From Hydrogenophilales bacterium (GTDB taxonomy: Bacteria; Pseudomonadota; Gammaproteobacteria; Burkholderiales; Thiobacillaceae), in NCBI GenBank assembly GCA_024636675.1, contig JAGXGM010000037.1, positions 1 through 64,000 on the forward strand: a stretch of DNA of 64,000 nt, read 5' to 3'. Both the position numbers and the translations under genes were made by a program. Of this stretch, positions 1-64,000 are shown piece after piece. Numbering within the stretch: position 1 is the first letter of the stretch; each line of letters starts with the position of its first letter. The notes beneath the pieces were generated by a model. That model was not told the origin of the DNA. It was given only the letters and a program-made list of their open reading frames with translations, and searched no databases.

Positions 1-72
1 GTCGAGCGCCTGGGTGGCGCCAAAGCGCTTGCGCAGCTCGCTGACGCGGATCGCAGGACCTGCCTGGCTCAT
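1..72 (-). CDS. ABC transporter ATP-binding protein, N-terminus only (runs off window)
   Basis: Reverse translation MSQAGPAIRVSELRKRFGATQALD resembles an ABC ATPase N-terminus; ATGA overlap with the upstream mlaB-like stop. Confidence 0.6.
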   Translation of the reverse strand, partial: MSQAGPAIRVSELRKRFGATQALD

Positions 73-347
73 GCGGGCAATAGCTCGGACACCCCGTACA
101 GTTCGGCCAGGGTGGAAAAGCTGGCCGGCAGGCCGGTGCAGGCCAGCGTGCGGCCGGCTTGCCGGGCCTGTCGCATGGCGCTGAAGACGAGGGTGAGCGC
201 AGCCGAATCGGCGGCGTCAACCCCGCTGAAGTCCAGCGTGTCGACATCCTTGTCAAGCTGCGGCTGCAATTCGCGCAGCAGGGTGCCGACGCTGTCGACG
301 GTCACCGCACCGGTGATGCGACAGCAGGTTCCCTCACATGCAATCAC
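69..347 (-). CDS. mlaB: STAS-domain protein, MlaB-like
   Basis: 92 aa STAS-like ORF (LDFSGVDAADSAALTLVF) next to mlaC. Confidence 0.75.
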   Translation of the reverse strand: MIACEGTCCRITGAVTVDSVGTLLRELQPQLDKDVDTLDFSGVDAADSAALTLVFSAMRQARQAGRTLACTGLPASFSTLAELYGVSELLPA

Positions 348-982
348 GAACCGTTGCCGGTGGCCGGCGTGGCCATACCGCGGGCCGACTGGGCCCCCAG
401 GGTCTTGATCAAGCCGTCTATCCCGCTTTGACGGATGGTGCTGGCAAAGGAGGAGCGGTAATTGGTGATCAGGCTGACGCCGTCGATCGTCACATCGTAG
501 ACTTTCCAGCCGAAGGCCGTTTGGTACATGCTGTAGTTGATGGGAATCGGCTGCCCGCCCGGCTGGCGAATTTCAGAGCGCACAGTAACATCGGTGTCGC
601 CCGGCTTCATCGCGAGCGGCTTGAAGTCGATCGTCTGGTCGGTGAACGCGGTGAGCGAACTGGAATAGGTGCGCACCAGCAGGTTGCGGAATTCGGTCAC
701 CAGTTCCTGTTTCTGCTTGGCGGTGGCACGTGGCCAGTGCCTGCCGAGGGCCAGCTGGGTCATGCGGTTGAAGTCGAAGTTGGGCAGGATTTTGGCTTCG
801 ACCAGCTGATGCACCCGGGTCAGGTCGCCGCGCTGAAGATCCTTGTCCTGTTTCAGGATCGTGATGACTTCCTGGGTGGTGGTACGCGCCAGCACGTCGG
901 GCGGGATGTCGGCGGCCAGTGCCGCAGGGCCATTGAACCCCAGCAGCAGCGCCAGCAGCGGCAGTAAGAATGAGCGCAACAT
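344..982 (-). CDS. mlaC: MlaC/Ttg2D-family phospholipid-binding periplasmic protein
   Basis: Signal peptide MLRSFLLPLLALLLGF, then a MlaC-type sequence (LGRHWPRATAKQKQELVTEFRNLLVRTYSSSL); start trimmed from the ORF track. Confidence 0.9.
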   Translation of the reverse strand: MLRSFLLPLLALLLGFNGPAALAADIPPDVLARTTTQEVITILKQDKDLQRGDLTRVHQLVEAKILPNFDFNRMTQLALGRHWPRATAKQKQELVTEFRNLLVRTYSSSLTAFTDQTIDFKPLAMKPGDTDVTVRSEIRQPGGQPIPINYSMYQTAFGWKVYDVTIDGVSLITNYRSSFASTIRQSGIDGLIKTLGAQSARGMATPATGNGS

Positions 983-1064
983 ATCAAGTATTCCTGTTCG
1001 AGAAAATCGGGGGGACGAATCGGCGCGGTGAAAACCGGCAAAGCCAGGTATAGACGCCCGCTGC

Positions 1065-2447
1065 CTAGCGGAGTTCACCCGTCAGGCGCGCCAGCTGCGC
1101 CACGTTCATGTTGTAGTCGTTGACCGTGCGCAAATATTCGGTCTGCGCCAAGGCATAGTTCTTGATCGCGTCGGCCACCTTGTCGGCGCTTTCGAGCCCG
1201 GCCGAGAAATCGGCCAGCGACGCCACCATCCAGCGCCGCGCCGCTGCCGCGCCTTCGGCCAGATCGCGCTGCGAATCATGGTTGGCGCGGGCGTTGGCAT
1301 AGGCCTCGCCCACCTCGAACGGAATGCCGGCCACCGCAAACGCCTTCTTGTGGTTGAGCGCTTCCAGTTCAGCCTGGGCCTGGTTGACGCGGGCACTCGT
1401 CGCCCCAAACACGCTGTCCCATTTCACGCCCACCACCGGGGTGAGGCCGCCGCCATTGAAGGGGTCGTTGAGGTAGGGGTTGTCCAGCCGCTCGCGCTGC
1501 GAGGCGTAGTTGTACTGGCCGATCACGCCGGCGTAGACGTCCGGCATGCGGTCCGCCTTCTTGGCGGCGACCAGGGCACGGCGGGCGCGCAGTCCCGCTT
1601 CGAGCTGCTGCATTTCGGGACGCTCCAGCAAGGCGCGCGACTGGAACTCGGCCAGTTCGACCTGCGGGAAAGCCACCGGCTCGATCCGAGCATCGGCCAC
1701 CGTGAGGTCAGACTCCAGCCCCGCGCCGGTCAGCACCTTCAGGCCATCGAGGCTGATTTTCTCGACCGCGCGCGACTGGTGCACGTACTTGGCGAGCATG
1801 CCTTTTGCGGTTTGCAGCGCATACAGGTCGGATTGCCTGGATTCGCCGGTTTCCTCCTCGAGGTTGCGCTCGACCGATTCGATGGCCCAATTCAGGCGAC
1901 CCTGCATGTCTTCCAGGAAAACCCGGATATCGCGCGCGGTCAGATAGCCGAAGTAGGCCCGCTTGGTGTCGTACACCGTGTCGCCGCGCGTCTGCTTGAG
2001 TTCGCCGCGCTTGAGATCGATATTGCCCTGCGCGGCCTCGCCGTAGCGTTCGATCTTGCCGAAGGTGTAGAGCGGCTTGATCAGCGCGAAGTCGAGATGG
2101 GTCCAGTCGGAAATGCCGTTCCAGTCGTCTCCGGAAGAGTTCAGTGTGCAGGGTGGCGTGTTGCAGGTATTGTTGTCCCCGCCCTGATTCTGAAAAAAAC
2201 CGCCCTCGGCCTTGGGCGCCAGCCCGACAAAGGCATTGCCGCTCATGCGCCAGCCGGCGTTGCCCTGCACTTCCTGCAGCATGCCGCGCGCGGCTTCGAC
2301 CACCTGCTCGCGTTCCTTGATGCGGGGATCGGCGGCGAGGCTCATTTCCACCGCCTGCTGCAGATTGATGGTCTCTGCCTGCGCAGGCAGCGCGGCCAGC
2401 AGCACGCCGGCTGCCAGGAGGGTTCGGGTGAGAGCGTTGCGTATCAT
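1065..2447 (-). CDS. TolC-family outer membrane efflux-type protein
   Basis: 460 aa with signal peptide and TolC-like repeats (INLQQAVEMSLAADPRIKE..., ALLERPEMQQLEAGLRARRALVAAKKADRMPDV). Confidence 0.85.
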   Translation of the reverse strand: MIRNALTRTLLAAGVLLAALPAQAETINLQQAVEMSLAADPRIKEREQVVEAARGMLQEVQGNAGWRMSGNAFVGLAPKAEGGFFQNQGGDNNTCNTPPCTLNSSGDDWNGISDWTHLDFALIKPLYTFGKIERYGEAAQGNIDLKRGELKQTRGDTVYDTKRAYFGYLTARDIRVFLEDMQGRLNWAIESVERNLEEETGESRQSDLYALQTAKGMLAKYVHQSRAVEKISLDGLKVLTGAGLESDLTVADARIEPVAFPQVELAEFQSRALLERPEMQQLEAGLRARRALVAAKKADRMPDVYAGVIGQYNYASQRERLDNPYLNDPFNGGGLTPVVGVKWDSVFGATSARVNQAQAELEALNHKKAFAVAGIPFEVGEAYANARANHDSQRDLAEGAAAARRWMVASLADFSAGLESADKVADAIKNYALAQTEYLRTVNDYNMNVAQLARLTGELR

Positions 2448-2911
2448 TGGGGTGCTCCTTCTTGAGCTTGGCCGTACATAAACCGTCCGATCAGATTTTC
2501 CAGCACCACGGCTGACTGGGTGATGAAAAGCTGGTCCTGGTCCTTCAACATTCGGCTGTCGCCGCCCGCTTCCAGGCCGATATATTGTTCGCCCAGCAAA
2601 CCCGAGGTCATGATGGCGGCGGCGGTGTCCTTGGGAAAAGCATAGCGGTTATCCAGCCGCAGGGTAACGGCGGCCTCGAATGTTTCGTTGTCGAAACGGA
2701 TATCCGCCACCCGGCCGACCACCACCCCGGCGCTTTTGATCGGCGCACGCGGCTTGAGTCCGCCGATGTTGTCGAAACGGGCGACCACTTCGTAGCTGTT
2801 CGCCACGCTGACGACGCTCGTGCTGCCGACCTTGAGCGCCAGGAACAGCAGCGCGGCGATGCCGGCGATGACGAATAATCCCACCCAGAGATCGAGTACG
2901 GTCTTGTTCAT
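2444..2911 (-). CDS. mlaD: MlaD, MCE-domain protein
   Basis: MNKTVLDLWVGLFVIAGIAALLFLALKV plus MCE domain (IKSAGVVVGRVADIRFDNETFEAAVTLRL, SGLLGEQYIGLEAGG). Confidence 0.93.
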   Translation of the reverse strand: MNKTVLDLWVGLFVIAGIAALLFLALKVGSTSVVSVANSYEVVARFDNIGGLKPRAPIKSAGVVVGRVADIRFDNETFEAAVTLRLDNRYAFPKDTAAAIMTSGLLGEQYIGLEAGGDSRMLKDQDQLFITQSAVVLENLIGRFMYGQAQEGAPQ

Positions 2912-3700
2912 TTAGTTGAGTCCCCGAAACATGAATGCGGTCAAAACAAAATCCAGCGCCAGCACGGCCAGGCTGGAGGCCACCACGGTGCGCGTGGTGG
3001 CGCCCGACACGCCTTCGGCGGTCGGCGGCGCGTCGTAGCCTTCGAACAGCGCGATGGTGGTGATGGCGACGCCGAACACGACGCTCTTGATGACGCCGTT
3101 GAGAATGTCCCGCTCCAGATCGACCGCGCTCTTCATCTGCGACCAAAACGCGCCTTCGTCCACCCCGATCAGCTGCACGCCGACCAGATAGCCGCCGAAA
3201 ATCCCCATCGCCGAGAACAGCGCGGCCAGCAGCGGCATCGAAATCACCCCCGCCCAGAAACGCGGCGCCACCACGCGGGCGATCGGGTCCACCGCCATCA
3301 TTTCCATCGCCGACAGCTGCTCGGTCGCCTTCATCAGGCCGATCTCCGCGGTGATGGCCGATCCGGCACGGCTGGCGAACAACAGCGCCGCCACCACCGG
3401 CCCCAGCTCGCGCACCAGGGACAGCGCCACCAGGACGCCCAGCGCCTCTTCCGCGCCGTAGGTCTGCAGCGTCTCGTAGCCCTGCAGGCCGAGCACCATA
3501 CCGACAAACAGGCCCGACACCAGAATGATGATGAGCGAGAGCACGCCGGTAAAGTACATCTCGCGGATGGTCAGCCCGAAGCGGCGGAACGCGGTGCCCG
3601 AGTGCAGCAGCACCGCCACGAAGAAGCGGGCTGCAAAGCCGATGCGCCTGACGCCCTGCAGGGCGCTGTTTCCCAGGTTTTCGATCGATTGCTTAAGCAC
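2912..3700 (-). CDS. mlaE: MlaE, phospholipid ABC transporter permease
   Basis: MlaE permease motifs ([62 protein letters not shown]); GTG start at 3700 overlaps the mlaF stop. Confidence 0.93.
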
Positions 3701-4505
3701 GCTGTTTTCCCAGTCGCAAGTCATCGGCATAGGACGGCGCCGGATAATGGAACGGTACCGGGCCGTCGGCCTCGCCATGCACGAACTGATGCACGTACGG
3801 CAAATCGGACGCCCGGATCTCCGCTGCAGTTCCCTCGGCGACGATCACGCCTTCCGAGACGAAATAAATGTAATCGACGATCTTAAGCGACTCCTGCACG
3901 TCGTGGGTCACCACCAGCGAGGTCAGCCCCAGCGTGTCGGTCAGGCGGCGGATCAGATTGCCGGTGATGCCCAGCGAAATGGGGTCGAGGCCGGCAAACG
4001 GCTCGTCGTACATCACCAGCATGGGTTCGAGCGCAATTGCGCGCGCCAGCGCCACCCGCCGTGCCATGCCGCCGGACAATTCGGCCGGCATCAGCTGCGA
4101 CGCGCCGCGCAGGCCCACCGCGTGCAGCTTCATCAACACCAGATCGCGGATGGCGTCTTCCGGCAGGTCGGTGTGCTCGCGCAGCTGGAACGCCACGTTG
4201 TCGAACACCGAAATGTCGGTGAACAGCGCGCCGAACTGGAACAGCATGCCCATCTTGCGGCGCAGGCGGTAGAGGCCGGCCTGATCGAGCTCGCCCAGCG
4301 ACTCGCCGGCCACGCGCACCGTTCCCCGGCCGGGCTTGATCTGCCCGCCGATCAGGCGCAGAAGGGTGGTTTTGCCGCAACCGCTGCTGCCCATGATGGC
4401 GATGACCTGCCCGCGCCGGGCGGTCAGGTTGATGCCCTTCAAAACCGGGCGGTCCCCATAGCCAAATTCGACATTTTCGATTTCGACCAGATTGTCGTTG
4501 TGCAA
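3693..4505 (-). CDS. mlaF: MlaF, phospholipid ABC transporter ATP-binding protein
   Basis: Walker [10 protein letters not shown], signature [14 protein letters not shown], Walker [12 protein letters not shown]. Confidence 0.95.
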
Positions 4506-4594
4506 GAAATCCAGCCTGTGTTTTTGTTAAGGGCCGCTATTTTACCGAATCACGCCCGCGCCACCGCAAACATGCAGGCGTTTATAACTGCCAA

Positions 4595-5050
4595 TCAGTA
4601 GCCCATCACCTGCCTCAGGGTGTTGGCCTGTTCCAGCAAACCGGCATTGCCGCTGCGGCTGAACACGAACAGGGGCTCACCCGTCGCCGCCTGCTGCATG
4701 ATGCGCTGCGCCAGCGCACGCAGATCGGGGGCCTCGTCCAGCCACCAGACATGCTGTGCTTGCCACGCCGGCGTAGCCAGCAGCGCCCGCGGCGAAGCGG
4801 GTTTTGCCGGCGCCGCCTCACCCGGCTCCAGCACGAAATAGAAGTCGTCGCGGGTGTCGTACAGCCATTGCGCCCAGGTCGCACTGGATGCGGCCTGCCA
4901 GGCCGTTGCCGCCAGATGGACCGCCTGGAATTGCGTGTTGTAGTAAGACAACAGCCAGTCGTCCGGCAGGTCGTCGGGGTAGAGCCCGCCGCGCCACGCA
5001 GGATGCTGCCAGCCGCTGGCACCGACCAGAACAAGGGGATTGGGTGTCAT
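4595..5050 (-). CDS. Short DUF72-like protein
   Basis: 151 aa, DUF72-like N-terminus (VGASGWQHPAWRGGLYPDDLPDDWLLSYYNTQFQAVHL). Confidence 0.6.
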   Translation of the reverse strand: MTPNPLVLVGASGWQHPAWRGGLYPDDLPDDWLLSYYNTQFQAVHLAATAWQAASSATWAQWLYDTRDDFYFVLEPGEAAPAKPASPRALLATPAWQAQHVWWLDEAPDLRALAQRIMQQAATGEPLFVFSRSGNAGLLEQANTLRQVMGY

Positions 5051-5060
5051 GGCAAAGGCA

Positions 5061-6428
<1,368 letters not shown>

Positions 6429-6542
6429 GGTGCGGATTCAGGCCAAAGGCGAAATGACAGGGAACGCAATGAGACGGCGTGTCGATTGGTGAAATATCCG
6501 GGCTAAAATGCCGGCTTATCCGAGATGATCCGAGCATATCAC

Positions 6543-7112
6543 ATGGCTTTGCCGCGCTTTTTCGCCGCCGTTGTCGCCTGCGCCCTCCTCGCCGGCACGC
6601 CTGTTCTGGCCGATGAAATCCAGGAAATCAACCAGCAGTACCGCGAGGGCGAGTTGACCGCTGCGCTCGACCGCGCCAACCGCTTTCTGGCCACCCATCC
6701 GCAGGATGCACAGGCACGTTTCCTGAAAGGCCTGATCCTCGCCGACCAGGGCAAGGCCGATGATGCCATTGCCCTGTTTAGCGGACTGACCGAGGACTAT
6801 CCCGAGCTGCCCGAGCCCTACAACAACCTGGCGGTGATCTACGCCTCGCAAAACAAGTATGAAGCGGCCCGGCATGCGCTGGACATGGCGATCCGCGCCC
6901 ATCCCGGCTATGCCACCGCGCACGAAAATCTCGGCGACCTCTATGCCAAAATGGCATCGATTGCGTATGAAAAGGCACAGGCACTGGACAGCACCAACAC
7001 GACCGCGCAAACCAAGCTCACGCTGATCCGCAACATGCTCGGAGAACAACCCGGCAAGCCGGCAACGGCCAAGCCCCTGCCGGACGCCAGGCAGTCCGCA
7101 CCGGCCCGATAA
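6543..7112 (+). CDS. Periplasmic tetratricopeptide repeat protein
   Basis: Signal peptide plus TPR-like repeats ([55 protein letters not shown]). Confidence 0.8.
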
Positions 7113-7185
7113 GGCCATGCACCGCCCCGGTGCCGCAACAACGGCCACCGGAATTTCTTTTACGTCACTTTTCTTAAGGACACAC

Positions 7186-7677
7186 ATGGTCAAGCTGCAC
7201 ACCAACCACGGCATCATCACCCTCGAACTCGATGCCGAGAAAGCGCCGAAAACGGTGGAAAACTTCCTGCAATACGTGCGGGACGGGTTTTTCGACGGCA
7301 CGATTTTCCATCGCGTGATCGACGGCTTCATGATCCAGGGCGGCGGCTTCGAGCCCGGCATGACGCAGAAGTCCACCCGTGGCCCGATCGAGAACGAAGC
7401 CGGCAACGGCCTGAAGAACGAGGCCTACACCGTCGCCATGGCACGCACCTCCGATCCCGCTTCGGCCACCGCGCAGTTCTTCATCAACATCGCCAACAAC
7501 AGCTTCCTCAACTTCACCTCGCCCACGCCGCAGGGCTACGGCTATGCCGTGTTCGGCAAGGTCGTCGAAGGCACGGACGTGATCGACAAGATGAAGAAGG
7601 TGAAAACCGGCAACCGCGCCGGGCACCAGGACGTGCCGCTGGAAGACGTGGTCATCACCCAGGCGGAAATCGTCTGA
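7186..7677 (+). CDS. ppiB: Peptidyl-prolyl cis-trans isomerase B (cyclophilin)
   Basis: [58 protein letters not shown]. Confidence 0.95.
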
Positions 7678-8432
7678 AGACGAGCCCGCCCGCGTCGGGA
7701 ACAACAGGTCGCAGCTTCTTCGTTGCCGATCTGCACCTGACCGACGAACGCCCGGTCGCTACCGGGCGTTTTTTTCGCTTTTTGCAGGAAGAGGCTGCCG
7801 GTGCGGATGCGCTCTACATCCTCGGCGACCTGTTCGATGCCTGGGTCGGCGACGACCATGACGCGCAGGTGGCGCACGACACCGCGCGCCAGCTCAAGTC
7901 CCTGGTCGATGCCGGCACGCCGGTGTATTTCATGCACGGCAACCGCGACTTCATGCTGGCCGCGCGCTATGCCGGGCAGTCCGGCATGACACTGCTGGCC
8001 GACCCCTCCCGCATCGACCTGTACGGCGTGCCGACGCTTTTGATGCACGGCGATACGCTGTGCACCGACGACACCGCCTACCAGACGTTCCGCCGCCGGG
8101 TGCGGCACCCGCTGACGCGGGCATTGCTGCGCCGCCTGCCGCTGGCGCTGCGCCACCGCCTGGCGCGCCAGGCGCGGGCGGGCAGCGAAACGGCCAAGGC
8201 CGGCAAGCCGGCCGAGATCATGGATGTCAATACCGAAGAGGTGGTGCGCGTGCTGCGCGAGCGACAGGTCAGCCGCCTGATCCACGGCCATACCCATCGT
8301 CCGGCGCGGCATGTTCAAGCGGTCGATGGCCGGGACTGCGAGCGCTGGGTGGTGCCGGACTGGTATGCCCGCTGGGGCTATGTGGCGTGTGACGCCGCCG
8401 GCTGCACGCTCAGGGTTGAGGATTTAGGCTGA
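7674..8432 (+). CDS. lpxH: UDP-2,3-diacylglucosamine diphosphatase
   Basis: Metallophosphoesterase motifs [30 protein letters not shown]. The first ATG (7782) lies after the essential DLHL motif, so the start was extended to CTG 7674. Confidence 0.9.
7749..7775 (+). terminator. Intrinsic-terminator-like hairpin inside the 5' part of lpxH
   Basis: CGCCCGGT-CGCT-ACCGGGCG followed by TTTTTTT. Confidence 0.55.
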
Positions 8433-8463
8433 ATGCTTCCCATCCGGAGGCATCGCACGCCCT

Positions 8464-8536
8464 GTAGGAGCGGCGTCTCGCCGCGATTGCTGCCGCCGCG
8501 CGACCGCACGCAATCGGCCCGGGACGGAACTCCTAC
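8464..8536. repeat. REP-like palindromic intergenic element
   Basis: GTAGGAG (8464-8470)...CTCCTAC (8530-8536) outer arms; internal GCGGCG-tct-CGCCGC and GATTGC/GCAATC arms. Confidence 0.65.
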
Positions 8537-9207
8537 GACGGCGCGTTGATCGCCGTCATGCCCTCGGGCACGCGGAACAGTTCGGGCTGCAGGGGTTGTT
8601 TCGATTCGCTTTCAAGCCGCCGCGTGCGGCCGTTGAACCCGCGTTCCTCGAGCGGCAGGCCGAGTCCGAGCGTGGCGCCGGATTCCCACACCAGGTTCGC
8701 CAGATCGCAGTCGTGCTGCAGTTCGCGCGGCGACGCCTCCCATACGCGGTACTGCATGGCGGCCAGAACGAATTTCAGCTCGGCCATCGCGCGTGCCGCA
8801 TCCGGCGCGGCAGCCCGGGCGGCCAAGCCTTCGCTGCACACCACGTCCTTCAGCATCAGGCTGAAGCGCTGCGTGCCCGCCGCGGCCGGCTGCGTGTCGA
8901 GCCGGGGATTCCAGCCGGCGGGTTTGAGCGGCACCATGCCGGCAGTGAACACCATCGCCAGCTTGTTGTCGCGCGTGACATTGGTGACCTGGCGCTGGCG
9001 ACGGTCGAGCAGCAGGAAGTCGCTGTCGTCGTTGCCGTCATCCAGTCGCAAGAAATCCGCGGTGACCAGGATGCGCGTCAGGTAGGACGGATCGCCCGGA
9101 TCCTGGTCGACATAGCGCAGCGCGATCATCTCCTGGTGCGGTGCGATCATGTCGGCCGCGTGGACCGTGCCAACCCCCAGCAGGAACAACATCAGCCACG
9201 TTCTCAT
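8533..9207 (-). CDS. Hypothetical exported protein
   Basis: 224 aa with signal peptide; long ORF with 4-nt overlap with metZ. Confidence 0.75.
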   Translation of the reverse strand: MRTWLMLFLLGVGTVHAADMIAPHQEMIALRYVDQDPGDPSYLTRILVTADFLRLDDGNDDSDFLLLDRRQRQVTNVTRDNKLAMVFTAGMVPLKPAGWNPRLDTQPAAAGTQRFSLMLKDVVCSEGLAARAAAPDAARAMAELKFVLAAMQYRVWEASPRELQHDCDLANLVWESGATLGLGLPLEERGFNGRTRRLESESKQPLQPELFRVPEGMTAINAPS

Positions 9208-10376
9208 TCTGCAAACCCCCGTATCAGATCATTCTGGATATCGGTCAGCGATTCCAGCCCCACCGCGATGCGCACCAGGCCGTCGCCGATGCCGGCCGCC
9301 GCGCGCTGCTCCGCCGTCATGCGGCTGTGCGTGGTGGTGGCCGGATGGGTGATGGTGGTCTTGGTGTCACCCAGGTTGGCGGTGATCGACAGCATTCTGG
9401 TCGCGTCGATCAGTTTCCACGCGGCCGCCTGGCCGCCCTTGAGGTCGAACGCGACGATGCCGCCGCCGGTTTTCTGCTGCGCCATCGCCAGTTGATGCTG
9501 CGGGTGCGACTGCAGGCCGGGATACCACACGCGCGCCACCTGCGGCTGCGCTTCCAGCCATTGCGCCAGCGCCAGCGCATTTTTCGAATGCGCTTCCATG
9601 CGCAGCGCGAGCGTCTCCATGCCTTTCAGGATCACCCAGGCGTTGAACGCCGACAGCGTCGGCCCGGCGGTGCGCAGGAAGGTGTAGACGCCCTCCATCA
9701 GCGCCTGGCTGCCGAGCACCGCGCCGCCAAGCACCCTGCCCTGGCCGTCGAGATACTTGGTGGCGGAATGGATCACGATGTCGGCACCGAGCTCGAGCGG
9801 CTTTTGCAGCGCTGGCGAGCAGAAGCAGTTGTCGACCGCGAGCCACGCGCCGGACGCGTGCGCGATGTCGGCGAGCGCGCGGATGTCGCTGACTTCGGTC
9901 AACGGATTGGACGGCGACTCTACGAAGAACAGTTTGGTGTTCGGCTTGACCGCCGCGCGCCATTCCGCCGGGTCGGTCGGCGACACGTAGGTCGTTTCGA
10001 TGCCGAAGCGGCCGAGGATGTTGGAGAACAGCTGCACGGTGGAACCGAAGATCGAGCGCGACGCGACGACATGCTCGCCCGCCTTCATCAGCCCCATCAC
10101 GGTCGCCAGGATCGACGCCATGCCGGACGCGAACGCCACGCAGCGCTCGGCGCCTTCGAGCGCGGCGAGCCGCGCTTCCATCATCTGGACCGTGGGGTTG
10201 GTGAAACGCGCGTAGATCGGGCCGGGCTGCTCGCCCTTGAAGCGCGCCGCGGCTTCGGCCGCGCTGCCGAACACGAAGCTGGAGGTGAGGAAGATCGCCT
10301 CCGAGTGCTCGTTGAACTGGCTGCGCACCGTGCCGGCGCGCACCGCCAGGGTTTCAAGGTCGTATTCGTCGTTCAT
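9204..10376 (-). CDS. metZ: O-succinylhomoserine sulfhydrylase (Cys/Met metabolism PLP enzyme)
   Basis: FLTSSFVFGSAAEAAARFKGEQPGPIYARFTNPTVQMMEARLAALEGAE, SATKYLDGQGRVLGGAVLG. Confidence 0.92.
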   Translation of the reverse strand: MNDEYDLETLAVRAGTVRSQFNEHSEAIFLTSSFVFGSAAEAAARFKGEQPGPIYARFTNPTVQMMEARLAALEGAERCVAFASGMASILATVMGLMKAGEHVVASRSIFGSTVQLFSNILGRFGIETTYVSPTDPAEWRAAVKPNTKLFFVESPSNPLTEVSDIRALADIAHASGAWLAVDNCFCSPALQKPLELGADIVIHSATKYLDGQGRVLGGAVLGSQALMEGVYTFLRTAGPTLSAFNAWVILKGMETLALRMEAHSKNALALAQWLEAQPQVARVWYPGLQSHPQHQLAMAQQKTGGGIVAFDLKGGQAAAWKLIDATRMLSITANLGDTKTTITHPATTTHSRMTAEQRAAAGIGDGLVRIAVGLESLTDIQNDLIRGFAE

Positions 10377-11896
10377 GAATCGCTCGTCGCCAGGTTGAGG
10401 TCGAGTTGCTGGGTCGACAGCGCCGCCAGCGACGGCGTTTCACCATTGCGCACGGCCTCGACGTAATTGAGGTACTCCGGGGTGACGTCGCCGGTGATGT
10501 AACGGCCGTCGAAGCACGAGGTATCGAAATCGGCAATCGCCGGGTTGCCCGCGCGCACCACCTCGACCATGGCGTCGAGATCCTGATAGATCATCGCATC
10601 GCAGCCGATTTCGAGCGCAATCTCCTGGTCGTTGCGGCCGTTGGCGATCAGCTCGTTACGCGTCGGCATGTCGATGCCGTAGACGTTGGAGAAGCGCACC
10701 GGCGGCGAGGCCGAAGCGAAATACACCTTCTCGGCGCCGGCGTCGCGCGCCATCTGCACGATCTCGCGGCTGGTGGTGCCGCGCACGATGGAATCGTCGA
10801 CCAGCAGCACGTTCTTGCCCTTGAATTCCTCGGCGATGGCATTGAGCTTCTGCCGCACCGACTTCTTGCGCAGCGCCTGTCCCGGCATGATGAAGGTGCG
10901 CCCGATGTAGCGGTTCTTGATGAAGCCTTCGCGGTACGGCACGTTGAGGTGATTCGCCAGCTGCAGCGCGGAAGGCCGGCTGGTATCGGGAATCGGGATC
11001 ACCACGTCGATCTTCAGGTGGGCGTATTCGCGCTTGATCTTTTCGGCCAGCGAAACCCCCATGGCCAGACGCGTACTGTAGACCGAGACGCCGTCCATCA
11101 CCGAATCCGGGCGTGCCAGGTAGACGTATTCGAAAATGCAGGGATTCAGCACAGCCTTGGCGCTGCACATGCGGCTGTGCAGCTTGCGCTGGTAGTCGAT
11201 GAACACCGCTTCGCCCGGCGCCACGTCGCGCAGCAGACGGAAGCCCAGCGTGTCGATCGCCACGCTTTCCGACGCCACGATGTACTCGTGCGGCATGACC
11301 TGATCATTGATGCCGATCACCAGCGGGCGAATGCCGTACGGGTCGCGGAACGCGAGCAGGCCATAGCCGGCGATGAAGGCCGTCACCGCATAGGCGCCCT
11401 TGCAGCGCGCATGCACGCCGGCGACGGCGCCGAAAATCGTGTCCAGGCTGAGTTGCCGCCCGGACGCGCGTACCTGCAGTTCATGCGCCAGCACGTTCAG
11501 CAACACCTCGGAATCCGAATTGGTGTTGACGTGGCGCAGGTCGCTGCGGAACAGCGATTCCTTCAGCTCGTGGGTGTTGGTGAGGTTGCCGTTGTGTCCG
11601 AGGACGATGCCGTACGGCGAGTTCACGTAGAACGGCTGCGATTCGGCCGAAGACGACGCGCTGCCCGCGGTGGGATAGCGCACATGGGCCACCCCCATGT
11701 CGCCCAGCAGGCTGCGCATGTCGCGCGTGCGGAACACGTCGCGCGCCAGCCCCGGCCCCTTGTGCAGGTGAAAGCGGCTTTCCTCCGCCGTCACGATCCC
11801 GGCCGCATCCTGCCCGCGATGCTGCAATACCATCAGGCCGTCGTACAGGAACTGATTGGCTGCCGAATTGGCAACAACTCCGATTACCCCGCACAT
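10373..11896 (-). CDS. purF: Amidophosphoribosyltransferase
   Basis: MCGVIGVVANSAANQFLYDGLMVLQHRGQDAAGI; PRPP motif VLLVDDSIVRGTTS. Confidence 0.97.
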   Translation of the reverse strand: MCGVIGVVANSAANQFLYDGLMVLQHRGQDAAGIVTAEESRFHLHKGPGLARDVFRTRDMRSLLGDMGVAHVRYPTAGSASSSAESQPFYVNSPYGIVLGHNGNLTNTHELKESLFRSDLRHVNTNSDSEVLLNVLAHELQVRASGRQLSLDTIFGAVAGVHARCKGAYAVTAFIAGYGLLAFRDPYGIRPLVIGINDQVMPHEYIVASESVAIDTLGFRLLRDVAPGEAVFIDYQRKLHSRMCSAKAVLNPCIFEYVYLARPDSVMDGVSVYSTRLAMGVSLAEKIKREYAHLKIDVVIPIPDTSRPSALQLANHLNVPYREGFIKNRYIGRTFIMPGQALRKKSVRQKLNAIAEEFKGKNVLLVDDSIVRGTTSREIVQMARDAGAEKVYFASASPPVRFSNVYGIDMPTRNELIANGRNDQEIALEIGCDAMIYQDLDAMVEVVRAGNPAIADFDTSCFDGRYITGDVTPEYLNYVEAVRNGETPSLAALSTQQLDLNLATSDS

Positions 11897-11918
11897 GCTG
11901 CGCACCTATTCATATAAA

Positions 11919-12410
11919 TCACTCAAAACGAACGTATTTCGCCACGTTGACCGGCAGTAGCGGCAAGGCGCGCTGCGCCATCACCTGCAAGCTGTCCGAC
12001 AGCATCGCCTGTTTCCAGAAGTCGGTACGCGGCAGCGAGGTCAATCCGGCGGCCAGCGTCAGGCCGACCAGGATCGCCAGCCCCTTGGCCAGCCCGATCA
12101 CCCCGCCCAGCACCTTGTCGGCGCCGCCCAGTCCGACCGCCTTGACCAGCGAGGCCAGCGCGTGCCCCAGCAGCAGCACGCCGATCAGCACCAGCAGAAA
12201 AATCACCGCAAAGCCGGCGAAGTAGCGTATCGCCGGGTTTTCGGTCCCGAACGGCAGCAGCGGTGCCACCATCAATGCACCCCACTTGCCCAGCAGGAAC
12301 GCCAGCACCCAGGCCGCCAGCGAGAACACCGTGTCGACCATGCCGAGCATCAGGCCGCGCACCACGGTGAGGATCAGCACCAGCAACACGATGAGGTCGA
12401 GCATGCTCAC
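11919..12410 (-). CDS. cvpA: CvpA family membrane protein
   Basis: MLDLIVLLVLILTVVRGLMLGMVDTVFSLAAWVLAF, upstream of purF. Confidence 0.9.
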   Translation of the reverse strand: MSMLDLIVLLVLILTVVRGLMLGMVDTVFSLAAWVLAFLLGKWGALMVAPLLPFGTENPAIRYFAGFAVIFLLVLIGVLLLGHALASLVKAVGLGGADKVLGGVIGLAKGLAILVGLTLAAGLTSLPRTDFWKQAMLSDSLQVMAQRALPLLPVNVAKYVRFE

Positions 12411-13015
12411 TTGGTGAGGATCTGCCCGGTCATGCCGTTTTCGGCCAGCTTCACCGCGGCCGCCACGGCCGCTTCGCGCGACGGATAGGGCCCCACCCGC
12501 ACGCGCGTCAAGTCGCCCAGCTTGTCCGTGTAGGCCGGCAACCCGGCCTCGGCGGCGCGCGCCTTGAGTGCCTGAGCCTTGGCGGAATCGGACAAGGCGG
12601 CCAGCTGCACCACAAATGCTTCGCTGGCTGCTGCAGGCTTGGCCTGGGGCGCAGGCGATACAGCGGGCTTGGGCGGCGCGGACACCGGTTTGACCGGTGC
12701 CGCTTTGACTGGTTCAGGCTTGGGCGCGGGCTCGGCCTGAGGCACCGGCTTGGCGGGCTCGATCTGAGGGGCGGGGGGTGGCGGCGCCGGCGCGGCCGCC
12801 ACCTCGGGTTCGACAGCCGGATCCGGCTGCACCATGGGATCGGGGACCGGTTGCGGTGCCACCTCCATGTGCACGGCCAGCGAACTCGCCGGTGGCGGCT
12901 CGTCTTCCAGCAGCAGCGGCAGCACAATCACCGCCAGCAGGGTCAGCGCAACCGCGCCAATCAGACGGCGCCGAGCGAGGCGTTTGAGGTCATTTTCACT
13001 ACTGGATGGCGGCAT
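12407..13015 (-). CDS. dedD: SPOR-domain protein, DedD-like
   Basis: One TM helix, Pro/Ala-rich linker, C-terminal SPOR (FVVQLAALSDSAKAQALKARAAEAGLPAYTDKLGDLTRVRVGPYPSREAAVAAAVKL). Confidence 0.85.
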   Translation of the reverse strand: MPPSSSENDLKRLARRRLIGAVALTLLAVIVLPLLLEDEPPPASSLAVHMEVAPQPVPDPMVQPDPAVEPEVAAAPAPPPPAPQIEPAKPVPQAEPAPKPEPVKAAPVKPVSAPPKPAVSPAPQAKPAAASEAFVVQLAALSDSAKAQALKARAAEAGLPAYTDKLGDLTRVRVGPYPSREAAVAAAVKLAENGMTGQILTK

Positions 13016-14273
13016 GGGCGAGGACGGCAGCTACGGTATAGAACGAACCGAAGACGAGAATTCTATCACCTTCACGCGCCGCGCTTTGCGCCTCCGCGAG
13101 CGCCGTGTTCGCATCCGTCTGCACGCTGACCGGTGCGCTGCCTGCATGCGCGCGCAGGGTGGCGGCCAGCGCCGCGGCATCCTGCGCGCGCGGCGAGTCG
13201 GGGGTGCATGTCCACCACGCATCGATCTCGCCCAGAAGCGCGGAAAACACCCCCGCCGCATCCTTGTCGGCCAGCATGCCCACCACTGCCAGCGTGCGCC
13301 CGGCCGCTGGCAGTTCGCGCAGGGTGGCGGCCAGCGCCCGCGCCGCTTCCGGGTTGTGCGCCACATCGAGAATGACGTCGGGTGCACGGGCAATACGCTG
13401 GAACCGCCCCGCCACGCAGGCCTGGACCAGCCCCTGGCGGATCGCCGCCTCGCTCACCGGCAGGCGGTCGCGCACGGCCTCCAGCGCCGCCAGCGCCGCG
13501 GCTGCGTTGCGCAACTGGAAGGCCCCCGCCATGGCGGGCAGCGGCAGTGCCGGCCAGACGATGGCCTGGCCGCGATAGGTCCAGCGGTCGCCCTCGCGCT
13601 GCGCGGAAAAATCGCGTTCCACGCAGCGCAGGTCGGCGCCGATCTGCCGGGCCTGCGCGAGCAGACTGGCGGGCGGCGCAGGGTCGGCGCAGATGGAGGG
13701 GCGGTCGGCGCGGTAGATGCCCGCCTTCTCGAAACCGACCAGCTCGCGGGTGTCGCCCAGATATTCCATGTGGTCGAGATCGACGCTGGTGACGATCGCG
13801 GCCGCGGCGTCGAACACGTTGACCGCGTCGAGACGCCCGCCGAGACCGACCTCGAGGATGGCCACGTCGACGCCGGCGTCGATGAACTGCACCATCGCGC
13901 CCAGCGTGCCGAATTCGAAATAGGTCAGCGAGGTGTCGCCGCGCGCGGCGTCGATCCGCTCGAATGCCTGAACCAGTCCGGCGTCGGTGGATTCCTGGCC
14001 GGCAATCCGCACCCGCTCGTTGTAGCGCAAGAGGTGCGGCGAAGTGTAGAGACCGGTCTTGTAACCGGCAGCGCCAAGAATGGCTTCGAGATAGGCGCAG
14101 GTAGAGCCTTTGCCGTTGGTGCCGCCGACGATGACGAGCGGAAAAGTCGGCGCCAGATCCAGCGCATCCCTGACCCGGCGCACCCGGTCGAGTCCCAGTT
14201 CGATGGTGCTGGGATGCAGCTGCTCCAGCCGCGCCAGCCACTCGGCCAGCGAAAGGCCCAAGCGTGCCGCCAC
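12999..14273 (-). CDS. folC: Bifunctional folylpolyglutamate synthase/dihydrofolate synthase
   Basis: VIVGGTNGKGSTCAYLEAIL, TYFEFGTLGAMVQF, VGLGGRLDAVNV. Confidence 0.95.
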   Translation of the reverse strand: MAARLGLSLAEWLARLEQLHPSTIELGLDRVRRVRDALDLAPTFPLVIVGGTNGKGSTCAYLEAILGAAGYKTGLYTSPHLLRYNERVRIAGQESTDAGLVQAFERIDAARGDTSLTYFEFGTLGAMVQFIDAGVDVAILEVGLGGRLDAVNVFDAAAAIVTSVDLDHMEYLGDTRELVGFEKAGIYRADRPSICADPAPPASLLAQARQIGADLRCVERDFSAQREGDRWTYRGQAIVWPALPLPAMAGAFQLRNAAAALAALEAVRDRLPVSEAAIRQGLVQACVAGRFQRIARAPDVILDVAHNPEAARALAATLRELPAAGRTLAVVGMLADKDAAGVFSALLGEIDAWWTCTPDSPRAQDAAALAATLRAHAGSAPVSVQTDANTALAEAQSAAREGDRILVFGSFYTVAAVLAHAAIQ

Positions 14274-14276
14274 GCC

Positions 14277-15143
14277 CTAGGCAGCCAGCGCAGGGCGGCC
14301 CATCATCATCGCCAGCGCGGTGGCGAGTTCGTCGCGCATCTGGCGGCGGTCGATGATGCGGTCGATAGCGCCCTTGTCGACCAGGAACTCGGCGCGCTGG
14401 AAGCCTTCCGGCAATGTCTCGCGCACGGTCTGCTCGATCACGCGCGGGCCGGCGAAGCCGATCAGCGCATTCGGCTCAGCCACGATCAGGTCGCCCAGCA
14501 TGGCGAAGCTGGCCGACACGCCGCCCATGGTGGGATCGGTCAGCACCGAAATGAAGGGCAGGCGATTGCGCGACAGCTGAGTCAACGCGGCCGAGGTCTT
14601 GGCCATCTGCATCAAGGAAAACAGGCCTTCCTGCATGCGCGCGCCGCCGCTGGCGGCAAAGCAGACGAAGGCCGAGTTCGACTCGATCGCCGCTTCCACG
14701 CCGAGAACAAAACGCTCGCCCACCACCGAGCCCATCGACCCGCCCATGAACTTGAACTCGAATGCCGCCGCCACCACCGGCACCGCCTTGACGCTGCCGC
14801 CCAACACTACCAGCGCGTCGGTTTCCGAGGTGCCCGCCTGGGCTTCCTTCAAACGGTCCGGATATTTCTTGCCATCCTTGAATTTCAGCGGATCGAGCGG
14901 GGTTATCTGCGCGCCGATCTCATGCTGGCCCTCGGCATCCAGCAGCATGGCCAGTCGCGCGCGGGCACCGATGCGGTGATGGTGGCCGCACTTGGGGCAC
15001 ACCTCCAGGTTGCTTTCGAGGTCGGCGCGGTAGAGCACCTCATTGCACGCCGGGCACTTTGACCACAGCCCTTCCGGCATCGATTTGCGCGCCTCCACCC
15101 GACGCTTGATTTTGGGCGGCAGTATTTTCTGGAACCAGCTCAT
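14277..15143 (-). CDS. accD: Acetyl-CoA carboxylase carboxyltransferase subunit beta
   Basis: Zn ribbon [50 protein letters not shown]. Confidence 0.97.
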
Positions 15144-15155
15144 GATGCTTTCCCC

Positions 15156-15962
15156 TTATTTCGATGCCGCGTCGACGCCGCGGCGCAACTCGGCCACCAG
15201 CTGCTTGACACGGTTGACGCACTCACCTTCAGGCGCTGTCTCGATTTCGCTCACAATGCGGCTACCCACCACCACGGCGTCGGCGATCCGCGCCACCGCT
15301 TCGGCTGTCGTAGCGTCGCGGATCCCGAAGCCCACGCCGACCGGCAGGTCGCAATGCTTGCGGATCATGGCGAGCTTTTGTGCCACCTCGTCCATATCGA
15401 GATTGGCCGACCCCGTCACGCCCTTGAGCGACACGTAGTAAATGAAGCCGCCGGCGACCGCCGCCACCTGTTCCACCCGCGATTCGGGCGTGGTCGGCGA
15501 CAGCAGGAAAATCGGGTCGAGGCCGTGAGCCTTGAACACATCCGACATGCCAGCCGATTCCTCAGGCGGAATGTCCACCGTCAGCACGCCGTCCACCCCG
15601 GCTGCCTTTGCCGCCAGGGCAAATGTTTCATATCCCATATGCTCGACCGGGTTGGCATAGCCCATCAGCACCACCGGCGTCGTCGTGTTGGTCTTGCGGA
15701 ATTCCGCCGTCATTGCCAGTACGTCTTTGAGCCCGACCTTGTTCGCCAGCGCCCGCTCGGACGCTCGCTGAATCACCGGACCATCGGCCATCGGATCGGA
15801 AAACGGCACCCCGAGTTCGATGATGTCGGCCCCCGCCTCCACCAGCACGTGCATCAGCGGCACCGTCAGCCCCTTGCCGGGATCGCCGGCGGTGATGAAG
15901 GGAATCAGGGCTTTCTTGTTGTGCGCTTTGAGCGCGGTAAAGGTCTGGCCGATGCGGCTCAT
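15156..15962 (-). CDS. trpA: Tryptophan synthase alpha chain
   Basis: [37 protein letters not shown]; start set at MSRIGQTF. Confidence 0.97.
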
Positions 15963-16005
15963 GGTTCGTTCTTCTGAAATATTCGGTTCAATGGATGGTG
16001 CGGCC

Positions 16006-17201
<1,196 letters not shown>

Positions 17202-17205
<4 letters not shown>

Positions 17206-17822
17206 GATGCTTCTTTCGCTTTCGCTATGAATTGCGCAATTTTGTGCGCGTCCTTGATGCCTTTTTCCGCCTCGACACCGCTGCTGACATCTACCGCCCA
17301 GGGACGCACTTGCTGGATGGCAGCGGCGACATTGGCCGGGGTAAGCCCCCCCGACAACACGATCGGTTTCGGTAGACCAGGAGGGATCAGCTTCCAGTCG
17401 AAACTTTCCCCTGTGCCGCCGGGCACACCGGGAACATAAGCGTCGAGCAACAGGCCGCACGCGGCATCGAAATCAGCCGCACATTTTAGCAAATCCGTCT
17501 CCCGATTCACACGCACCGCCTTGATATAGGGCCGGCCGAAGCGCGCGCAGTCGGCCGGCGTCTCGTCGCCGTGAAACTGCAGCAGGTCGAGCGGAACGGC
17601 CTGGAGAACCGACTCGATGAACGCCGGTTCGGCGTTGACGAACAGGCCCACGCTCTGCACGAAAGGCGGCAGTTCGCGCAGCAATGCGGCGGCGCTCGCG
17701 ATGCTCAGGTGACGCGGGCTTTTCTCGTAGAACACGAAACCCAACGCGTCCGCGCCGGCGTCGCAGGCGGCGTGCAGGTCCTGCAGTTGGGTAATGCCGC
17801 ATATTTTTACGCGTACAGCCAT
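17202..17822 (-). CDS. trpF: Phosphoribosylanthranilate isomerase
   Basis: [45 protein letters not shown]. Confidence 0.96.
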
Positions 17823-18586
17823 CGGTCGGAAGTTTCAGGCAAGCCAAAGTGCGCAGGATACCGGATATGGGTAAGGTACAGTCCGGCGCCGTCGAAGGTG
17901 GGCGCTGCGAGCCTGCGGTCGCGACCGGTCAGGATTTCGTGCAGCCACCCGGGCGGCTGTGCGCCGGCGCCGACCTGGATGAGGCAGCCCATGAGGTTGC
18001 GCACCATATGATGCAGGAAACCATCGGCATGGAAGTCGCATAAAAGATATTCGCCACGCCGCTCGATGTGTGCCCGCCGCAGCACCTTGACCGGCGATTT
18101 GGCCTGGCATGCCGCGGCGCGGAAGGCGGAAAAATCGTGCTGCCCGATCAGCGGCGCAGCGGCCAGGTTCATCGCGGTGGCATCGAGCGGACGGTGATAC
18201 CAACCGATCAGGCCGTGGTTGATCGCAGGCCGCACCGGGTGATTCAGCAGCACGTAACGATAGCCGCGATGCGTGGCGGCAAACCGCGCATGGAAATCCT
18301 CTCCGACTTCGCGCGCCCACAGCACCGCCACGCCCGCCGGCAGGTGACTGTTGACGCCGCGCACCCAGGCGGTGAGCGGACGATCCGCCAGGGTATCGAA
18401 ATGCACCACCTGCAGCGCCGCATGGACGCCAGTGTCGGTGCGTCCGGCGGCAATGATGCTTGTTTTTTCGCCGGCGATGACCGAGACCGCGGCTTCCAGC
18501 GCATCCTGCACGCCGCAGCCTTGCAGTTGCGACTGCCAGCCGCAAAAGCCGACGCCGCAATATTCCAGTCCCAATACAATTCTCAT
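17807..18586 (-). CDS. truA: tRNA pseudouridine synthase A
   Basis: [43 protein letters not shown]. Confidence 0.96.
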
Positions 18587-19200
18587 GTCAGCACGACAAA
18601 CATTACCCCAAGCAAGCCTGCAAGTATGACGGCGCTGTCGCGGCCTTGCCAGCGTTCGGTGTGCAGTGTGTAGGTGGCGGGCGTGGCCTCGTCGGACAGC
18701 GGCACACGCAGCGCATCCAGCCAGCGTGCCGGTTGGGGCCCATGCTCGACGTAATCCAGCGTCAGCCCCAGGCGCACCGCAAAGGCGCGGCGGTCAAAGC
18801 CGAGCCAGGTCAACGGGCGGGCCAGGACGTAGAGGCCATAAATCAGGCGAGGACGGGACGTATACGCCAACAGCACCGCCAGTCCGGCCAGCATCAGCAC
18901 CAGTCGCCCGACACGAAGCATGCCCTGCTGCAGGCCTTCGACGCCCGGGCTCGCCCACCCCAGCGCCGGCCACAGCAAGGTTCCCGGCAGGACATAGGCA
19001 TAGGTGAGCAGCAGCACCGCCATCAGCCAGCGGGTGCGGCGTAGCAGGCGCCCACTTTCATGGCGGACCGGCGCAAACAGAAAGGCCGTCGCAGTGGCGA
19101 CGGCCAGGAAAACCAGCAGAGGCAGCGCGGCACGTTCCACCGCCACTGCCCACCCGCACCACAACAGAATACAGGCAGCCGGATGCGGCGTTTTAACCAA
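18583..19200 (-). CDS. EcfT/CbiQ-like integral membrane protein
   Basis: Multi-TM ORF; probable TTG start overlapping the fimV stop; LIYGLYVLARPLTWLGFDRRAFAVRLGLTLDYVEH resembles EcfT-type transmembrane proteins. Confidence 0.55.
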   Translation of the reverse strand: MVKTPHPAACILLWCGWAVAVERAALPLLVFLAVATATAFLFAPVRHESGRLLRRTRWLMAVLLLTYAYVLPGTLLWPALGWASPGVEGLQQGMLRVGRLVLMLAGLAVLLAYTSRPRLIYGLYVLARPLTWLGFDRRAFAVRLGLTLDYVEHGPQPARWLDALRVPLSDEATPATYTLHTERWQGRDSAVILAGLLGVMFVVLT

Positions 19201-21568
19201 GCGAACCCAACATCCCTTTCGCGTCGGCCTTTTGCTTTTCGCTGCCTTCGGCCAGCACTTCGTTGAGGATTTCACGCGCACCTTCCTTGTCGCCCATTTC
19301 CACATAGGCGCGCGCAAGGTCGAGCTTGGTGCCGACTTCGTCGAGTTCGAGTTCGTTGCCGCCGGCTTCGCCGAGGTCGAGGTCAAGCCCGCTGAAATCG
19401 AATTTGCTGTCCGAGCCGTTATCTTCATCCAGACCCAGATCGAGCGTTAGCGCGTCATCCGCTGTCGCGGGCAAATCCAGGTCTGGCAGGTCGAAGTCGA
19501 GACCCAGGGTATCCATTTCCACATAACCCGTCTCGGGCGCCTTCCCATCCTCGGACGGCGTATCGAAATTGAGCACAAGGCCGGCCGATTCGAACTCCAG
19601 CGGCCCGCTGCTTGCCGCAAGATCAGACTCGCGTTCGAGCGCAGACCCGATTTCAACCGGGACCGCAGACTGCATGTCTGCAACAGGTTGGGACGCGGAC
19701 TCGTCCGCAAACGTCACGGCGCCGCCAGCAACCGCTGCAGTGGCCGCCACGGTCGCAACCGGGGCCGCACTCGACTGCACACCGCCATACAACGGGTTGG
19801 TCGGGTCGATGTTGCGACCCATTTCGCAGGCCTTGTCCCACAACGGATTCGATTGGCCGCCCAGTGCGGCATAGAGCTCACCGGCAACCGCCTCGAATGC
19901 AACCGTGTTGTGCTGTGCGGCGTAGATCTCCAGCAGCTTGACGCGGATTTCGTGACGGTCCGGATTGTTGCTGATGGCCTCCTTGAGGATTTCCTCGGCC
20001 TGCGCATCGCGGCCATAGGCCATGTACACCTCGGCCTCGGCGATGGGGTCGACATCGTGGGTATCGATGGTGCCCAGACCTGCCTGGCTGAAGTCGGTCA
20101 GAAAGGAAGTGTCGCCGGTATTGACGCTGCCGCCCGATGCGGCACCAATCACGGAATTCGGTTGAATGTCGCCGCCGGTGATCAGGCTATCGTCAAGCGC
20201 GTTGCTACCGGATTTACGGCGGCGACCGCCGCCCGCCATCATCCACCACAGGACCCCACCCAGACCGAGCGCTGCCAGACCACCGCCCCAATACATCGGA
20301 TTGGCGAGCAGGGGGGCGTACCAGTTTTCAGTGGGTTCGGGAGCAGCGAACGGCGCCACGGCCAGCGCGACCGGGGTGGGCGCAGAGACCACAGGGGCGG
20401 GCGCGGCAACCGGTGCTTCAGCTTGCGCCCGCTCCTGCATCTCGACCAGCTTCTGCATATCCTGGATCTGCTTTTCCAGTGTGGCCACGCGCTGATCCGA
20501 TTCCTGCAGTGCATTTTCACGCGCTGTCGCATCCTCTTCCTGGGCGCGCAGCTTTTCCTGCAGGGCACGCGTTTCGTCCGCCTTGCCGCTAGCAACGGCA
20601 GCTGCCGGTGGTGTGGCTTTGGACAGCTTCAGCACATCCTGCTGGGCCTCTGGCGCCGGCTTGGCGCGATCTTCCACCTTGGGAGTGATCTTGCCGCTAC
20701 TGGCCTGATTCTCAGCGACCGGCGCTGCCGGGGCCGCACTGACCTTACCGGCCAGATTCTGGCGATAGGCGCGCCAGTCATTCGCCTGCAGCCTGAGTTC
20801 GCGCACGGCTTCTTGTTGCGGGATGGCTGCCACCTTTTCAGCCGATGGCACGTTGAGCGTCTTGCCGGCCTTCAGGCGGTTCATGTTGCCCTCGAAAGCC
20901 TGGTCGTTCTCGCGATAGAGTCCCAACAGGGTCTGCTCGAGGCTTACGCCTTCCGGACGCACGCGGCTGGCAATACCTGTCAGCGTGTCGCCCCGTTTGA
21001 CCGTCACACGATTTGGCGCCGCGGGCCGCGGGGCGGGCGCCGGCTTGCTGGCAGCGGCTGGCGCTGTCGTGGTTTGGGGTGCCGCTGCAGGTGCAGCAGA
21101 TGCAGGTGCAGAAACCGGCGTTTTAGCAGGTGCAACGGCCACGGGTGAAATTGTCTGAACGCCGCCCATGCCAGGTGGATCGAGCAGCATGGTGTATTCG
21201 CGCACCAGCCGTCCCGAGGCCCAGTTCAGCTCGACCAGCAAGTCGATGAAGGGATCGTTCACCGGACGGCTGGAGCTGACTTTCAGCACCGCGCGGCCGT
21301 TGGGCCGCTTCTCGACCGCAAAGCGCAGGGAAGACAGCACCGGCGCGAAATCGACGCGCGCATCGCGAAAGGCCTGATCGGAAGCGAGGCTGGCCGACAG
21401 GCTGTCGAGTTCAGCCTTGTCTGCCGCGAACAGTTCGATCTCCGCCGCGAGCGGTTGACCCAACGCCGAGGTGACCGACAGCTTGCCCAGCCCGGCGGCA
21501 TGCGCCATCAGCGGCATGGCGATCAGGCCTGCAGCCACCAGTTGGGTGGTGAAGCGCTTCAATTTCAT
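19193..21568 (-). CDS. fimV: FimV/HubP family protein
   Basis: N-terminal LGKLSVTSALGQPLAAEIEL, LysM-like VKRGDTLTGIASRV, acidic region, C-terminal KLDLARAYVEMGDKEGAREILNEVL. Confidence 0.95.
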   Translation of the reverse strand: MKLKRFTTQLVAAGLIAMPLMAHAAGLGKLSVTSALGQPLAAEIELFAADKAELDSLSASLASDQAFRDARVDFAPVLSSLRFAVEKRPNGRAVLKVSSSRPVNDPFIDLLVELNWASGRLVREYTMLLDPPGMGGVQTISPVAVAPAKTPVSAPASAAPAAAPQTTTAPAAASKPAPAPRPAAPNRVTVKRGDTLTGIASRVRPEGVSLEQTLLGLYRENDQAFEGNMNRLKAGKTLNVPSAEKVAAIPQQEAVRELRLQANDWRAYRQNLAGKVSAAPAAPVAENQASSGKITPKVEDRAKPAPEAQQDVLKLSKATPPAAAVASGKADETRALQEKLRAQEEDATARENALQESDQRVATLEKQIQDMQKLVEMQERAQAEAPVAAPAPVVSAPTPVALAVAPFAAPEPTENWYAPLLANPMYWGGGLAALGLGGVLWWMMAGGGRRRKSGSNALDDSLITGGDIQPNSVIGAASGGSVNTGDTSFLTDFSQAGLGTIDTHDVDPIAEAEVYMAYGRDAQAEEILKEAISNNPDRHEIRVKLLEIYAAQHNTVAFEAVAGELYAALGGQSNPLWDKACEMGRNIDPTNPLYGGVQSSAAPVATVAATAAVAGGAVTFADESASQPVADMQSAVPVEIGSALERESDLAASSGPLEFESAGLVLNFDTPSEDGKAPETGYVEMDTLGLDFDLPDLDLPATADDALTLDLGLDEDNGSDSKFDFSGLDLDLGEAGGNELELDEVGTKLDLARAYVEMGDKEGAREILNEVLAEGSEKQKADAKGMLGSLG

Positions 21569-21701
21569 CCAGTATCTCCTTGTTCGCCCCGCATGTCGGA
21601 GCTGTTGAATCCTTGACGCCACTATTGACGGCTCGTCAGGCACAATCTTTAATGCATGAATCGCACCAGCCCAAAACCGGCCACCCTCAAGCCCTATCCA
21701 C

Positions 21702-22811
21702 TCAGGCTTCCAGAAGAATCCGCAGCATGCGGCGTAGCGGTTCAGCCGCGCCCCACAACAGCTGGTCGCCAACCGTGAACGCGGTCAGATACTCGGGGCC
21801 CATGGTGAGCTTGCGCATGCGGCCGATCGGCACGGTGAGGGTGCCGGTCACCGCAGCGGGGGTGAGTTCGCGCATGATGATCTCGCGGTCGTTCGGCACC
21901 ACCTTCACCCACTGGTTGTGGGCGGCGATCAGGCTGTGGATGTCGGCCAGCGGCACGTCTTTCGTCAGCTTGATGGTGAGCGCCTGCGAGTGGCAGCGCA
22001 TCGCGCCGACGCGCACGCACAGGCCGTCGATCGGGATCGGCTTGTCGCTGCGGCGCATGATCTTGTTGGCCTCGGCCTGTGCCTTCCACTCTTCCTTCGA
22101 CTGGCCGGACTCCAGCGCCACGTCGATCCACGGAATCAGGTTGCCGGCCAGCGGCACCGGCCAGGCGTCGACCGGATAGCGGTCGGAACGGATGAAGTCA
22201 GCCACCTTGCGGTCGATTTCGAGAATCGCCGAAGCCGGGTCGCCGAGCAGGTCCGCGACTTCGGCATGCACCGCGCCCATCTGGGCGATCAACTCGCGCA
22301 TGTTGCGTGCACCGGCGCCGGAAGCGGCCTGATAGGTCATCGGCGATACCCATTCCACCAGTCCGGCGTCGAACAGCCCGCCCATCGCCATCAGCATCAG
22401 CGACACCGTGCAGTTGCCGCCGACATAGGTCTTGACCCCGTTGGCGATGCCGTCGCGAATCACATTGCCGTTGACCGGGTCGAGGATGATGATGGCCTCG
22501 TCCTTCATCCTCAGCGTCGAGGCGGCGTCGATCCAGTAGCCGTTCCAGCCCGCCGCGCGCAGCTTTGGATAGATTTCCTTGGTGTAGTCGCCGCCCTGGC
22601 AGGTGATGATGGTGTCGCATAGTTTCAGCTCATCGATGCTGGCCGCATCCTTCAGCGGCGGCACCTCACGGCCGATGTCGGGGGCCTTTCCGCCGACGCT
22701 CGAGGTGGTGAAGAACACCGGATCGATGTGGTCGAAATCGCGCTCTTCCTTCATGCGCCCCATCAGCACGGAACCCACCATGCCGCGCCAGCCGATCAGT
22801 CCTACCTTCAT
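21702..22811 (-). CDS. asd: Aspartate-semialdehyde dehydrogenase
   Basis: [43 protein letters not shown]. Confidence 0.97.
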
Positions 22812-22841
22812 CATCTCTGTCTCCAATTAACCGGGGGGGGC

Positions 22842-22888
22842 GTGAGGGGGCAGGCGTGAGGATTCCGCCCTCACGCCTGCCCCCTCAC
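22842..22888. repeat. Perfect 20-bp inverted repeat between leuB and asd
   Basis: GTGAGGGGGCAGGCGTGAGG - attccgc - CCTCACGCCTGCCCCCTCAC, read directly. Confidence 0.9.
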
Positions 22889-22891
22889 TCC

Positions 22892-23968
22892 TCACAAACC
22901 TTTAACCACTGCGTCGCCCATCTCGCTGCATGACACGTTCTGCGTGCCTGCGGTCCAGATGTCGCCGGTGCGCAGGCCCTGCGCGATCACCTTCTTCACT
23001 GCGTTCTCGATGCGATCGGCAGTCGCCAGGTCGGCGAAGGTGTAGCGGTACATCATCGCCACCGACAGGATCGTCGCCAGCGGATTGGCCAGGTTCTGGC
23101 CGGCGATATCGGGTGCCGAGCCGTGGATCGGCTCGTACATGCCCTTGTTGTGTTCGTCCAGGGAAGCCGACGGCAGCATGCCGATCGATCCCGACAGCAT
23201 CGAGGCCGCATCGGACAGAATATCGCCGAAGATGTTGCCCGTGACGATGGTGTCGAACTGCTTGGGCGCGCGGATCAGCTGCATTGCCGCGTTGTCGACG
23301 TACATGTGCGAGAGTGCGACCTCGGGGTAGTCCTTCGACACCTCGATCATCACTTCCTTCCACAGCTCGGAGCATTCCAGCACGTTGGCCTTCTCGACCG
23401 AGCACAGCTTTTTGCCCCGCTTCATGGCGATACCGAAAGCGACGTGCGCGACACGGCGCACTTCGGATTCGGCATACAGCATGGTGTTGAAGCCGACGCG
23501 CTCGCTCCCCCTGGTTGGGCTTGGCCGCATTTCGATGCCGCGCGGCTGGCCGAAATAGACGTCGCCGGTGAGTTCGCGCACGATCATGAGGTCGAGTCCG
23601 GACACCACTTCGGGTTTCAGCGAGGACGCCGACGCGAGCTCGGGATACAGCAGCGCCGGGCGCAGGTTGGCGAAGAGATTCAATTCCTTGCGGATGCGCA
23701 AGAGGCCGCGCTCGGGGCGCAGCGGACGGTCGAGTGCATCGTACTGCGGGCCGCCGACGGCGCCGAGCAGCACCGCGTCGGCGTCGCGCGCGAGCTTCAG
23801 CGTCGCTTCCGGCAACGGATCGCCCGCCACGTCGTAGCCGGCGCCGCCGATGGGCGCAGTTTCCAATTCGATCTTCGCGCCATCATTGCGCAGCACGTCG
23901 AGCACCTTGACGGCCTGCGCAACGATTTCGGGGCCAATGCCGTCACCCGGCAACACTGCAATTTTCAT
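22892..23968 (-). CDS. leuB: 3-isopropylmalate dehydrogenase
   Basis: [44 protein letters not shown]. Confidence 0.97.
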
Positions 23969-24010
23969 GTTCTAAAACCTTTTGTCCGCGATACGCAGAT
24001 CAGTTATCAA

Positions 24011-24649
24011 TCAGGCAAACAGCCATGGCGCCTCGACACGGCGCCGTTCTTCATACGCCATGATTTTCTCGCCCTGCAACAGGGTCAGGCCGATGTCGTC
24101 CAGACCATTGAGCATGCGATGCTTGCGGCCGCCATCGACCTCGAACGCCAGCACCTCGCCGCCCGGCGTGGTGACGGTCTGCTTGTCCAGATTCACCTTG
24201 AGACGGTAACCCTTGCTGACTTCGCATTCGCGGAACAGGCGTTCAACCGTGGCGGCATCGAGCACGATCGGCAGGATGCCGTTCTTGAAGCAGTTGTTGT
24301 AGAAGATGTCGGCGTAGGACGGCGCGATGATGGCGCGAAAGCCGTAGTCCTCCAGCGCCCACGGCGCATGCTCGCGGCTCGACCCGCAGCCGAAGTTGTC
24401 GCGCGCCAGCAGCACCGAAGCGCCCTTGTAGCGCGGGAAGTTCAGCACGAATTCCGGATTCGGCTTACGCGTGGCGGGATCCATGCCCGGCTCGCCGTGG
24501 TCGAGATAACGCCATTCGTCGAACAGGTTTGGGCCGAAACCGGCGCGCTTGATCGACTTCAGGAATTGCTTCGGAATGATTGCATCGGTATCCACGTTGG
24601 CACGATCCAACGGCACGACCAATCCATCCAACAATGTGAACTTGCGCAT
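24011..24649 (-). CDS. leuD: 3-isopropylmalate dehydratase small subunit
   Basis: [37 protein letters not shown]. Confidence 0.96.
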
Positions 24650-24915
24650 CACTTGCTCGCTTCCTCTAGTTTTTCGCCGCCTTTTTGCATCTTCTCGCCG
24701 ACCCATTCGCCTGCCTTCTTGATGCCACGTTCGGTCGCTTCTGCGCCTTTTTTGACACCGCGCTTTGTCGCCTCGACACCCTTTTCGATGCCTCGCTCCG
24801 TGGCCTCCGCGCCCTTCTTGATGGTTTCGCCCGTCTTTTGGGCAACGCTTTTCTTTTCAGCCCATGCACCTTGCGCCGTCGCCAGCAACAGCAACAATCC
24901 AAAAACTTGCTTCAT
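24649..24915 (-). CDS. Small exported protein with 11-residue repeats
   Basis: [19 protein letters not shown] signal peptide, then [44 protein letters not shown]. Confidence 0.8.
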
Positions 24916-24918
24916 TGC

Positions 24919-26322
24919 TTACTCCTGTCGCACATCGGCGAAATGTCCGGCACACGCGGCGGCAGCGGCCATCGCCGGACTGAGCAGATGGGTTCTGCCG
25001 CCCTGCCCCTGCCGCCCCTCAAAATTGCGGTTGGACGTTGAGGCGCAGCGCTCGCCCGGCTCCAATCGGTCGGCGTTCATTGCCAGGCACATCGAGCAGC
25101 CCGGTTCGCGCCACTCGAATCCAGCCTCGATAAAGATCTTGTCCAGGCCTTCGGCCTCGGCCTGCTGCTTGACCAGGCCGGAACCCGGCACCACCATCGC
25201 CAGCTTGACGTTGGAAGCGACCTTGCGACCCTTCGCCACAGCGGCGGCTTCCCGGAGGTCCTCGATCCGCGAATTGGTACAGGAACCGATGAACACCTTG
25301 TCGACCGGAATCTCGGCGATCGGCGTACCTGCCTGCAAACCCATGTATTCCAGCGCACGCGTCCAGTCCTGTCGCTTGACCTCGCTCGGCGCATTGGCCG
25401 GGTCGGGCACGCGGCCACCGATGGTCGTCACCATCTCGGGCGAGGTGCCCCAGGTGACCTGCGGCTCGATCTTCGCGGCATCGAGTTCGACCACGCGGTC
25501 GAATCTGGCATCGGCATCCGAGTGCAGCGTGTTCCACCACGCCACCGCCTGATCCCAGGCTGCGCCCTTGGGCGAATAGGGACGGCCCTTAACGTAGTCG
25601 ATCGTGGTCTGATCGACTGCCACCATGCCGGCGCGCGCGCCGGCCTCGATCGCCATGTTGCACAGCGTCATGCGGCCTTCCATCGACAGCGCTCGAATCG
25701 CCAGGCCACCGAACTCGATGGCATAGCCGGTGCCGCCGGCGGTACCGATCTCGCCGATGATGGCGAGCGCGATGTCCTTCGCGGTCACGCCGCGGCCGAG
25801 CTGGCCCCCGACCTTGACCAGCATGGTCTTCGACGGCTTCTGCCACAGACATTGCGTGGCCAGCACGTGCTCGACCTCGGAGGTGCCGATGCCGAAGGCC
25901 AATGCCCCAAAAGCGCCATGCGTCGACGTATGCGAGTCGCCGCACACTACGGTCATGCCGGGCAGGGTCAGGCCTTCTTCGGGGCCGATGACATGAACGA
26001 TACCCTGACGGATGTCGTCCATCTTGAACTCGGTAATGCCGAACTCGGCGCAATTGGCGTCGAGCGTTTCCACCTGCAGGCGCGAGATCGGGTCGGCGAT
26101 GCCCTGGCTGCGGTCGGTGGTCGGCACGTTGTGGTCGGGCACGGCGATGGCCGCATCCACCCGGCGGGGGGTGCGGTGGGCAAGCTTCAGCCCCTCAAAC
26201 GCCTGCGGGCTGGTGACTTCATGGACCAAATGGCGATCGATATAGAGCAATGTGGTGCCGTCGGCCTCGACATGGACCACGTGGGCGTCCCACAATTTCT
26301 GGAATAAGGTGAGTCCTGACAT
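24919..26322 (-). CDS. leuC: 3-isopropylmalate dehydratase large subunit
   Basis: [58 protein letters not shown]. Confidence 0.97.
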
Positions 26323-26382
26323 GCGGAATAAGGCGTAACAGCGCGTAAAACGCTGATTATTTCATAGCTTGGGCTGTTTCCA

Positions 26383-27546
26383 TCAATATGAATGGGATGC
26401 TGGCACGGGTTTTGTTTTTCCCCACACAGCGTACACCGCCCATGCCATTGCCGCGCTGACCGCAGCCAGGGTGAAAGTCCATGCCGACCCCAGCGTGTCC
26501 CAGGTCAACCCGCTGGCCAACCCGCCGATGGTGCCGCCGACGCCGTAGGACAGGCTGGTGTAGAGTGCCTGTCCACGCGCCTGGTGGCGCCCGCGAAAAT
26601 GCTGGTGGATCAGCGCCACCGCCGCCGCGTGATAAGTGCCGAAGGTGAAGGCGTGCAGGGTCTGCGCGCCCCACACAAGCCAGGCCGATTCCACCCCCCA
26701 GGCGATCAGCAGGAAGCGCAGCACCGCCAGCGCGAAGCTGGTCAGGATCAGCTGGCGCGGCGTCACCCGGGCGAAGATGCGTGGAATGATCAGGAAAATG
26801 CCGATTTCGCAGATCACCCCGAGTGCCCACAGCCAGCCGACGGTGGACTTGTCGTAACCATGGTCGACCAGATAAATGGAATAGAAGGTGTAGTACGGCC
26901 CGTGCGTCACCGCCATCAGCATGCAGGCGGCCAGCAGTGACGCCACCTCAGGCCGTTTCAGGATATCCCACCCTGAATGCTGGTCGGTGGGGTGCGGCAG
27001 GATCTCGGCCTCGGGGATCACCCGCGCGAACGCGACGATGCCCAGCATCACCGCCAGTACCGCCCACGGCAGCCAGCGGATCGAAATGGTGTCGAAGGCA
27101 TAGCCCAACCCCACCACCATCAGGATGAAGCCGACCGACCCCCACAGGCGGATGCGGCCGTAGTCGAGGGTGCGCTCGCCCAGATGGGACAGGGTCATCG
27201 CCTCGACCAGCGGCAGCGACGCGCTCCAGAAGAAGCTCAGCGCCGCCATCACCGCGAACAGCCACCAGAAACTGCTGCCGATGAATACCCCGGCAAATAC
27301 CAGCACACTGCCGATCGCCGCGATTTGCACGATCGCCGTACGGCGACCGGTGCGGTCGGCAATATGCCCCCAGATATTGGGCGCAAAAATCCGCATCACC
27401 TGCAGCAGCGACATCAGCACGCCGATCTGAAATGCGTTGAACGCCAGCGATTGCAGATACAGCCCCCAGAATGGCGACATCGCGCCGACGAAGGCGAAGT
27501 AGAAAAAATAGAAACCGGACAGACGCCAGTAGGGAACAGCATTCAT
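26383..27546 (-). CDS. MFS transporter (HcaT/3-phenylpropionate-permease-like)
   Basis: 387 aa, 12 TM-like; WRLSGFYFFYFAFVGAMSPFWGLYLQSLAFNAFQIGVLMS. Confidence 0.85.
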   Translation of the reverse strand: MNAVPYWRLSGFYFFYFAFVGAMSPFWGLYLQSLAFNAFQIGVLMSLLQVMRIFAPNIWGHIADRTGRRTAIVQIAAIGSVLVFAGVFIGSSFWWLFAVMAALSFFWSASLPLVEAMTLSHLGERTLDYGRIRLWGSVGFILMVVGLGYAFDTISIRWLPWAVLAVMLGIVAFARVIPEAEILPHPTDQHSGWDILKRPEVASLLAACMLMAVTHGPYYTFYSIYLVDHGYDKSTVGWLWALGVICEIGIFLIIPRIFARVTPRQLILTSFALAVLRFLLIAWGVESAWLVWGAQTLHAFTFGTYHAAAVALIHQHFRGRHQARGQALYTSLSYGVGGTIGGLASGLTWDTLGSAWTFTLAAVSAAMAWAVYAVWGKTKPVPASHSY

Positions 27547-27605
27547 TCGGCCGGATTATCCCTGAGCTTGGCGCCGAATCCGCACGCGCCGATGGATTCG
27601 GCCGG

Positions 27606-27993
27606 CTATTTGGCCGCGGAGCGCCGCCTCACCGTTTCGCCGGCCACGACGAAGACGCCATTGCCGCGATGGTGCAACGTCTGCGGTTGCCTGATCGCGG
27701 TGTCGACCCACGCCTTCACCACCTCGAGGATGAAGAAATTGTAGCGATTGACCGACCGGGTGTCGGCCACCCGGCATTTCGAGGCTGGCAGAGCATTCGG
27801 CAATCAGCGGCGGTTTCACCTCCGCGGCGGCAACCGGCGTGAGGCCGTATCGGGCAAACTTTTCGCCGGTGCGGCCGGAGCAGTTGCCAATGCCCACCAC
27901 CTGCTTCGACAGTTCCAGCGTCGGGATATTGATCACGCATTCCCGGGTCCACCTCAGCGTGTCGAACGAGGCATTGCGGGCCGCACCAGGCAA
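27606..27993 (-). pseudogene. Flavin reductase-like (FMN-binding split-barrel) pseudogene
   Basis: DTLRWTRECVINIPTLELSKQVVGIGNCSGRTGEKFARYGLTPV...PPLIAECSASLE in one frame, then CRVADTRSVNRYNFFILEVVKAWVD...LHHRGNGVFVVAGETVRR in the next; frameshift at TTT 27777-27779; N-terminus missing. Confidence 0.75.
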
Positions 27994-28073
27994 TGACTCT
28001 TGTATCCGGAGGCAGCTGGCCTATTCTGAATCTATCCTGAATGTGTTAGCAAATGCCTTTGAAGGAGATTGCC

Positions 28074-28445
28074 ATGGAGCATGTATCAGCCGACATCAAC
28101 AAGCTCATCCGGGAACCGGCGGCGGACCCCGGCTTTCCCAATGCCCCGCTCAACTGGACCCGGGACGATGCTGAAAAAATTGCGCACGAGGAAGGCCTTG
28201 AGCTCACAGAAGATCATTGGGAAACCATTCGCGCCCTGCAAAACTATTACGCCCACCATGAAGACGAAACCATCATCAACCTGCGCGAATTGCACGACGC
28301 CCTGGATGAGCGCTTTCACCAAAAAGGCGGCCTGAAATATCTATACACCTTGTTTCCGGGCGGACCCATTGCCCAGAGTTGCCGTCTGGCCGGGCTGAAG
28401 GCACCGTTCATCGCCACCGACCCCAGCTTTGGCAGTGTGGCTTAG
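28074..28445 (+). CDS. DsrC/TusE family sulfur-transfer protein, variant C-terminus
   Basis: NWTRDDAEKIAHEEGLELTEDHWETIRALQNYY, KYLYTLFPGGPIAQSCRLAGLK; SD AAGGAGA upstream of ATG 28074. Confidence 0.88.
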   Translation: MEHVSADINKLIREPAADPGFPNAPLNWTRDDAEKIAHEEGLELTEDHWETIRALQNYYAHHEDETIINLRELHDALDERFHQKGGLKYLYTLFPGGPIAQSCRLAGLKAPFIATDPSFGSVA

Positions 28446-28786
28446 CCGGTAGTTGCGGCATGTAGCGATGGCGATGGGGGTGACGAGCCTGCAGGCAGTC
28501 CCACACCCCGTGAGCAGGAAGCCCCCAGCAGTCGCACCAGCGCGCGCCCGAATCAGCGGGCCATCCATGCGTTTTTGTCGCGCCAGTTGAGACGGGGATC
28601 GTCGGCCATACAATCCGCACGACTTGCTGTAGCCGCAGTCACGCTTGCCCCCCAGCCACGATGCAGTCCGAGACGCGGGCGGCCTGCCTGTGCTTGATCA
28701 ACGGCGAAAATACCCACATACTGAAACGGTTGCCTTTCTTCTCCAGGCCCTTTGCCTAACTTTTACGCCAGGTATTCAAGCTTCCT

Positions 28787-29584
28787 TTGGCTCCGCTGAC
28801 CCTATCCCCCCAAATCGACCTGCAAGACCTGCAGCTCGACGACGCACGCGCCTTGCTCAAGCACGACGCCAAGGAGATCCAGCAGGAAGCAGAGGAATCA
28901 CCCACTGGCTATTTGCAGCGCGTGATCGACGGGTTGTGCGAGATCTCACTCAAGGATCCATTGACGGGGCTGGGCAACCGCCGCCATCTCCGCTCGATAC
29001 TCGAACGCTCGATCGAAACCGTCGCACGTTCCGGTGAATCGGTGTTGCTGCTGCTGCTGGACATCGACCACTTCAAGTCCATCAACGACACCTATGGGCA
29101 CCAGGCCGGCGACCAGGTACTGCAGGCGATTGCCAACTGCCTGGCGGACTGCGTGCGGCCGATGGATACAGTCGTCCGCTACGGCGGCGAAGAATTCGCG
29201 GTGATCCTGCCCCACTGTCCCCCCCTTTTCGGGCGCGCGGTGGCCGAGCGGATTCGCCAAACCGTTGCGTCACTCTCGATACCCGTCTCACCCCTGATCA
29301 ACGTCCAGGCCACCATCAGCATCGGCGGTGCCTACGCGCCAGAATGGGTGCGCTCTACCGCCGATCTGTGGATCGAGCGCGCCGACCAGCAGCTCTACCG
29401 CGCAAAATCCAGTGGCCGCAACCAGGTATGCCTGGATCAACCAAGAGAACTTTCGGTCAGCGCAGAGGAAAAAGGGCTGTTGTTTGCCCATATCGCCACG
29501 GAAGAGGCGACCATGATTAGAAATCTTTCGGGCGATGCCCCCCTTGACCTCCAAGGCAACGCCACGAAGCGAGTAAACGCATGA
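28787..29584 (+). CDS. GGDEF-domain diguanylate cyclase
   Basis: [49 protein letters not shown]-site-like RPMD five residues before GGEEF; TTG start from the track. Confidence 0.9.
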
Positions 29585-30417
29585 ACGATGTAATGAGCCC
29601 AACCGCCGGCCACCCGAGCACGGCCAAGCTTCCCCTGAAACCACTGGGCAAAGTCATCGCGGTCACCAGTGGAAAAGGCGGGGTCGGAAAAACCTTCGTC
29701 TCCGCCAACCTCGCTGCTGCGCTGGCCAAACGCGGTCACAAGGTGCTGGTGCTCGACGCCGATCTCGGCCTCGCCAATCTCGACGTGGTACTCAACCTGT
29801 ACCCCAAGACCACGCTTCACGACGTGTTCACCGGAAAGGCGAAGCTTGAAGACGCCATTCTTCCGGCGCCGGGCGGTTTTTCGGTGTTGCTGGCGGGGTC
29901 CGGCATGGTCGAGTATTCACGCCTGACACCCGAAGTACGTGACGAATTCCTGCGCATCATCAGCAGCCTGGTGCCGCATTACGATGTTGTTCTGCTGGAT
30001 ACCGGCGCCGGGATTTCCGATGTCGTCCTGTTCGCGGTCTCGCTGGCGTCCGAAGTGCTGATGGTCGCTACCCCCGAGCCGACCTCGCTCACCGACGCCT
30101 ATGCCACCATCAAAGTACTGGTAGGGCAGCAACAGCGGCAAATCGTGCGCGTAGTTGTCAACCAGGCCTCCCGACCCGGTTCTGGCCTGACCATCACGAA
30201 TCAGCTGCAACAGGTCCTCGACCGCTTCGTTGTCACCGAGCCCGACCGCCCGATCCGTCTGATCCACATGGGTGACATTCCTGTCGACCCCGAAGTCCGC
30301 CAGGCGATCATGCGACGCCAGTTGCTGATGCAAACCACGCCCGGCTGCCCTGCCGGTGTGGCCATTTCGCAACTCGCCCGCAAACTGGAAGAAAGCGTCA
30401 TCCCCAAGCCCGCGTAA
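29581..30417 (+). CDS. MinD/ParA-family ATPase (FlhG-like)
   Basis: [51 protein letters not shown] overlap with the GGDEF gene. Confidence 0.9.
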
Positions 30418-30434
30418 TCCGGACAAGTCGGGGC

Positions 30435-30449
30435 GGCGGATACTCCGCC
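30435..30449. terminator. Possible hairpin between convergent genes
   Basis: GGCGGA-tac-TCCGCC; no T-tract. Confidence 0.3.
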
Positions 30450-31280
30450 CTAATGTTGAACGACAGCGGGAACCGACTTGACCAGCGCTTCCACCTTGTC
30501 CGGTCCCATCCGCAATAACACCCCGATCTCGCGATAATCATCCGGCAAGGCATCGTTGTCCCAGCCTTGGGCAGAATGCCGTGCCAAATTGGCCGCCAGT
30601 TTCACATTGCGCACCCGGGTCGTATTCGCCTGCGCCGGATCCGTCAGGTTCAGCAGCAATTCTGGCAGCTTCCATTCGATCGTCAGCTGGCGCTGAAATT
30701 CAATGCCGGTAAAACCCATCACCTCTTTCTGCACATCCGCACTGCGCAGTGTGGTGTCGGCCGCCTGCCGCTTCTGGATTTCGAGCATCGGTCCGGGGTT
30801 GAAACACCACATCAGCATTTCGGCTACATGGTAGAGCAGCGCCGACACGTGGACCTCTTCCGCATGCAGGTCGTGCAGGCGCAGCGCCCAGTCGTATGCG
30901 TAATGCGCCGAACGCTGCGCACGCCGTACCGTATGCAGCAGATGCAGCAGCGCCTCGATGTGGCCATCCAGCATATCTTCCGAAATCGGCGTCGCCGGCA
31001 CCTCGCGAAAGAAAGCATCGAGGCCCATCATGAGCAGCGTTTCCTTCACATCCACAAGTTCATATTTCTGGTTGCGATGCTTGTGCGTCTGCATATAGCG
31101 CAGCAGCTTGACCGTCATCAGCGGGTCGTCGGTCACGACATTGGCAATGCTGCGGGCATTGAGCGATGATTCATCGACGCGCAGGCGTTCGAGTTCGCGC
31201 GCTGTGTGCTTTAAGACAGGAATATCCGCCTGCCCCAAAAAGGCGAGCCAGCCTGCCATGCTTTTAGGTTGCTGCGACAT
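30450..31280 (-). CDS. HDOD-domain protein
   Basis: DIPVLKHTARELERLRVDESSLNARSIANVVTDDPLMTVKLLRYMQT...ETLLMMGLDAFF. Confidence 0.8.
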   Translation of the reverse strand: MSQQPKSMAGWLAFLGQADIPVLKHTARELERLRVDESSLNARSIANVVTDDPLMTVKLLRYMQTHKHRNQKYELVDVKETLLMMGLDAFFREVPATPISEDMLDGHIEALLHLLHTVRRAQRSAHYAYDWALRLHDLHAEEVHVSALLYHVAEMLMWCFNPGPMLEIQKRQAADTTLRSADVQKEVMGFTGIEFQRQLTIEWKLPELLLNLTDPAQANTTRVRNVKLAANLARHSAQGWDNDALPDDYREIGVLLRMGPDKVEALVKSVPAVVQH

Positions 31281-31754
31281 CTTCTCTCCATGACTGCCGG
31301 CGTGACACATTGGCCGTGATTGCACACCCAAGTGCTGAATCGGTGTCTCCCGTCTTAACTTGAATCCATTCCGATTGGGCAGGGGAATATTGATGGATCG
31401 CGACCCGGCTGAAACGGATCCATTTCGTCATGCCGGCATCCAACGCGCGCCGTGGCGGCAAGGTGACAGGTAAACAAGTTATTGATCACCGGCACCGATA
31501 ACCCAAAACAAGTAGGCCAGCATGAACATTCGCCATAGTGAAGCCCATAGCAATTTTCAGCAAGGCATCGAACAGCAGGTCCAGCTACGCCACTCACGCC
31601 CATCTGTGTTGCCGTTATTACTGAAGACTGCCGGCTGAGTTCACCAAACAACGGCCAAAACCAGGCACGATCAGGACTTTCGGATAAGACATGAAGCTCG
31701 ACCGTTTTCGTTCTGCACTAGACTGAAACCAATGACAGCCTCCAAGGAGAATTC

Positions 31755-32318
31755 ATGATGTTCATTGTTTCAGCGCTACGCATTTCTATTCCTGCGCTGC
31801 TATTCATGGCCCTGTTTCTGGCTGCGGCGCCGGCTCGCGCCGCCAGCGCCGCCGAAATTGACCGGGAGGTCGATCGGGCCTTGGCAGCATTCAAGAAAAT
31901 CGAAGGCGGCAAAGCTTTCCTCGAGATTGCCAAGGGGGTGCTGGTGTTTCCCAAGGTCTACAAAGTCGGGATCGGTGTGGGCGGCGAATACGGCGAAGGG
32001 GCTCTGCGGATCGGTGGGGAAACCGTCGATTACTACAGCACAGCCGCCGCTTCCATCGGGTTCCAACTGGGCGCGCAAGCCAAAAGCATTGTGGTGATAT
32101 TCACGGAGGAATCCGCCCTCAAGAAATTCCGTGAAAGCGAAGGCTGGAAGGTGGGTGTCGATGGTTCCGTGGCCCTGCTGGACATCGGCGTCGGCAAGGC
32201 CGTGGACACCACCAACATCAAGGATCCAGTGATCGGCTTCGTCTTTGGCCAGAAGGGCCTGATGTATAACCTTACGCTTGAAGGTACGAAATTCACCAAG
32301 CTGGACAAGAAGAAATAG
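31755..32318 (+). CDS. SYLF-domain (Ysc84-like) lipid-binding protein
   Basis: Signal peptide; FLEIAKGVLVFPKVYKVGIGVGGEYGEGALRIGG...YYSTAAASIGFQLGAQAKSIVVIFTEESALKKFRES. Confidence 0.9.
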   Translation: MMFIVSALRISIPALLFMALFLAAAPARAASAAEIDREVDRALAAFKKIEGGKAFLEIAKGVLVFPKVYKVGIGVGGEYGEGALRIGGETVDYYSTAAASIGFQLGAQAKSIVVIFTEESALKKFRESEGWKVGVDGSVALLDIGVGKAVDTTNIKDPVIGFVFGQKGLMYNLTLEGTKFTKLDKKK

Positions 32319-32442
32319 TCACTAATTCAGCGTCTTGAGTCCTGGACCGACGGACAAATTTCGTCGATCTGTCGTCTGCCAAACACAAGCGTGCGCAGTC
32401 CGGGGCTCGAGACCTGCACACCCGATAGGCTGGACACTTAAT

Positions 32443-32832
32443 TCATGACTTCCTGCTGAGGTGCTGCCGGTCTTTGGACAATTCCGTCAGGCTCGCCGCG
32501 AACAGCCTCGGCCGCGTTCGGCTCTTGTGCCGGGCGAGCCATACAGCCCAAGCGCCAGCCGCCAGGAAAATCCCGGTCAACCCACCCAGCGCCTCGAGGC
32601 GGTATGAGTCCCAGAAGGCAACGGCAATCAATATCGCCAGCAGCACAATGCCGACGCCGAGACAGAACAGCGCTGCCAACCCGGTGACCAGGAGTGAGAT
32701 CAAGTGTTCCCGCTCTTCCGCCACATCCGCGGACAACAGTTCGAAACGGGTCTGGACGATACCGACCAGACTCGCCGAAAGTGCTTTCAGGGATTCAAAC
32801 AGGCCCACCGCAACATGAGATTCCTCAGCCAT
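32443..32832 (-). CDS. YqjE/phage-holin-like family membrane protein
   Basis: MAEESHVAVGLFESLKALSASLVGIVQTRFELLSADVAEEREHLISLLVTGLAALFCLGVGIVLLAILI. Confidence 0.8.
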   Translation of the reverse strand: MAEESHVAVGLFESLKALSASLVGIVQTRFELLSADVAEEREHLISLLVTGLAALFCLGVGIVLLAILIAVAFWDSYRLEALGGLTGIFLAAGAWAVWLARHKSRTRPRLFAASLTELSKDRQHLSRKS

Positions 32833-32840
32833 TGGCCAGG

Positions 32841-33173
32841 CTAGCGCAGCCCAATCAGCAGACCGACCACCACACCGACCCCCGCGGCGGCGCCAATGGA
32901 CTGCCATGGATGGGTGTGGACATATTCATCCGTCGCCCGGGCAGCAGCCTTGGTCTTGCCCAGCAACGCTATCTGGGCATCGGCCATGTTGGCCTTCGCC
33001 TCGGCGAGGGAGGCTTCCGCCTTGGCGCGCGCTGCGGCCACTGCCTCGCCCCCCTGGCCTGCTGTGGCCTTTAACAATGCTTCCGCATCGGTGACTACCG
33101 TCTTGAAATCATTGATCAATTGCTGTTTCGCCATGTCGGACTGGTCTGTTTCGGCTGAAAGTTGAGCGTTCAT
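32841..33173 (-). CDS. DUF883 (ElaB/YqjD-like) protein
   Basis: LINDFKTVVTDAEALLKATAGQGGEAVAAARAKAEASLAEAK...ATDEYVHTHPWQSIGAAAGVGVVVGLLIGLR. Confidence 0.9.
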   Translation of the reverse strand: MNAQLSAETDQSDMAKQQLINDFKTVVTDAEALLKATAGQGGEAVAAARAKAEASLAEAKANMADAQIALLGKTKAAARATDEYVHTHPWQSIGAAAGVGVVVGLLIGLR

Positions 33174-33361
33174 GGATATTCCCTCCTTACTGAGTTAACA
33201 ATGTAAAAAATCCGAGGCTCCCTGCAACATGCCGGAACTTTGGGCGATGGGGTTTTGACACCCCATTTTGAAGAAAAGCCCCAGAAATTTCGCCTTAAAC
33301 ACTAATCAGCCTAGTCCTTCCAAACGCCATTACAACCCGATAGCGCCCGCGCGAGTCCACA

Positions 33362-34456
33362 TTACAACGTAACGGCACGCAGGCGCTCGGCGGCCTGTTC
33401 CGGATTGATGGTGTTGACGAACAATCCCGAGCCCAGCTCGAAACCGGTGGGAATCGAGGTGCGTGGACAGATTTCCAGGTGCCAGTGGTAGCTTGACGCA
33501 TGGGCCTGCGGCTGACTGTCGTGCGGCACGGAGTGCAGGAAGAAGTTGTACTGCGCGCCGCCGATGACGGCATCCAGCCGCGCCATGGTGCGCTTCATTA
33601 CCCGCGCCAGATCGGCCATGTCATCGCCGCGCACGTCGAGAAAATCGGCTTGGTGCACCAGCGGCAGGATGTGTACCTCCCACTCGTAGCGGCTGGCAAA
33701 CGGTTTGATGGCAATGAACTTTTCGCCACGCTCGACCACGTACTGGCCGACATTGATCTTGCGGCGCACCGCACCGGACTGCCGGTCGTAGATCGTCGCC
33801 TCGAAGGTCAGCGCCTCATCGATCAGCGCGCAGAAAATGCAGTGATGATGCTTGGCGTAATGCGCGGCGCTGTTGCGCACTTCGGCGTCGACGTTTTCCG
33901 GCACCACCGGCATCGCGATCACCTGGCTGTGGGTATGGGGGATCGAGGCACCGGCGGCGGGGCCGAAGTTCTTGAACACCAGCACGTATTTCAGCCGCTC
34001 GTCCGATGCGAACAATTGGCGCATCCGCGTCTGATAGACGCCGAACAGTGCCGCCAGGTGCGATTCCTCCATTTCGTGCACGGCGATGCCATGTTCATGG
34101 TGGTCGATGATGACCTCGTGCCGGCCGTAGCCGTCGATGGTTTGCTGCAGGCCGAAATTGAAGCCGGCCTGTTCGCGGTCGTCGCCCAGCACCGGGTAGA
34201 GATTTTCCACCATACGGATCTGCCAGTCGCCGGTTTCCGGCCAGCTCAGAATCAGTGGCGGTGTCTTGTGTTCGTTGCCGCGGCAGAACGGGCAGGTTTC
34301 GACATGCTTGCGCGTATCGCGCGGTGCCAGTTCCTCGGCCTTTTTCGGGCGCATGCCGCGCGCCGTGGCAACCAGCACGGACTCACTCGGCACGATGGGA
34401 TTGATGCGGATTTCACGGACATCACTGCTAGGGGTGGTGGTATTCAAATCTGACAT
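33362..34456 (-). CDS. GalT-like HIT-superfamily nucleotidyltransferase, candidate APS:phosphate adenylyltransferase
   Basis: CPFCRGNEHKTPP, IDHHEHGIAVHEM, SIPHTHSQVIAMPVVP; 364 aa. Confidence 0.85.
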   Translation of the reverse strand: MSDLNTTTPSSDVREIRINPIVPSESVLVATARGMRPKKAEELAPRDTRKHVETCPFCRGNEHKTPPLILSWPETGDWQIRMVENLYPVLGDDREQAGFNFGLQQTIDGYGRHEVIIDHHEHGIAVHEMEESHLAALFGVYQTRMRQLFASDERLKYVLVFKNFGPAAGASIPHTHSQVIAMPVVPENVDAEVRNSAAHYAKHHHCIFCALIDEALTFEATIYDRQSGAVRRKINVGQYVVERGEKFIAIKPFASRYEWEVHILPLVHQADFLDVRGDDMADLARVMKRTMARLDAVIGGAQYNFFLHSVPHDSQPQAHASSYHWHLEICPRTSIPTGFELGSGLFVNTINPEQAAERLRAVTL

Positions 34457-34629
34457 GCGGCTTCTCCTCTGCCGGCCAGCTTAAATCAGCCCGGGCCTGG
34501 CTGTCGGTTCATAATTCTTATACCCCCTGTGAGGCTTTTTATCCCCGCCCGCGCCAGGGGCTTGCGTTGACGAAGCCCCGTCCGGCGCCGACAATGGAAA
34601 CCTTTTCCCGCAGCTTCGGAGCTTGACCC

Positions 34630-34914
34630 ATGGATATCGACAAAACCCTGCATGACGAACAGCGCATCATGCGCATGATGCGCAAGACGCTTACCTCCAT
34701 CGTGCGCGACACCGCGCCGCGTGACGGCAATCCCAGCCCCTTGACCGAAGCCACTGTGCTCGGCATCAAGGATTGTCTGGTGGTGATTTCAAACCGGGAA
34801 GTCGAACTCGCCAAGCTCACCGGGCGTACCCTGGAAGAGCGCCCGCACTACTCTGACGAAAAGCCCAGCGCCCACGTCGTCAAGATCAGCAATATTCCGA
34901 AAAAAACGCACTGA
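34630..34914 (+). CDS. Small conserved-looking hypothetical protein
   Basis: 94 aa ORF with good coding composition, directly upstream of another small ORF. Confidence 0.65.
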   Translation: MDIDKTLHDEQRIMRMMRKTLTSIVRDTAPRDGNPSPLTEATVLGIKDCLVVISNREVELAKLTGRTLEERPHYSDEKPSAHVVKISNIPKKTH

Positions 34915-34916
34915 CG

Positions 34917-35168
34917 ATGCCGCAAGCCACCAGCCTGTTCACCGATGTCGAATCGAAAGTCGTCGGCACCTCGGCGGTGGTGATCTATGCGCCTGCTGGC
35001 AAGAAACGCCAGCGCTTTCCCGAAGGGGTGGTTGAGGTTTACACGAGTGAAACCGAGGCGCTGGCGCACGCCGACCCGGACAAGGGCCGTCATGCGGCCA
35101 TCGCCAGCGGCCCGTCGCGTTCATCCGAGGGCTTCAGGCTGTTCTACCTGGTGCGCTGGCTGGACTAA
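34917..35168 (+). CDS. Small hypothetical protein
   Basis: 83 aa ORF starting 2 nt after the previous stop. Confidence 0.6.
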   Translation: MPQATSLFTDVESKVVGTSAVVIYAPAGKKRQRFPEGVVEVYTSETEALAHADPDKGRHAAIASGPSRSSEGFRLFYLVRWLD

Positions 35169-35175
35169 GCTTTAC

Positions 35176-36585
35176 TCAGTCCTTGCCGTAGACCTTGCGC
35201 CGCACCCGCTTTTTGCGCCGCATCCGTGTCGCCTCGCTCTCGGTCATGGGGCCGCGCGTCTTGCCTTCGTACGGATTACTGGCGCCGCCTTCCTTGATCT
35301 GGATGCGCAGCGGCGTGCCCTGCAGCTTGAACGCCTTGCGGAAACTGCTTTCCAGGTAGCGCTTGTAGTCGTCGCGCAGGCCCTCCAGCGCGTTACCGTG
35401 CAGGATGATGACCGGCGGATTCTTGCCGCCCTGGTGGGCATAGCGCGGCTTCGGGCGGAACAGGCCATTCTTCGGGGGGGCGTGCTGTTCCACTGCCATC
35501 TCCAGCACCCGCGTGAGCTTGGGCGTTGACAGCTTGATAAAGGCGGCGGCGTGCGCAGCCTCTACGTCTTTCAGCAGGTTTTCCAGGCCCTTGCCCTTTA
35601 GCGCCGAGATGTAGTTGAAGCGGGCAAAATCGAGAAACGCCAGTTTGCGCCCGATGTCGCGCTTGACGTCGTCGCGCTGCTCTGCGGAAAGCCCATCCCA
35701 CTTGTTGACCGCGACCACCAGCGCGCGCCCGGTTTCCAGCACGAAGCCCGCCAGGTGCGCGTCCTGCTCGGAAATGTTCTCGCGCGCGTCGAGCACCAGC
35801 ACTACCACATTGGCGTCCTCGATCGCCTGCAGGGTCTTGATGACGGAGAATTTCTCCACCGTCTCGAACACCTTGCCGCGGCGGCGCAGGCCGGCGGTGT
35901 CAATCAGGATATAGGGCTTGTCGTCGCGCTCGAACTCGACATAAATTGAATCGCGCGTGGTGCCCGGTTGGTCGAACGCGATGACGCGTTCCTCGCCTAC
36001 CAGCGTGTTGACCAGCGTCGATTTGCCGACGTTGGGGCGCCCCACCAACGCAATCTTGGGGATGCCGAAATCGTCTCTCTTCTCTTCCTCTTCTGAAAAC
36101 GGCGCCAGCGCCTCGGCCACCAGATCGGAAACGCCGTCGCCGTGCGCGCTGGAAATGGCCAGCGGCTGGCCCAGCGCGAGCTCGTGAAACTCGGCGGTGA
36201 TCACGGCAGCATTCATGCCTTCGGCCTTGTTGACCGCGAGCAGTACCGGGCACGACGCGCGACGCAGACGGTCGGCGATCAGCTTGTCCTGTTGTGTCAG
36301 GCCCGCGCGGGCATCGACCAGGAAAATGATGGCGTCGGCCTCGTCGATGGCCTGCAGCGTCTGGCGCGCCATTTCGGCGAGGATACCGTCGGTAACGACC
36401 GGCTCCAGGCCGCCAGTGTCGACGACCAGATAGGGCTTTTCGCCGAGGCGTCCACGCCCGTAATGGCGATCGCGCGTCATCCCGGGCAGATCGTGCACCA
36501 GCGCATCGCGCGTGCCGGTAAGGCGATTAAAGAGAGTGGACTTGCCGACGTTGGGCCGACCGACCAGAACCAGGGTGGGGAGCAT
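35176..36585 (-). CDS. der: Ribosome biogenesis GTPase Der (EngA)
   Basis: Two G domains [16 protein letters not shown] and [20 protein letters not shown]. Confidence 0.98.
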
Positions 36586-36708
36586 TAGCTAAAATTCGAA
36601 TCCATAAACATTTATAAAGGCGGTCGCCGAGATCGAAAGGCTTGATTGGCCTTTTCCTCGATGCCCGTTGCGCCCGCCTTATCGATCAATCATCAAGTCG
36701 CTCAAGAC

Positions 36709-37848
36709 TCACCTGAGTCTGAAAGCGACGATGCCGCCCTTGTCGGTCTGCACCGCAAATCCCGGCCCGATATCGACCGCCGCCGCGCGCACGCCGCTGT
36801 CGACCTTGGCGCGCGCAACGAAGCTGCCGTCAGCGGCCGACAGCACATGCACGACACCTTCGCCATCGGCCACTACCACCCAGTCGCCGAGCGCCAGCGG
36901 CGCGGTGACCTGGCGGCGCGCCAGCTTGTCCTGGCGCCAGCCGGCGCGACCGCTGACCTTGTCGTAGGCGGTGACGGCGTCCTTGTCGTCGGTGACGTAG
37001 ACATTGCGCTCGTCCATCGCCAGCCCGGTGTTGCTGGAAGTGTCGCGCGCCCACAACAGCGCGCCGTTGCCGCGGTTGAAGCAGGCCACCCGCCCCTGGT
37101 AGGCGACGGCGCACACCTGCCGCTCGTCCACCACCGGATTGCCCATCACATCGGCCACCCGTTCGAGTTCGGTCGCTCCGCGCGGCAGTGCCACCGTGGC
37201 CTCCCACAACTGCGCGCCGTTGGCGGGATTGAGCGCGACCAGCTTGCCGCCGGGAAATCCGGCGTAGAGCACGTCGTCTCGCACCACCATCCCGCCCGAA
37301 CCGCGCAGGCTCAAGGCCGGCAGGTTGCGGGTGTACAGCCACTTGCGACTGCCGTCCGCTACAGACAGGCCATGCACGCGGCCGTCACCGGTGCGCGCGA
37401 TCACAATGTCGGCGACTGCCAGCAATTGGCCCGTCACTTCGCTCGACAGCGCCACCTTCCAGCGCATCTGACCATTGGCTTGGTCCAGTGCAAGCAAATC
37501 ACCCTTGCTGCTGCCCGCCAGCACCAGGCCCAGGCCGACCCCGACCCCGGCGGACAGCTTCACATCGGCATCGGCTTTCCACACTGGCTTCCCGGTAGCC
37601 ACGGCAATACGCACTACCTGACTGCCGCCGGCGGCGAAGACGTCGTCGCCTTCGGCCTGCGGGTGAAACACATGACCGGCGGTGTCGCCGGTTTCAACTT
37701 TCCAGGCCTCTGCAAGACTGATGGAAGGCTTGAACTCGACCAGTTCGGCGGGCTTGGCCTTGGCCGGGCCGGAACCAAACCAGCCTCCAATCGTGGAGCA
37801 CCCCGACAGGGCCAATGCCAGACCGATGACAATCAAACGCATCTTCAT
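36709..37848 (-). CDS. bamB: Outer membrane assembly lipoprotein BamB
   Basis: Lipobox ALSGCST; PQQ/WD-like beta-propeller repeats; next to der. Confidence 0.95.
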   Translation of the reverse strand: MKMRLIVIGLALALSGCSTIGGWFGSGPAKAKPAELVEFKPSISLAEAWKVETGDTAGHVFHPQAEGDDVFAAGGSQVVRIAVATGKPVWKADADVKLSAGVGVGLGLVLAGSSKGDLLALDQANGQMRWKVALSSEVTGQLLAVADIVIARTGDGRVHGLSVADGSRKWLYTRNLPALSLRGSGGMVVRDDVLYAGFPGGKLVALNPANGAQLWEATVALPRGATELERVADVMGNPVVDERQVCAVAYQGRVACFNRGNGALLWARDTSSNTGLAMDERNVYVTDDKDAVTAYDKVSGRAGWRQDKLARRQVTAPLALGDWVVVADGEGVVHVLSAADGSFVARAKVDSGVRAAAVDIGPGFAVQTDKGGIVAFRLR

Positions 37849-38486
37849 TTGGATTCCCCTCCCAGCGCATCGAGCTTCAGTTCGACGATATTGCGATAGG
37901 GATTATCTTCCGCCATCTTGCCGAAGGCGGTCTGATAGGCGGCACGCGCTTCGGCCGGCTTGTCCTGCGCCAGCAGCACGTCGCCTTTCAAATCGTGGAA
38001 GCGGAAAGAAAATGCATCGCTGTGCGTGGCGGACAGGGTTTTCAGCGCGGCGTCGTACTGCTTCTGATCGAGTTGCACCCCGGCCAGGCGCAGGCGCGCC
38101 AGATCGCGAACCGCCGGCTCCTTGCTGTTGGCTGCCGCCCACTCCAGCTGGGTCTGCGCACTTTTCAGGTCCTTGGCACCGACGTTCAGTTTGGCCAGCA
38201 AGAGCGCCGCACGCGGCGCATAGGCGGTGCCTTTGTATTGGTCGATCAGCATTGTGCCCGCGTCGCGCGCCGCCTTGACGTCGTTGGCTGCCAGCGACTG
38301 GGTGAGCTGTTCATACACGGTTGCAGCTTCCAGGCTTTGCGTCACCTCGCGGTTCTGCCAGTAGCGCCACCCTGCCGCCACCGCAATCACCACGGCCAGG
38401 CCGACCATCACGAGGCTACCCCAGCGTTTCCACCAGGCCTTCAGTTCGTCCAGCCGTTCCTGTTCGTCGAGATCGTAGGTTGCCAT
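37845..38486 (-). CDS. YfgM-family ancillary SecYEG translocon subunit (TPR)
   Basis: MATYDLDEQERLDELKAWWKRWGSLVMVGLAVVIAVAAGWRYWQ; between bamB and hisS. Confidence 0.92.
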   Translation of the reverse strand: MATYDLDEQERLDELKAWWKRWGSLVMVGLAVVIAVAAGWRYWQNREVTQSLEAATVYEQLTQSLAANDVKAARDAGTMLIDQYKGTAYAPRAALLLAKLNVGAKDLKSAQTQLEWAAANSKEPAVRDLARLRLAGVQLDQKQYDAALKTLSATHSDAFSFRFHDLKGDVLLAQDKPAEARAAYQTAFGKMAEDNPYRNIVELKLDALGGESK

Positions 38487-38500
38487 TGCATGTATGCCTT

Positions 38501-39766
38501 TTAGATTGATGCCTGTTTCAGATATTCGATTGCCAGCGTCACCTCGACGCGGGTCTGCTCGCCGATGCCGCGCAGCGGCTTCAATGTCACCTGCTGGGCA
38601 TTGACTTCGTCGTCGCCGATGATTACCGCATAGCGCGCACGGCTGGCGTCGGCTTTTTTCATCTGCGACTTGAAGCTGCCTCCGCCGCAATGCAGCACGG
38701 CAGCGAGCCCGGCACTGCGCAGTGCTAACGCGACTTGCCAGGCGTACGCCTGCGCTGCGTCTCCGGCGTGAACGATATACGCATCCGGCACCGCTGTCGC
38801 CAGCGGCGTGCTGGCCACCTCCATCAGCGACAACAGGCGCTCGATGCCCATGGCGAAACCGGCCGCGGGAGCCGGCTTGCCGCCCAGCTGCTCGATCAGG
38901 CCGTCGTAGCGTCCGCCTGCGCACACCGTGCCCTGCGCGCCGAGTTGGTCGGTCACCCACTCAAATACAGTGCGGTTGTAGTAGTCGAGCCCACGTACCA
39001 GCCGCGGGTTGATCTCGAATGCAATACCGCTGGCGCGCAACAGACCCTGCAATGCCTCGAAATGCGTCAACGCCGCGTCGTCGAGTTCGTCCATCAGGCT
39101 GGGCGCCGCGTCATTCAGCGGCTGCATCGCAGGGTTCTTGCTGTCAAGGATGCGCAGCGGGTTGCTGTGCAGTCGCCGCCTCGAGTCCTCGTCGAGCGCA
39201 TCCTGATGCGCCTCGAAATAGGCGATCAGTTTGGCGCGGTGACGATGCCGCGACTCATAATCGCCCAAGGTATTGAGCTGTAGCGTCGGCGCAATCCCCA
39301 ACTCGCGCCAGAGATCAGCGCACATCACGATCAGCTCTGCGTCGACGTCGGGCCCGGCAAAGCCGAGCGCCTCGACGCCGATCTGGTGAAACTGCCGATA
39401 GCGGCCCTTCTGCGGGCGCTCATGGCGGAACATCGGGCCGCTATACCAGAGGCGCTTGCCGCCGTCGTACAGGAGGTTGTGCTGAATCACCGCACGTACC
39501 GAGGACGCCGTGCCTTCCGGGCGCAACGCCAGCGATTCGCCGTTCAGTTCGTCGACGAAGGTGTACATCTCTTTTTCGACGATATCGGTCACCTCGCCGA
39601 TGGCGCGCTTGAACAGTCCGGTGTGTTCGAGGATCGGCGTGCGGATTTCGCGATAGCCATAGCGTCGCAGCCAATCGCGCGCGATCGCCTCGAATGCCTG
39701 CCAGGTGTCGGTGGCATCGGGCAGGCAGTCGTTCATGCCGCGCACGGATTGGATGTTGTTGCTCAT
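38501..39766 (-). CDS. hisS: Histidyl-tRNA synthetase
   Basis: [51 protein letters not shown]. Confidence 0.98.
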
Positions 39767-39788
39767 ATATTAATCAATCAAATGCAGG

Positions 39789-41012
39789 TCATGCGGCGCC
39801 ATAACGCCTGGACACATAATCTTCGACAATCGCCTGAAAATCGGCGGCAATACGATCACCCTTCAGCGTCACGGTCTTTTCGCCATCGACATACACCGGC
39901 GCGACCGGCACTTCGCCGGTGCCGGGCAGCGAGATGCCGATGTTGGCGTGCTTGGATTCGCCGGGTCCGTTGACCACGCAGCCCATCACCGCCACCTGCA
40001 TGGATTCGACACCAGGATACTGGCTGCGCCACAGCGGCATCTGCCTGCGCAGGTAGGACTCGATGTCCTGTGCCAGCTCCTGGAACACGGTCGAGGTGGT
40101 GCGGCCGCAGCCGGGGCAGGCGGTGACTTGGGGGGTAAAGGCCCGCAGGCCGAGCGCCTGCAGGATTTCCTGGCCGACGCGGACTTCCTGGGTGCGGTCA
40201 CCGCCCGGCTCGGGCGTCAGCGAAATGCGGATCGTGTCGCCGATGCCTTCCTGCAGCAGCACCGCCAGGGCGGCGGTCGAGGCGACGATGCCCTTTGAGC
40301 CCATGCCGGCTTCGGTGAGTCCCAAATGCAGTGGATAGTCGCATTGCGACGCCAGATCCCGATATACGGAAATCAGGTCCTGTACCCGGCTCATCTTGCA
40401 CGACAGGATGATTTTGTCGCCGCCCAGACCCAGCTCTTCGGCTTTTTTTGCCGATTCCAGGGCGGAGGCCACCATCGCGCGGCGCATTACCACCCCTGCG
40501 TCTTCCGGCCGCGCAAGGCGCGCGTTGTCGTCCATCATTCGAATCACCAGCGCCTGGTCGAGGCTGCCCCAGTTGACGCCGATGCGCACCGGCTTGTCAT
40601 AGCGGCACGCCACTTCGATCAGGGTGGCGAACTGCTCGTCGCGCTTGTTGCCGCGGCCGATGTTGCCCGGATTGATGCGCAGTTTGGCGAGCGCCTGGGC
40701 GCATTCCGGCACCTGGGTCAGCAGTTTGTGGCCGTTGAAGTGGAAGTCGCCGACCAGCGGTACCCGGCAGCCCAGCACGTCGAGGCGTTCGCGGATGCGC
40801 GGCACCGCGGCAGCGGCTTCCAGCGTATTGACCGTGAGGCGCACCACCTCCGATCCGGCTTCAGCGAGTGCCTGCACCTGGTGCACGGTGCCGGTGATAT
40901 CGACGGTATCGGTATTGGTCATCGACTGCACCACCACGGGCGCGTCGCTGCCAACCAGCACATGACCGATCTGCACCTGGCGGGTAGGGCGGCGGACTAT
41001 TTGGGACATCAT
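39789..41012 (-). CDS. ispG: 4-hydroxy-3-methylbut-2-en-1-yl diphosphate synthase
   Basis: [57 protein letters not shown]. Confidence 0.98.
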
Positions 41013-41042
41013 TCTTCCAGGAGGGCTATTCTTCGGGCGTGG

Positions 41043-41882
41043 CTATTCTTCAAGCGTAAAACGGGCGACCGTCACGGCAATAAAGGGTTTCAAGTCGATG
41101 GGCCGACCGTTGTATGTCACGCGTGCGTGCGCTGCATTGCCAATCACCACATCGAACGGGGGCTGGCCTGCGACATCGACGCTGCTGCCGGGCCGATTGA
41201 GCTGGCGATACAGCGTGCGATCAGTGGCGTCCTTGATTTCGACCCAGGCCTCGTCACTGAATTCGAGATGCAGCACGCCACTGATCGCCGGGGCTTCGGG
41301 GGCGCCGGCCTCATCTTGCGCGGGAGTTACGGGAGACTCCGGCGCCGGGGTGGATGGCGCAACCGGCACAGGAGCGGCGGCGCCCTCAACGACAGGGGGA
41401 ATCGCATCCGTCGGTTCCGCGACGGGCGCAGGAACAGCGATGGGCGGAGGCCGGCTTTGTGTTTGGGGCGGGACCAACGCCTCCGGCTTGCCTCCCGCCT
41501 CGCTATTGAGCCACCAGTAAAGCGCGACCGGCAAACCTACCAGCAGCAGCAAACCAAGCAGCAGCAGAATCAGCCAGGGCGAGGTCAACCAGGAATGCGG
41601 TTGGGCGGCGGCGGCTGGGCTGACCGCCGTGGGCTCGGCTGGTGCGCCTTCCATGCGCGCCAGCAATGCTTCGGGCGCAAGCCCCAGCAAGCGCGCGTAG
41701 TTGCGCACGAACCCGCGCGCGAACACGAGCGGACCGAGGCTCCCGAAATCATCCGTTTCCATGGCTTCGACCTGGCGCAGCATCAGGCGCAGGCGTGCAG
41801 CGGCATCTTCCAGCGTCATACGCTGCGCCTCACGCGCATCCCGCAAAACCTGTCCGACCGAGGATTGGGCGCTCTCGCTCAT
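41043..41882 (-). CDS. rodZ: RodZ-like helix-turn-helix membrane protein
   Basis: VGQVLRDAREAQRMTLEDAAARLRLMLRQVEAMETDDF; one TM; C-terminal DUF4115-like domain. Confidence 0.9.
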   Translation of the reverse strand: MSESAQSSVGQVLRDAREAQRMTLEDAAARLRLMLRQVEAMETDDFGSLGPLVFARGFVRNYARLLGLAPEALLARMEGAPAEPTAVSPAAAAQPHSWLTSPWLILLLLGLLLLVGLPVALYWWLNSEAGGKPEALVPPQTQSRPPPIAVPAPVAEPTDAIPPVVEGAAAPVPVAPSTPAPESPVTPAQDEAGAPEAPAISGVLHLEFSDEAWVEIKDATDRTLYRQLNRPGSSVDVAGQPPFDVVIGNAAHARVTYNGRPIDLKPFIAVTVARFTLEE

Positions 41883-42652
41883 TCGTATTGCCCCGTCAGC
41901 AACAGTCGCGCCTCATTTGAATCGGGGAAGCGCTTGCGCAGCTGCAGGCCATAGGCCGCTTCCTGCGCGCGGTCGCCCAGCTTGCGTTCCAGCCGCACGC
42001 CCAGCCACAGGCTTTCCGCAGTCGGCGGTGCCAGTTCGGCGTGGCGCCCGAGCAGGCGTTGCGCCTCCATCAACCGGCCCTGGCGGAAATGCAGCCCCGC
42101 CAGCTTCAACACGGTGTTGGCGTTGTCAGGTTGCAGCTTGAGCGACTTCAGCAGGTTGGCTTCGGCCAGCGCAAGGTCGCCTTTCTTCTCCGCGCACAGG
42201 CCGGCGTAAGCCATGGCCTGTTCGGGATGGGCATACAGCGGATTGCGCAGGGCCGTACTGAACTGTTCGAGCCCTTCGTCGTAACGACCCACCGTGCAGA
42301 GAAACCAGCCGAAATTGGTGCGTGCTTCCGAATCATTGCGATCCAGCTCGATGGCGCGGCGGAAGTTCTCCTCGGCCAGCTTGTCCTCGGCCAGCTCCAT
42401 GTAGATCAGGCCATAGATGTTGTAGGCCGGGCCAAAACGGTTGTCGGCAATGATCGCCTTGCGCAGCTCGTCGAGTGCGACCTTGTACTGGGCGCGGGCA
42501 AAATAGGCCCCGGCCAGGTCGGTGAAGGCGCGCGCGCGCTGGCGGCTTTCACTGTCGACTTGCGTATTGGCGACGCCGCTGCCGCTGTCCGTCGGCTGCA
42601 GCGCGCAGCCTGTCAGTAACGCTGCGGCCAGTATGCCCATCCATTTTTTCAC
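41879..42652 (-). CDS. pilW: Type IV pilus biogenesis lipoprotein PilW/PilF (TPR)
   Basis: Lipobox [11 protein letters not shown] repeats; between rodZ and rlmN. Confidence 0.9.
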
Positions 42653-43752
42653 GCCGTCTCCTTGTGCATTCGTTTCATCACGCGTCCGCTCTTGTCGGCC
42701 ACCTTGCCCGCCAACTGGCCACAGGCGGCATCGATGTCGTCGCCACGCGTCTTGCGTGTGGTGACGACCAGTCCGGCGTCCTGCAGGATTTCGCGGAATA
42801 CGCGCATTGCCTCGGCGCGCGGTTTTTCATAGCCGGAATCCGGGAATGGATTGAACGGAATGAGGTTGAATTTGCACGGCACCTCGCGCGCCAGCTCGAT
42901 CAGCTGGCGCGCATGCTCGGGCGCATCATTCACCCCGGCCAGCATCACGTATTCGAAGGTGATGAAATCGCGCGGCGCATGCACCAGATACCGGCGGCAC
43001 GCCGCCATCAGCTCGCGCAGCGGATACTTCTTGTTGATCGGAACGATCTGGTCGCGCAGCGCATCGTTCGGTGCATGCAGGCTCACTGCCAGCGCCACCG
43101 GACAGCGTTCGGCCAGACGGTCCATCGCCGGCACCAGGCCGGAGGTTGACACCGTCACCCGCCGTCGCGACAGACCATAGGCATGGTCGTCGAGCATGAT
43201 GCCGAGCGCGGTCACCACATTCTCCAGGTTCGCCAGCGGCTCGCCCATACCCATCATCACCACGTTGGTCACCGGGCGGTCGGCAATTTCACCTGTGGTG
43301 CGATTGACCTCGCCGCGCAGGCTGTGATGCGCCACCCATAGCTGACCGATGATCTCGGCCACCGTCAGGTTGCGGTTGAAACCTTGCCGTCCGGTCGAAC
43401 AGAAGGTGCACTCCAGCGCGCAGCCCACCTGCGACGATACGCACAGTGTGCCGCGGTCCGCTTCCGGGATGAAAACGGTTTCGATGCCGTTGGCGACGCC
43501 GACATCGAACAGCCACTTGCGCGTGCCGTCGGTCGAGGTGTGCGCGTAACTGACCGCCGGTGGCGCCACCACCGCCAGCTGCTGCAGCTTTTCGCGCAGG
43601 CTTTTGGCGATGTCGGTCATCTGCGCGAAATCCGCCACCCCGGCCTGATGCACCCAGTGGAACACCTGCCTGGCGCGAAACGGCTTCTCGCCAAGTTCAG
43701 CGAACCAGGCAGTCAGCCCTTCGAGGTCGAAATCAAGCAGGTTTTGCGGCAT
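42649..43752 (-). CDS. rlmN: 23S rRNA (adenine2503-C2)-methyltransferase
   Basis: Radical [48 protein letters not shown]. Confidence 0.98.
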
Positions 43753-43762
43753 GCGGGGGCGT

Positions 43763-44191
43763 TTAGCGGCCGGCGTAGACTTCGCAGGCGGGGAAGAAAT
43801 AGGCAATTTCTATCGCCGCGGTTTCCGGCGCGTCGGAGCCATGCACAGCATTGGCGTCGATGCTCTCGGCGAAATCGGCGCGGATGGTGCCGGCTTCGGC
43901 CTTCTTCGGGTCGGTTGCCCCCATCAGCGCGCGGTTCTTGGCAATCGCGTCTTCGCCTTCCAGCACCTGCAGCACAACCGGGCCGGAAATCATGAACTCG
44001 ACCAGATCCTTGAAGAAGGGACGCTCGCGGTGCACACCGTAGAAACCTTCGGCTTCCTGGCGCGACAGGTGCTTCATCCTGGACGCCACCACCTTGAGGC
44101 CGTTGGTCTCGAAGCGGCTGACGATCTTGCCGACCACATTCTTGGCGACGGCATCGGGTTTGATGATGGAAAAGGTACGCTGAACAGCCAT
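43763..44191 (-). CDS. ndk: Nucleoside diphosphate kinase
   Basis: [43 protein letters not shown]. Confidence 0.98.
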
Positions 44192-44241
44192 GTATATGCT
44201 CCGGACAAAAATTAGAAAAAACGTTTAAAAAACCATGAAAA

Positions 44242-45633
44242 TCAGCCCGCTAGCATAACATGCCCACCCCGGGCTGTCTTGTGGCACAGCGAGTCCGCGA
44301 CGCGCGGCAACAGCCCGGGCTCGCCGGGCGAAACGAGCAGATCGGCATCGAGGCCGATCCCCGCCGCCCACGCCAGCTGCCCGTCGCACCAGAGCAGGGG
44401 CAGACGGTCGCGCTGCCAGGGCGGAATCGCGTGTTCCTGCAGCAGATTCTTCAGGCTGCGATGGGGACCGCCGGAATGCAGGCGCAGGCGTTCGCCGCCC
44501 TGCCGCACCCCCAGCGTGACCTCGCCCGCGGCCAGCACGTCGCGTTTCAGGCCGGCGCCGGTCACCGCCTCCATCTGCACGCTGACCCCGGCGGCCGGCA
44601 CCCACAGCGAGGCCTCGCCCTGCCAGACAACCGGCTCGGCCGGGGCTGGCGCCAGCGGCGCGAGGTACGCGCCCTCGCGAAAGCGCCACACTTCCACCGC
44701 TCCCAGCCTGACGCGCACCCGTGCATCGGCTTGCGCTTCCCGCAGCTGATGCAGCGCCTCGTCGAGGCGTCGCGCGCTGGGCATCGGCTGGCCGTGCTGC
44801 TCAATGAAATAACGCAACAGATTGCGCGCGCGCGGCGTCGATAGCTGCGCCAGCGCAACGCAGTCGAGGCGATCGCCGGCAATGGCTGCCGCGGCATCGA
44901 GTCGCGCCAGGTCGTCCAACAAGCCGGCGGCATCGGCCTGCAGCGCGGCCGCGCGTGCGAGCGTGGCGCCGCTGCCGGGGAAATGATCGGCAAGCAGCGG
45001 CATCACCTGCTGGCGCAACGCATTGCGGCGGTAGCGCATGTCCCGATTACTCTCGTCGTCCACCCAGGTCAGACCGTGAGACTGCGCATAATCCTGCAGC
45101 TCGGCGCGCGCTATCCCCAGCAGCGGCCGCAGTTGCGCCGGCCGCCAACCCGGGCGGGGCTGCAGCTCGGCCATTGCCGCCAGGCCTTTGGGTCCGGCGC
45201 CACGTAGCACCTGCAGCAAAAACGTTTCGCCCTGGTCGTCCCGCTGATGCGCGGTGAGCAGAAAATCGGCATCCAGCGCGGCAAAGATGCGCTGGCGCTC
45301 GCGCCGCGCAGCCGCTTCGATACCGGCTGAATCGTCGCGCGCAATCCCTACACGATGAACGCTTGACTCAATCGCATGCGCGGCGCAAAGCTGCATGCAG
45401 AAAGCGGCCCAGTCGTCGGCGTGGGGCGACAGGCCGTGATGGACATGCACGGCCCGCAGTTCGAATGGATGTTGATTGCGCAGCGCCAACAGGATGTGCA
45501 GCAGAACCGTCGAATCGAGTCCGCCCGAGAGCCCTAGCACCAGCCGCGCGTGCGGCGGAACGTGGCGGGCAAGCGCGTCCGCCACGGCGGCGGCGACCGG
45601 CCTATTTGGCAGGGGTTTCCTTGAAACTGCCAT
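44242..45633 (-). CDS. tilS: tRNA(Ile)-lysidine synthetase
   Basis: [23 protein letters not shown]-loop, [17 protein letters not shown]. Confidence 0.95.
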
Positions 45634-46570
45634 ACGCCCGCAGGCGCTTGTAACGCGCAGCCAGCAGGGCCTCGAGCGACGGTTTGCGCAAGTCGGCCAG
45701 CGTGTCGGTGAGCGCACGCCGCATCGACTGGAACATGGTGTCCCAGTCGCGTTGCGCGCCGCCCAGCGGCTCTTCGACGATGCGGTCGACCAGGCCATTA
45801 GCCTTCAGGCGGTCGGCGGTGATGCCCAGGGTTTCGGCGGCGACCGAGGCCTTGTCGGCGCTCTTCCACAGAATCGAGGCGCAGCCTTCGGGCGAGATCA
45901 CCGAATAAGTGGAATATTGCAGGATCATCGTGCGATCGCCGACGCCGATCGCCAGCGCGCCGCCCGAGCCGCCTTCGCCGACGATGGAGCAGATGATCGG
46001 CGTCTGCAGTTCGGCCATCACATACAGATTGCGTGCGATCGCCTCGGACTGCCCGCGCTCCTCGGCGCCGATGCCGGGATAGGCGCCCGGCGTGTCGATG
46101 AAGGTGAAAATCGGCAGCCTGAATTTCTCCGCCAGGCGCATCAGGCGCAAGGCCTTGCGATAGCCCTCGGGACGCGGCATGCCGAAATTGCGGGCAATTT
46201 TTTCCTTGGTGTCGCGACCCTTCTGGTGGCCGATCACCATCACCGGCTCGCCGTTGAAGCGCGCCATGCCGCCGACAATCGCCTGATCGTCGGCGTAGGC
46301 GCGGTCGCCGTGCAGTTCGGAAAAATCGGTGAACAGCCCCTGCACGTAATCGAGCGTATACGGCCGCTGCGGGTGGCGCGCCACCTGCGACACCTGCCAG
46401 GCGTTGAGTTTGGCGTAGATGTCCTTGGTCAGGGTCCGGCTCTTTTTCTGCAGACGACGAATTTCCTCCGAAATATCGAGGGCGGAGTCGTCCTGCACGA
46501 AACGCAGCTCTTCAATCTTGGCTTCAAGCTCGGCGATCGGCTGCTCAAAGTCGAGGAAGGTGGTTTTCAT
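45602..46570 (-). CDS. accA: Acetyl-CoA carboxylase carboxyltransferase subunit alpha
   Basis: [47 protein letters not shown]. Confidence 0.98.
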
Positions 46571-46666
46571 CGGTGGTCTTCATCAGGCAATCACAGAAAA
46601 CAGGAAAACAGGTTGGTCGGGCATTTTAACAGCCCGCTGCCATTTGCCATGCGGGTCAAGGGGTGC

Positions 46667-47149
46667 TTAATGATGGTGATGGCCATGCGCGCCATGCGCA
46701 TGGCGATGCTCGACTTCGTCCGCCGTCGCCGCACGCACGTCGGCAACCACGCACTGGAAATGCACTGCCTGCCCGGCATAAGGATGATTGCCGTCAACCA
46801 CTACCTTGTCTTCGGCGATATCGGTCACGGTGTAGAGCATTTCCCCGCTGCCGTCGACCGGCGAGCCGACGAACTGCATGCCGACCTCGATGTCATCGGG
46901 AAAGCCCTCGCGCGGCTCCAGCCGCACCAGCTCATCCTCGTATTCGCCAAACGCATCAGCCGGCTGCAGTTTGAGGTCGACCGTCTCGCCCACGGCCTTG
47001 CCTTCCAGCGCTTCTTCCACCATCGGAAAGATGTTGTCGTATCCGCCGTGCAGATAGCTGACCGGCTCCTCGCTTTCTTCCAGCAGCTTGCCCTCCAGGT
47101 CACGGACGATGTAGGTAATGGTGACGACGGTGTCTTTGCTGATATTCAA
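46667..47149 (-). CDS. slyD: FKBP-type peptidyl-prolyl isomerase, SlyD-like with His-rich tail
   Basis: YLHGGYDNIFPMVEEALEGKAVGE; C-terminus HRHAHGAHGHHHH. Confidence 0.93.
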   Translation of the reverse strand: MNISKDTVVTITYIVRDLEGKLLEESEEPVSYLHGGYDNIFPMVEEALEGKAVGETVDLKLQPADAFGEYEDELVRLEPREGFPDDIEVGMQFVGSPVDGSGEMLYTVTDIAEDKVVVDGNHPYAGQAVHFQCVVADVRAATADEVEHRHAHGAHGHHHH

Positions 47150-47625
47150 TTCAGTTCCCCTTTATTCATTAAAGCAACGAGTTGAAGCACTTCCGCTGCG
47201 TGGCCGCGGCTTGAAACGCCGTACAGGACATGACGGATGATGCCCTGTTTGTCGATGACGAAAGTGGCGCGTACCGCACTTCTGCGCATGACGCCATCCA
47301 CTTCCTTGTCCTGCAGCACACCATAAGCCTCGCTGGTCGTATGTTCCTTGTCGGCCAGCAGGCGTACGCTGATGCCGTGCTTGTCGCGAAATTCGCCATG
47401 CTTGATGCAGTCGTCGCGCGACACCCCGAGCACCGTGGCGCCCAGCCTGGCGAAATCGTTTTCCAGTTCGGAAAAATCGATCGCTTCGGCAGTGCAGCCC
47501 GGCGTGTCGTCGCGCACGTAAAAAAACAGCACCAGGGATTTTCCCCGAAACTGGGACAACTCGACGAGTGCCATGTCTGCATCGGGGTTGGAAAAACCCG
47601 GCGCGCGATCTCCCGCTTTCAACAT
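47146..47625 (-). CDS. Peroxiredoxin, Bcp-like
   Basis: LVLFFYVRDDTPGCTAEAIDFSEL; LLADKEHTTSEAYGV. Confidence 0.93.
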   Translation of the reverse strand: MLKAGDRAPGFSNPDADMALVELSQFRGKSLVLFFYVRDDTPGCTAEAIDFSELENDFARLGATVLGVSRDDCIKHGEFRDKHGISVRLLADKEHTTSEAYGVLQDKEVDGVMRRSAVRATFVIDKQGIIRHVLYGVSSRGHAAEVLQLVALMNKGELN

Positions 47626-47697
47626 GATGAACGCTACCCTCTATTTTCCGGCAGCATTTTAACAGGGCCCGCCCGCCCACATCGTTATAATTATTTC

Positions 47698-48816
47698 ATG
47701 ACAACCACCCTGCTTGGCGGCTTGAGCCCCACCCGTTTCCTGCGCGATGTCTGGCACAAGCGTCCGCTGCTGATCCGCAATGCGCTTCCGGGCTTCACCG
47801 GTCTGCTCTCGCCCGGCGAGATGCAGCAGCTGGCCTGCCGCGAGGATGTCGAGTCGCGGCTGATCCAGGGCAGCGGCACGCACTGGCAGCTCGACCACGG
47901 CCCGTTCAAGCGCAGCGACTTCAAGCGCCTGCCGAAAACCGAATGGACGCTGCTGGTGCAATCGCTCAACCACATCCTGCCCGAAGCCGATGCGCTGCTG
48001 GCGCGCTTTGACTTCATCCCGCACGCCCGCCTCGACGACCTGATGGTGAGCTACGCCGTGCCGGGCGGCAGTGTGGGCCCGCACTTCGATTCCTATGACG
48101 TCTTTCTGCTGCAGGGCCAGGGGCACCGGCGCTGGCAGATCAGCACGCAAACCGACCTGGCGATCCTGGACGACGAGCCGCTGAAGATCCTGCGCCGCTT
48201 CGAGGCGGAAGAGGAATGGCTGCTCGGCCCCGGCGACATGCTCTATCTGCCGCCGCATGTCGCGCATTACGGCGTCGCCGAAGACCCCTGCACGACCTAT
48301 TCGATCGGTTTCCGCGCACCTACCACTGAAGAACTGGCGCATGGCTTCCTGATGCACCTGCAGGACACGCTCAAACCGGAGGGCCGCTACGCCGATCCCG
48401 ATTTGCGCCTGCAGACCCATCCGGGTGAAATCAGCCGGGCAATGCTGACGCAGATCGAAGGCATGATCGCCAGCATCAAATGGAGTCGCCGTGACATCGC
48501 CGAGTTTGCCGGGCGCTATTTGTCCGAGCCCAAGCCCAATGTGTTTTTCAACGCGCCGGACGCGCCGCTCACGCGTGCCGCCTTCAACAAGCAAACCAGC
48601 AAGCACGGCGTCGCGATCGACCCGAAATCGCGCCTGCTGTTTGCGGGCGGGCGCTTTTTCATCAACGGCGAGGCGTTCACGCCGGCGGCGGACGAAATTC
48701 CTGTCCTCAAACAGCTTGCCGACCGGCATCGTCTTGCCGCGCCCTTGCCCGCCGCGCTGCGCGAGCGCCTGTACAACTGGTACGAAGCGGGCTGGCTGGA
48801 GATCGACGATCAATGA
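47698..48816 (+). CDS. Cupin (JmjC-like) protein, probable ribosomal protein uL16 hydroxylase family
   Basis: PGGSVGPHFDSYDVFLLQGQGHRRWQIS; FLRDVWHKRPLLIRNALPGF; start set at ATG 47698. Confidence 0.9.
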   Translation: MTTTLLGGLSPTRFLRDVWHKRPLLIRNALPGFTGLLSPGEMQQLACREDVESRLIQGSGTHWQLDHGPFKRSDFKRLPKTEWTLLVQSLNHILPEADALLARFDFIPHARLDDLMVSYAVPGGSVGPHFDSYDVFLLQGQGHRRWQISTQTDLAILDDEPLKILRRFEAEEEWLLGPGDMLYLPPHVAHYGVAEDPCTTYSIGFRAPTTEELAHGFLMHLQDTLKPEGRYADPDLRLQTHPGEISRAMLTQIEGMIASIKWSRRDIAEFAGRYLSEPKPNVFFNAPDAPLTRAAFNKQTSKHGVAIDPKSRLLFAGGRFFINGEAFTPAADEIPVLKQLADRHRLAAPLPAALRERLYNWYEAGWLEIDDQ

Positions 48817-49283
48817 CTGCCTTTGAAACCCCGTCCGAGTTTCGCGCCGCCTTCGACGCGCTGCTGGCCGCCACGCAACGCCTGCTGCGCGTATACGACC
48901 ACGATCTGGGTCTGCTGGAAATCGACCACGCGCCACGGCACGCGGCCCTGCGCGCGCTGTGCGTGGCGGGCGGCGGCCGCCGCATAGAGTTGCTGCTCGA
49001 CGACATCAGCCGCGTGGCGCGCACATACCCGCGCCTGATGCAGCTGGTGCGCGACTTCGGCCATGTCCTCGAAATCCGACAGGCCGACGCCGACGCGCCA
49101 CGCCCCGATCAGGCGTTTGCGCTGGCCGACCGCCACGGCGTACTGCTGCGCGCCGACAAGGCCGCGGTGCCCGGCACGCTTCACCTGGACGACATACGCG
49201 ACGCCGTGTTGCTGAACCAGAACTTCGAGGGCATGTGGCAGCGTTCGCCGGCAGGGGTGTCGGCGACGACGCTGGGCCTCTAA
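48813..49283 (+). CDS. Hypothetical protein (acyltransferase-fold-like)
   Basis: 156 aa ORF, ATGA overlap with the cupin gene. Confidence 0.75.
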   Translation: MTAFETPSEFRAAFDALLAATQRLLRVYDHDLGLLEIDHAPRHAALRALCVAGGGRRIELLLDDISRVARTYPRLMQLVRDFGHVLEIRQADADAPRPDQAFALADRHGVLLRADKAAVPGTLHLDDIRDAVLLNQNFEGMWQRSPAGVSATTLGL

Positions 49284-49285
49284 GC

Positions 49286-50080
49286 TTAAAGTTCGTTCAG
49301 CCAGTCCAGTTCGGATTCGCTGAATCCCGCAGCCCGGCGCGCCGCCAGATTGAACGGCGGCTTCAGCGGCGGCGCATCGTAATCGACCAGTAACTGCCGG
49401 AACGTCGTCTCGGGTTCGAGCCCGCGTGCCGCGCATAGCCAGCCGAACCAGTGGCTGCCGATGGCAACGTGGCCGATCTCGTCGCGCTCGATGACGGCGA
49501 GAATCTCGACCATGGCGAGGTCGTTCGCCGCACGAAGCTTGTCGACGATCAGCGGCGTGGCGTCGAGCCCCCGCGCTTCCAGCACGCGCGGCACCAGCGC
49601 CATGCGCACCAGCGGATCGTGTGCGGTTTTCAGCGCCATGTCCCACAGGCCGTTATGCGCGGGAAAGTCGCCGTAGACGTAACCCAGCGTTGCCAGGTGC
49701 GTATTCAACAAATCGAAGTGCAACGCTTCCTCGTCGGCCACCTTGAGCCAGTCGGCGTAGTACGCGACCGGCATGCCGGCAAAGCGGTGGGCGGCGTCGA
49801 GCGCCAGATTGATCGCGTTGAACTCGATATGCGCCAGCGCATGAACCAGCGCAGCGCGACCGGGCAGCGTGTCGGCACGGCGGCGCGGGACCTTTTGCGG
49901 CGGGACGGGCTCGGGTTTTGGCGGCCGGCCCGGCTGGTCGATCGGCTTGCGCGCTGCCTCGCGGGCGGGGTCGACCATGCCGGCCAGCCAGTCCGCCTGC
50001 AGCGTGTGCACGCAGGCCACCTTGGCCGCCGGCTCGCTGGCGCATAAACAGCCGGCCAGCCGTTGCGGCAGCGGGGTCAG
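49286..50080 (-). CDS. DUF455/ferritin-like protein
   Basis: ALVHALAHIEFNAINLALDAAHRFAGMPVAYYADWLKVADEEALHFDLLNTHL; apparent CTG start at 50080 overlapping the lptG stop. Confidence 0.85.
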   Translation of the reverse strand: MTPLPQRLAGCLCASEPAAKVACVHTLQADWLAGMVDPAREAARKPIDQPGRPPKPEPVPPQKVPRRRADTLPGRAALVHALAHIEFNAINLALDAAHRFAGMPVAYYADWLKVADEEALHFDLLNTHLATLGYVYGDFPAHNGLWDMALKTAHDPLVRMALVPRVLEARGLDATPLIVDKLRAANDLAMVEILAVIERDEIGHVAIGSHWFGWLCAARGLEPETTFRQLLVDYDAPPLKPPFNLAARRAAGFSESELDWLNEL

Positions 50081-51153
50081 CGGCGGTCCACCCAGCGGAT
50101 ACCCGCCAGCGCAATGCCCAGAAAAACCAGCAGCGGCAGCGTCGACACCAGCGGCGCCGGCCAATTGTTCAGCAGGCCCAGGTGGCCGAGCAGGCGGCTC
50201 AGCAGATGGAAGCCGAGGCCGGCCAGAATGCCGAGGAAAATCATGCCGCTGGTGCCACCCGTGCGCGGCCCCCGGATAGCGAACGGCATTGCAATCAGCA
50301 TCATGATTGGGATGACGAATGGGCTGATGAATTTCGACCACAGCGCGAGCTCATAGCGAGTCGCGTTCTGGTTGTTTTCCTTGAGGTGCGCGATGTAGCG
50401 CCAGAGCGTGCGCGCCGACATTTTCTCCGGTGCGACCAGCAGCACGCCGAGGATGTCGGGCGTAAGCACCGACTGCCAGTCCTGGCTTGCGCTGCGCTCG
50501 GCGCGAATGCCGTCCGCGTCGAATTGCGTTTCCACCACCTGCTGCAGATCCCAGGTCTGTTGGCTGCTGCGCCAGCTGGCCTGCTCGGCGGCGCGGATCC
50601 AGCCCAGCTCGCCCTCGGTATCGAAACCGTAAATCTTGATGCCGCGCAGCGTGTTGTCGGGCATCACTTCGCGCACGTTGATGAAGGTGCTGCCGTCCTT
50701 GACCCACAGTCCGGAACGGAATTGCTGCGCGACCACGGACTGGGTGGCCGACAGTTTGTAGCGCTGCGCCGCCTGTTCCGACCACGGCGCCACGTATTCG
50801 CCGAACACCAGCACCAGCAGCGACAGGAACGTCCCGATGATCGCGAAATATCCGCCCACCCGCCAGTTGGACAGGCCCGATACGCGCATCACCGCGTATT
50901 CCGAGTTGCCCACCAGACGCGACAGCGCGAACAGCGTGCCGATCAGCGCCGCCACCGGCAGGATTTCGTACAGATGTCCGGGTATGCCGAGCAGTACCAC
51001 CACGGCCGCCTGTCCGAGCGCATAGTCGTTGCGGCCCAGACTGCCGAGCTCCTTCATCACATCGAAAAATGCAAACAGCACCAGCAGCGCGAGCAGGACG
51101 AATCCCGACGCGGCCAATACCTGCCCCGCCAGATAGCGTGCCAGAAGGCTCAT
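50077..51153 (-). CDS. lptG: LPS export ABC transporter permease LptG
   Basis: MSLLARYLAGQVLAASGFVLLALLVLFAFFDVMKELGSLG; paired with lptF. Confidence 0.95.
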   Translation of the reverse strand: MSLLARYLAGQVLAASGFVLLALLVLFAFFDVMKELGSLGRNDYALGQAAVVVLLGIPGHLYEILPVAALIGTLFALSRLVGNSEYAVMRVSGLSNWRVGGYFAIIGTFLSLLVLVFGEYVAPWSEQAAQRYKLSATQSVVAQQFRSGLWVKDGSTFINVREVMPDNTLRGIKIYGFDTEGELGWIRAAEQASWRSSQQTWDLQQVVETQFDADGIRAERSASQDWQSVLTPDILGVLLVAPEKMSARTLWRYIAHLKENNQNATRYELALWSKFISPFVIPIMMLIAMPFAIRGPRTGGTSGMIFLGILAGLGFHLLSRLLGHLGLLNNWPAPLVSTLPLLVFLGIALAGIRWVDRR

Positions 51154-52226
51154 GGCCGCCTCCGGCGCGGGGAATGCTGGCGTGAGCGCCGGTAAAACAG
51201 AAGGAACACGGCAGACAGCATCAGCAGATGCGACGCTCCCATCCCGACCCAGGGATTCAGCTTGTCCTGCGCCACCCAGGCCTGCGACAGCGACAGCAGG
51301 TTGTTGTAGACGAAATACAGCAGCAGCGCGATCACCAGTCCGTAGGAGCGGCGCGCCCGCGTGTTGACGAAGCTGAGCGGGATCGCCATCACAGCGAGGA
51401 TCAGCGCCGAGATCGGCACCCCCACCCGCCACAACAGTTCCGCGCGCACCTGTGGCGTGTCATCAGCCAGCAACTCCCTCAGCGGCATCTGACGAATGTG
51501 GGTTTGTCGCTCCGCCGCAACCGGATCGAGCCGCATCCAGTACCGTTCGAACTGCACGATGCGGTAATCAAGCTGGCCGGGGGTGCCTTCATAACGGCGC
51601 CCGTCCTTGAACACAAGATAACGCGTGCCGTCGGCCAGCTGGGTATGATCGGCTTCGCGCGCGACTACCAGTCCGAGTTGGCCGTCGATGAGCGACTGCA
51701 TGAACACGTTGCGCACGATGCCGGTCAGAGGATTGAGCGATTCAACGTAATAGACGCGCTGGCCGGCGCTGGATTCGGCAAACAGGCCGGGGGCGATCAG
51801 GGCACTTTCGGTTTGGCGCTTCAGTTCCTGGCTGTATTCGCTTTTCTTGGATTGCACCCACGGATTAAGCAGCAGCGTCAAAAACAGGATCACCAGCGAA
51901 AACGGCACGGCGAAGGTCAGCACCGGTCGCATCCATTGCGTGAGCGAGAGGCCGGCGTTAAACCAGATCACCATCTCGCTGTCGCGCCACATGCGCGACA
52001 GCGGTAGCAGCACGCCGGCAAACAAGGCGATCGTCATCAATACCGGCAGGAAATACAGCAGTGAAAAGCCGAGAAAGACGAATACCGCCTCGTTGGCGAG
52101 CTCGCCGCGGGCCACGTCGCCGAGCAGGCGTATGAACAGCACCACCAGCGAAATTGCAGCCAGCACCGTCAACACGGCGCCGGTGGTGAGACCCATCTCG
52201 CGGGTCAGCGTGCGGCGGTATAGCAT
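51150..52226 (-). CDS. lptF: LPS export ABC transporter permease LptF
   Basis: MLYRRTLTREMGLTTGAVLTVLAAISLVVLFIRLLG; divergent from pepA. Confidence 0.96.
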   Translation of the reverse strand: MLYRRTLTREMGLTTGAVLTVLAAISLVVLFIRLLGDVARGELANEAVFVFLGFSLLYFLPVLMTIALFAGVLLPLSRMWRDSEMVIWFNAGLSLTQWMRPVLTFAVPFSLVILFLTLLLNPWVQSKKSEYSQELKRQTESALIAPGLFAESSAGQRVYYVESLNPLTGIVRNVFMQSLIDGQLGLVVAREADHTQLADGTRYLVFKDGRRYEGTPGQLDYRIVQFERYWMRLDPVAAERQTHIRQMPLRELLADDTPQVRAELLWRVGVPISALILAVMAIPLSFVNTRARRSYGLVIALLLYFVYNNLLSLSQAWVAQDKLNPWVGMGASHLLMLSAVFLLFYRRSRQHSPRRRRP

Positions 52227-52357
52227 GGAGTCAGCTACGGCGGCCAGCGCAGGATACGCAGGCGTTTTGACAATCAACCACGCCTGCGCCAATAATCACC
52301 GCATCGGCAATGCCAACCATCCTCACATCGGCAAATTGCGTTTTTTTGAGCACAGAC

Positions 52358-53872
52358 ATGGAAAACAAGGAAATCGAACTCGAATTTAGCATAAAAAGCG
52401 GCGCGCCCGAAAAGCAGCGCAGCGCCTGCGTCGCGGTCGGCATATTCGAGAGCCGCAAGCTGTCGGGCCCGGCCATCGACATCGATCGCGCCAGCGACGG
52501 CTACCTGTCCGAGATCCTGCGCGGCGGCGACATGGAAGGCAAGGCCGGCAGCGTGCTGCTGCTGCACAAGGTACCCAACATCCTGGCTGACCGCGTGCTG
52601 CTGGTCGGCCTCGGCAAGGAACGCGACTTCCACGAAAAGGCCTACCGCGACGCCATTGCCTGCGCCGTCAGGAGCCTGCGCGACACCGGCTCGATGGAAG
52701 CGGCCATCACCCTCAGCGAGATTCCGGTGAGAAAGCGCGATGTCACCTGGAATATCGAACAGGCTGTCATCAGCGCCCACGATGCGTTGTACCGGTTCGA
52801 TCGCATGAAGAGCAAGCCGGAGGGCGCGCGCCGTCCGCTCAAGCGCATCATCTTCGCTGTGTCACGGCGCGGCGAACTGAAATTTGGCGACATCGGCCTC
52901 ACGCGCGGGCTGGCCATTTCCCGTGGCATCAATCTCGCCAAGGACCTGGGCAACACCCCGTCCAATATTTGCACCCCCGAATACCTGGCCGGCGAGGCAA
53001 AAAAAGTGGCGAAGGCCTACGGCTTCGGCTGCGAGATTCTCGATTATGCCGCCTGCGACAAACTCGGCATGGGCTCCTTCCTGTCGGTTGGCAAGGGCAG
53101 CGACAAGCCGCCGCGCTTCATCGTGCTAAAGCACGCAGGCGGCAAGAAAGGCGACAAGCCGGTGGTGCTGGTCGGCAAGGCAGTTACTTTCGACGCTGGC
53201 GGCATTTCGTTGAAGCCGGCAGGCGAGATGGATGAAATGAACTACGACATGAGCGGCGGCGGCGCGGTCATCGGCGCCTTCCGCGCGATCGGCGAGCTGG
53301 GGCTGGCGCTCAACGTCATCGGCCTCATCCCGGCTTGCGAGAACATGCCGGATGCAAATGCCAACAAGCCGGGCGACATCGTCACCTCGATGTCCGGTCA
53401 GACCATCGAGATCCTCAACACCGATGCCGAAGGCCGCCTCATCCTGTGCGATGCGCTGACCTACGCCGAGCGCTTTGAGCCCGACGCCGTGGTCGACCTT
53501 GCAACGCTGACCGGCGCTTGTGTCATCGCGCTCGGCGCCCACCCCAGCGCACTCTTCAGCAACCATGACCCGCTGGCGCGCGAGATCGAACATGCCGCCG
53601 ACCACGCCTGGGACCGCGTCTGGCGCATGCCGCTGTGGGACGACTACCAGGATCAGCTAAAGAGCAGCCTCGCTGATATGGCCAACATCGGCGGTCGCCC
53701 GGGCGGCTCGATCACTGCGGCCTGTTTCCTGTCGCGCTTTGCCAGGAAATACCACTGGGCGCATCTGGACATCGCCGGCACCGCCTGGAAGGGCGGCCGC
53801 GAGAAAAAGGGTTCGACCGGGCGTCCGGTTTCACTGTTGGTGCACTTCCTGCTGAACCGCACCCAGAAGTAA
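52358..53872 (+). CDS. pepA: Leucyl aminopeptidase
   Basis: VGKAVTFDAGGISLKPAGEMDEMNYDMSGG, NTDAEGRLILCDALTYAE. Confidence 0.98.
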   Translation: MENKEIELEFSIKSGAPEKQRSACVAVGIFESRKLSGPAIDIDRASDGYLSEILRGGDMEGKAGSVLLLHKVPNILADRVLLVGLGKERDFHEKAYRDAIACAVRSLRDTGSMEAAITLSEIPVRKRDVTWNIEQAVISAHDALYRFDRMKSKPEGARRPLKRIIFAVSRRGELKFGDIGLTRGLAISRGINLAKDLGNTPSNICTPEYLAGEAKKVAKAYGFGCEILDYAACDKLGMGSFLSVGKGSDKPPRFIVLKHAGGKKGDKPVVLVGKAVTFDAGGISLKPAGEMDEMNYDMSGGGAVIGAFRAIGELGLALNVIGLIPACENMPDANANKPGDIVTSMSGQTIEILNTDAEGRLILCDALTYAERFEPDAVVDLATLTGACVIALGAHPSALFSNHDPLAREIEHAADHAWDRVWRMPLWDDYQDQLKSSLADMANIGGRPGGSITAACFLSRFARKYHWAHLDIAGTAWKGGREKKGSTGRPVSLLVHFLLNRTQK

Positions 53873-53882
53873 GCGCGCAGAC

Positions 53883-54311
53883 ATGACCGAAATCACCTTC
53901 TACACCCATGCCGCCGACCCGCTCGACGTCGTCCGTCGTGTTGCCGTCAAGGCGCATGGCCAGGGCAAGCAGGTGATGATCTACACGCCGGATGACGCCA
54001 CCGCGGACGCCATCGACCGTCTGTTGTGGACCACCCCGGCGACGGGCTTCGTGCCGCACTGCCGCGACAGCGACGCGCTAGCCGGCGAAACGCCTGTACT
54101 GATCGGCACCCGCGCCGACGCCCTGCGCAGTGCCGACGTGATGATCAACCTGCATCATGAGCAGCCGCCCGCCTTTGCCCGCTTCGAACGACTGGTCGAA
54201 ATCATCAGCCAGGACGAAACGGGGATCGCCCAGGGACGCGAGCGCTACCGTTTTTACAAGACGCGCGGCTATGCGCTGCACGCGCACGATCTGCGCCAAC
54301 CCGCCGGATGA
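53883..54311 (+). CDS. holC: DNA polymerase III subunit chi
   Basis: EITFYTHAADPLDVVRRVAVKAHGQGKQVMIYTPDDATADAIDRLLWT; between pepA and valS. Confidence 0.95.
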   Translation: MTEITFYTHAADPLDVVRRVAVKAHGQGKQVMIYTPDDATADAIDRLLWTTPATGFVPHCRDSDALAGETPVLIGTRADALRSADVMINLHHEQPPAFARFERLVEIISQDETGIAQGRERYRFYKTRGYALHAHDLRQPAG

Positions 54312-54318
54312 GAAAGCG

Positions 54319-54798
54319 ATGAGCGACAGCCCGCTGCTAAGCAAAATGGACGCGCTGCTGAAAAAGCATCGCGGCGGCAGCGAGGGCGAGCGCGACGCTC
54401 CGCCCGCACACGTGCAAGCGCCCCCTCCCGACGCCTGGCTACCGGTGCTGACCAGCGTGATCGAGCGCGGCACGCCGCCCCCGGCACCCGCTTCGTCATT
54501 GCCTGCCGTCGAACCCGCGCCCCCGCCGGCAGCCGCCGCCGGGAAGGTGCTGCCCGAACCTGCGACTGCAGCCATGGTGAACGACGCCACCTTGAATGAC
54601 ACCCTGACCGAGCAGCTGATGAGCGAACTCGCGCCTCGTCTGTCCGAAGTGATGGAAAAGCAGGTCACGGCCGAGCTGCGCAAGAACCTCGACCAGACGG
54701 TGGCCACCCTGCTCTCCCAGCTCGACGTGAATGTGCGCGAAATTGTGCGCGACGCCATCGCCGAAAAACTCAAACAGTCGCGCGATCCATCCGCCTGA
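54319..54798 (+). CDS. Hypothetical protein between holC and valS
   Basis: MSDSPLLSKMDALLKKHRGG, Pro/Ala-rich centre, C-terminal amphipathic region. Confidence 0.75.
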   Translation: MSDSPLLSKMDALLKKHRGGSEGERDAPPAHVQAPPPDAWLPVLTSVIERGTPPPAPASSLPAVEPAPPPAAAAGKVLPEPATAAMVNDATLNDTLTEQLMSELAPRLSEVMEKQVTAELRKNLDQTVATLLSQLDVNVREIVRDAIAEKLKQSRDPSA

Positions 54799-54899
54799 CA
54801 CGGCAGCGCAGGTTTAACGCGCTTTTTTGGGACGCATCACAGGTTTCTTCGCGACGTGTCCCGGGTTCTTTGGGATAATGCCGCCTTTGCCCGCACGCC

Positions 54900-57638
54900 A
54901 TGGAACTCGCCAAATCCTTCGAACCGGCTGATATCGAAAAACGCTGGTACGCCCAGTGGGAAAGCGCCGGCTACTTCAAGGCGGGGGATGCGCCCGACGC
55001 CGATGCCTACTGCATCATGCTGCCGCCACCCAACGTCACCGGCACCCTGCACATGGGGCACGCCTTCCAGCACACCCTGATGGACGCGCTCACCCGCTAT
55101 CACCGCATGGCGGGCGACAACACGCTGTGGCAACCGGGCACCGACCACGCCGGCATCGCCACCCAGATCGTGGTCGAGCGCCAGCTCGACATGCAGGGCG
55201 TGTCGCGCCACGACCTCGGCCGCGAGAAATTTCTCGGAAAGGTGTGGGAGTGGAAGGAGCACTCCGGCTCCACCATCACCCAGCAGATGCGCCGCCTCGG
55301 CACCAGCCCGGACTGGAGCCGCGAGCGCTTCACCATGGACGAGGGCCTGTCGAAGTCCGTCACCGAAGTCTTCGTGCGGCTCTACCGCGAAGGCCTCATC
55401 TACCGCGGCAAGCGGCTGGTGAACTGGGACCCGGTGCTTGGCACCGCAGTGTCCGACCTCGAAGTGGTGAGCACCGAGGAAGACGGCTTCATGTGGGAGA
55501 TCAACTATCCGCTTGAAGACGGCTCGGGCTTTCTCACCGTCGCCACCACCCGCCCGGAAACCCTGCTCGGCGACAGCGCCGTTGCGGTGCATCCGGAGGA
55601 CGAGCGCTACGCGCATCTCATCGGCAAACAGGTCCGTCTGCCGATCGCCGAGCGCAGCATCCCCATCATTGCCGACGACTACGTCGACCGTGAATTCGGC
55701 ACCGGCGTGGTCAAAATCACCCCGGCGCACGACTTCAACGACTGGCTGGTGGGGCAGCGCCACAAGCTGGTGGCCATCAGCGTGCTGACGCTCGACGCCA
55801 AAATGAACGAGTTGTGCCCCACCGAATACCAGGGACTCGACCGCTACGACGCGCGGCAGAAGCTGCTCGACGCGCTGCATGAGAAGAGCCTCTTGGTGTC
55901 GGCCAAGCCGCACAAGCTGATGATCCCGCGCGGCGACCGCACCCACGCGGCGATCGAGCCGATGCTCACCGACCAGTGGTTCATGAGCATGGAAGGCCTG
56001 GCCCGGCAGGGGCTGGCCGCGGTCGACTCGGGCGAACTGAAATTCGTGCCGGAGAACTGGACCACCACCTACCGCCAGTGGCTGGAAAACATCCAGGACT
56101 GGTGCATCTCGCGCCAGCTTTGGTGGGGCCACCGCATCCCGGCGTGGTACGACGCCGATGGCAATTTCTACGTCGCCTACACCGAAGAAGAGGCGAAGAA
56201 GCAGGCCGGCGGCCGCGAGCTGACGCAGGACAACGACGTCCTCGACACCTGGTTCTCTTCCGCGCTGTGGCCCTTCTCGACGCTGGGCTGGCCGGAGAAA
56301 ACGCCCGAACTCGAACGCTTCCTGCCGACCTCGGTGCTGGTCACCGGCTTCGACATCATCTTCTTCTGGGTCGCGCGCATGGTGATGATGTCGCTGCACC
56401 TCACCGGCAAGGTTCCGTTCCGCGAGGTGTACGTGACCGGCCTGGTGCGCGACTCCGAAGGCCAGAAGATGAGCAAGTCGAAAGGCAACGTGCTCGACCC
56501 GATCGATCTCATCGACGGCATCGCGGTCGACGACCTGGTCGCCAAGCGCACCACCGGACTGATGGACCCGAGGAAAGCGCCGGGCATCGAGAAGCGTACC
56601 CGCCGCGAATTTCCGGACGGCATCGCCGCATTCGGCACCGATGCCCTGCGCTTCACTTTCGCCAGCCTGGCCACGCACGGCCGCGACATCAAGTTCGACC
56701 TGCAGCGCGCCGAGGGCTACCGCAACTTCTGCAACAAGCTGTGGAACGCCACCCGCTTTGCGCTGATGAACCTGGAAGGCCACGACTGCGGCCAGGACGC
56801 CAGCCTGCCGATGGAATTCTCCGACGCCGACCGCTGGATCGCCGCGCGCCTGCAGCAGGCCGTCGGCGAAGTGCACGCGGCGTTTGCCGCCTACCGCTTC
56901 GACCAGGCCGCCCGCGGAATCTACGAATTCGTGTGGGACGAATACTGCGACTGGTATCTGGAACTCGCCAAGGTGCAACTGAACAACGGCACCCCGGAGC
57001 AGCAGCGCGCCACCCGCCGCACGCTGGCAACGATGCTGGAAGCCACGCTGCGCCTCGCCCACCCCATCATTCCCTTTATCACCGAGGAGTTGTGGCAAAA
57101 GGTCGCCCCGCTGGCCGGCGTCGCCGGCGACAGCATCATGCTCGCCCCCTACCCGCAGGTCGACGAAGCGCAGCGCCACCCAGACAGCGTCGCGCGCATC
57201 CAGTTGCTGAAAGAACTGGTCAACGCCTGCCGTACCCTGCGCGGCGAAATGAGCCTGTCGCCCGCCCAGCGCGTACCGCTGGTGATTGAGGGCAACGCCG
57301 GCGTGATCAACGCGCTGGCGCCCTACATCGTCGCGCTCGGCAAGCTTTCCGATGTCAGTGCCGTGTCCGTGCTGCCGGAAGCGGACGCCCCGGTCGCCCT
57401 GGTCGGCGACATGCGGATGATGCTGGTGGTGGAAATCGACAAGGACGCGGAGCGCGCCCGGCTCGCCAAGGAAATCGCCCGCATCCAGAACGAAATCGTC
57501 AAGGCACAAGGCAAGCTGGCCAATTCCAGCTTTATCGACCGAGCACCCGCTGCCGTGGTGCAGCAGGAGCAGGCGCGGCTGGCCGACTTTGCCGCCATGC
57601 TGCAGAAGCTGGAGGCGCAGCACGCGCGTCTGGGCTGA
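54900..57638 (+). CDS. valS: Valyl-tRNA synthetase
   Basis: [47 protein letters not shown]. Confidence 0.99.
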
Positions 57639-57789
57639 TGCGGCAGTCACCGCGCCAGCCCCCTCAACGCACCGCAAAATAAGAACGCGCGCGTCCAGGC
57701 CGCATGGCCTAGCCGGCCGGCTTCACCCGTCACCCCGGCGAGCGGCCGCAGAAGCTCTGCAATCAGGTGTCTGGCAAATTTCCCGCCAC

Positions 57790-57821
57790 AAAAAAGCGTG
57801 GGCGGTCACCCGCCCACGCTT
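57790..57821 (-). terminator. Intrinsic terminator of the spy-like gene
   Basis: AAGCGTGGGCGG-tcac-CCGCCCACGCTT perfect 12-bp stem, A6 on + strand (T6 on -). Confidence 0.85.
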
Positions 57822-57842
57822 GATTGACTACTGCCCGATCAC

Positions 57843-58361
57843 TCAGGATTGATGGTCATGCTTGCCGTCATGCTTGCCACCGTGACCCCCATGGTGGCGA
57901 GGCGCCGCCTCGGCGTCGAACACAGCCTGCTGTTCGGGGGTCAACTGGGCATAGAAGGCCTTGGTCGCCTGGGCATGCTCAAGCATCCTGGCGCGGCGCA
58001 CCTCCGACATGGCAAGCATCTTGTCCAGGCGTTGCGGCGTAGTCAGCTTTTCGAACTCGCCTCGCATGGCATGCCTGTCCATACCCTGAGGCATCCCCGG
58101 CTGACGGGGGCTGGCAAAGCTGTCCCATGCAGCCATTTGCGCAGGCGTGAGCTTGAGCTTCTCCTTCAGTCCAGCCAGATGCGCGACGCGACTTTCCGCC
58201 CGATTGCCGTGGGCTTTCTGACCGTGGCCGGCTTCGCAGCCTGCCTTGCTTGCGGCACCACCGGCCGGCATCGCAAAAGACGATGCTGCCAGAATGCCAC
58301 TGCCCGCGATCAAGCCCGCCATCAGTGCACGTTTGGCAACAGAAGCTTGGAGCAATTTCAT
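57843..58361 (-). CDS. Spy/CpxP-like periplasmic LTXXQ protein with His-rich tail
   Basis: Signal peptide; LKEKLKLTPAQMAAWDSF, FYAQLTPEQQAVFDAE; HHGGHGGKHDGKHDHQS. Confidence 0.88.
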   Translation of the reverse strand: MKLLQASVAKRALMAGLIAGSGILAASSFAMPAGGAASKAGCEAGHGQKAHGNRAESRVAHLAGLKEKLKLTPAQMAAWDSFASPRQPGMPQGMDRHAMRGEFEKLTTPQRLDKMLAMSEVRRARMLEHAQATKAFYAQLTPEQQAVFDAEAAPRHHGGHGGKHDGKHDHQS

Positions 58362-58962
58362 TGATATCTCCTTCAGAGAGGTTGTCGGAACTGCCGGCCC
58401 AGAACGGGTTCGGCATGAAACGTATTCTGGGGCGGTGACGTATCCCGGGGATGTCGGGCAGCCGCGAAAATGTAAGGTGTTGTAACCGAATGTAACCCGT
58501 GCACCGGCAAAAAGCATCGACGCGGCTTGAGGCCTGGCTCCGGAATCATGTGGTCACCATGGACACACGTAATCCGGCCAAATCGGTGCCTGCAAGCCTA
58601 TCCTGTCTCTCTTAGAGGACAGGAAATATCCATTCTTTACAAAGAGTTGCTGGTACAGCCCTGTTTTGTGTCGCCTTCGGACGACGAAGCTGAAGCCGCC
58701 CGCCAACGCCCATGACGCTCAAGGCCATGAAAAACAAAGAAAAAGAGTTCTGGCATGGGATGTGCTGCAGCAGGAGCGATATATCGAAAGTGAATCCCGG
58801 CGCCGCCGGCCGGGCGGCGGCAAGCGCCAACCGCCCGGCGCGCAGACGTCCTTGCGGGCGCCCGCTCGCCGCGAGGTGTGCAGGGCTGGTTCCGGGTGGG
58901 CACCTTGGACAACCGGGAACGCACTTGATCAACAACTGACTGTTTTATATAAGGAAAAACAC

Positions 58963-59967
58963 ATGTTGGCGAACATCGCTGCACACACCGAAAAGACGCC
59001 CGTGGATTTATACCGGCATGATGCAGGCGTAATGAAGCGTTCATGGAAAGACAGCATCCACCAGCAGCGCGAGGAACTGGCGCGCATGCTGCGGGAACCG
59101 CTGGGGCACCTGGCCGAGCGATGCGCACCGGCATGGGGCGATTGTGATGCGCTGGATGCGATCCTCGCGGAGAACTTCCCCGGCATTCCGCATTGCTCGG
59201 TCCTGTACTGCGTGGATGTGGACGGGATACAGGTCTGCAACAACGTCGGCCCTTCAGGAATCGAGCCCGACCATTTCGGACATGATCGCTCGCAGCGCCC
59301 GTACATGCAGGAAGCGGTGCCGGCCTGGGGCTTTCTGCTCTCCGATGCCTACATCGGGCAGAGCGAACACCGGCCTTCGCTCACCGCGCTCCAGGTGGTG
59401 CACCGGGATTCGATGGTAGTGGGCTATCTCGGCGCCAACTTCGACTTGCGCAATCTGCCGGTGACGTCCGAACTCTACGAAGAGCCGGACAACTGGCGCC
59501 AGGTGAAGGGCGATCCGGCGATCCGCGGCACGGTGTTTCAGCAAAGCCGGGTGGAAAGCCCGATGGACGGCGATCTGGAGCCGGCGCTGTCCATCCTGGA
59601 GGAACTGCTGATGGAGCGCGGCGTGTTTCAATGCCAGATCCATTTCTCCAGCAGCCTGGCCACCATCTGGACATTGGACGATCCCTTCCGTTACCGCATC
59701 CTGGATCACGAAACCCTGAGCGATCCGGACATCTGCCTGATCTATCCGCCACGCACCTATCCGCCCGATGCTGCGATCGCGCCAGGCGAAATCGGCCGCA
59801 TCCTGAAGACCCTGCAGGCCTTGCGCCTGAGCGACCCGACGATCTACCTGCGCGTCGCGTCGATCAACATTTTCAACGGCATGGTAAGCGTGACCTTTTC
59901 CTGCGATGGCTCGCACTACATGCCGCACGACGAGTTTCTGACCAAGGACACGTCTTTCTGGTTCTGA
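58963..59967 (+). CDS. PDC/Cache-like sensor-domain protein, apparently soluble
   Basis: DVDGIQVCNNVGPSGIEPDHFGHDRSQRPYMQEAVPAWGFLLSDAYIGQSEHRPSLTALQVVHRDSMVVGYLGANFDL; SD AAGGAAA before ATG 58963. Confidence 0.75.
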   Translation: MLANIAAHTEKTPVDLYRHDAGVMKRSWKDSIHQQREELARMLREPLGHLAERCAPAWGDCDALDAILAENFPGIPHCSVLYCVDVDGIQVCNNVGPSGIEPDHFGHDRSQRPYMQEAVPAWGFLLSDAYIGQSEHRPSLTALQVVHRDSMVVGYLGANFDLRNLPVTSELYEEPDNWRQVKGDPAIRGTVFQQSRVESPMDGDLEPALSILEELLMERGVFQCQIHFSSSLATIWTLDDPFRYRILDHETLSDPDICLIYPPRTYPPDAAIAPGEIGRILKTLQALRLSDPTIYLRVASINIFNGMVSVTFSCDGSHYMPHDEFLTKDTSFWF

Positions 59968-60086
59968 ACCAACCGGGACACGGAATTTGGCAAGCCTGTT
60001 TCACGTTCATGGTCAGCGTGAGAATTGATGACTAACTTGAATAGTCTGGATACGGCACGTTTCTTTTCGTGGCAGGAGAATGGGCG

Positions 60087-60389
60087 ATGACCAAATTGGA
60101 TCAACTGGTGCAGCAACATATACTCGAGCACGAAACCCGCCTGAAACATGTGGATGAATTGCTCGAACGCGCCCGGAACGGCATTACCCAAGCGGGAGGG
60201 CGCGAGACGGATGAACCATTGGCCGGCCTGATGCAGGAGCGCGACACGCTTTCCAGGCGCGTCGAGGAATTCAAACTCAAGCCCCCCGGTCAGTGGTCAA
60301 AAGAAGAATTCGAAAAAACAGGGCCCATGGTTATTTGGGATACGCTGGCCCAGCAACTTGAAAAAATGATCGAGCGGATGGAACGCTGA
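60087..60389 (+). CDS. Small predicted coiled-coil hypothetical protein
   Basis: MTKLDQLVQQHILEHETRLKHVDELLERARNG; 101 aa, charged helices. Confidence 0.7.
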   Translation: MTKLDQLVQQHILEHETRLKHVDELLERARNGITQAGGRETDEPLAGLMQERDTLSRRVEEFKLKPPGQWSKEEFEKTGPMVIWDTLAQQLEKMIERMER

Positions 60390-60456
60390 GTGCCTGTTTA
60401 AGCGTTCTTTCAAGGGGGCATCTATCCGGCCGGGGCTGACCCAAACGATGGCCGCA

Positions 60457-60990
60457 TCAACGCACGGGCCGGGTGTGCTGCGTTCTCAGGAACGCCTGTC
60501 TGTCGAACCCAAGCGCATCGGCCCGCGCCAGCAACTTTTCCAGCGTCGCCTCATCGAGATCCGGCTCCCGTGCCAGAATCCAGGCGTATTTGCGCTCCGG
60601 CTCGCCAACCAGCACCCAGCGGTAATCCGGATCGAGTTGCAGGATCCAGTAGTCGCCATAGAACGGCCAGAAAAAGCTCACCCGCAGCTTTGCACCATTG
60701 CTGCCCTCAACCACCTTGGCGACCCCTTCGACCTGTTCCAGCGTGCCATCCGCCGTGCGGCACTGATTCACCACCGACACATCCTTTCCATCCGGACGAT
60801 ACGTCGCCCGGCTATCCGAAACGCACATCGCCTGAAAGCGGTTGGGCAATCGGGCGATTTCGTACCAGGTGCCGTAATAACGGCTCAGGTCAACGGCCTC
60901 GACAGTCGGAAGCGGCTGCGAAGAGGGGGTTGCGCAGGCTGCCAGTGCAGCCGCAACAAGAATGGCGCCGAGGTAAGAAACAGGTTTCAT
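60457..60990 (-). CDS. blc: Outer membrane lipocalin (Blc-like)
   Basis: Lipobox ALAACATP; VDLSRYYGTWYEIARLPNRFQ, YWILQLDPDYRWVLVGEPERKYAWILAREP. Confidence 0.93.
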   Translation of the reverse strand: MKPVSYLGAILVAAALAACATPSSQPLPTVEAVDLSRYYGTWYEIARLPNRFQAMCVSDSRATYRPDGKDVSVVNQCRTADGTLEQVEGVAKVVEGSNGAKLRVSFFWPFYGDYWILQLDPDYRWVLVGEPERKYAWILAREPDLDEATLEKLLARADALGFDRQAFLRTQHTRPVR

Positions 60991-61042
60991 GATCGGGTTC
61001 GGCATGGGGGAAGTGGGAAGGTGTCCGGGCTGGCCCGCATAA

Positions 61043-61435
61043 TCATGCAGCGCTGGTCCTGTCAGGCGGCACCGGTTCATATGGTGGACGCTTGCCGAAG
61101 CCATACGCGATCGGCAGCACGAGCGTCATCGTCAGCAGCGGCACCCAGTAAACGGTGGCGTCGCGGTAGCCATCGTAGTTCAGGAAACGCTCGTCGACCA
61201 CCACCGCCAGGGTAACGCCCAGCAGGATCAGTCCGGACGCAAGCAGCCACGGGCCGCGCAGGCTTGTGCTGAGCATGCCGTAGACCACGAAGGGCGTCAG
61301 TACCGCTGACAGTGCGATGGCATCGACCGTGTAGCCCACGGAGTAGAAAGGCACCAATGCGGCGATGGCCGCGGCTGCGCATCCGAGCAGGATGATGAAG
61401 TAGGCCGCAAAGCGGTAATTCCGGATGGTCACCAT
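61043..61435 (-). CDS. Small multi-TM membrane protein
   Basis: MVTIRNYRFAAYFIILLGCAAAAIAALVPFYSVGYTVDAIALSAVLTPFVVYGM. Confidence 0.75.
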   Translation of the reverse strand: MVTIRNYRFAAYFIILLGCAAAAIAALVPFYSVGYTVDAIALSAVLTPFVVYGMLSTSLRGPWLLASGLILLGVTLAVVVDERFLNYDGYRDATVYWVPLLTMTLVLPIAYGFGKRPPYEPVPPDRTSAA

Positions 61436-61689
61436 GGCATTCCTCCTTGGGGGGTGATGCTCAAGTATAGGCAAGCTGGTTTCGCCCTGGTCTGTTCGAG
61501 CGGAATCGGCACCCGGGCTTTGGTCCGGCACTTCACCCCCCGGCAACGCCGACTTGAAATTGGTCTACATTGCGAAGAGGCACAGGTCTTGCCGCGTGTT
61601 GACGGGCATTGAGTCCCGACAGGTAAAGCCGGATTGCACAAACAGGTGCCCGCCAGGCACACCTCACACACCAGAAAGGAGCGATCGAC

Positions 61690-62145
61690 ATGAAAATCCA
61701 CACACGCAGCCGGAACCCGTCCGGAAGCATGATGTCCCCCCTCGATGCATGCCTCACCGAAGCGGATAACCCATCCCGCAGGACCGTGCTGCGCGGCGCG
61801 CTGGCCGCCGGGTGCAGCCTGCTGGTCCCGGCCGCCTTGCTCGGCTGCGACCGCGAAACCCAGACCGACACCGCCCCGTTCACCCCGGACGATACAACCG
61901 GCACCGCCCCGATGACCCCCGCCCCCGGAACAGCCGAGTCGACCAGCCCGGCGCCCGGCACCGGGTCAACCACCACATCGGGAGCAGGGAAAGTGTCGCA
62001 GGCAAGCGTGCAATACCAGGATCAACCGAAGGGCGATCAGTCGTGTGCCAATTGCATACACTTCGTTGCGCCGAACGCCTGCGCAGTGGTCGAGGGCGTC
62101 GTCCGTCCCGAGGGATGGTGCGTCATTTGGGTCGGAGAGACGTAA
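61690..62145 (+). CDS. High-potential iron-sulfur protein (HiPIP)
   Basis: Tat-like SRRTVLRGALAAG; CANCIHFVAPNACAVVEGVVRPEGWCVIW four-Cys pattern. Confidence 0.88.
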   Translation: MKIHTRSRNPSGSMMSPLDACLTEADNPSRRTVLRGALAAGCSLLVPAALLGCDRETQTDTAPFTPDDTTGTAPMTPAPGTAESTSPAPGTGSTTTSGAGKVSQASVQYQDQPKGDQSCANCIHFVAPNACAVVEGVVRPEGWCVIWVGET

Positions 62146-62153
62146 ATCGCAAC

Positions 62154-62184
62154 AAAGGCCCGGGCAAATATCCACCCGGGCTTT
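62154..62184 (+). terminator. Possible terminator of the HiPIP gene
   Basis: AAAGgCCCGGG...CCCGGGCTTT with one bulge; weak T-tract. Confidence 0.4.
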
Positions 62185-62238
62185 CGCCCAGCGCTCAGCG
62201 CTTGATGAAGCTGCGATCCGCCTGTTGCCTTTTCCCGA

Positions 62239-62697
62239 TCACTGATAGATCCGCCCATCGTGCCGGATCCAGCCTGCGGGGTGGCGGCCCTGCGGGTCGT
62301 GATGCGTCCAGTGAATCACGCCGCCTTTCGGGTTCCATTCATACTCGCCGTAAAACGCCACCGTGTCTCCCGCGCGCAGACCGCCGATGCGCGGCGCCAG
62401 ATCGATATTGTGCGATATCAACAGCGTACGCCCGGAAGCCAGCCGTACGATGAAGCGTTGATGCCGGCTGCCATTGTTATCGTCTGCCAGGATTTTCACT
62501 ACCGTCCCCTGCCCTTCAATCTGATGGTTGCCGAGGCGATTGTCGAAGGCGTGTTCGATGGCGGCATCGCTGCTGTCACGCGCCGCAAGCGACATGCCGG
62601 TAGGTAGGGCCTTTCGATCCTCCGAGGTGTCGGGACCCAGGCTGAGGGCGAAATAAGCAGCAGCGGCGAGCGCGGCGATCAGCAGGAGCGGCTTCAT
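62239..62697 (-). CDS. DUF3465-like exported protein
   Basis: VVKILADDNNGSRHQRFIVRLASGRTLLISHNIDLAPRI...DTVAFYGEYEWNPKGGVIHWTHHDPQGRHPAGWI. Confidence 0.85.
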   Translation of the reverse strand: MKPLLLIAALAAAAYFALSLGPDTSEDRKALPTGMSLAARDSSDAAIEHAFDNRLGNHQIEGQGTVVKILADDNNGSRHQRFIVRLASGRTLLISHNIDLAPRIGGLRAGDTVAFYGEYEWNPKGGVIHWTHHDPQGRHPAGWIRHDGRIYQ

Positions 62698-63045
62698 CGG
62701 GTCGGCGACGCTGGCGCGTCAGCTTTCAAGCAATGCATGGGCATGTATTCCAGGTAAAAGTCATTCCTCGCTGCCCCGGCAACAAGGCGGCGCGGAAACG
62801 AAAAACAGCGCACATGCTGCCCTTTTGAGCCCCGCTCAGCGCAACGGCTGCGCCGCGCCGCGTGCAGATTACAACGAAAGCCTCCCGAACGCCTCGTTCA
62901 AGCCCCCTCCGGTACCGCATCCCCCGCCCCGAAATCTCAGGTAATTCCCGGTCTTGATCAGGGGGAAGCCAGCAACCGCAGGAAGGAACGAACTGATATG
63001 CTGCAGCCACAATTACACAACAAATAATCCTTGGAGGAGCGCTGA

Positions 63046-64000
63046 ATGGGCAAGGAAACCTTTCTCGCACGGCAACCCATTGTCGATGCCGACCATCGCC
63101 TGTTCGCCTACGAGCTTCTGTTCAGGCAATCGATGGCTTCCGTATCGGCTAACGTCACCAGCCAGTTGCAGGCCGGCGTCGAGGTTATCAGCAATACCCT
63201 TTGTCTTGGTCCCGAGTGGCTGCTGCACGGCAAACTCGCCTTTATCAATCTGGACGAAGCCACCTTGATGAGCGACTTCGTCTGCCTGCTCCCGCCCCAT
63301 CACGTTGTCTACGAGATTCTCGAGACCGTACCGGTCACGCCGGTGCTGATCGCCCGCCTCCGCGAACTCAGGCAGCTCGGCTACCGCTTCGCCCTGGATG
63401 ACTTCGTCTGCCTCGACGAGTACCGTCCGCTGCTGCCGATGGTCGACTTCGTCAAGCTCGACGTGCTCGAGCAGCCTCCCGAAAAGACCAAGGAGATCAT
63501 CGCGCACATCCAGCTCAACTTCACCGGCCAGTTCATCGCCGAAAAGGTCGAAACCCGCGAGATGTTCGACCTCTGCCGGAACTGCGGCATCCAGTATTTC
63601 CAGGGCTATTATTTCGCCCATCCGGAGAACCTCTCCAGCAAGACCATCCAGCCGGGCCAGTTGGCGGTGCTCAAGCTGATGGACAAGGTTCGCAGCTGCG
63701 AAGACCTCGCCGAGATCGAAGAGCCATTGCGCCGCAATGCCGCCTTGACCCTGCGCCTGTTGCGTTACGCCAACTCCGCCGCCTCGGGCCTGCGGCAACC
63801 GGTCCACACCGTGCGTCAGGCCCTGACCCAGGTCGGACTGACGACGCTTTATCGCTGGCTGGCGCTGCTGCTGGTCACCGCCAACCCGACGCCGACCAAC
63901 GCCCTGGCGGCGCGAACCGCGGTGACGCGCGGGCGGCTGTGCGAGCTGCTCGCCCAATCCCGGCTTGACCGCCAGGCGCAGGACGAGCTGTTCATCACCG
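63046..64000 (+). CDS. EAL/HDOD (YuxH-like) signalling protein, C-terminus beyond window
   Basis: Open from ATG 63046 (SD TTGGAGGAG) to the window end; MGKETFLARQPIVDADHRLFAYELLFRQ..., YEILETV, LALDDF-like FALDDFVCLDEY, GYYFAHPE, then HDOD-like region. Missing from the ORF track because it has no stop in the window. Confidence 0.9.
   Translation, partial: MGKETFLARQPIVDADHRLFAYELLFRQSMASVSANVTSQLQAGVEVISNTLCLGPEWLLHGKLAFINLDEATLMSDFVCLLPPHHVVYEILETVPVTPVLIARLRELRQLGYRFALDDFVCLDEYRPLLPMVDFVKLDVLEQPPEKTKEIIAHIQLNFTGQFIAEKVETREMFDLCRNCGIQYFQGYYFAHPENLSSKTIQPGQLAVLKLMDKVRSCEDLAEIEEPLRRNAALTLRLLRYANSAASGLRQPVHTVRQALTQVGLTTLYRWLALLLVTANPTPTNALAARTAVTRGRLCELLAQSRLDRQAQDELFIT

Follow-up and report, generated by a model that had tools for sequence, protein, structure and literature searches.

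The gene at 28074-28445 of the window (the whole stretch of DNA analysed here, 64,000 nucleotides) is an intact, typical example of DsrC copies in which the C-terminal tail has been replaced. Dissimilatory sulfur metabolism relies on DsrC as its central sulfur and redox carrier. The two cysteines in the C-terminal arm of DsrC (CysA and CysB) serve as a marker of function. The window protein has CysB and lacks CysA, and it groups with a clade of CysA-less proteins, here called FG-tail DsrC, that follows dsrAB. We put at about one in two the probability that FG-tail DsrC is a non-transferring regulatory or docking/adaptor paralogue tied to reverse-Dsr sulfur oxidation. Judged from sequence, this reading is the best supported because docking would be possible without CysA and because the clade is tied to dsrAB.

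The window protein has a DsrC fold and a new C-terminal tail

The start of the gene was assigned to 28074, and not to an in-frame ATG at 28053, because a Shine-Dalgarno sequence precedes the former. The features are as follows.

28062..28067, + strand: Shine-Dalgarno sequence AAGGAG, 6 bases upstream of the ATG (from the sequence; orthologues have it at the same distance from the start)
28074..28445, + strand: CDS of the FG-tail DsrC-like protein, 123 aa, stop included (open reading frame; PF04358 and TIGR03342 matches; orthologues with the same start and length)
28341..28376, + strand: LYTLFPGGPIAQ codons, retained DsrC-family signature segment and putative docking surface (invariant residues; common to canonical DsrC)
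28380..28382, + strand: codon of Cys103, the CysB position (Cys in 30/30 genus sequences, 62/65 of the subgroup and 36/58 of the rest of the clade)
28407..28442, + strand: codons of the replacement tail FIATDPSFGSVA, residues 112-123, no CysA (kept in 30/30 genus sequences; FG[ST] in 28/29 of a class sample; 115-123 disordered in the model)

The protein matched PF04358 with 75.7 bits (cut-off, 24.9) and TIGR03342 with 70.1 bits (cut-off, 53.5), and it fell below the threshold of the TusE equivalog NF008562 (56.7 bits vs a cut-off of 191). Its C terminus is ...LYTLFPGGPIAQSCRLAGLKAPFIATDPSFGSVA, with a cysteine at residue 103 and none afterwards. This bears out the initial annotation, which had described a DsrC-family protein with CysB and without CysA at this position. 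That annotation had also held the C-terminal arm to be replaced or extended. The end of the protein, LFPGGPIAQSCRLAGLKAPFIATDPSFGSVA, indeed has ...DPSFGSVA instead of the terminal Gly-Cys-Val/Ile with CysA and is longer, and the tail was kept in all 29 genus orthologues read.

An AlphaFold2 model of the window protein showed a DsrC fold (mean pLDDT, 76.6) with residues 115-123 disordered. The best match among solved structures was DsrC of A. vinosum (1yx3; TM 0.58/0.63, E 1.9e-4), followed by a DsrC-family sulfurtransferase of Acinetobacter. All confident matches were to the DsrC family, and a DNA-bound zinc-uptake regulator appeared only at E >2. Profile matches and model together indicate that the protein is a member of the DsrC/TusE/DsvC superfamily with the DsrC fold. 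As far as the model goes, the flexible arm is kept and the known arm chemistry is removed.

The arm and tail are conserved across the genus

The genus set comprised 35 other genomes, and 33 of them had orthologues at 65 to 89% identity. These were found with the whole protein as the query, so conservation of the tail in this set was not selected by the tail motif. The 29 full-length orthologues that we read had 67 to 89% identity and constant length. Cys103, Asp116, Phe119-Gly120 and Ala123 were invariant in all 30 sequences (the window gene plus these 29). Close orthologues also were present in the genomes of T. denitrificans RG and T. thioparus DSM 505. Synonymous sites vary freely among the genus sequences (pS 0.56). 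In the same set dN/dS was 0.17 for the gene, 0.04 for arm residues 99-111 and 0.17 for tail residues 112-123, which points to purifying selection on both arm and tail. A frameshift, which the initial annotation had named as a possible source of the altered tail, is rejected, as is a pseudogene, on the strength of the 29 orthologues with the same tail and length and of the dN/dS.

A 76% orthologue also was found on a contig titled Rhizobium sp. (L108, JAIBEL010000066.1). This contig equals contig C62 of genome G005, which is of the same genus as the window, and is probably a misnamed bin.

FG-tail proteins form a distinct clade

In a tree calculated without the tail columns, a single branch (support 99/92; present in 100% of 200 bootstrap trees) set 54 FG-tail proteins apart from 24 rows comprising DsrC, TusE, RAWSTG, GKGGY and others. 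The tree was built from 80 columns, with many inner forks unresolved and one paralogue of the source genome (C73a) on a long branch. The tree indicates that FG-tail proteins are a distinct clade and not a convergence of tails. It also speaks to the concern that all close homologues of the window protein might be ordinary DsrC, since they group apart from it.

CysA was present in 0 of 123 distinct FG-tail proteins. At the CysB position, Ser, Thr, Met or Asn stood in place of Cys in 3 of the 65 members of the window's 'RALQ' subgroup and in 22 of the 58 remaining members. The FG[ST] tail was nearly constant in the class sample (28/29, with a mild bias from the profile). Because CysA is absent, CysB replaceable and the tail kept, the clade is marked by its new tail and not by the CysB that the initial annotation had pointed out. 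The constant parts of the clade are the tail and the DsrC signature segment. Leu90, Tyr91, Phe94, Pro95, Gly97, Pro98 and Gln101 were invariant in a 59-row FG-tail alignment, in which conservation of the tail is partly by construction, its loci having been picked by the tail motif.

Nor is the window gene the single oddity that it was first taken to be, as it belongs to a large clade and is one of five genes in its own genome whose tails are related. The source genome (2.54 Mb, 81% complete, 90 contigs) contains ten PF04358 genes, and 6 to 12 were found per genome across the genus. An [FM]G[ST] tail ends five of the ten, namely, the window gene (on contig C68), C73a, C73b, C59 and C35. Another, C66, is TusE-like, with a TGCV tail and no CysB; two (contigs C56 and C40) end in ...QACKIAGMRRPRAWSTG, a tail also found in relatives; the C5 paralogue, which adjoins dsrA, ends in ...QGCRVAGLPKPFGKGGY; and C53 fits none of the tail types. 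Genes with the ...QACKIAGMRRPRAWSTG tail (L010 4215-4526, +; L011 6884-7183, +) formed one clade in the tree. Canonical DsrC (...QACKIAGLPKPTGC[IV]) was found in most relatives and is missing from the source assembly. Its absence is best explained by an assembly gap because contig C5, which has the 5' part of dsrA, ends inside that gene.

Some other paralogues lie near sulfur genes. A DsrC-like gene ending in ...PFGKGGY, with CysB and without CysA, is located at L012 6827-7159 (-), divergent upstream of dsrA (from 8482, +) and beside a rhodanese-like gene; in relatives, genes of this type also are found some 5 kb away from canonical dsrC. By reading of translations, the C35 paralogue, in which CysB is replaced by Ser, is about 1 kb from SoxCD-type molybdopterin sulfite dehydrogenase-like genes and a cytochrome (L013 3542-5261, -).

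FG-tail genes occur mostly in genomes with dsr genes

How widespread the tail is had been left as a point to check. When 84,980 prokaryote genomes were scanned for the tail motif with a full-length query and tail-only rows, 70 matches were obtained. Of these, 58 were DsrC relatives from beta- and gammaproteobacteria, mostly known sulfur oxidisers (Thiobacillus, Sulfuricella, Sedimenticola, Thiodiazotropha, Thiolapillus, a Solemya symbiont, Chromatiaceae, Thiohalobacter and similar). All 29 named hosts tested were dsr positive, by dsrA or, in one fragmented genome (G087), by dsrB and the ends of dsrA.

An even class sample of 369 genomes yielded about 60 with matches running through the tail; matches of DsrC and TusE ended near model position 104-106. 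Among the sampled tail carriers, 46 of 50 had dsrA or dsrB (45 with dsrA and one with a dsrB fragment adjoining dsrC), and the remaining four were genomes of 72 to 91% completeness. By contrast, dsrA was absent from all 30 genomes whose one DsrC-family copy is TusE-like (Fisher p = 4e-17 vs 45/50 carriers); this comparison covers tail carriers and genomes that were picked for one DsrC-family copy and are thus without dsrC by construction. A phylum sample contained a few tail carriers beyond the class (L243 and L248 were read). A DNA pattern for the tail, applied to 274 class genomes, matched in 43, several with a stop or another residue, and was too unspecific.

A viral origin was considered and rejected: IMG/VR scans found no FG-tail relatives in viral contigs, and whatever matched among phage and plasmid records was of the TusE type. 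These matches included a tusE-like match in a 3.2-kb 'Salmonella phage' record (OR851037.1 1357-1629) and matches in 'plasmid' records, some larger than 4 Mb (NZ_OL790811.1 and similar). Such records are probably misfiled host DNA.

FG-tail genes have no conserved sulfur neighbours

No dsr, tus or rhodanese gene was seen next to the window gene, in the window or in syntenic relatives, in agreement with its initial description as an orphan. Across the genus the gene is flanked by a leuCDB-asd/MFS region on one side and by a GGDEF-MinD-HDOD cluster on the other; a flavin reductase, often joined by a dodecin, lies close by. Other genera have unrelated housekeeping genes in these places; FG-tail genes were found beside polA, ispF/ispD/eno, trmB/thiG/thiS or leuCDB/asd (names by reading translations). 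We also looked for an operon partner, but clustering of the neighbours of 42 named and 20 class-sample loci gave none common across genera. As no sulfur gene is a conserved neighbour, the orphan status itself is conserved. A gene that is single and freely placed is as expected of a trans-acting factor.

The flavin reductase of the window (27609-27984, -) is broken. It consists of two pieces that are read in different frames and join near 27778, and it lacks about 53 residues at its start; relatives carry an intact 178-aa flavin reductase at this position. In the genus, FG-tail dsrC-like genes at two different paralogue loci have a dodecin-like 66-aa gene in their vicinity (L078 7487-7687, L080 7049-7249 and L013 5877-6077). 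A flavin link of FG-tail genes, through dodecin and the flavin reductase beside the orthologue, is possible; as a general partner it was set aside, being confined to the genus, broken in the window and not extending to other genera.

Proposed function and alternatives

A. vinosum DsrC was persulfurated at no cysteine other than the penultimate Cys111, where it receives sulfur from DsrEFH (PMC3397948). In sulfite reducers, a trisulfide is formed on DsrC by DsrAB and then reduced by DsrMK (PMC10504309). The initial annotation had argued that no intramolecular CysA-CysB disulfide or trisulfide can form in the window protein; given the absent CysA, this holds, and sulfur cannot be taken up at a penultimate cysteine either. 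Without CysA, FG-tail DsrC would be unable to carry the DsrC persulfide or trisulfide. It has the surface and arm of DsrC but no CysA; docking would therefore be possible and the sulfur chemistry would not. We propose that FG-tail DsrC may dock on the partners of DsrC (DsrEFH, DsrAB and DsrMK-type subunits) via the retained surface and flexible arm, and that the docked protein may tune or gate reverse-Dsr sulfur oxidation. The FG tail could be a recognition element in its own right. Beyond sequence, clade, co-occurrence and predicted fold, what is said here of function is what we infer. One observation argues against this reading: CysB is kept in 62 of 65 subgroup members, and passive docking alone would call for no cysteine.

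That cysteine is central to another reading, a mono-thiol sulfur or redox carrier in which Cys103 takes a persulfide or an intermolecular disulfide and the shuttle uses CysB only. The invariance of Cys103 in the genus (30/30), its near invariance in the subgroup and the arm around it, which has the lowest dN/dS, are what such a carrier would predict. However, the tail is kept where the cysteine has become Ser, Thr, Met or Asn. Of the two roles that the initial annotation had put forward, regulatory or alternative sulfur carrier, the second loses ground because the clade as a whole can dispense with CysB. In DsrC, moreover, only the penultimate Cys is loaded by DsrEFH (PMC3397948); we hold a mono-thiol carrier to be rather unlikely. 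We consider unlikely, too, that the protein binds DNA and regulates the transcription of dsr or other sulfur genes, a role for which the conserved cysteines would not be needed. A lone gene tied to dsr suits a regulator, a helix-turn-helix has been noted in A. vinosum DsrC, and RspA, a DsrC-superfamily protein, was reportedly proposed by Venceslau et al. in 2014 to be regulatory independently of its conserved Cys. PMC7787665, with reference to Venceslau et al. 2014, mentions a putative function of DsrC as a regulator of transcription. Against this, the confident fold matches are DsrC family only, the DNA-bound regulator standing at E >2, and conservation is highest in the arm and tail and not in a basic helix. 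A decaying, functionless DsrC copy would account for the loss of CysA and for the other odd copies in the genome (C53 and C73a), but it is at odds with a tail invariant and a length constant in 30/30 sequences, a dN/dS of 0.17 and conservation of the tail clade-wide. The orthologue sequences largely refute it, and we give it hardly any weight.

A more far-reaching form of the preferred reading, that of a non-transferring regulator or adaptor, can be offered only tentatively. FG-tail proteins might make up a large class of non-redox DsrC paralogues that has not yet been set apart, and might serve specifically to regulate reverse dissimilatory sulfite reductase. They would take the place of DsrC on DsrAB, DsrEFH or DsrMK, and the DxSFGSV tail would be a plug or recognition element. 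If this were true, a cell would address different partners with its several DsrC paralogues, each typed by its tail (GCV, FGSV, RAWSTG and GKGGY).

Relation to known DsrC-family proteins

The window protein shares with canonical DsrC (A. vinosum, 1yx3) the fold, the signature LYxLFPxGPxxQ-C-x-x-AGL, the flexible arm and occurrence in the same genomes; co-occurrence with dsrAB extends to the FG-tail genes (the 5' part of dsrA in the source genome, 29/29 named hosts and 46/50 sampled carriers). It differs in that canonical DsrC has a penultimate CysA, with CysB about 11 residues before it, and ends in GC[VI], whereas the FG-tail protein has no CysA, has a DxSFGSV-type tail, falls in a separate clade (99/92) and is encoded outside the dsr cluster. 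TusE, of the sulfur relay for tRNA 2-thiolation, has the PF04358 fold in common with the window protein. TusE keeps CysA, usually without CysB, and the window protein is the reverse; as it has no CysA, TusE-type transfer to MnmA is impossible by the known route. RspA is said to be, like FG-tail DsrC, a member of the DsrC superfamily from sulfur oxidisers that lacks a functional Cys pair; the RAWSTG and GKGGY tail types also would be candidates for it.

A literature search on DsrC paralogues, DsrC-like proteins and RspA, a limited test, gave no description of the FG-tail class. Automatic annotation would name DsrC-family copies 'sulfur relay protein' (TIGR03342). A whole clade of them lacks the relay cysteine but is conserved and follows dsrAB. 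To count its copies as DsrC overstates sulfur-carrier capacity. The clade also makes the role of extra DsrC copies directly testable.

Multiple DsrC-family copies in sulfur oxidisers and viral DsrC without the second Cys are already documented. A. vinosum has several copies beside canonical dsrC (Alvin_0028, 0345, 0732 and 1508; PMC11267869), as does the dsr-containing sulfur oxidiser Endoriftia (PMC7787665). The viral dsrC_1 group resembles FG-tail DsrC in being DsrC-like without the second C-terminal Cys (PMC4164917). In a set of 141 phage sequences, the second Cys motif alone is retained in 112 and the first alone in one (PMC8190135).
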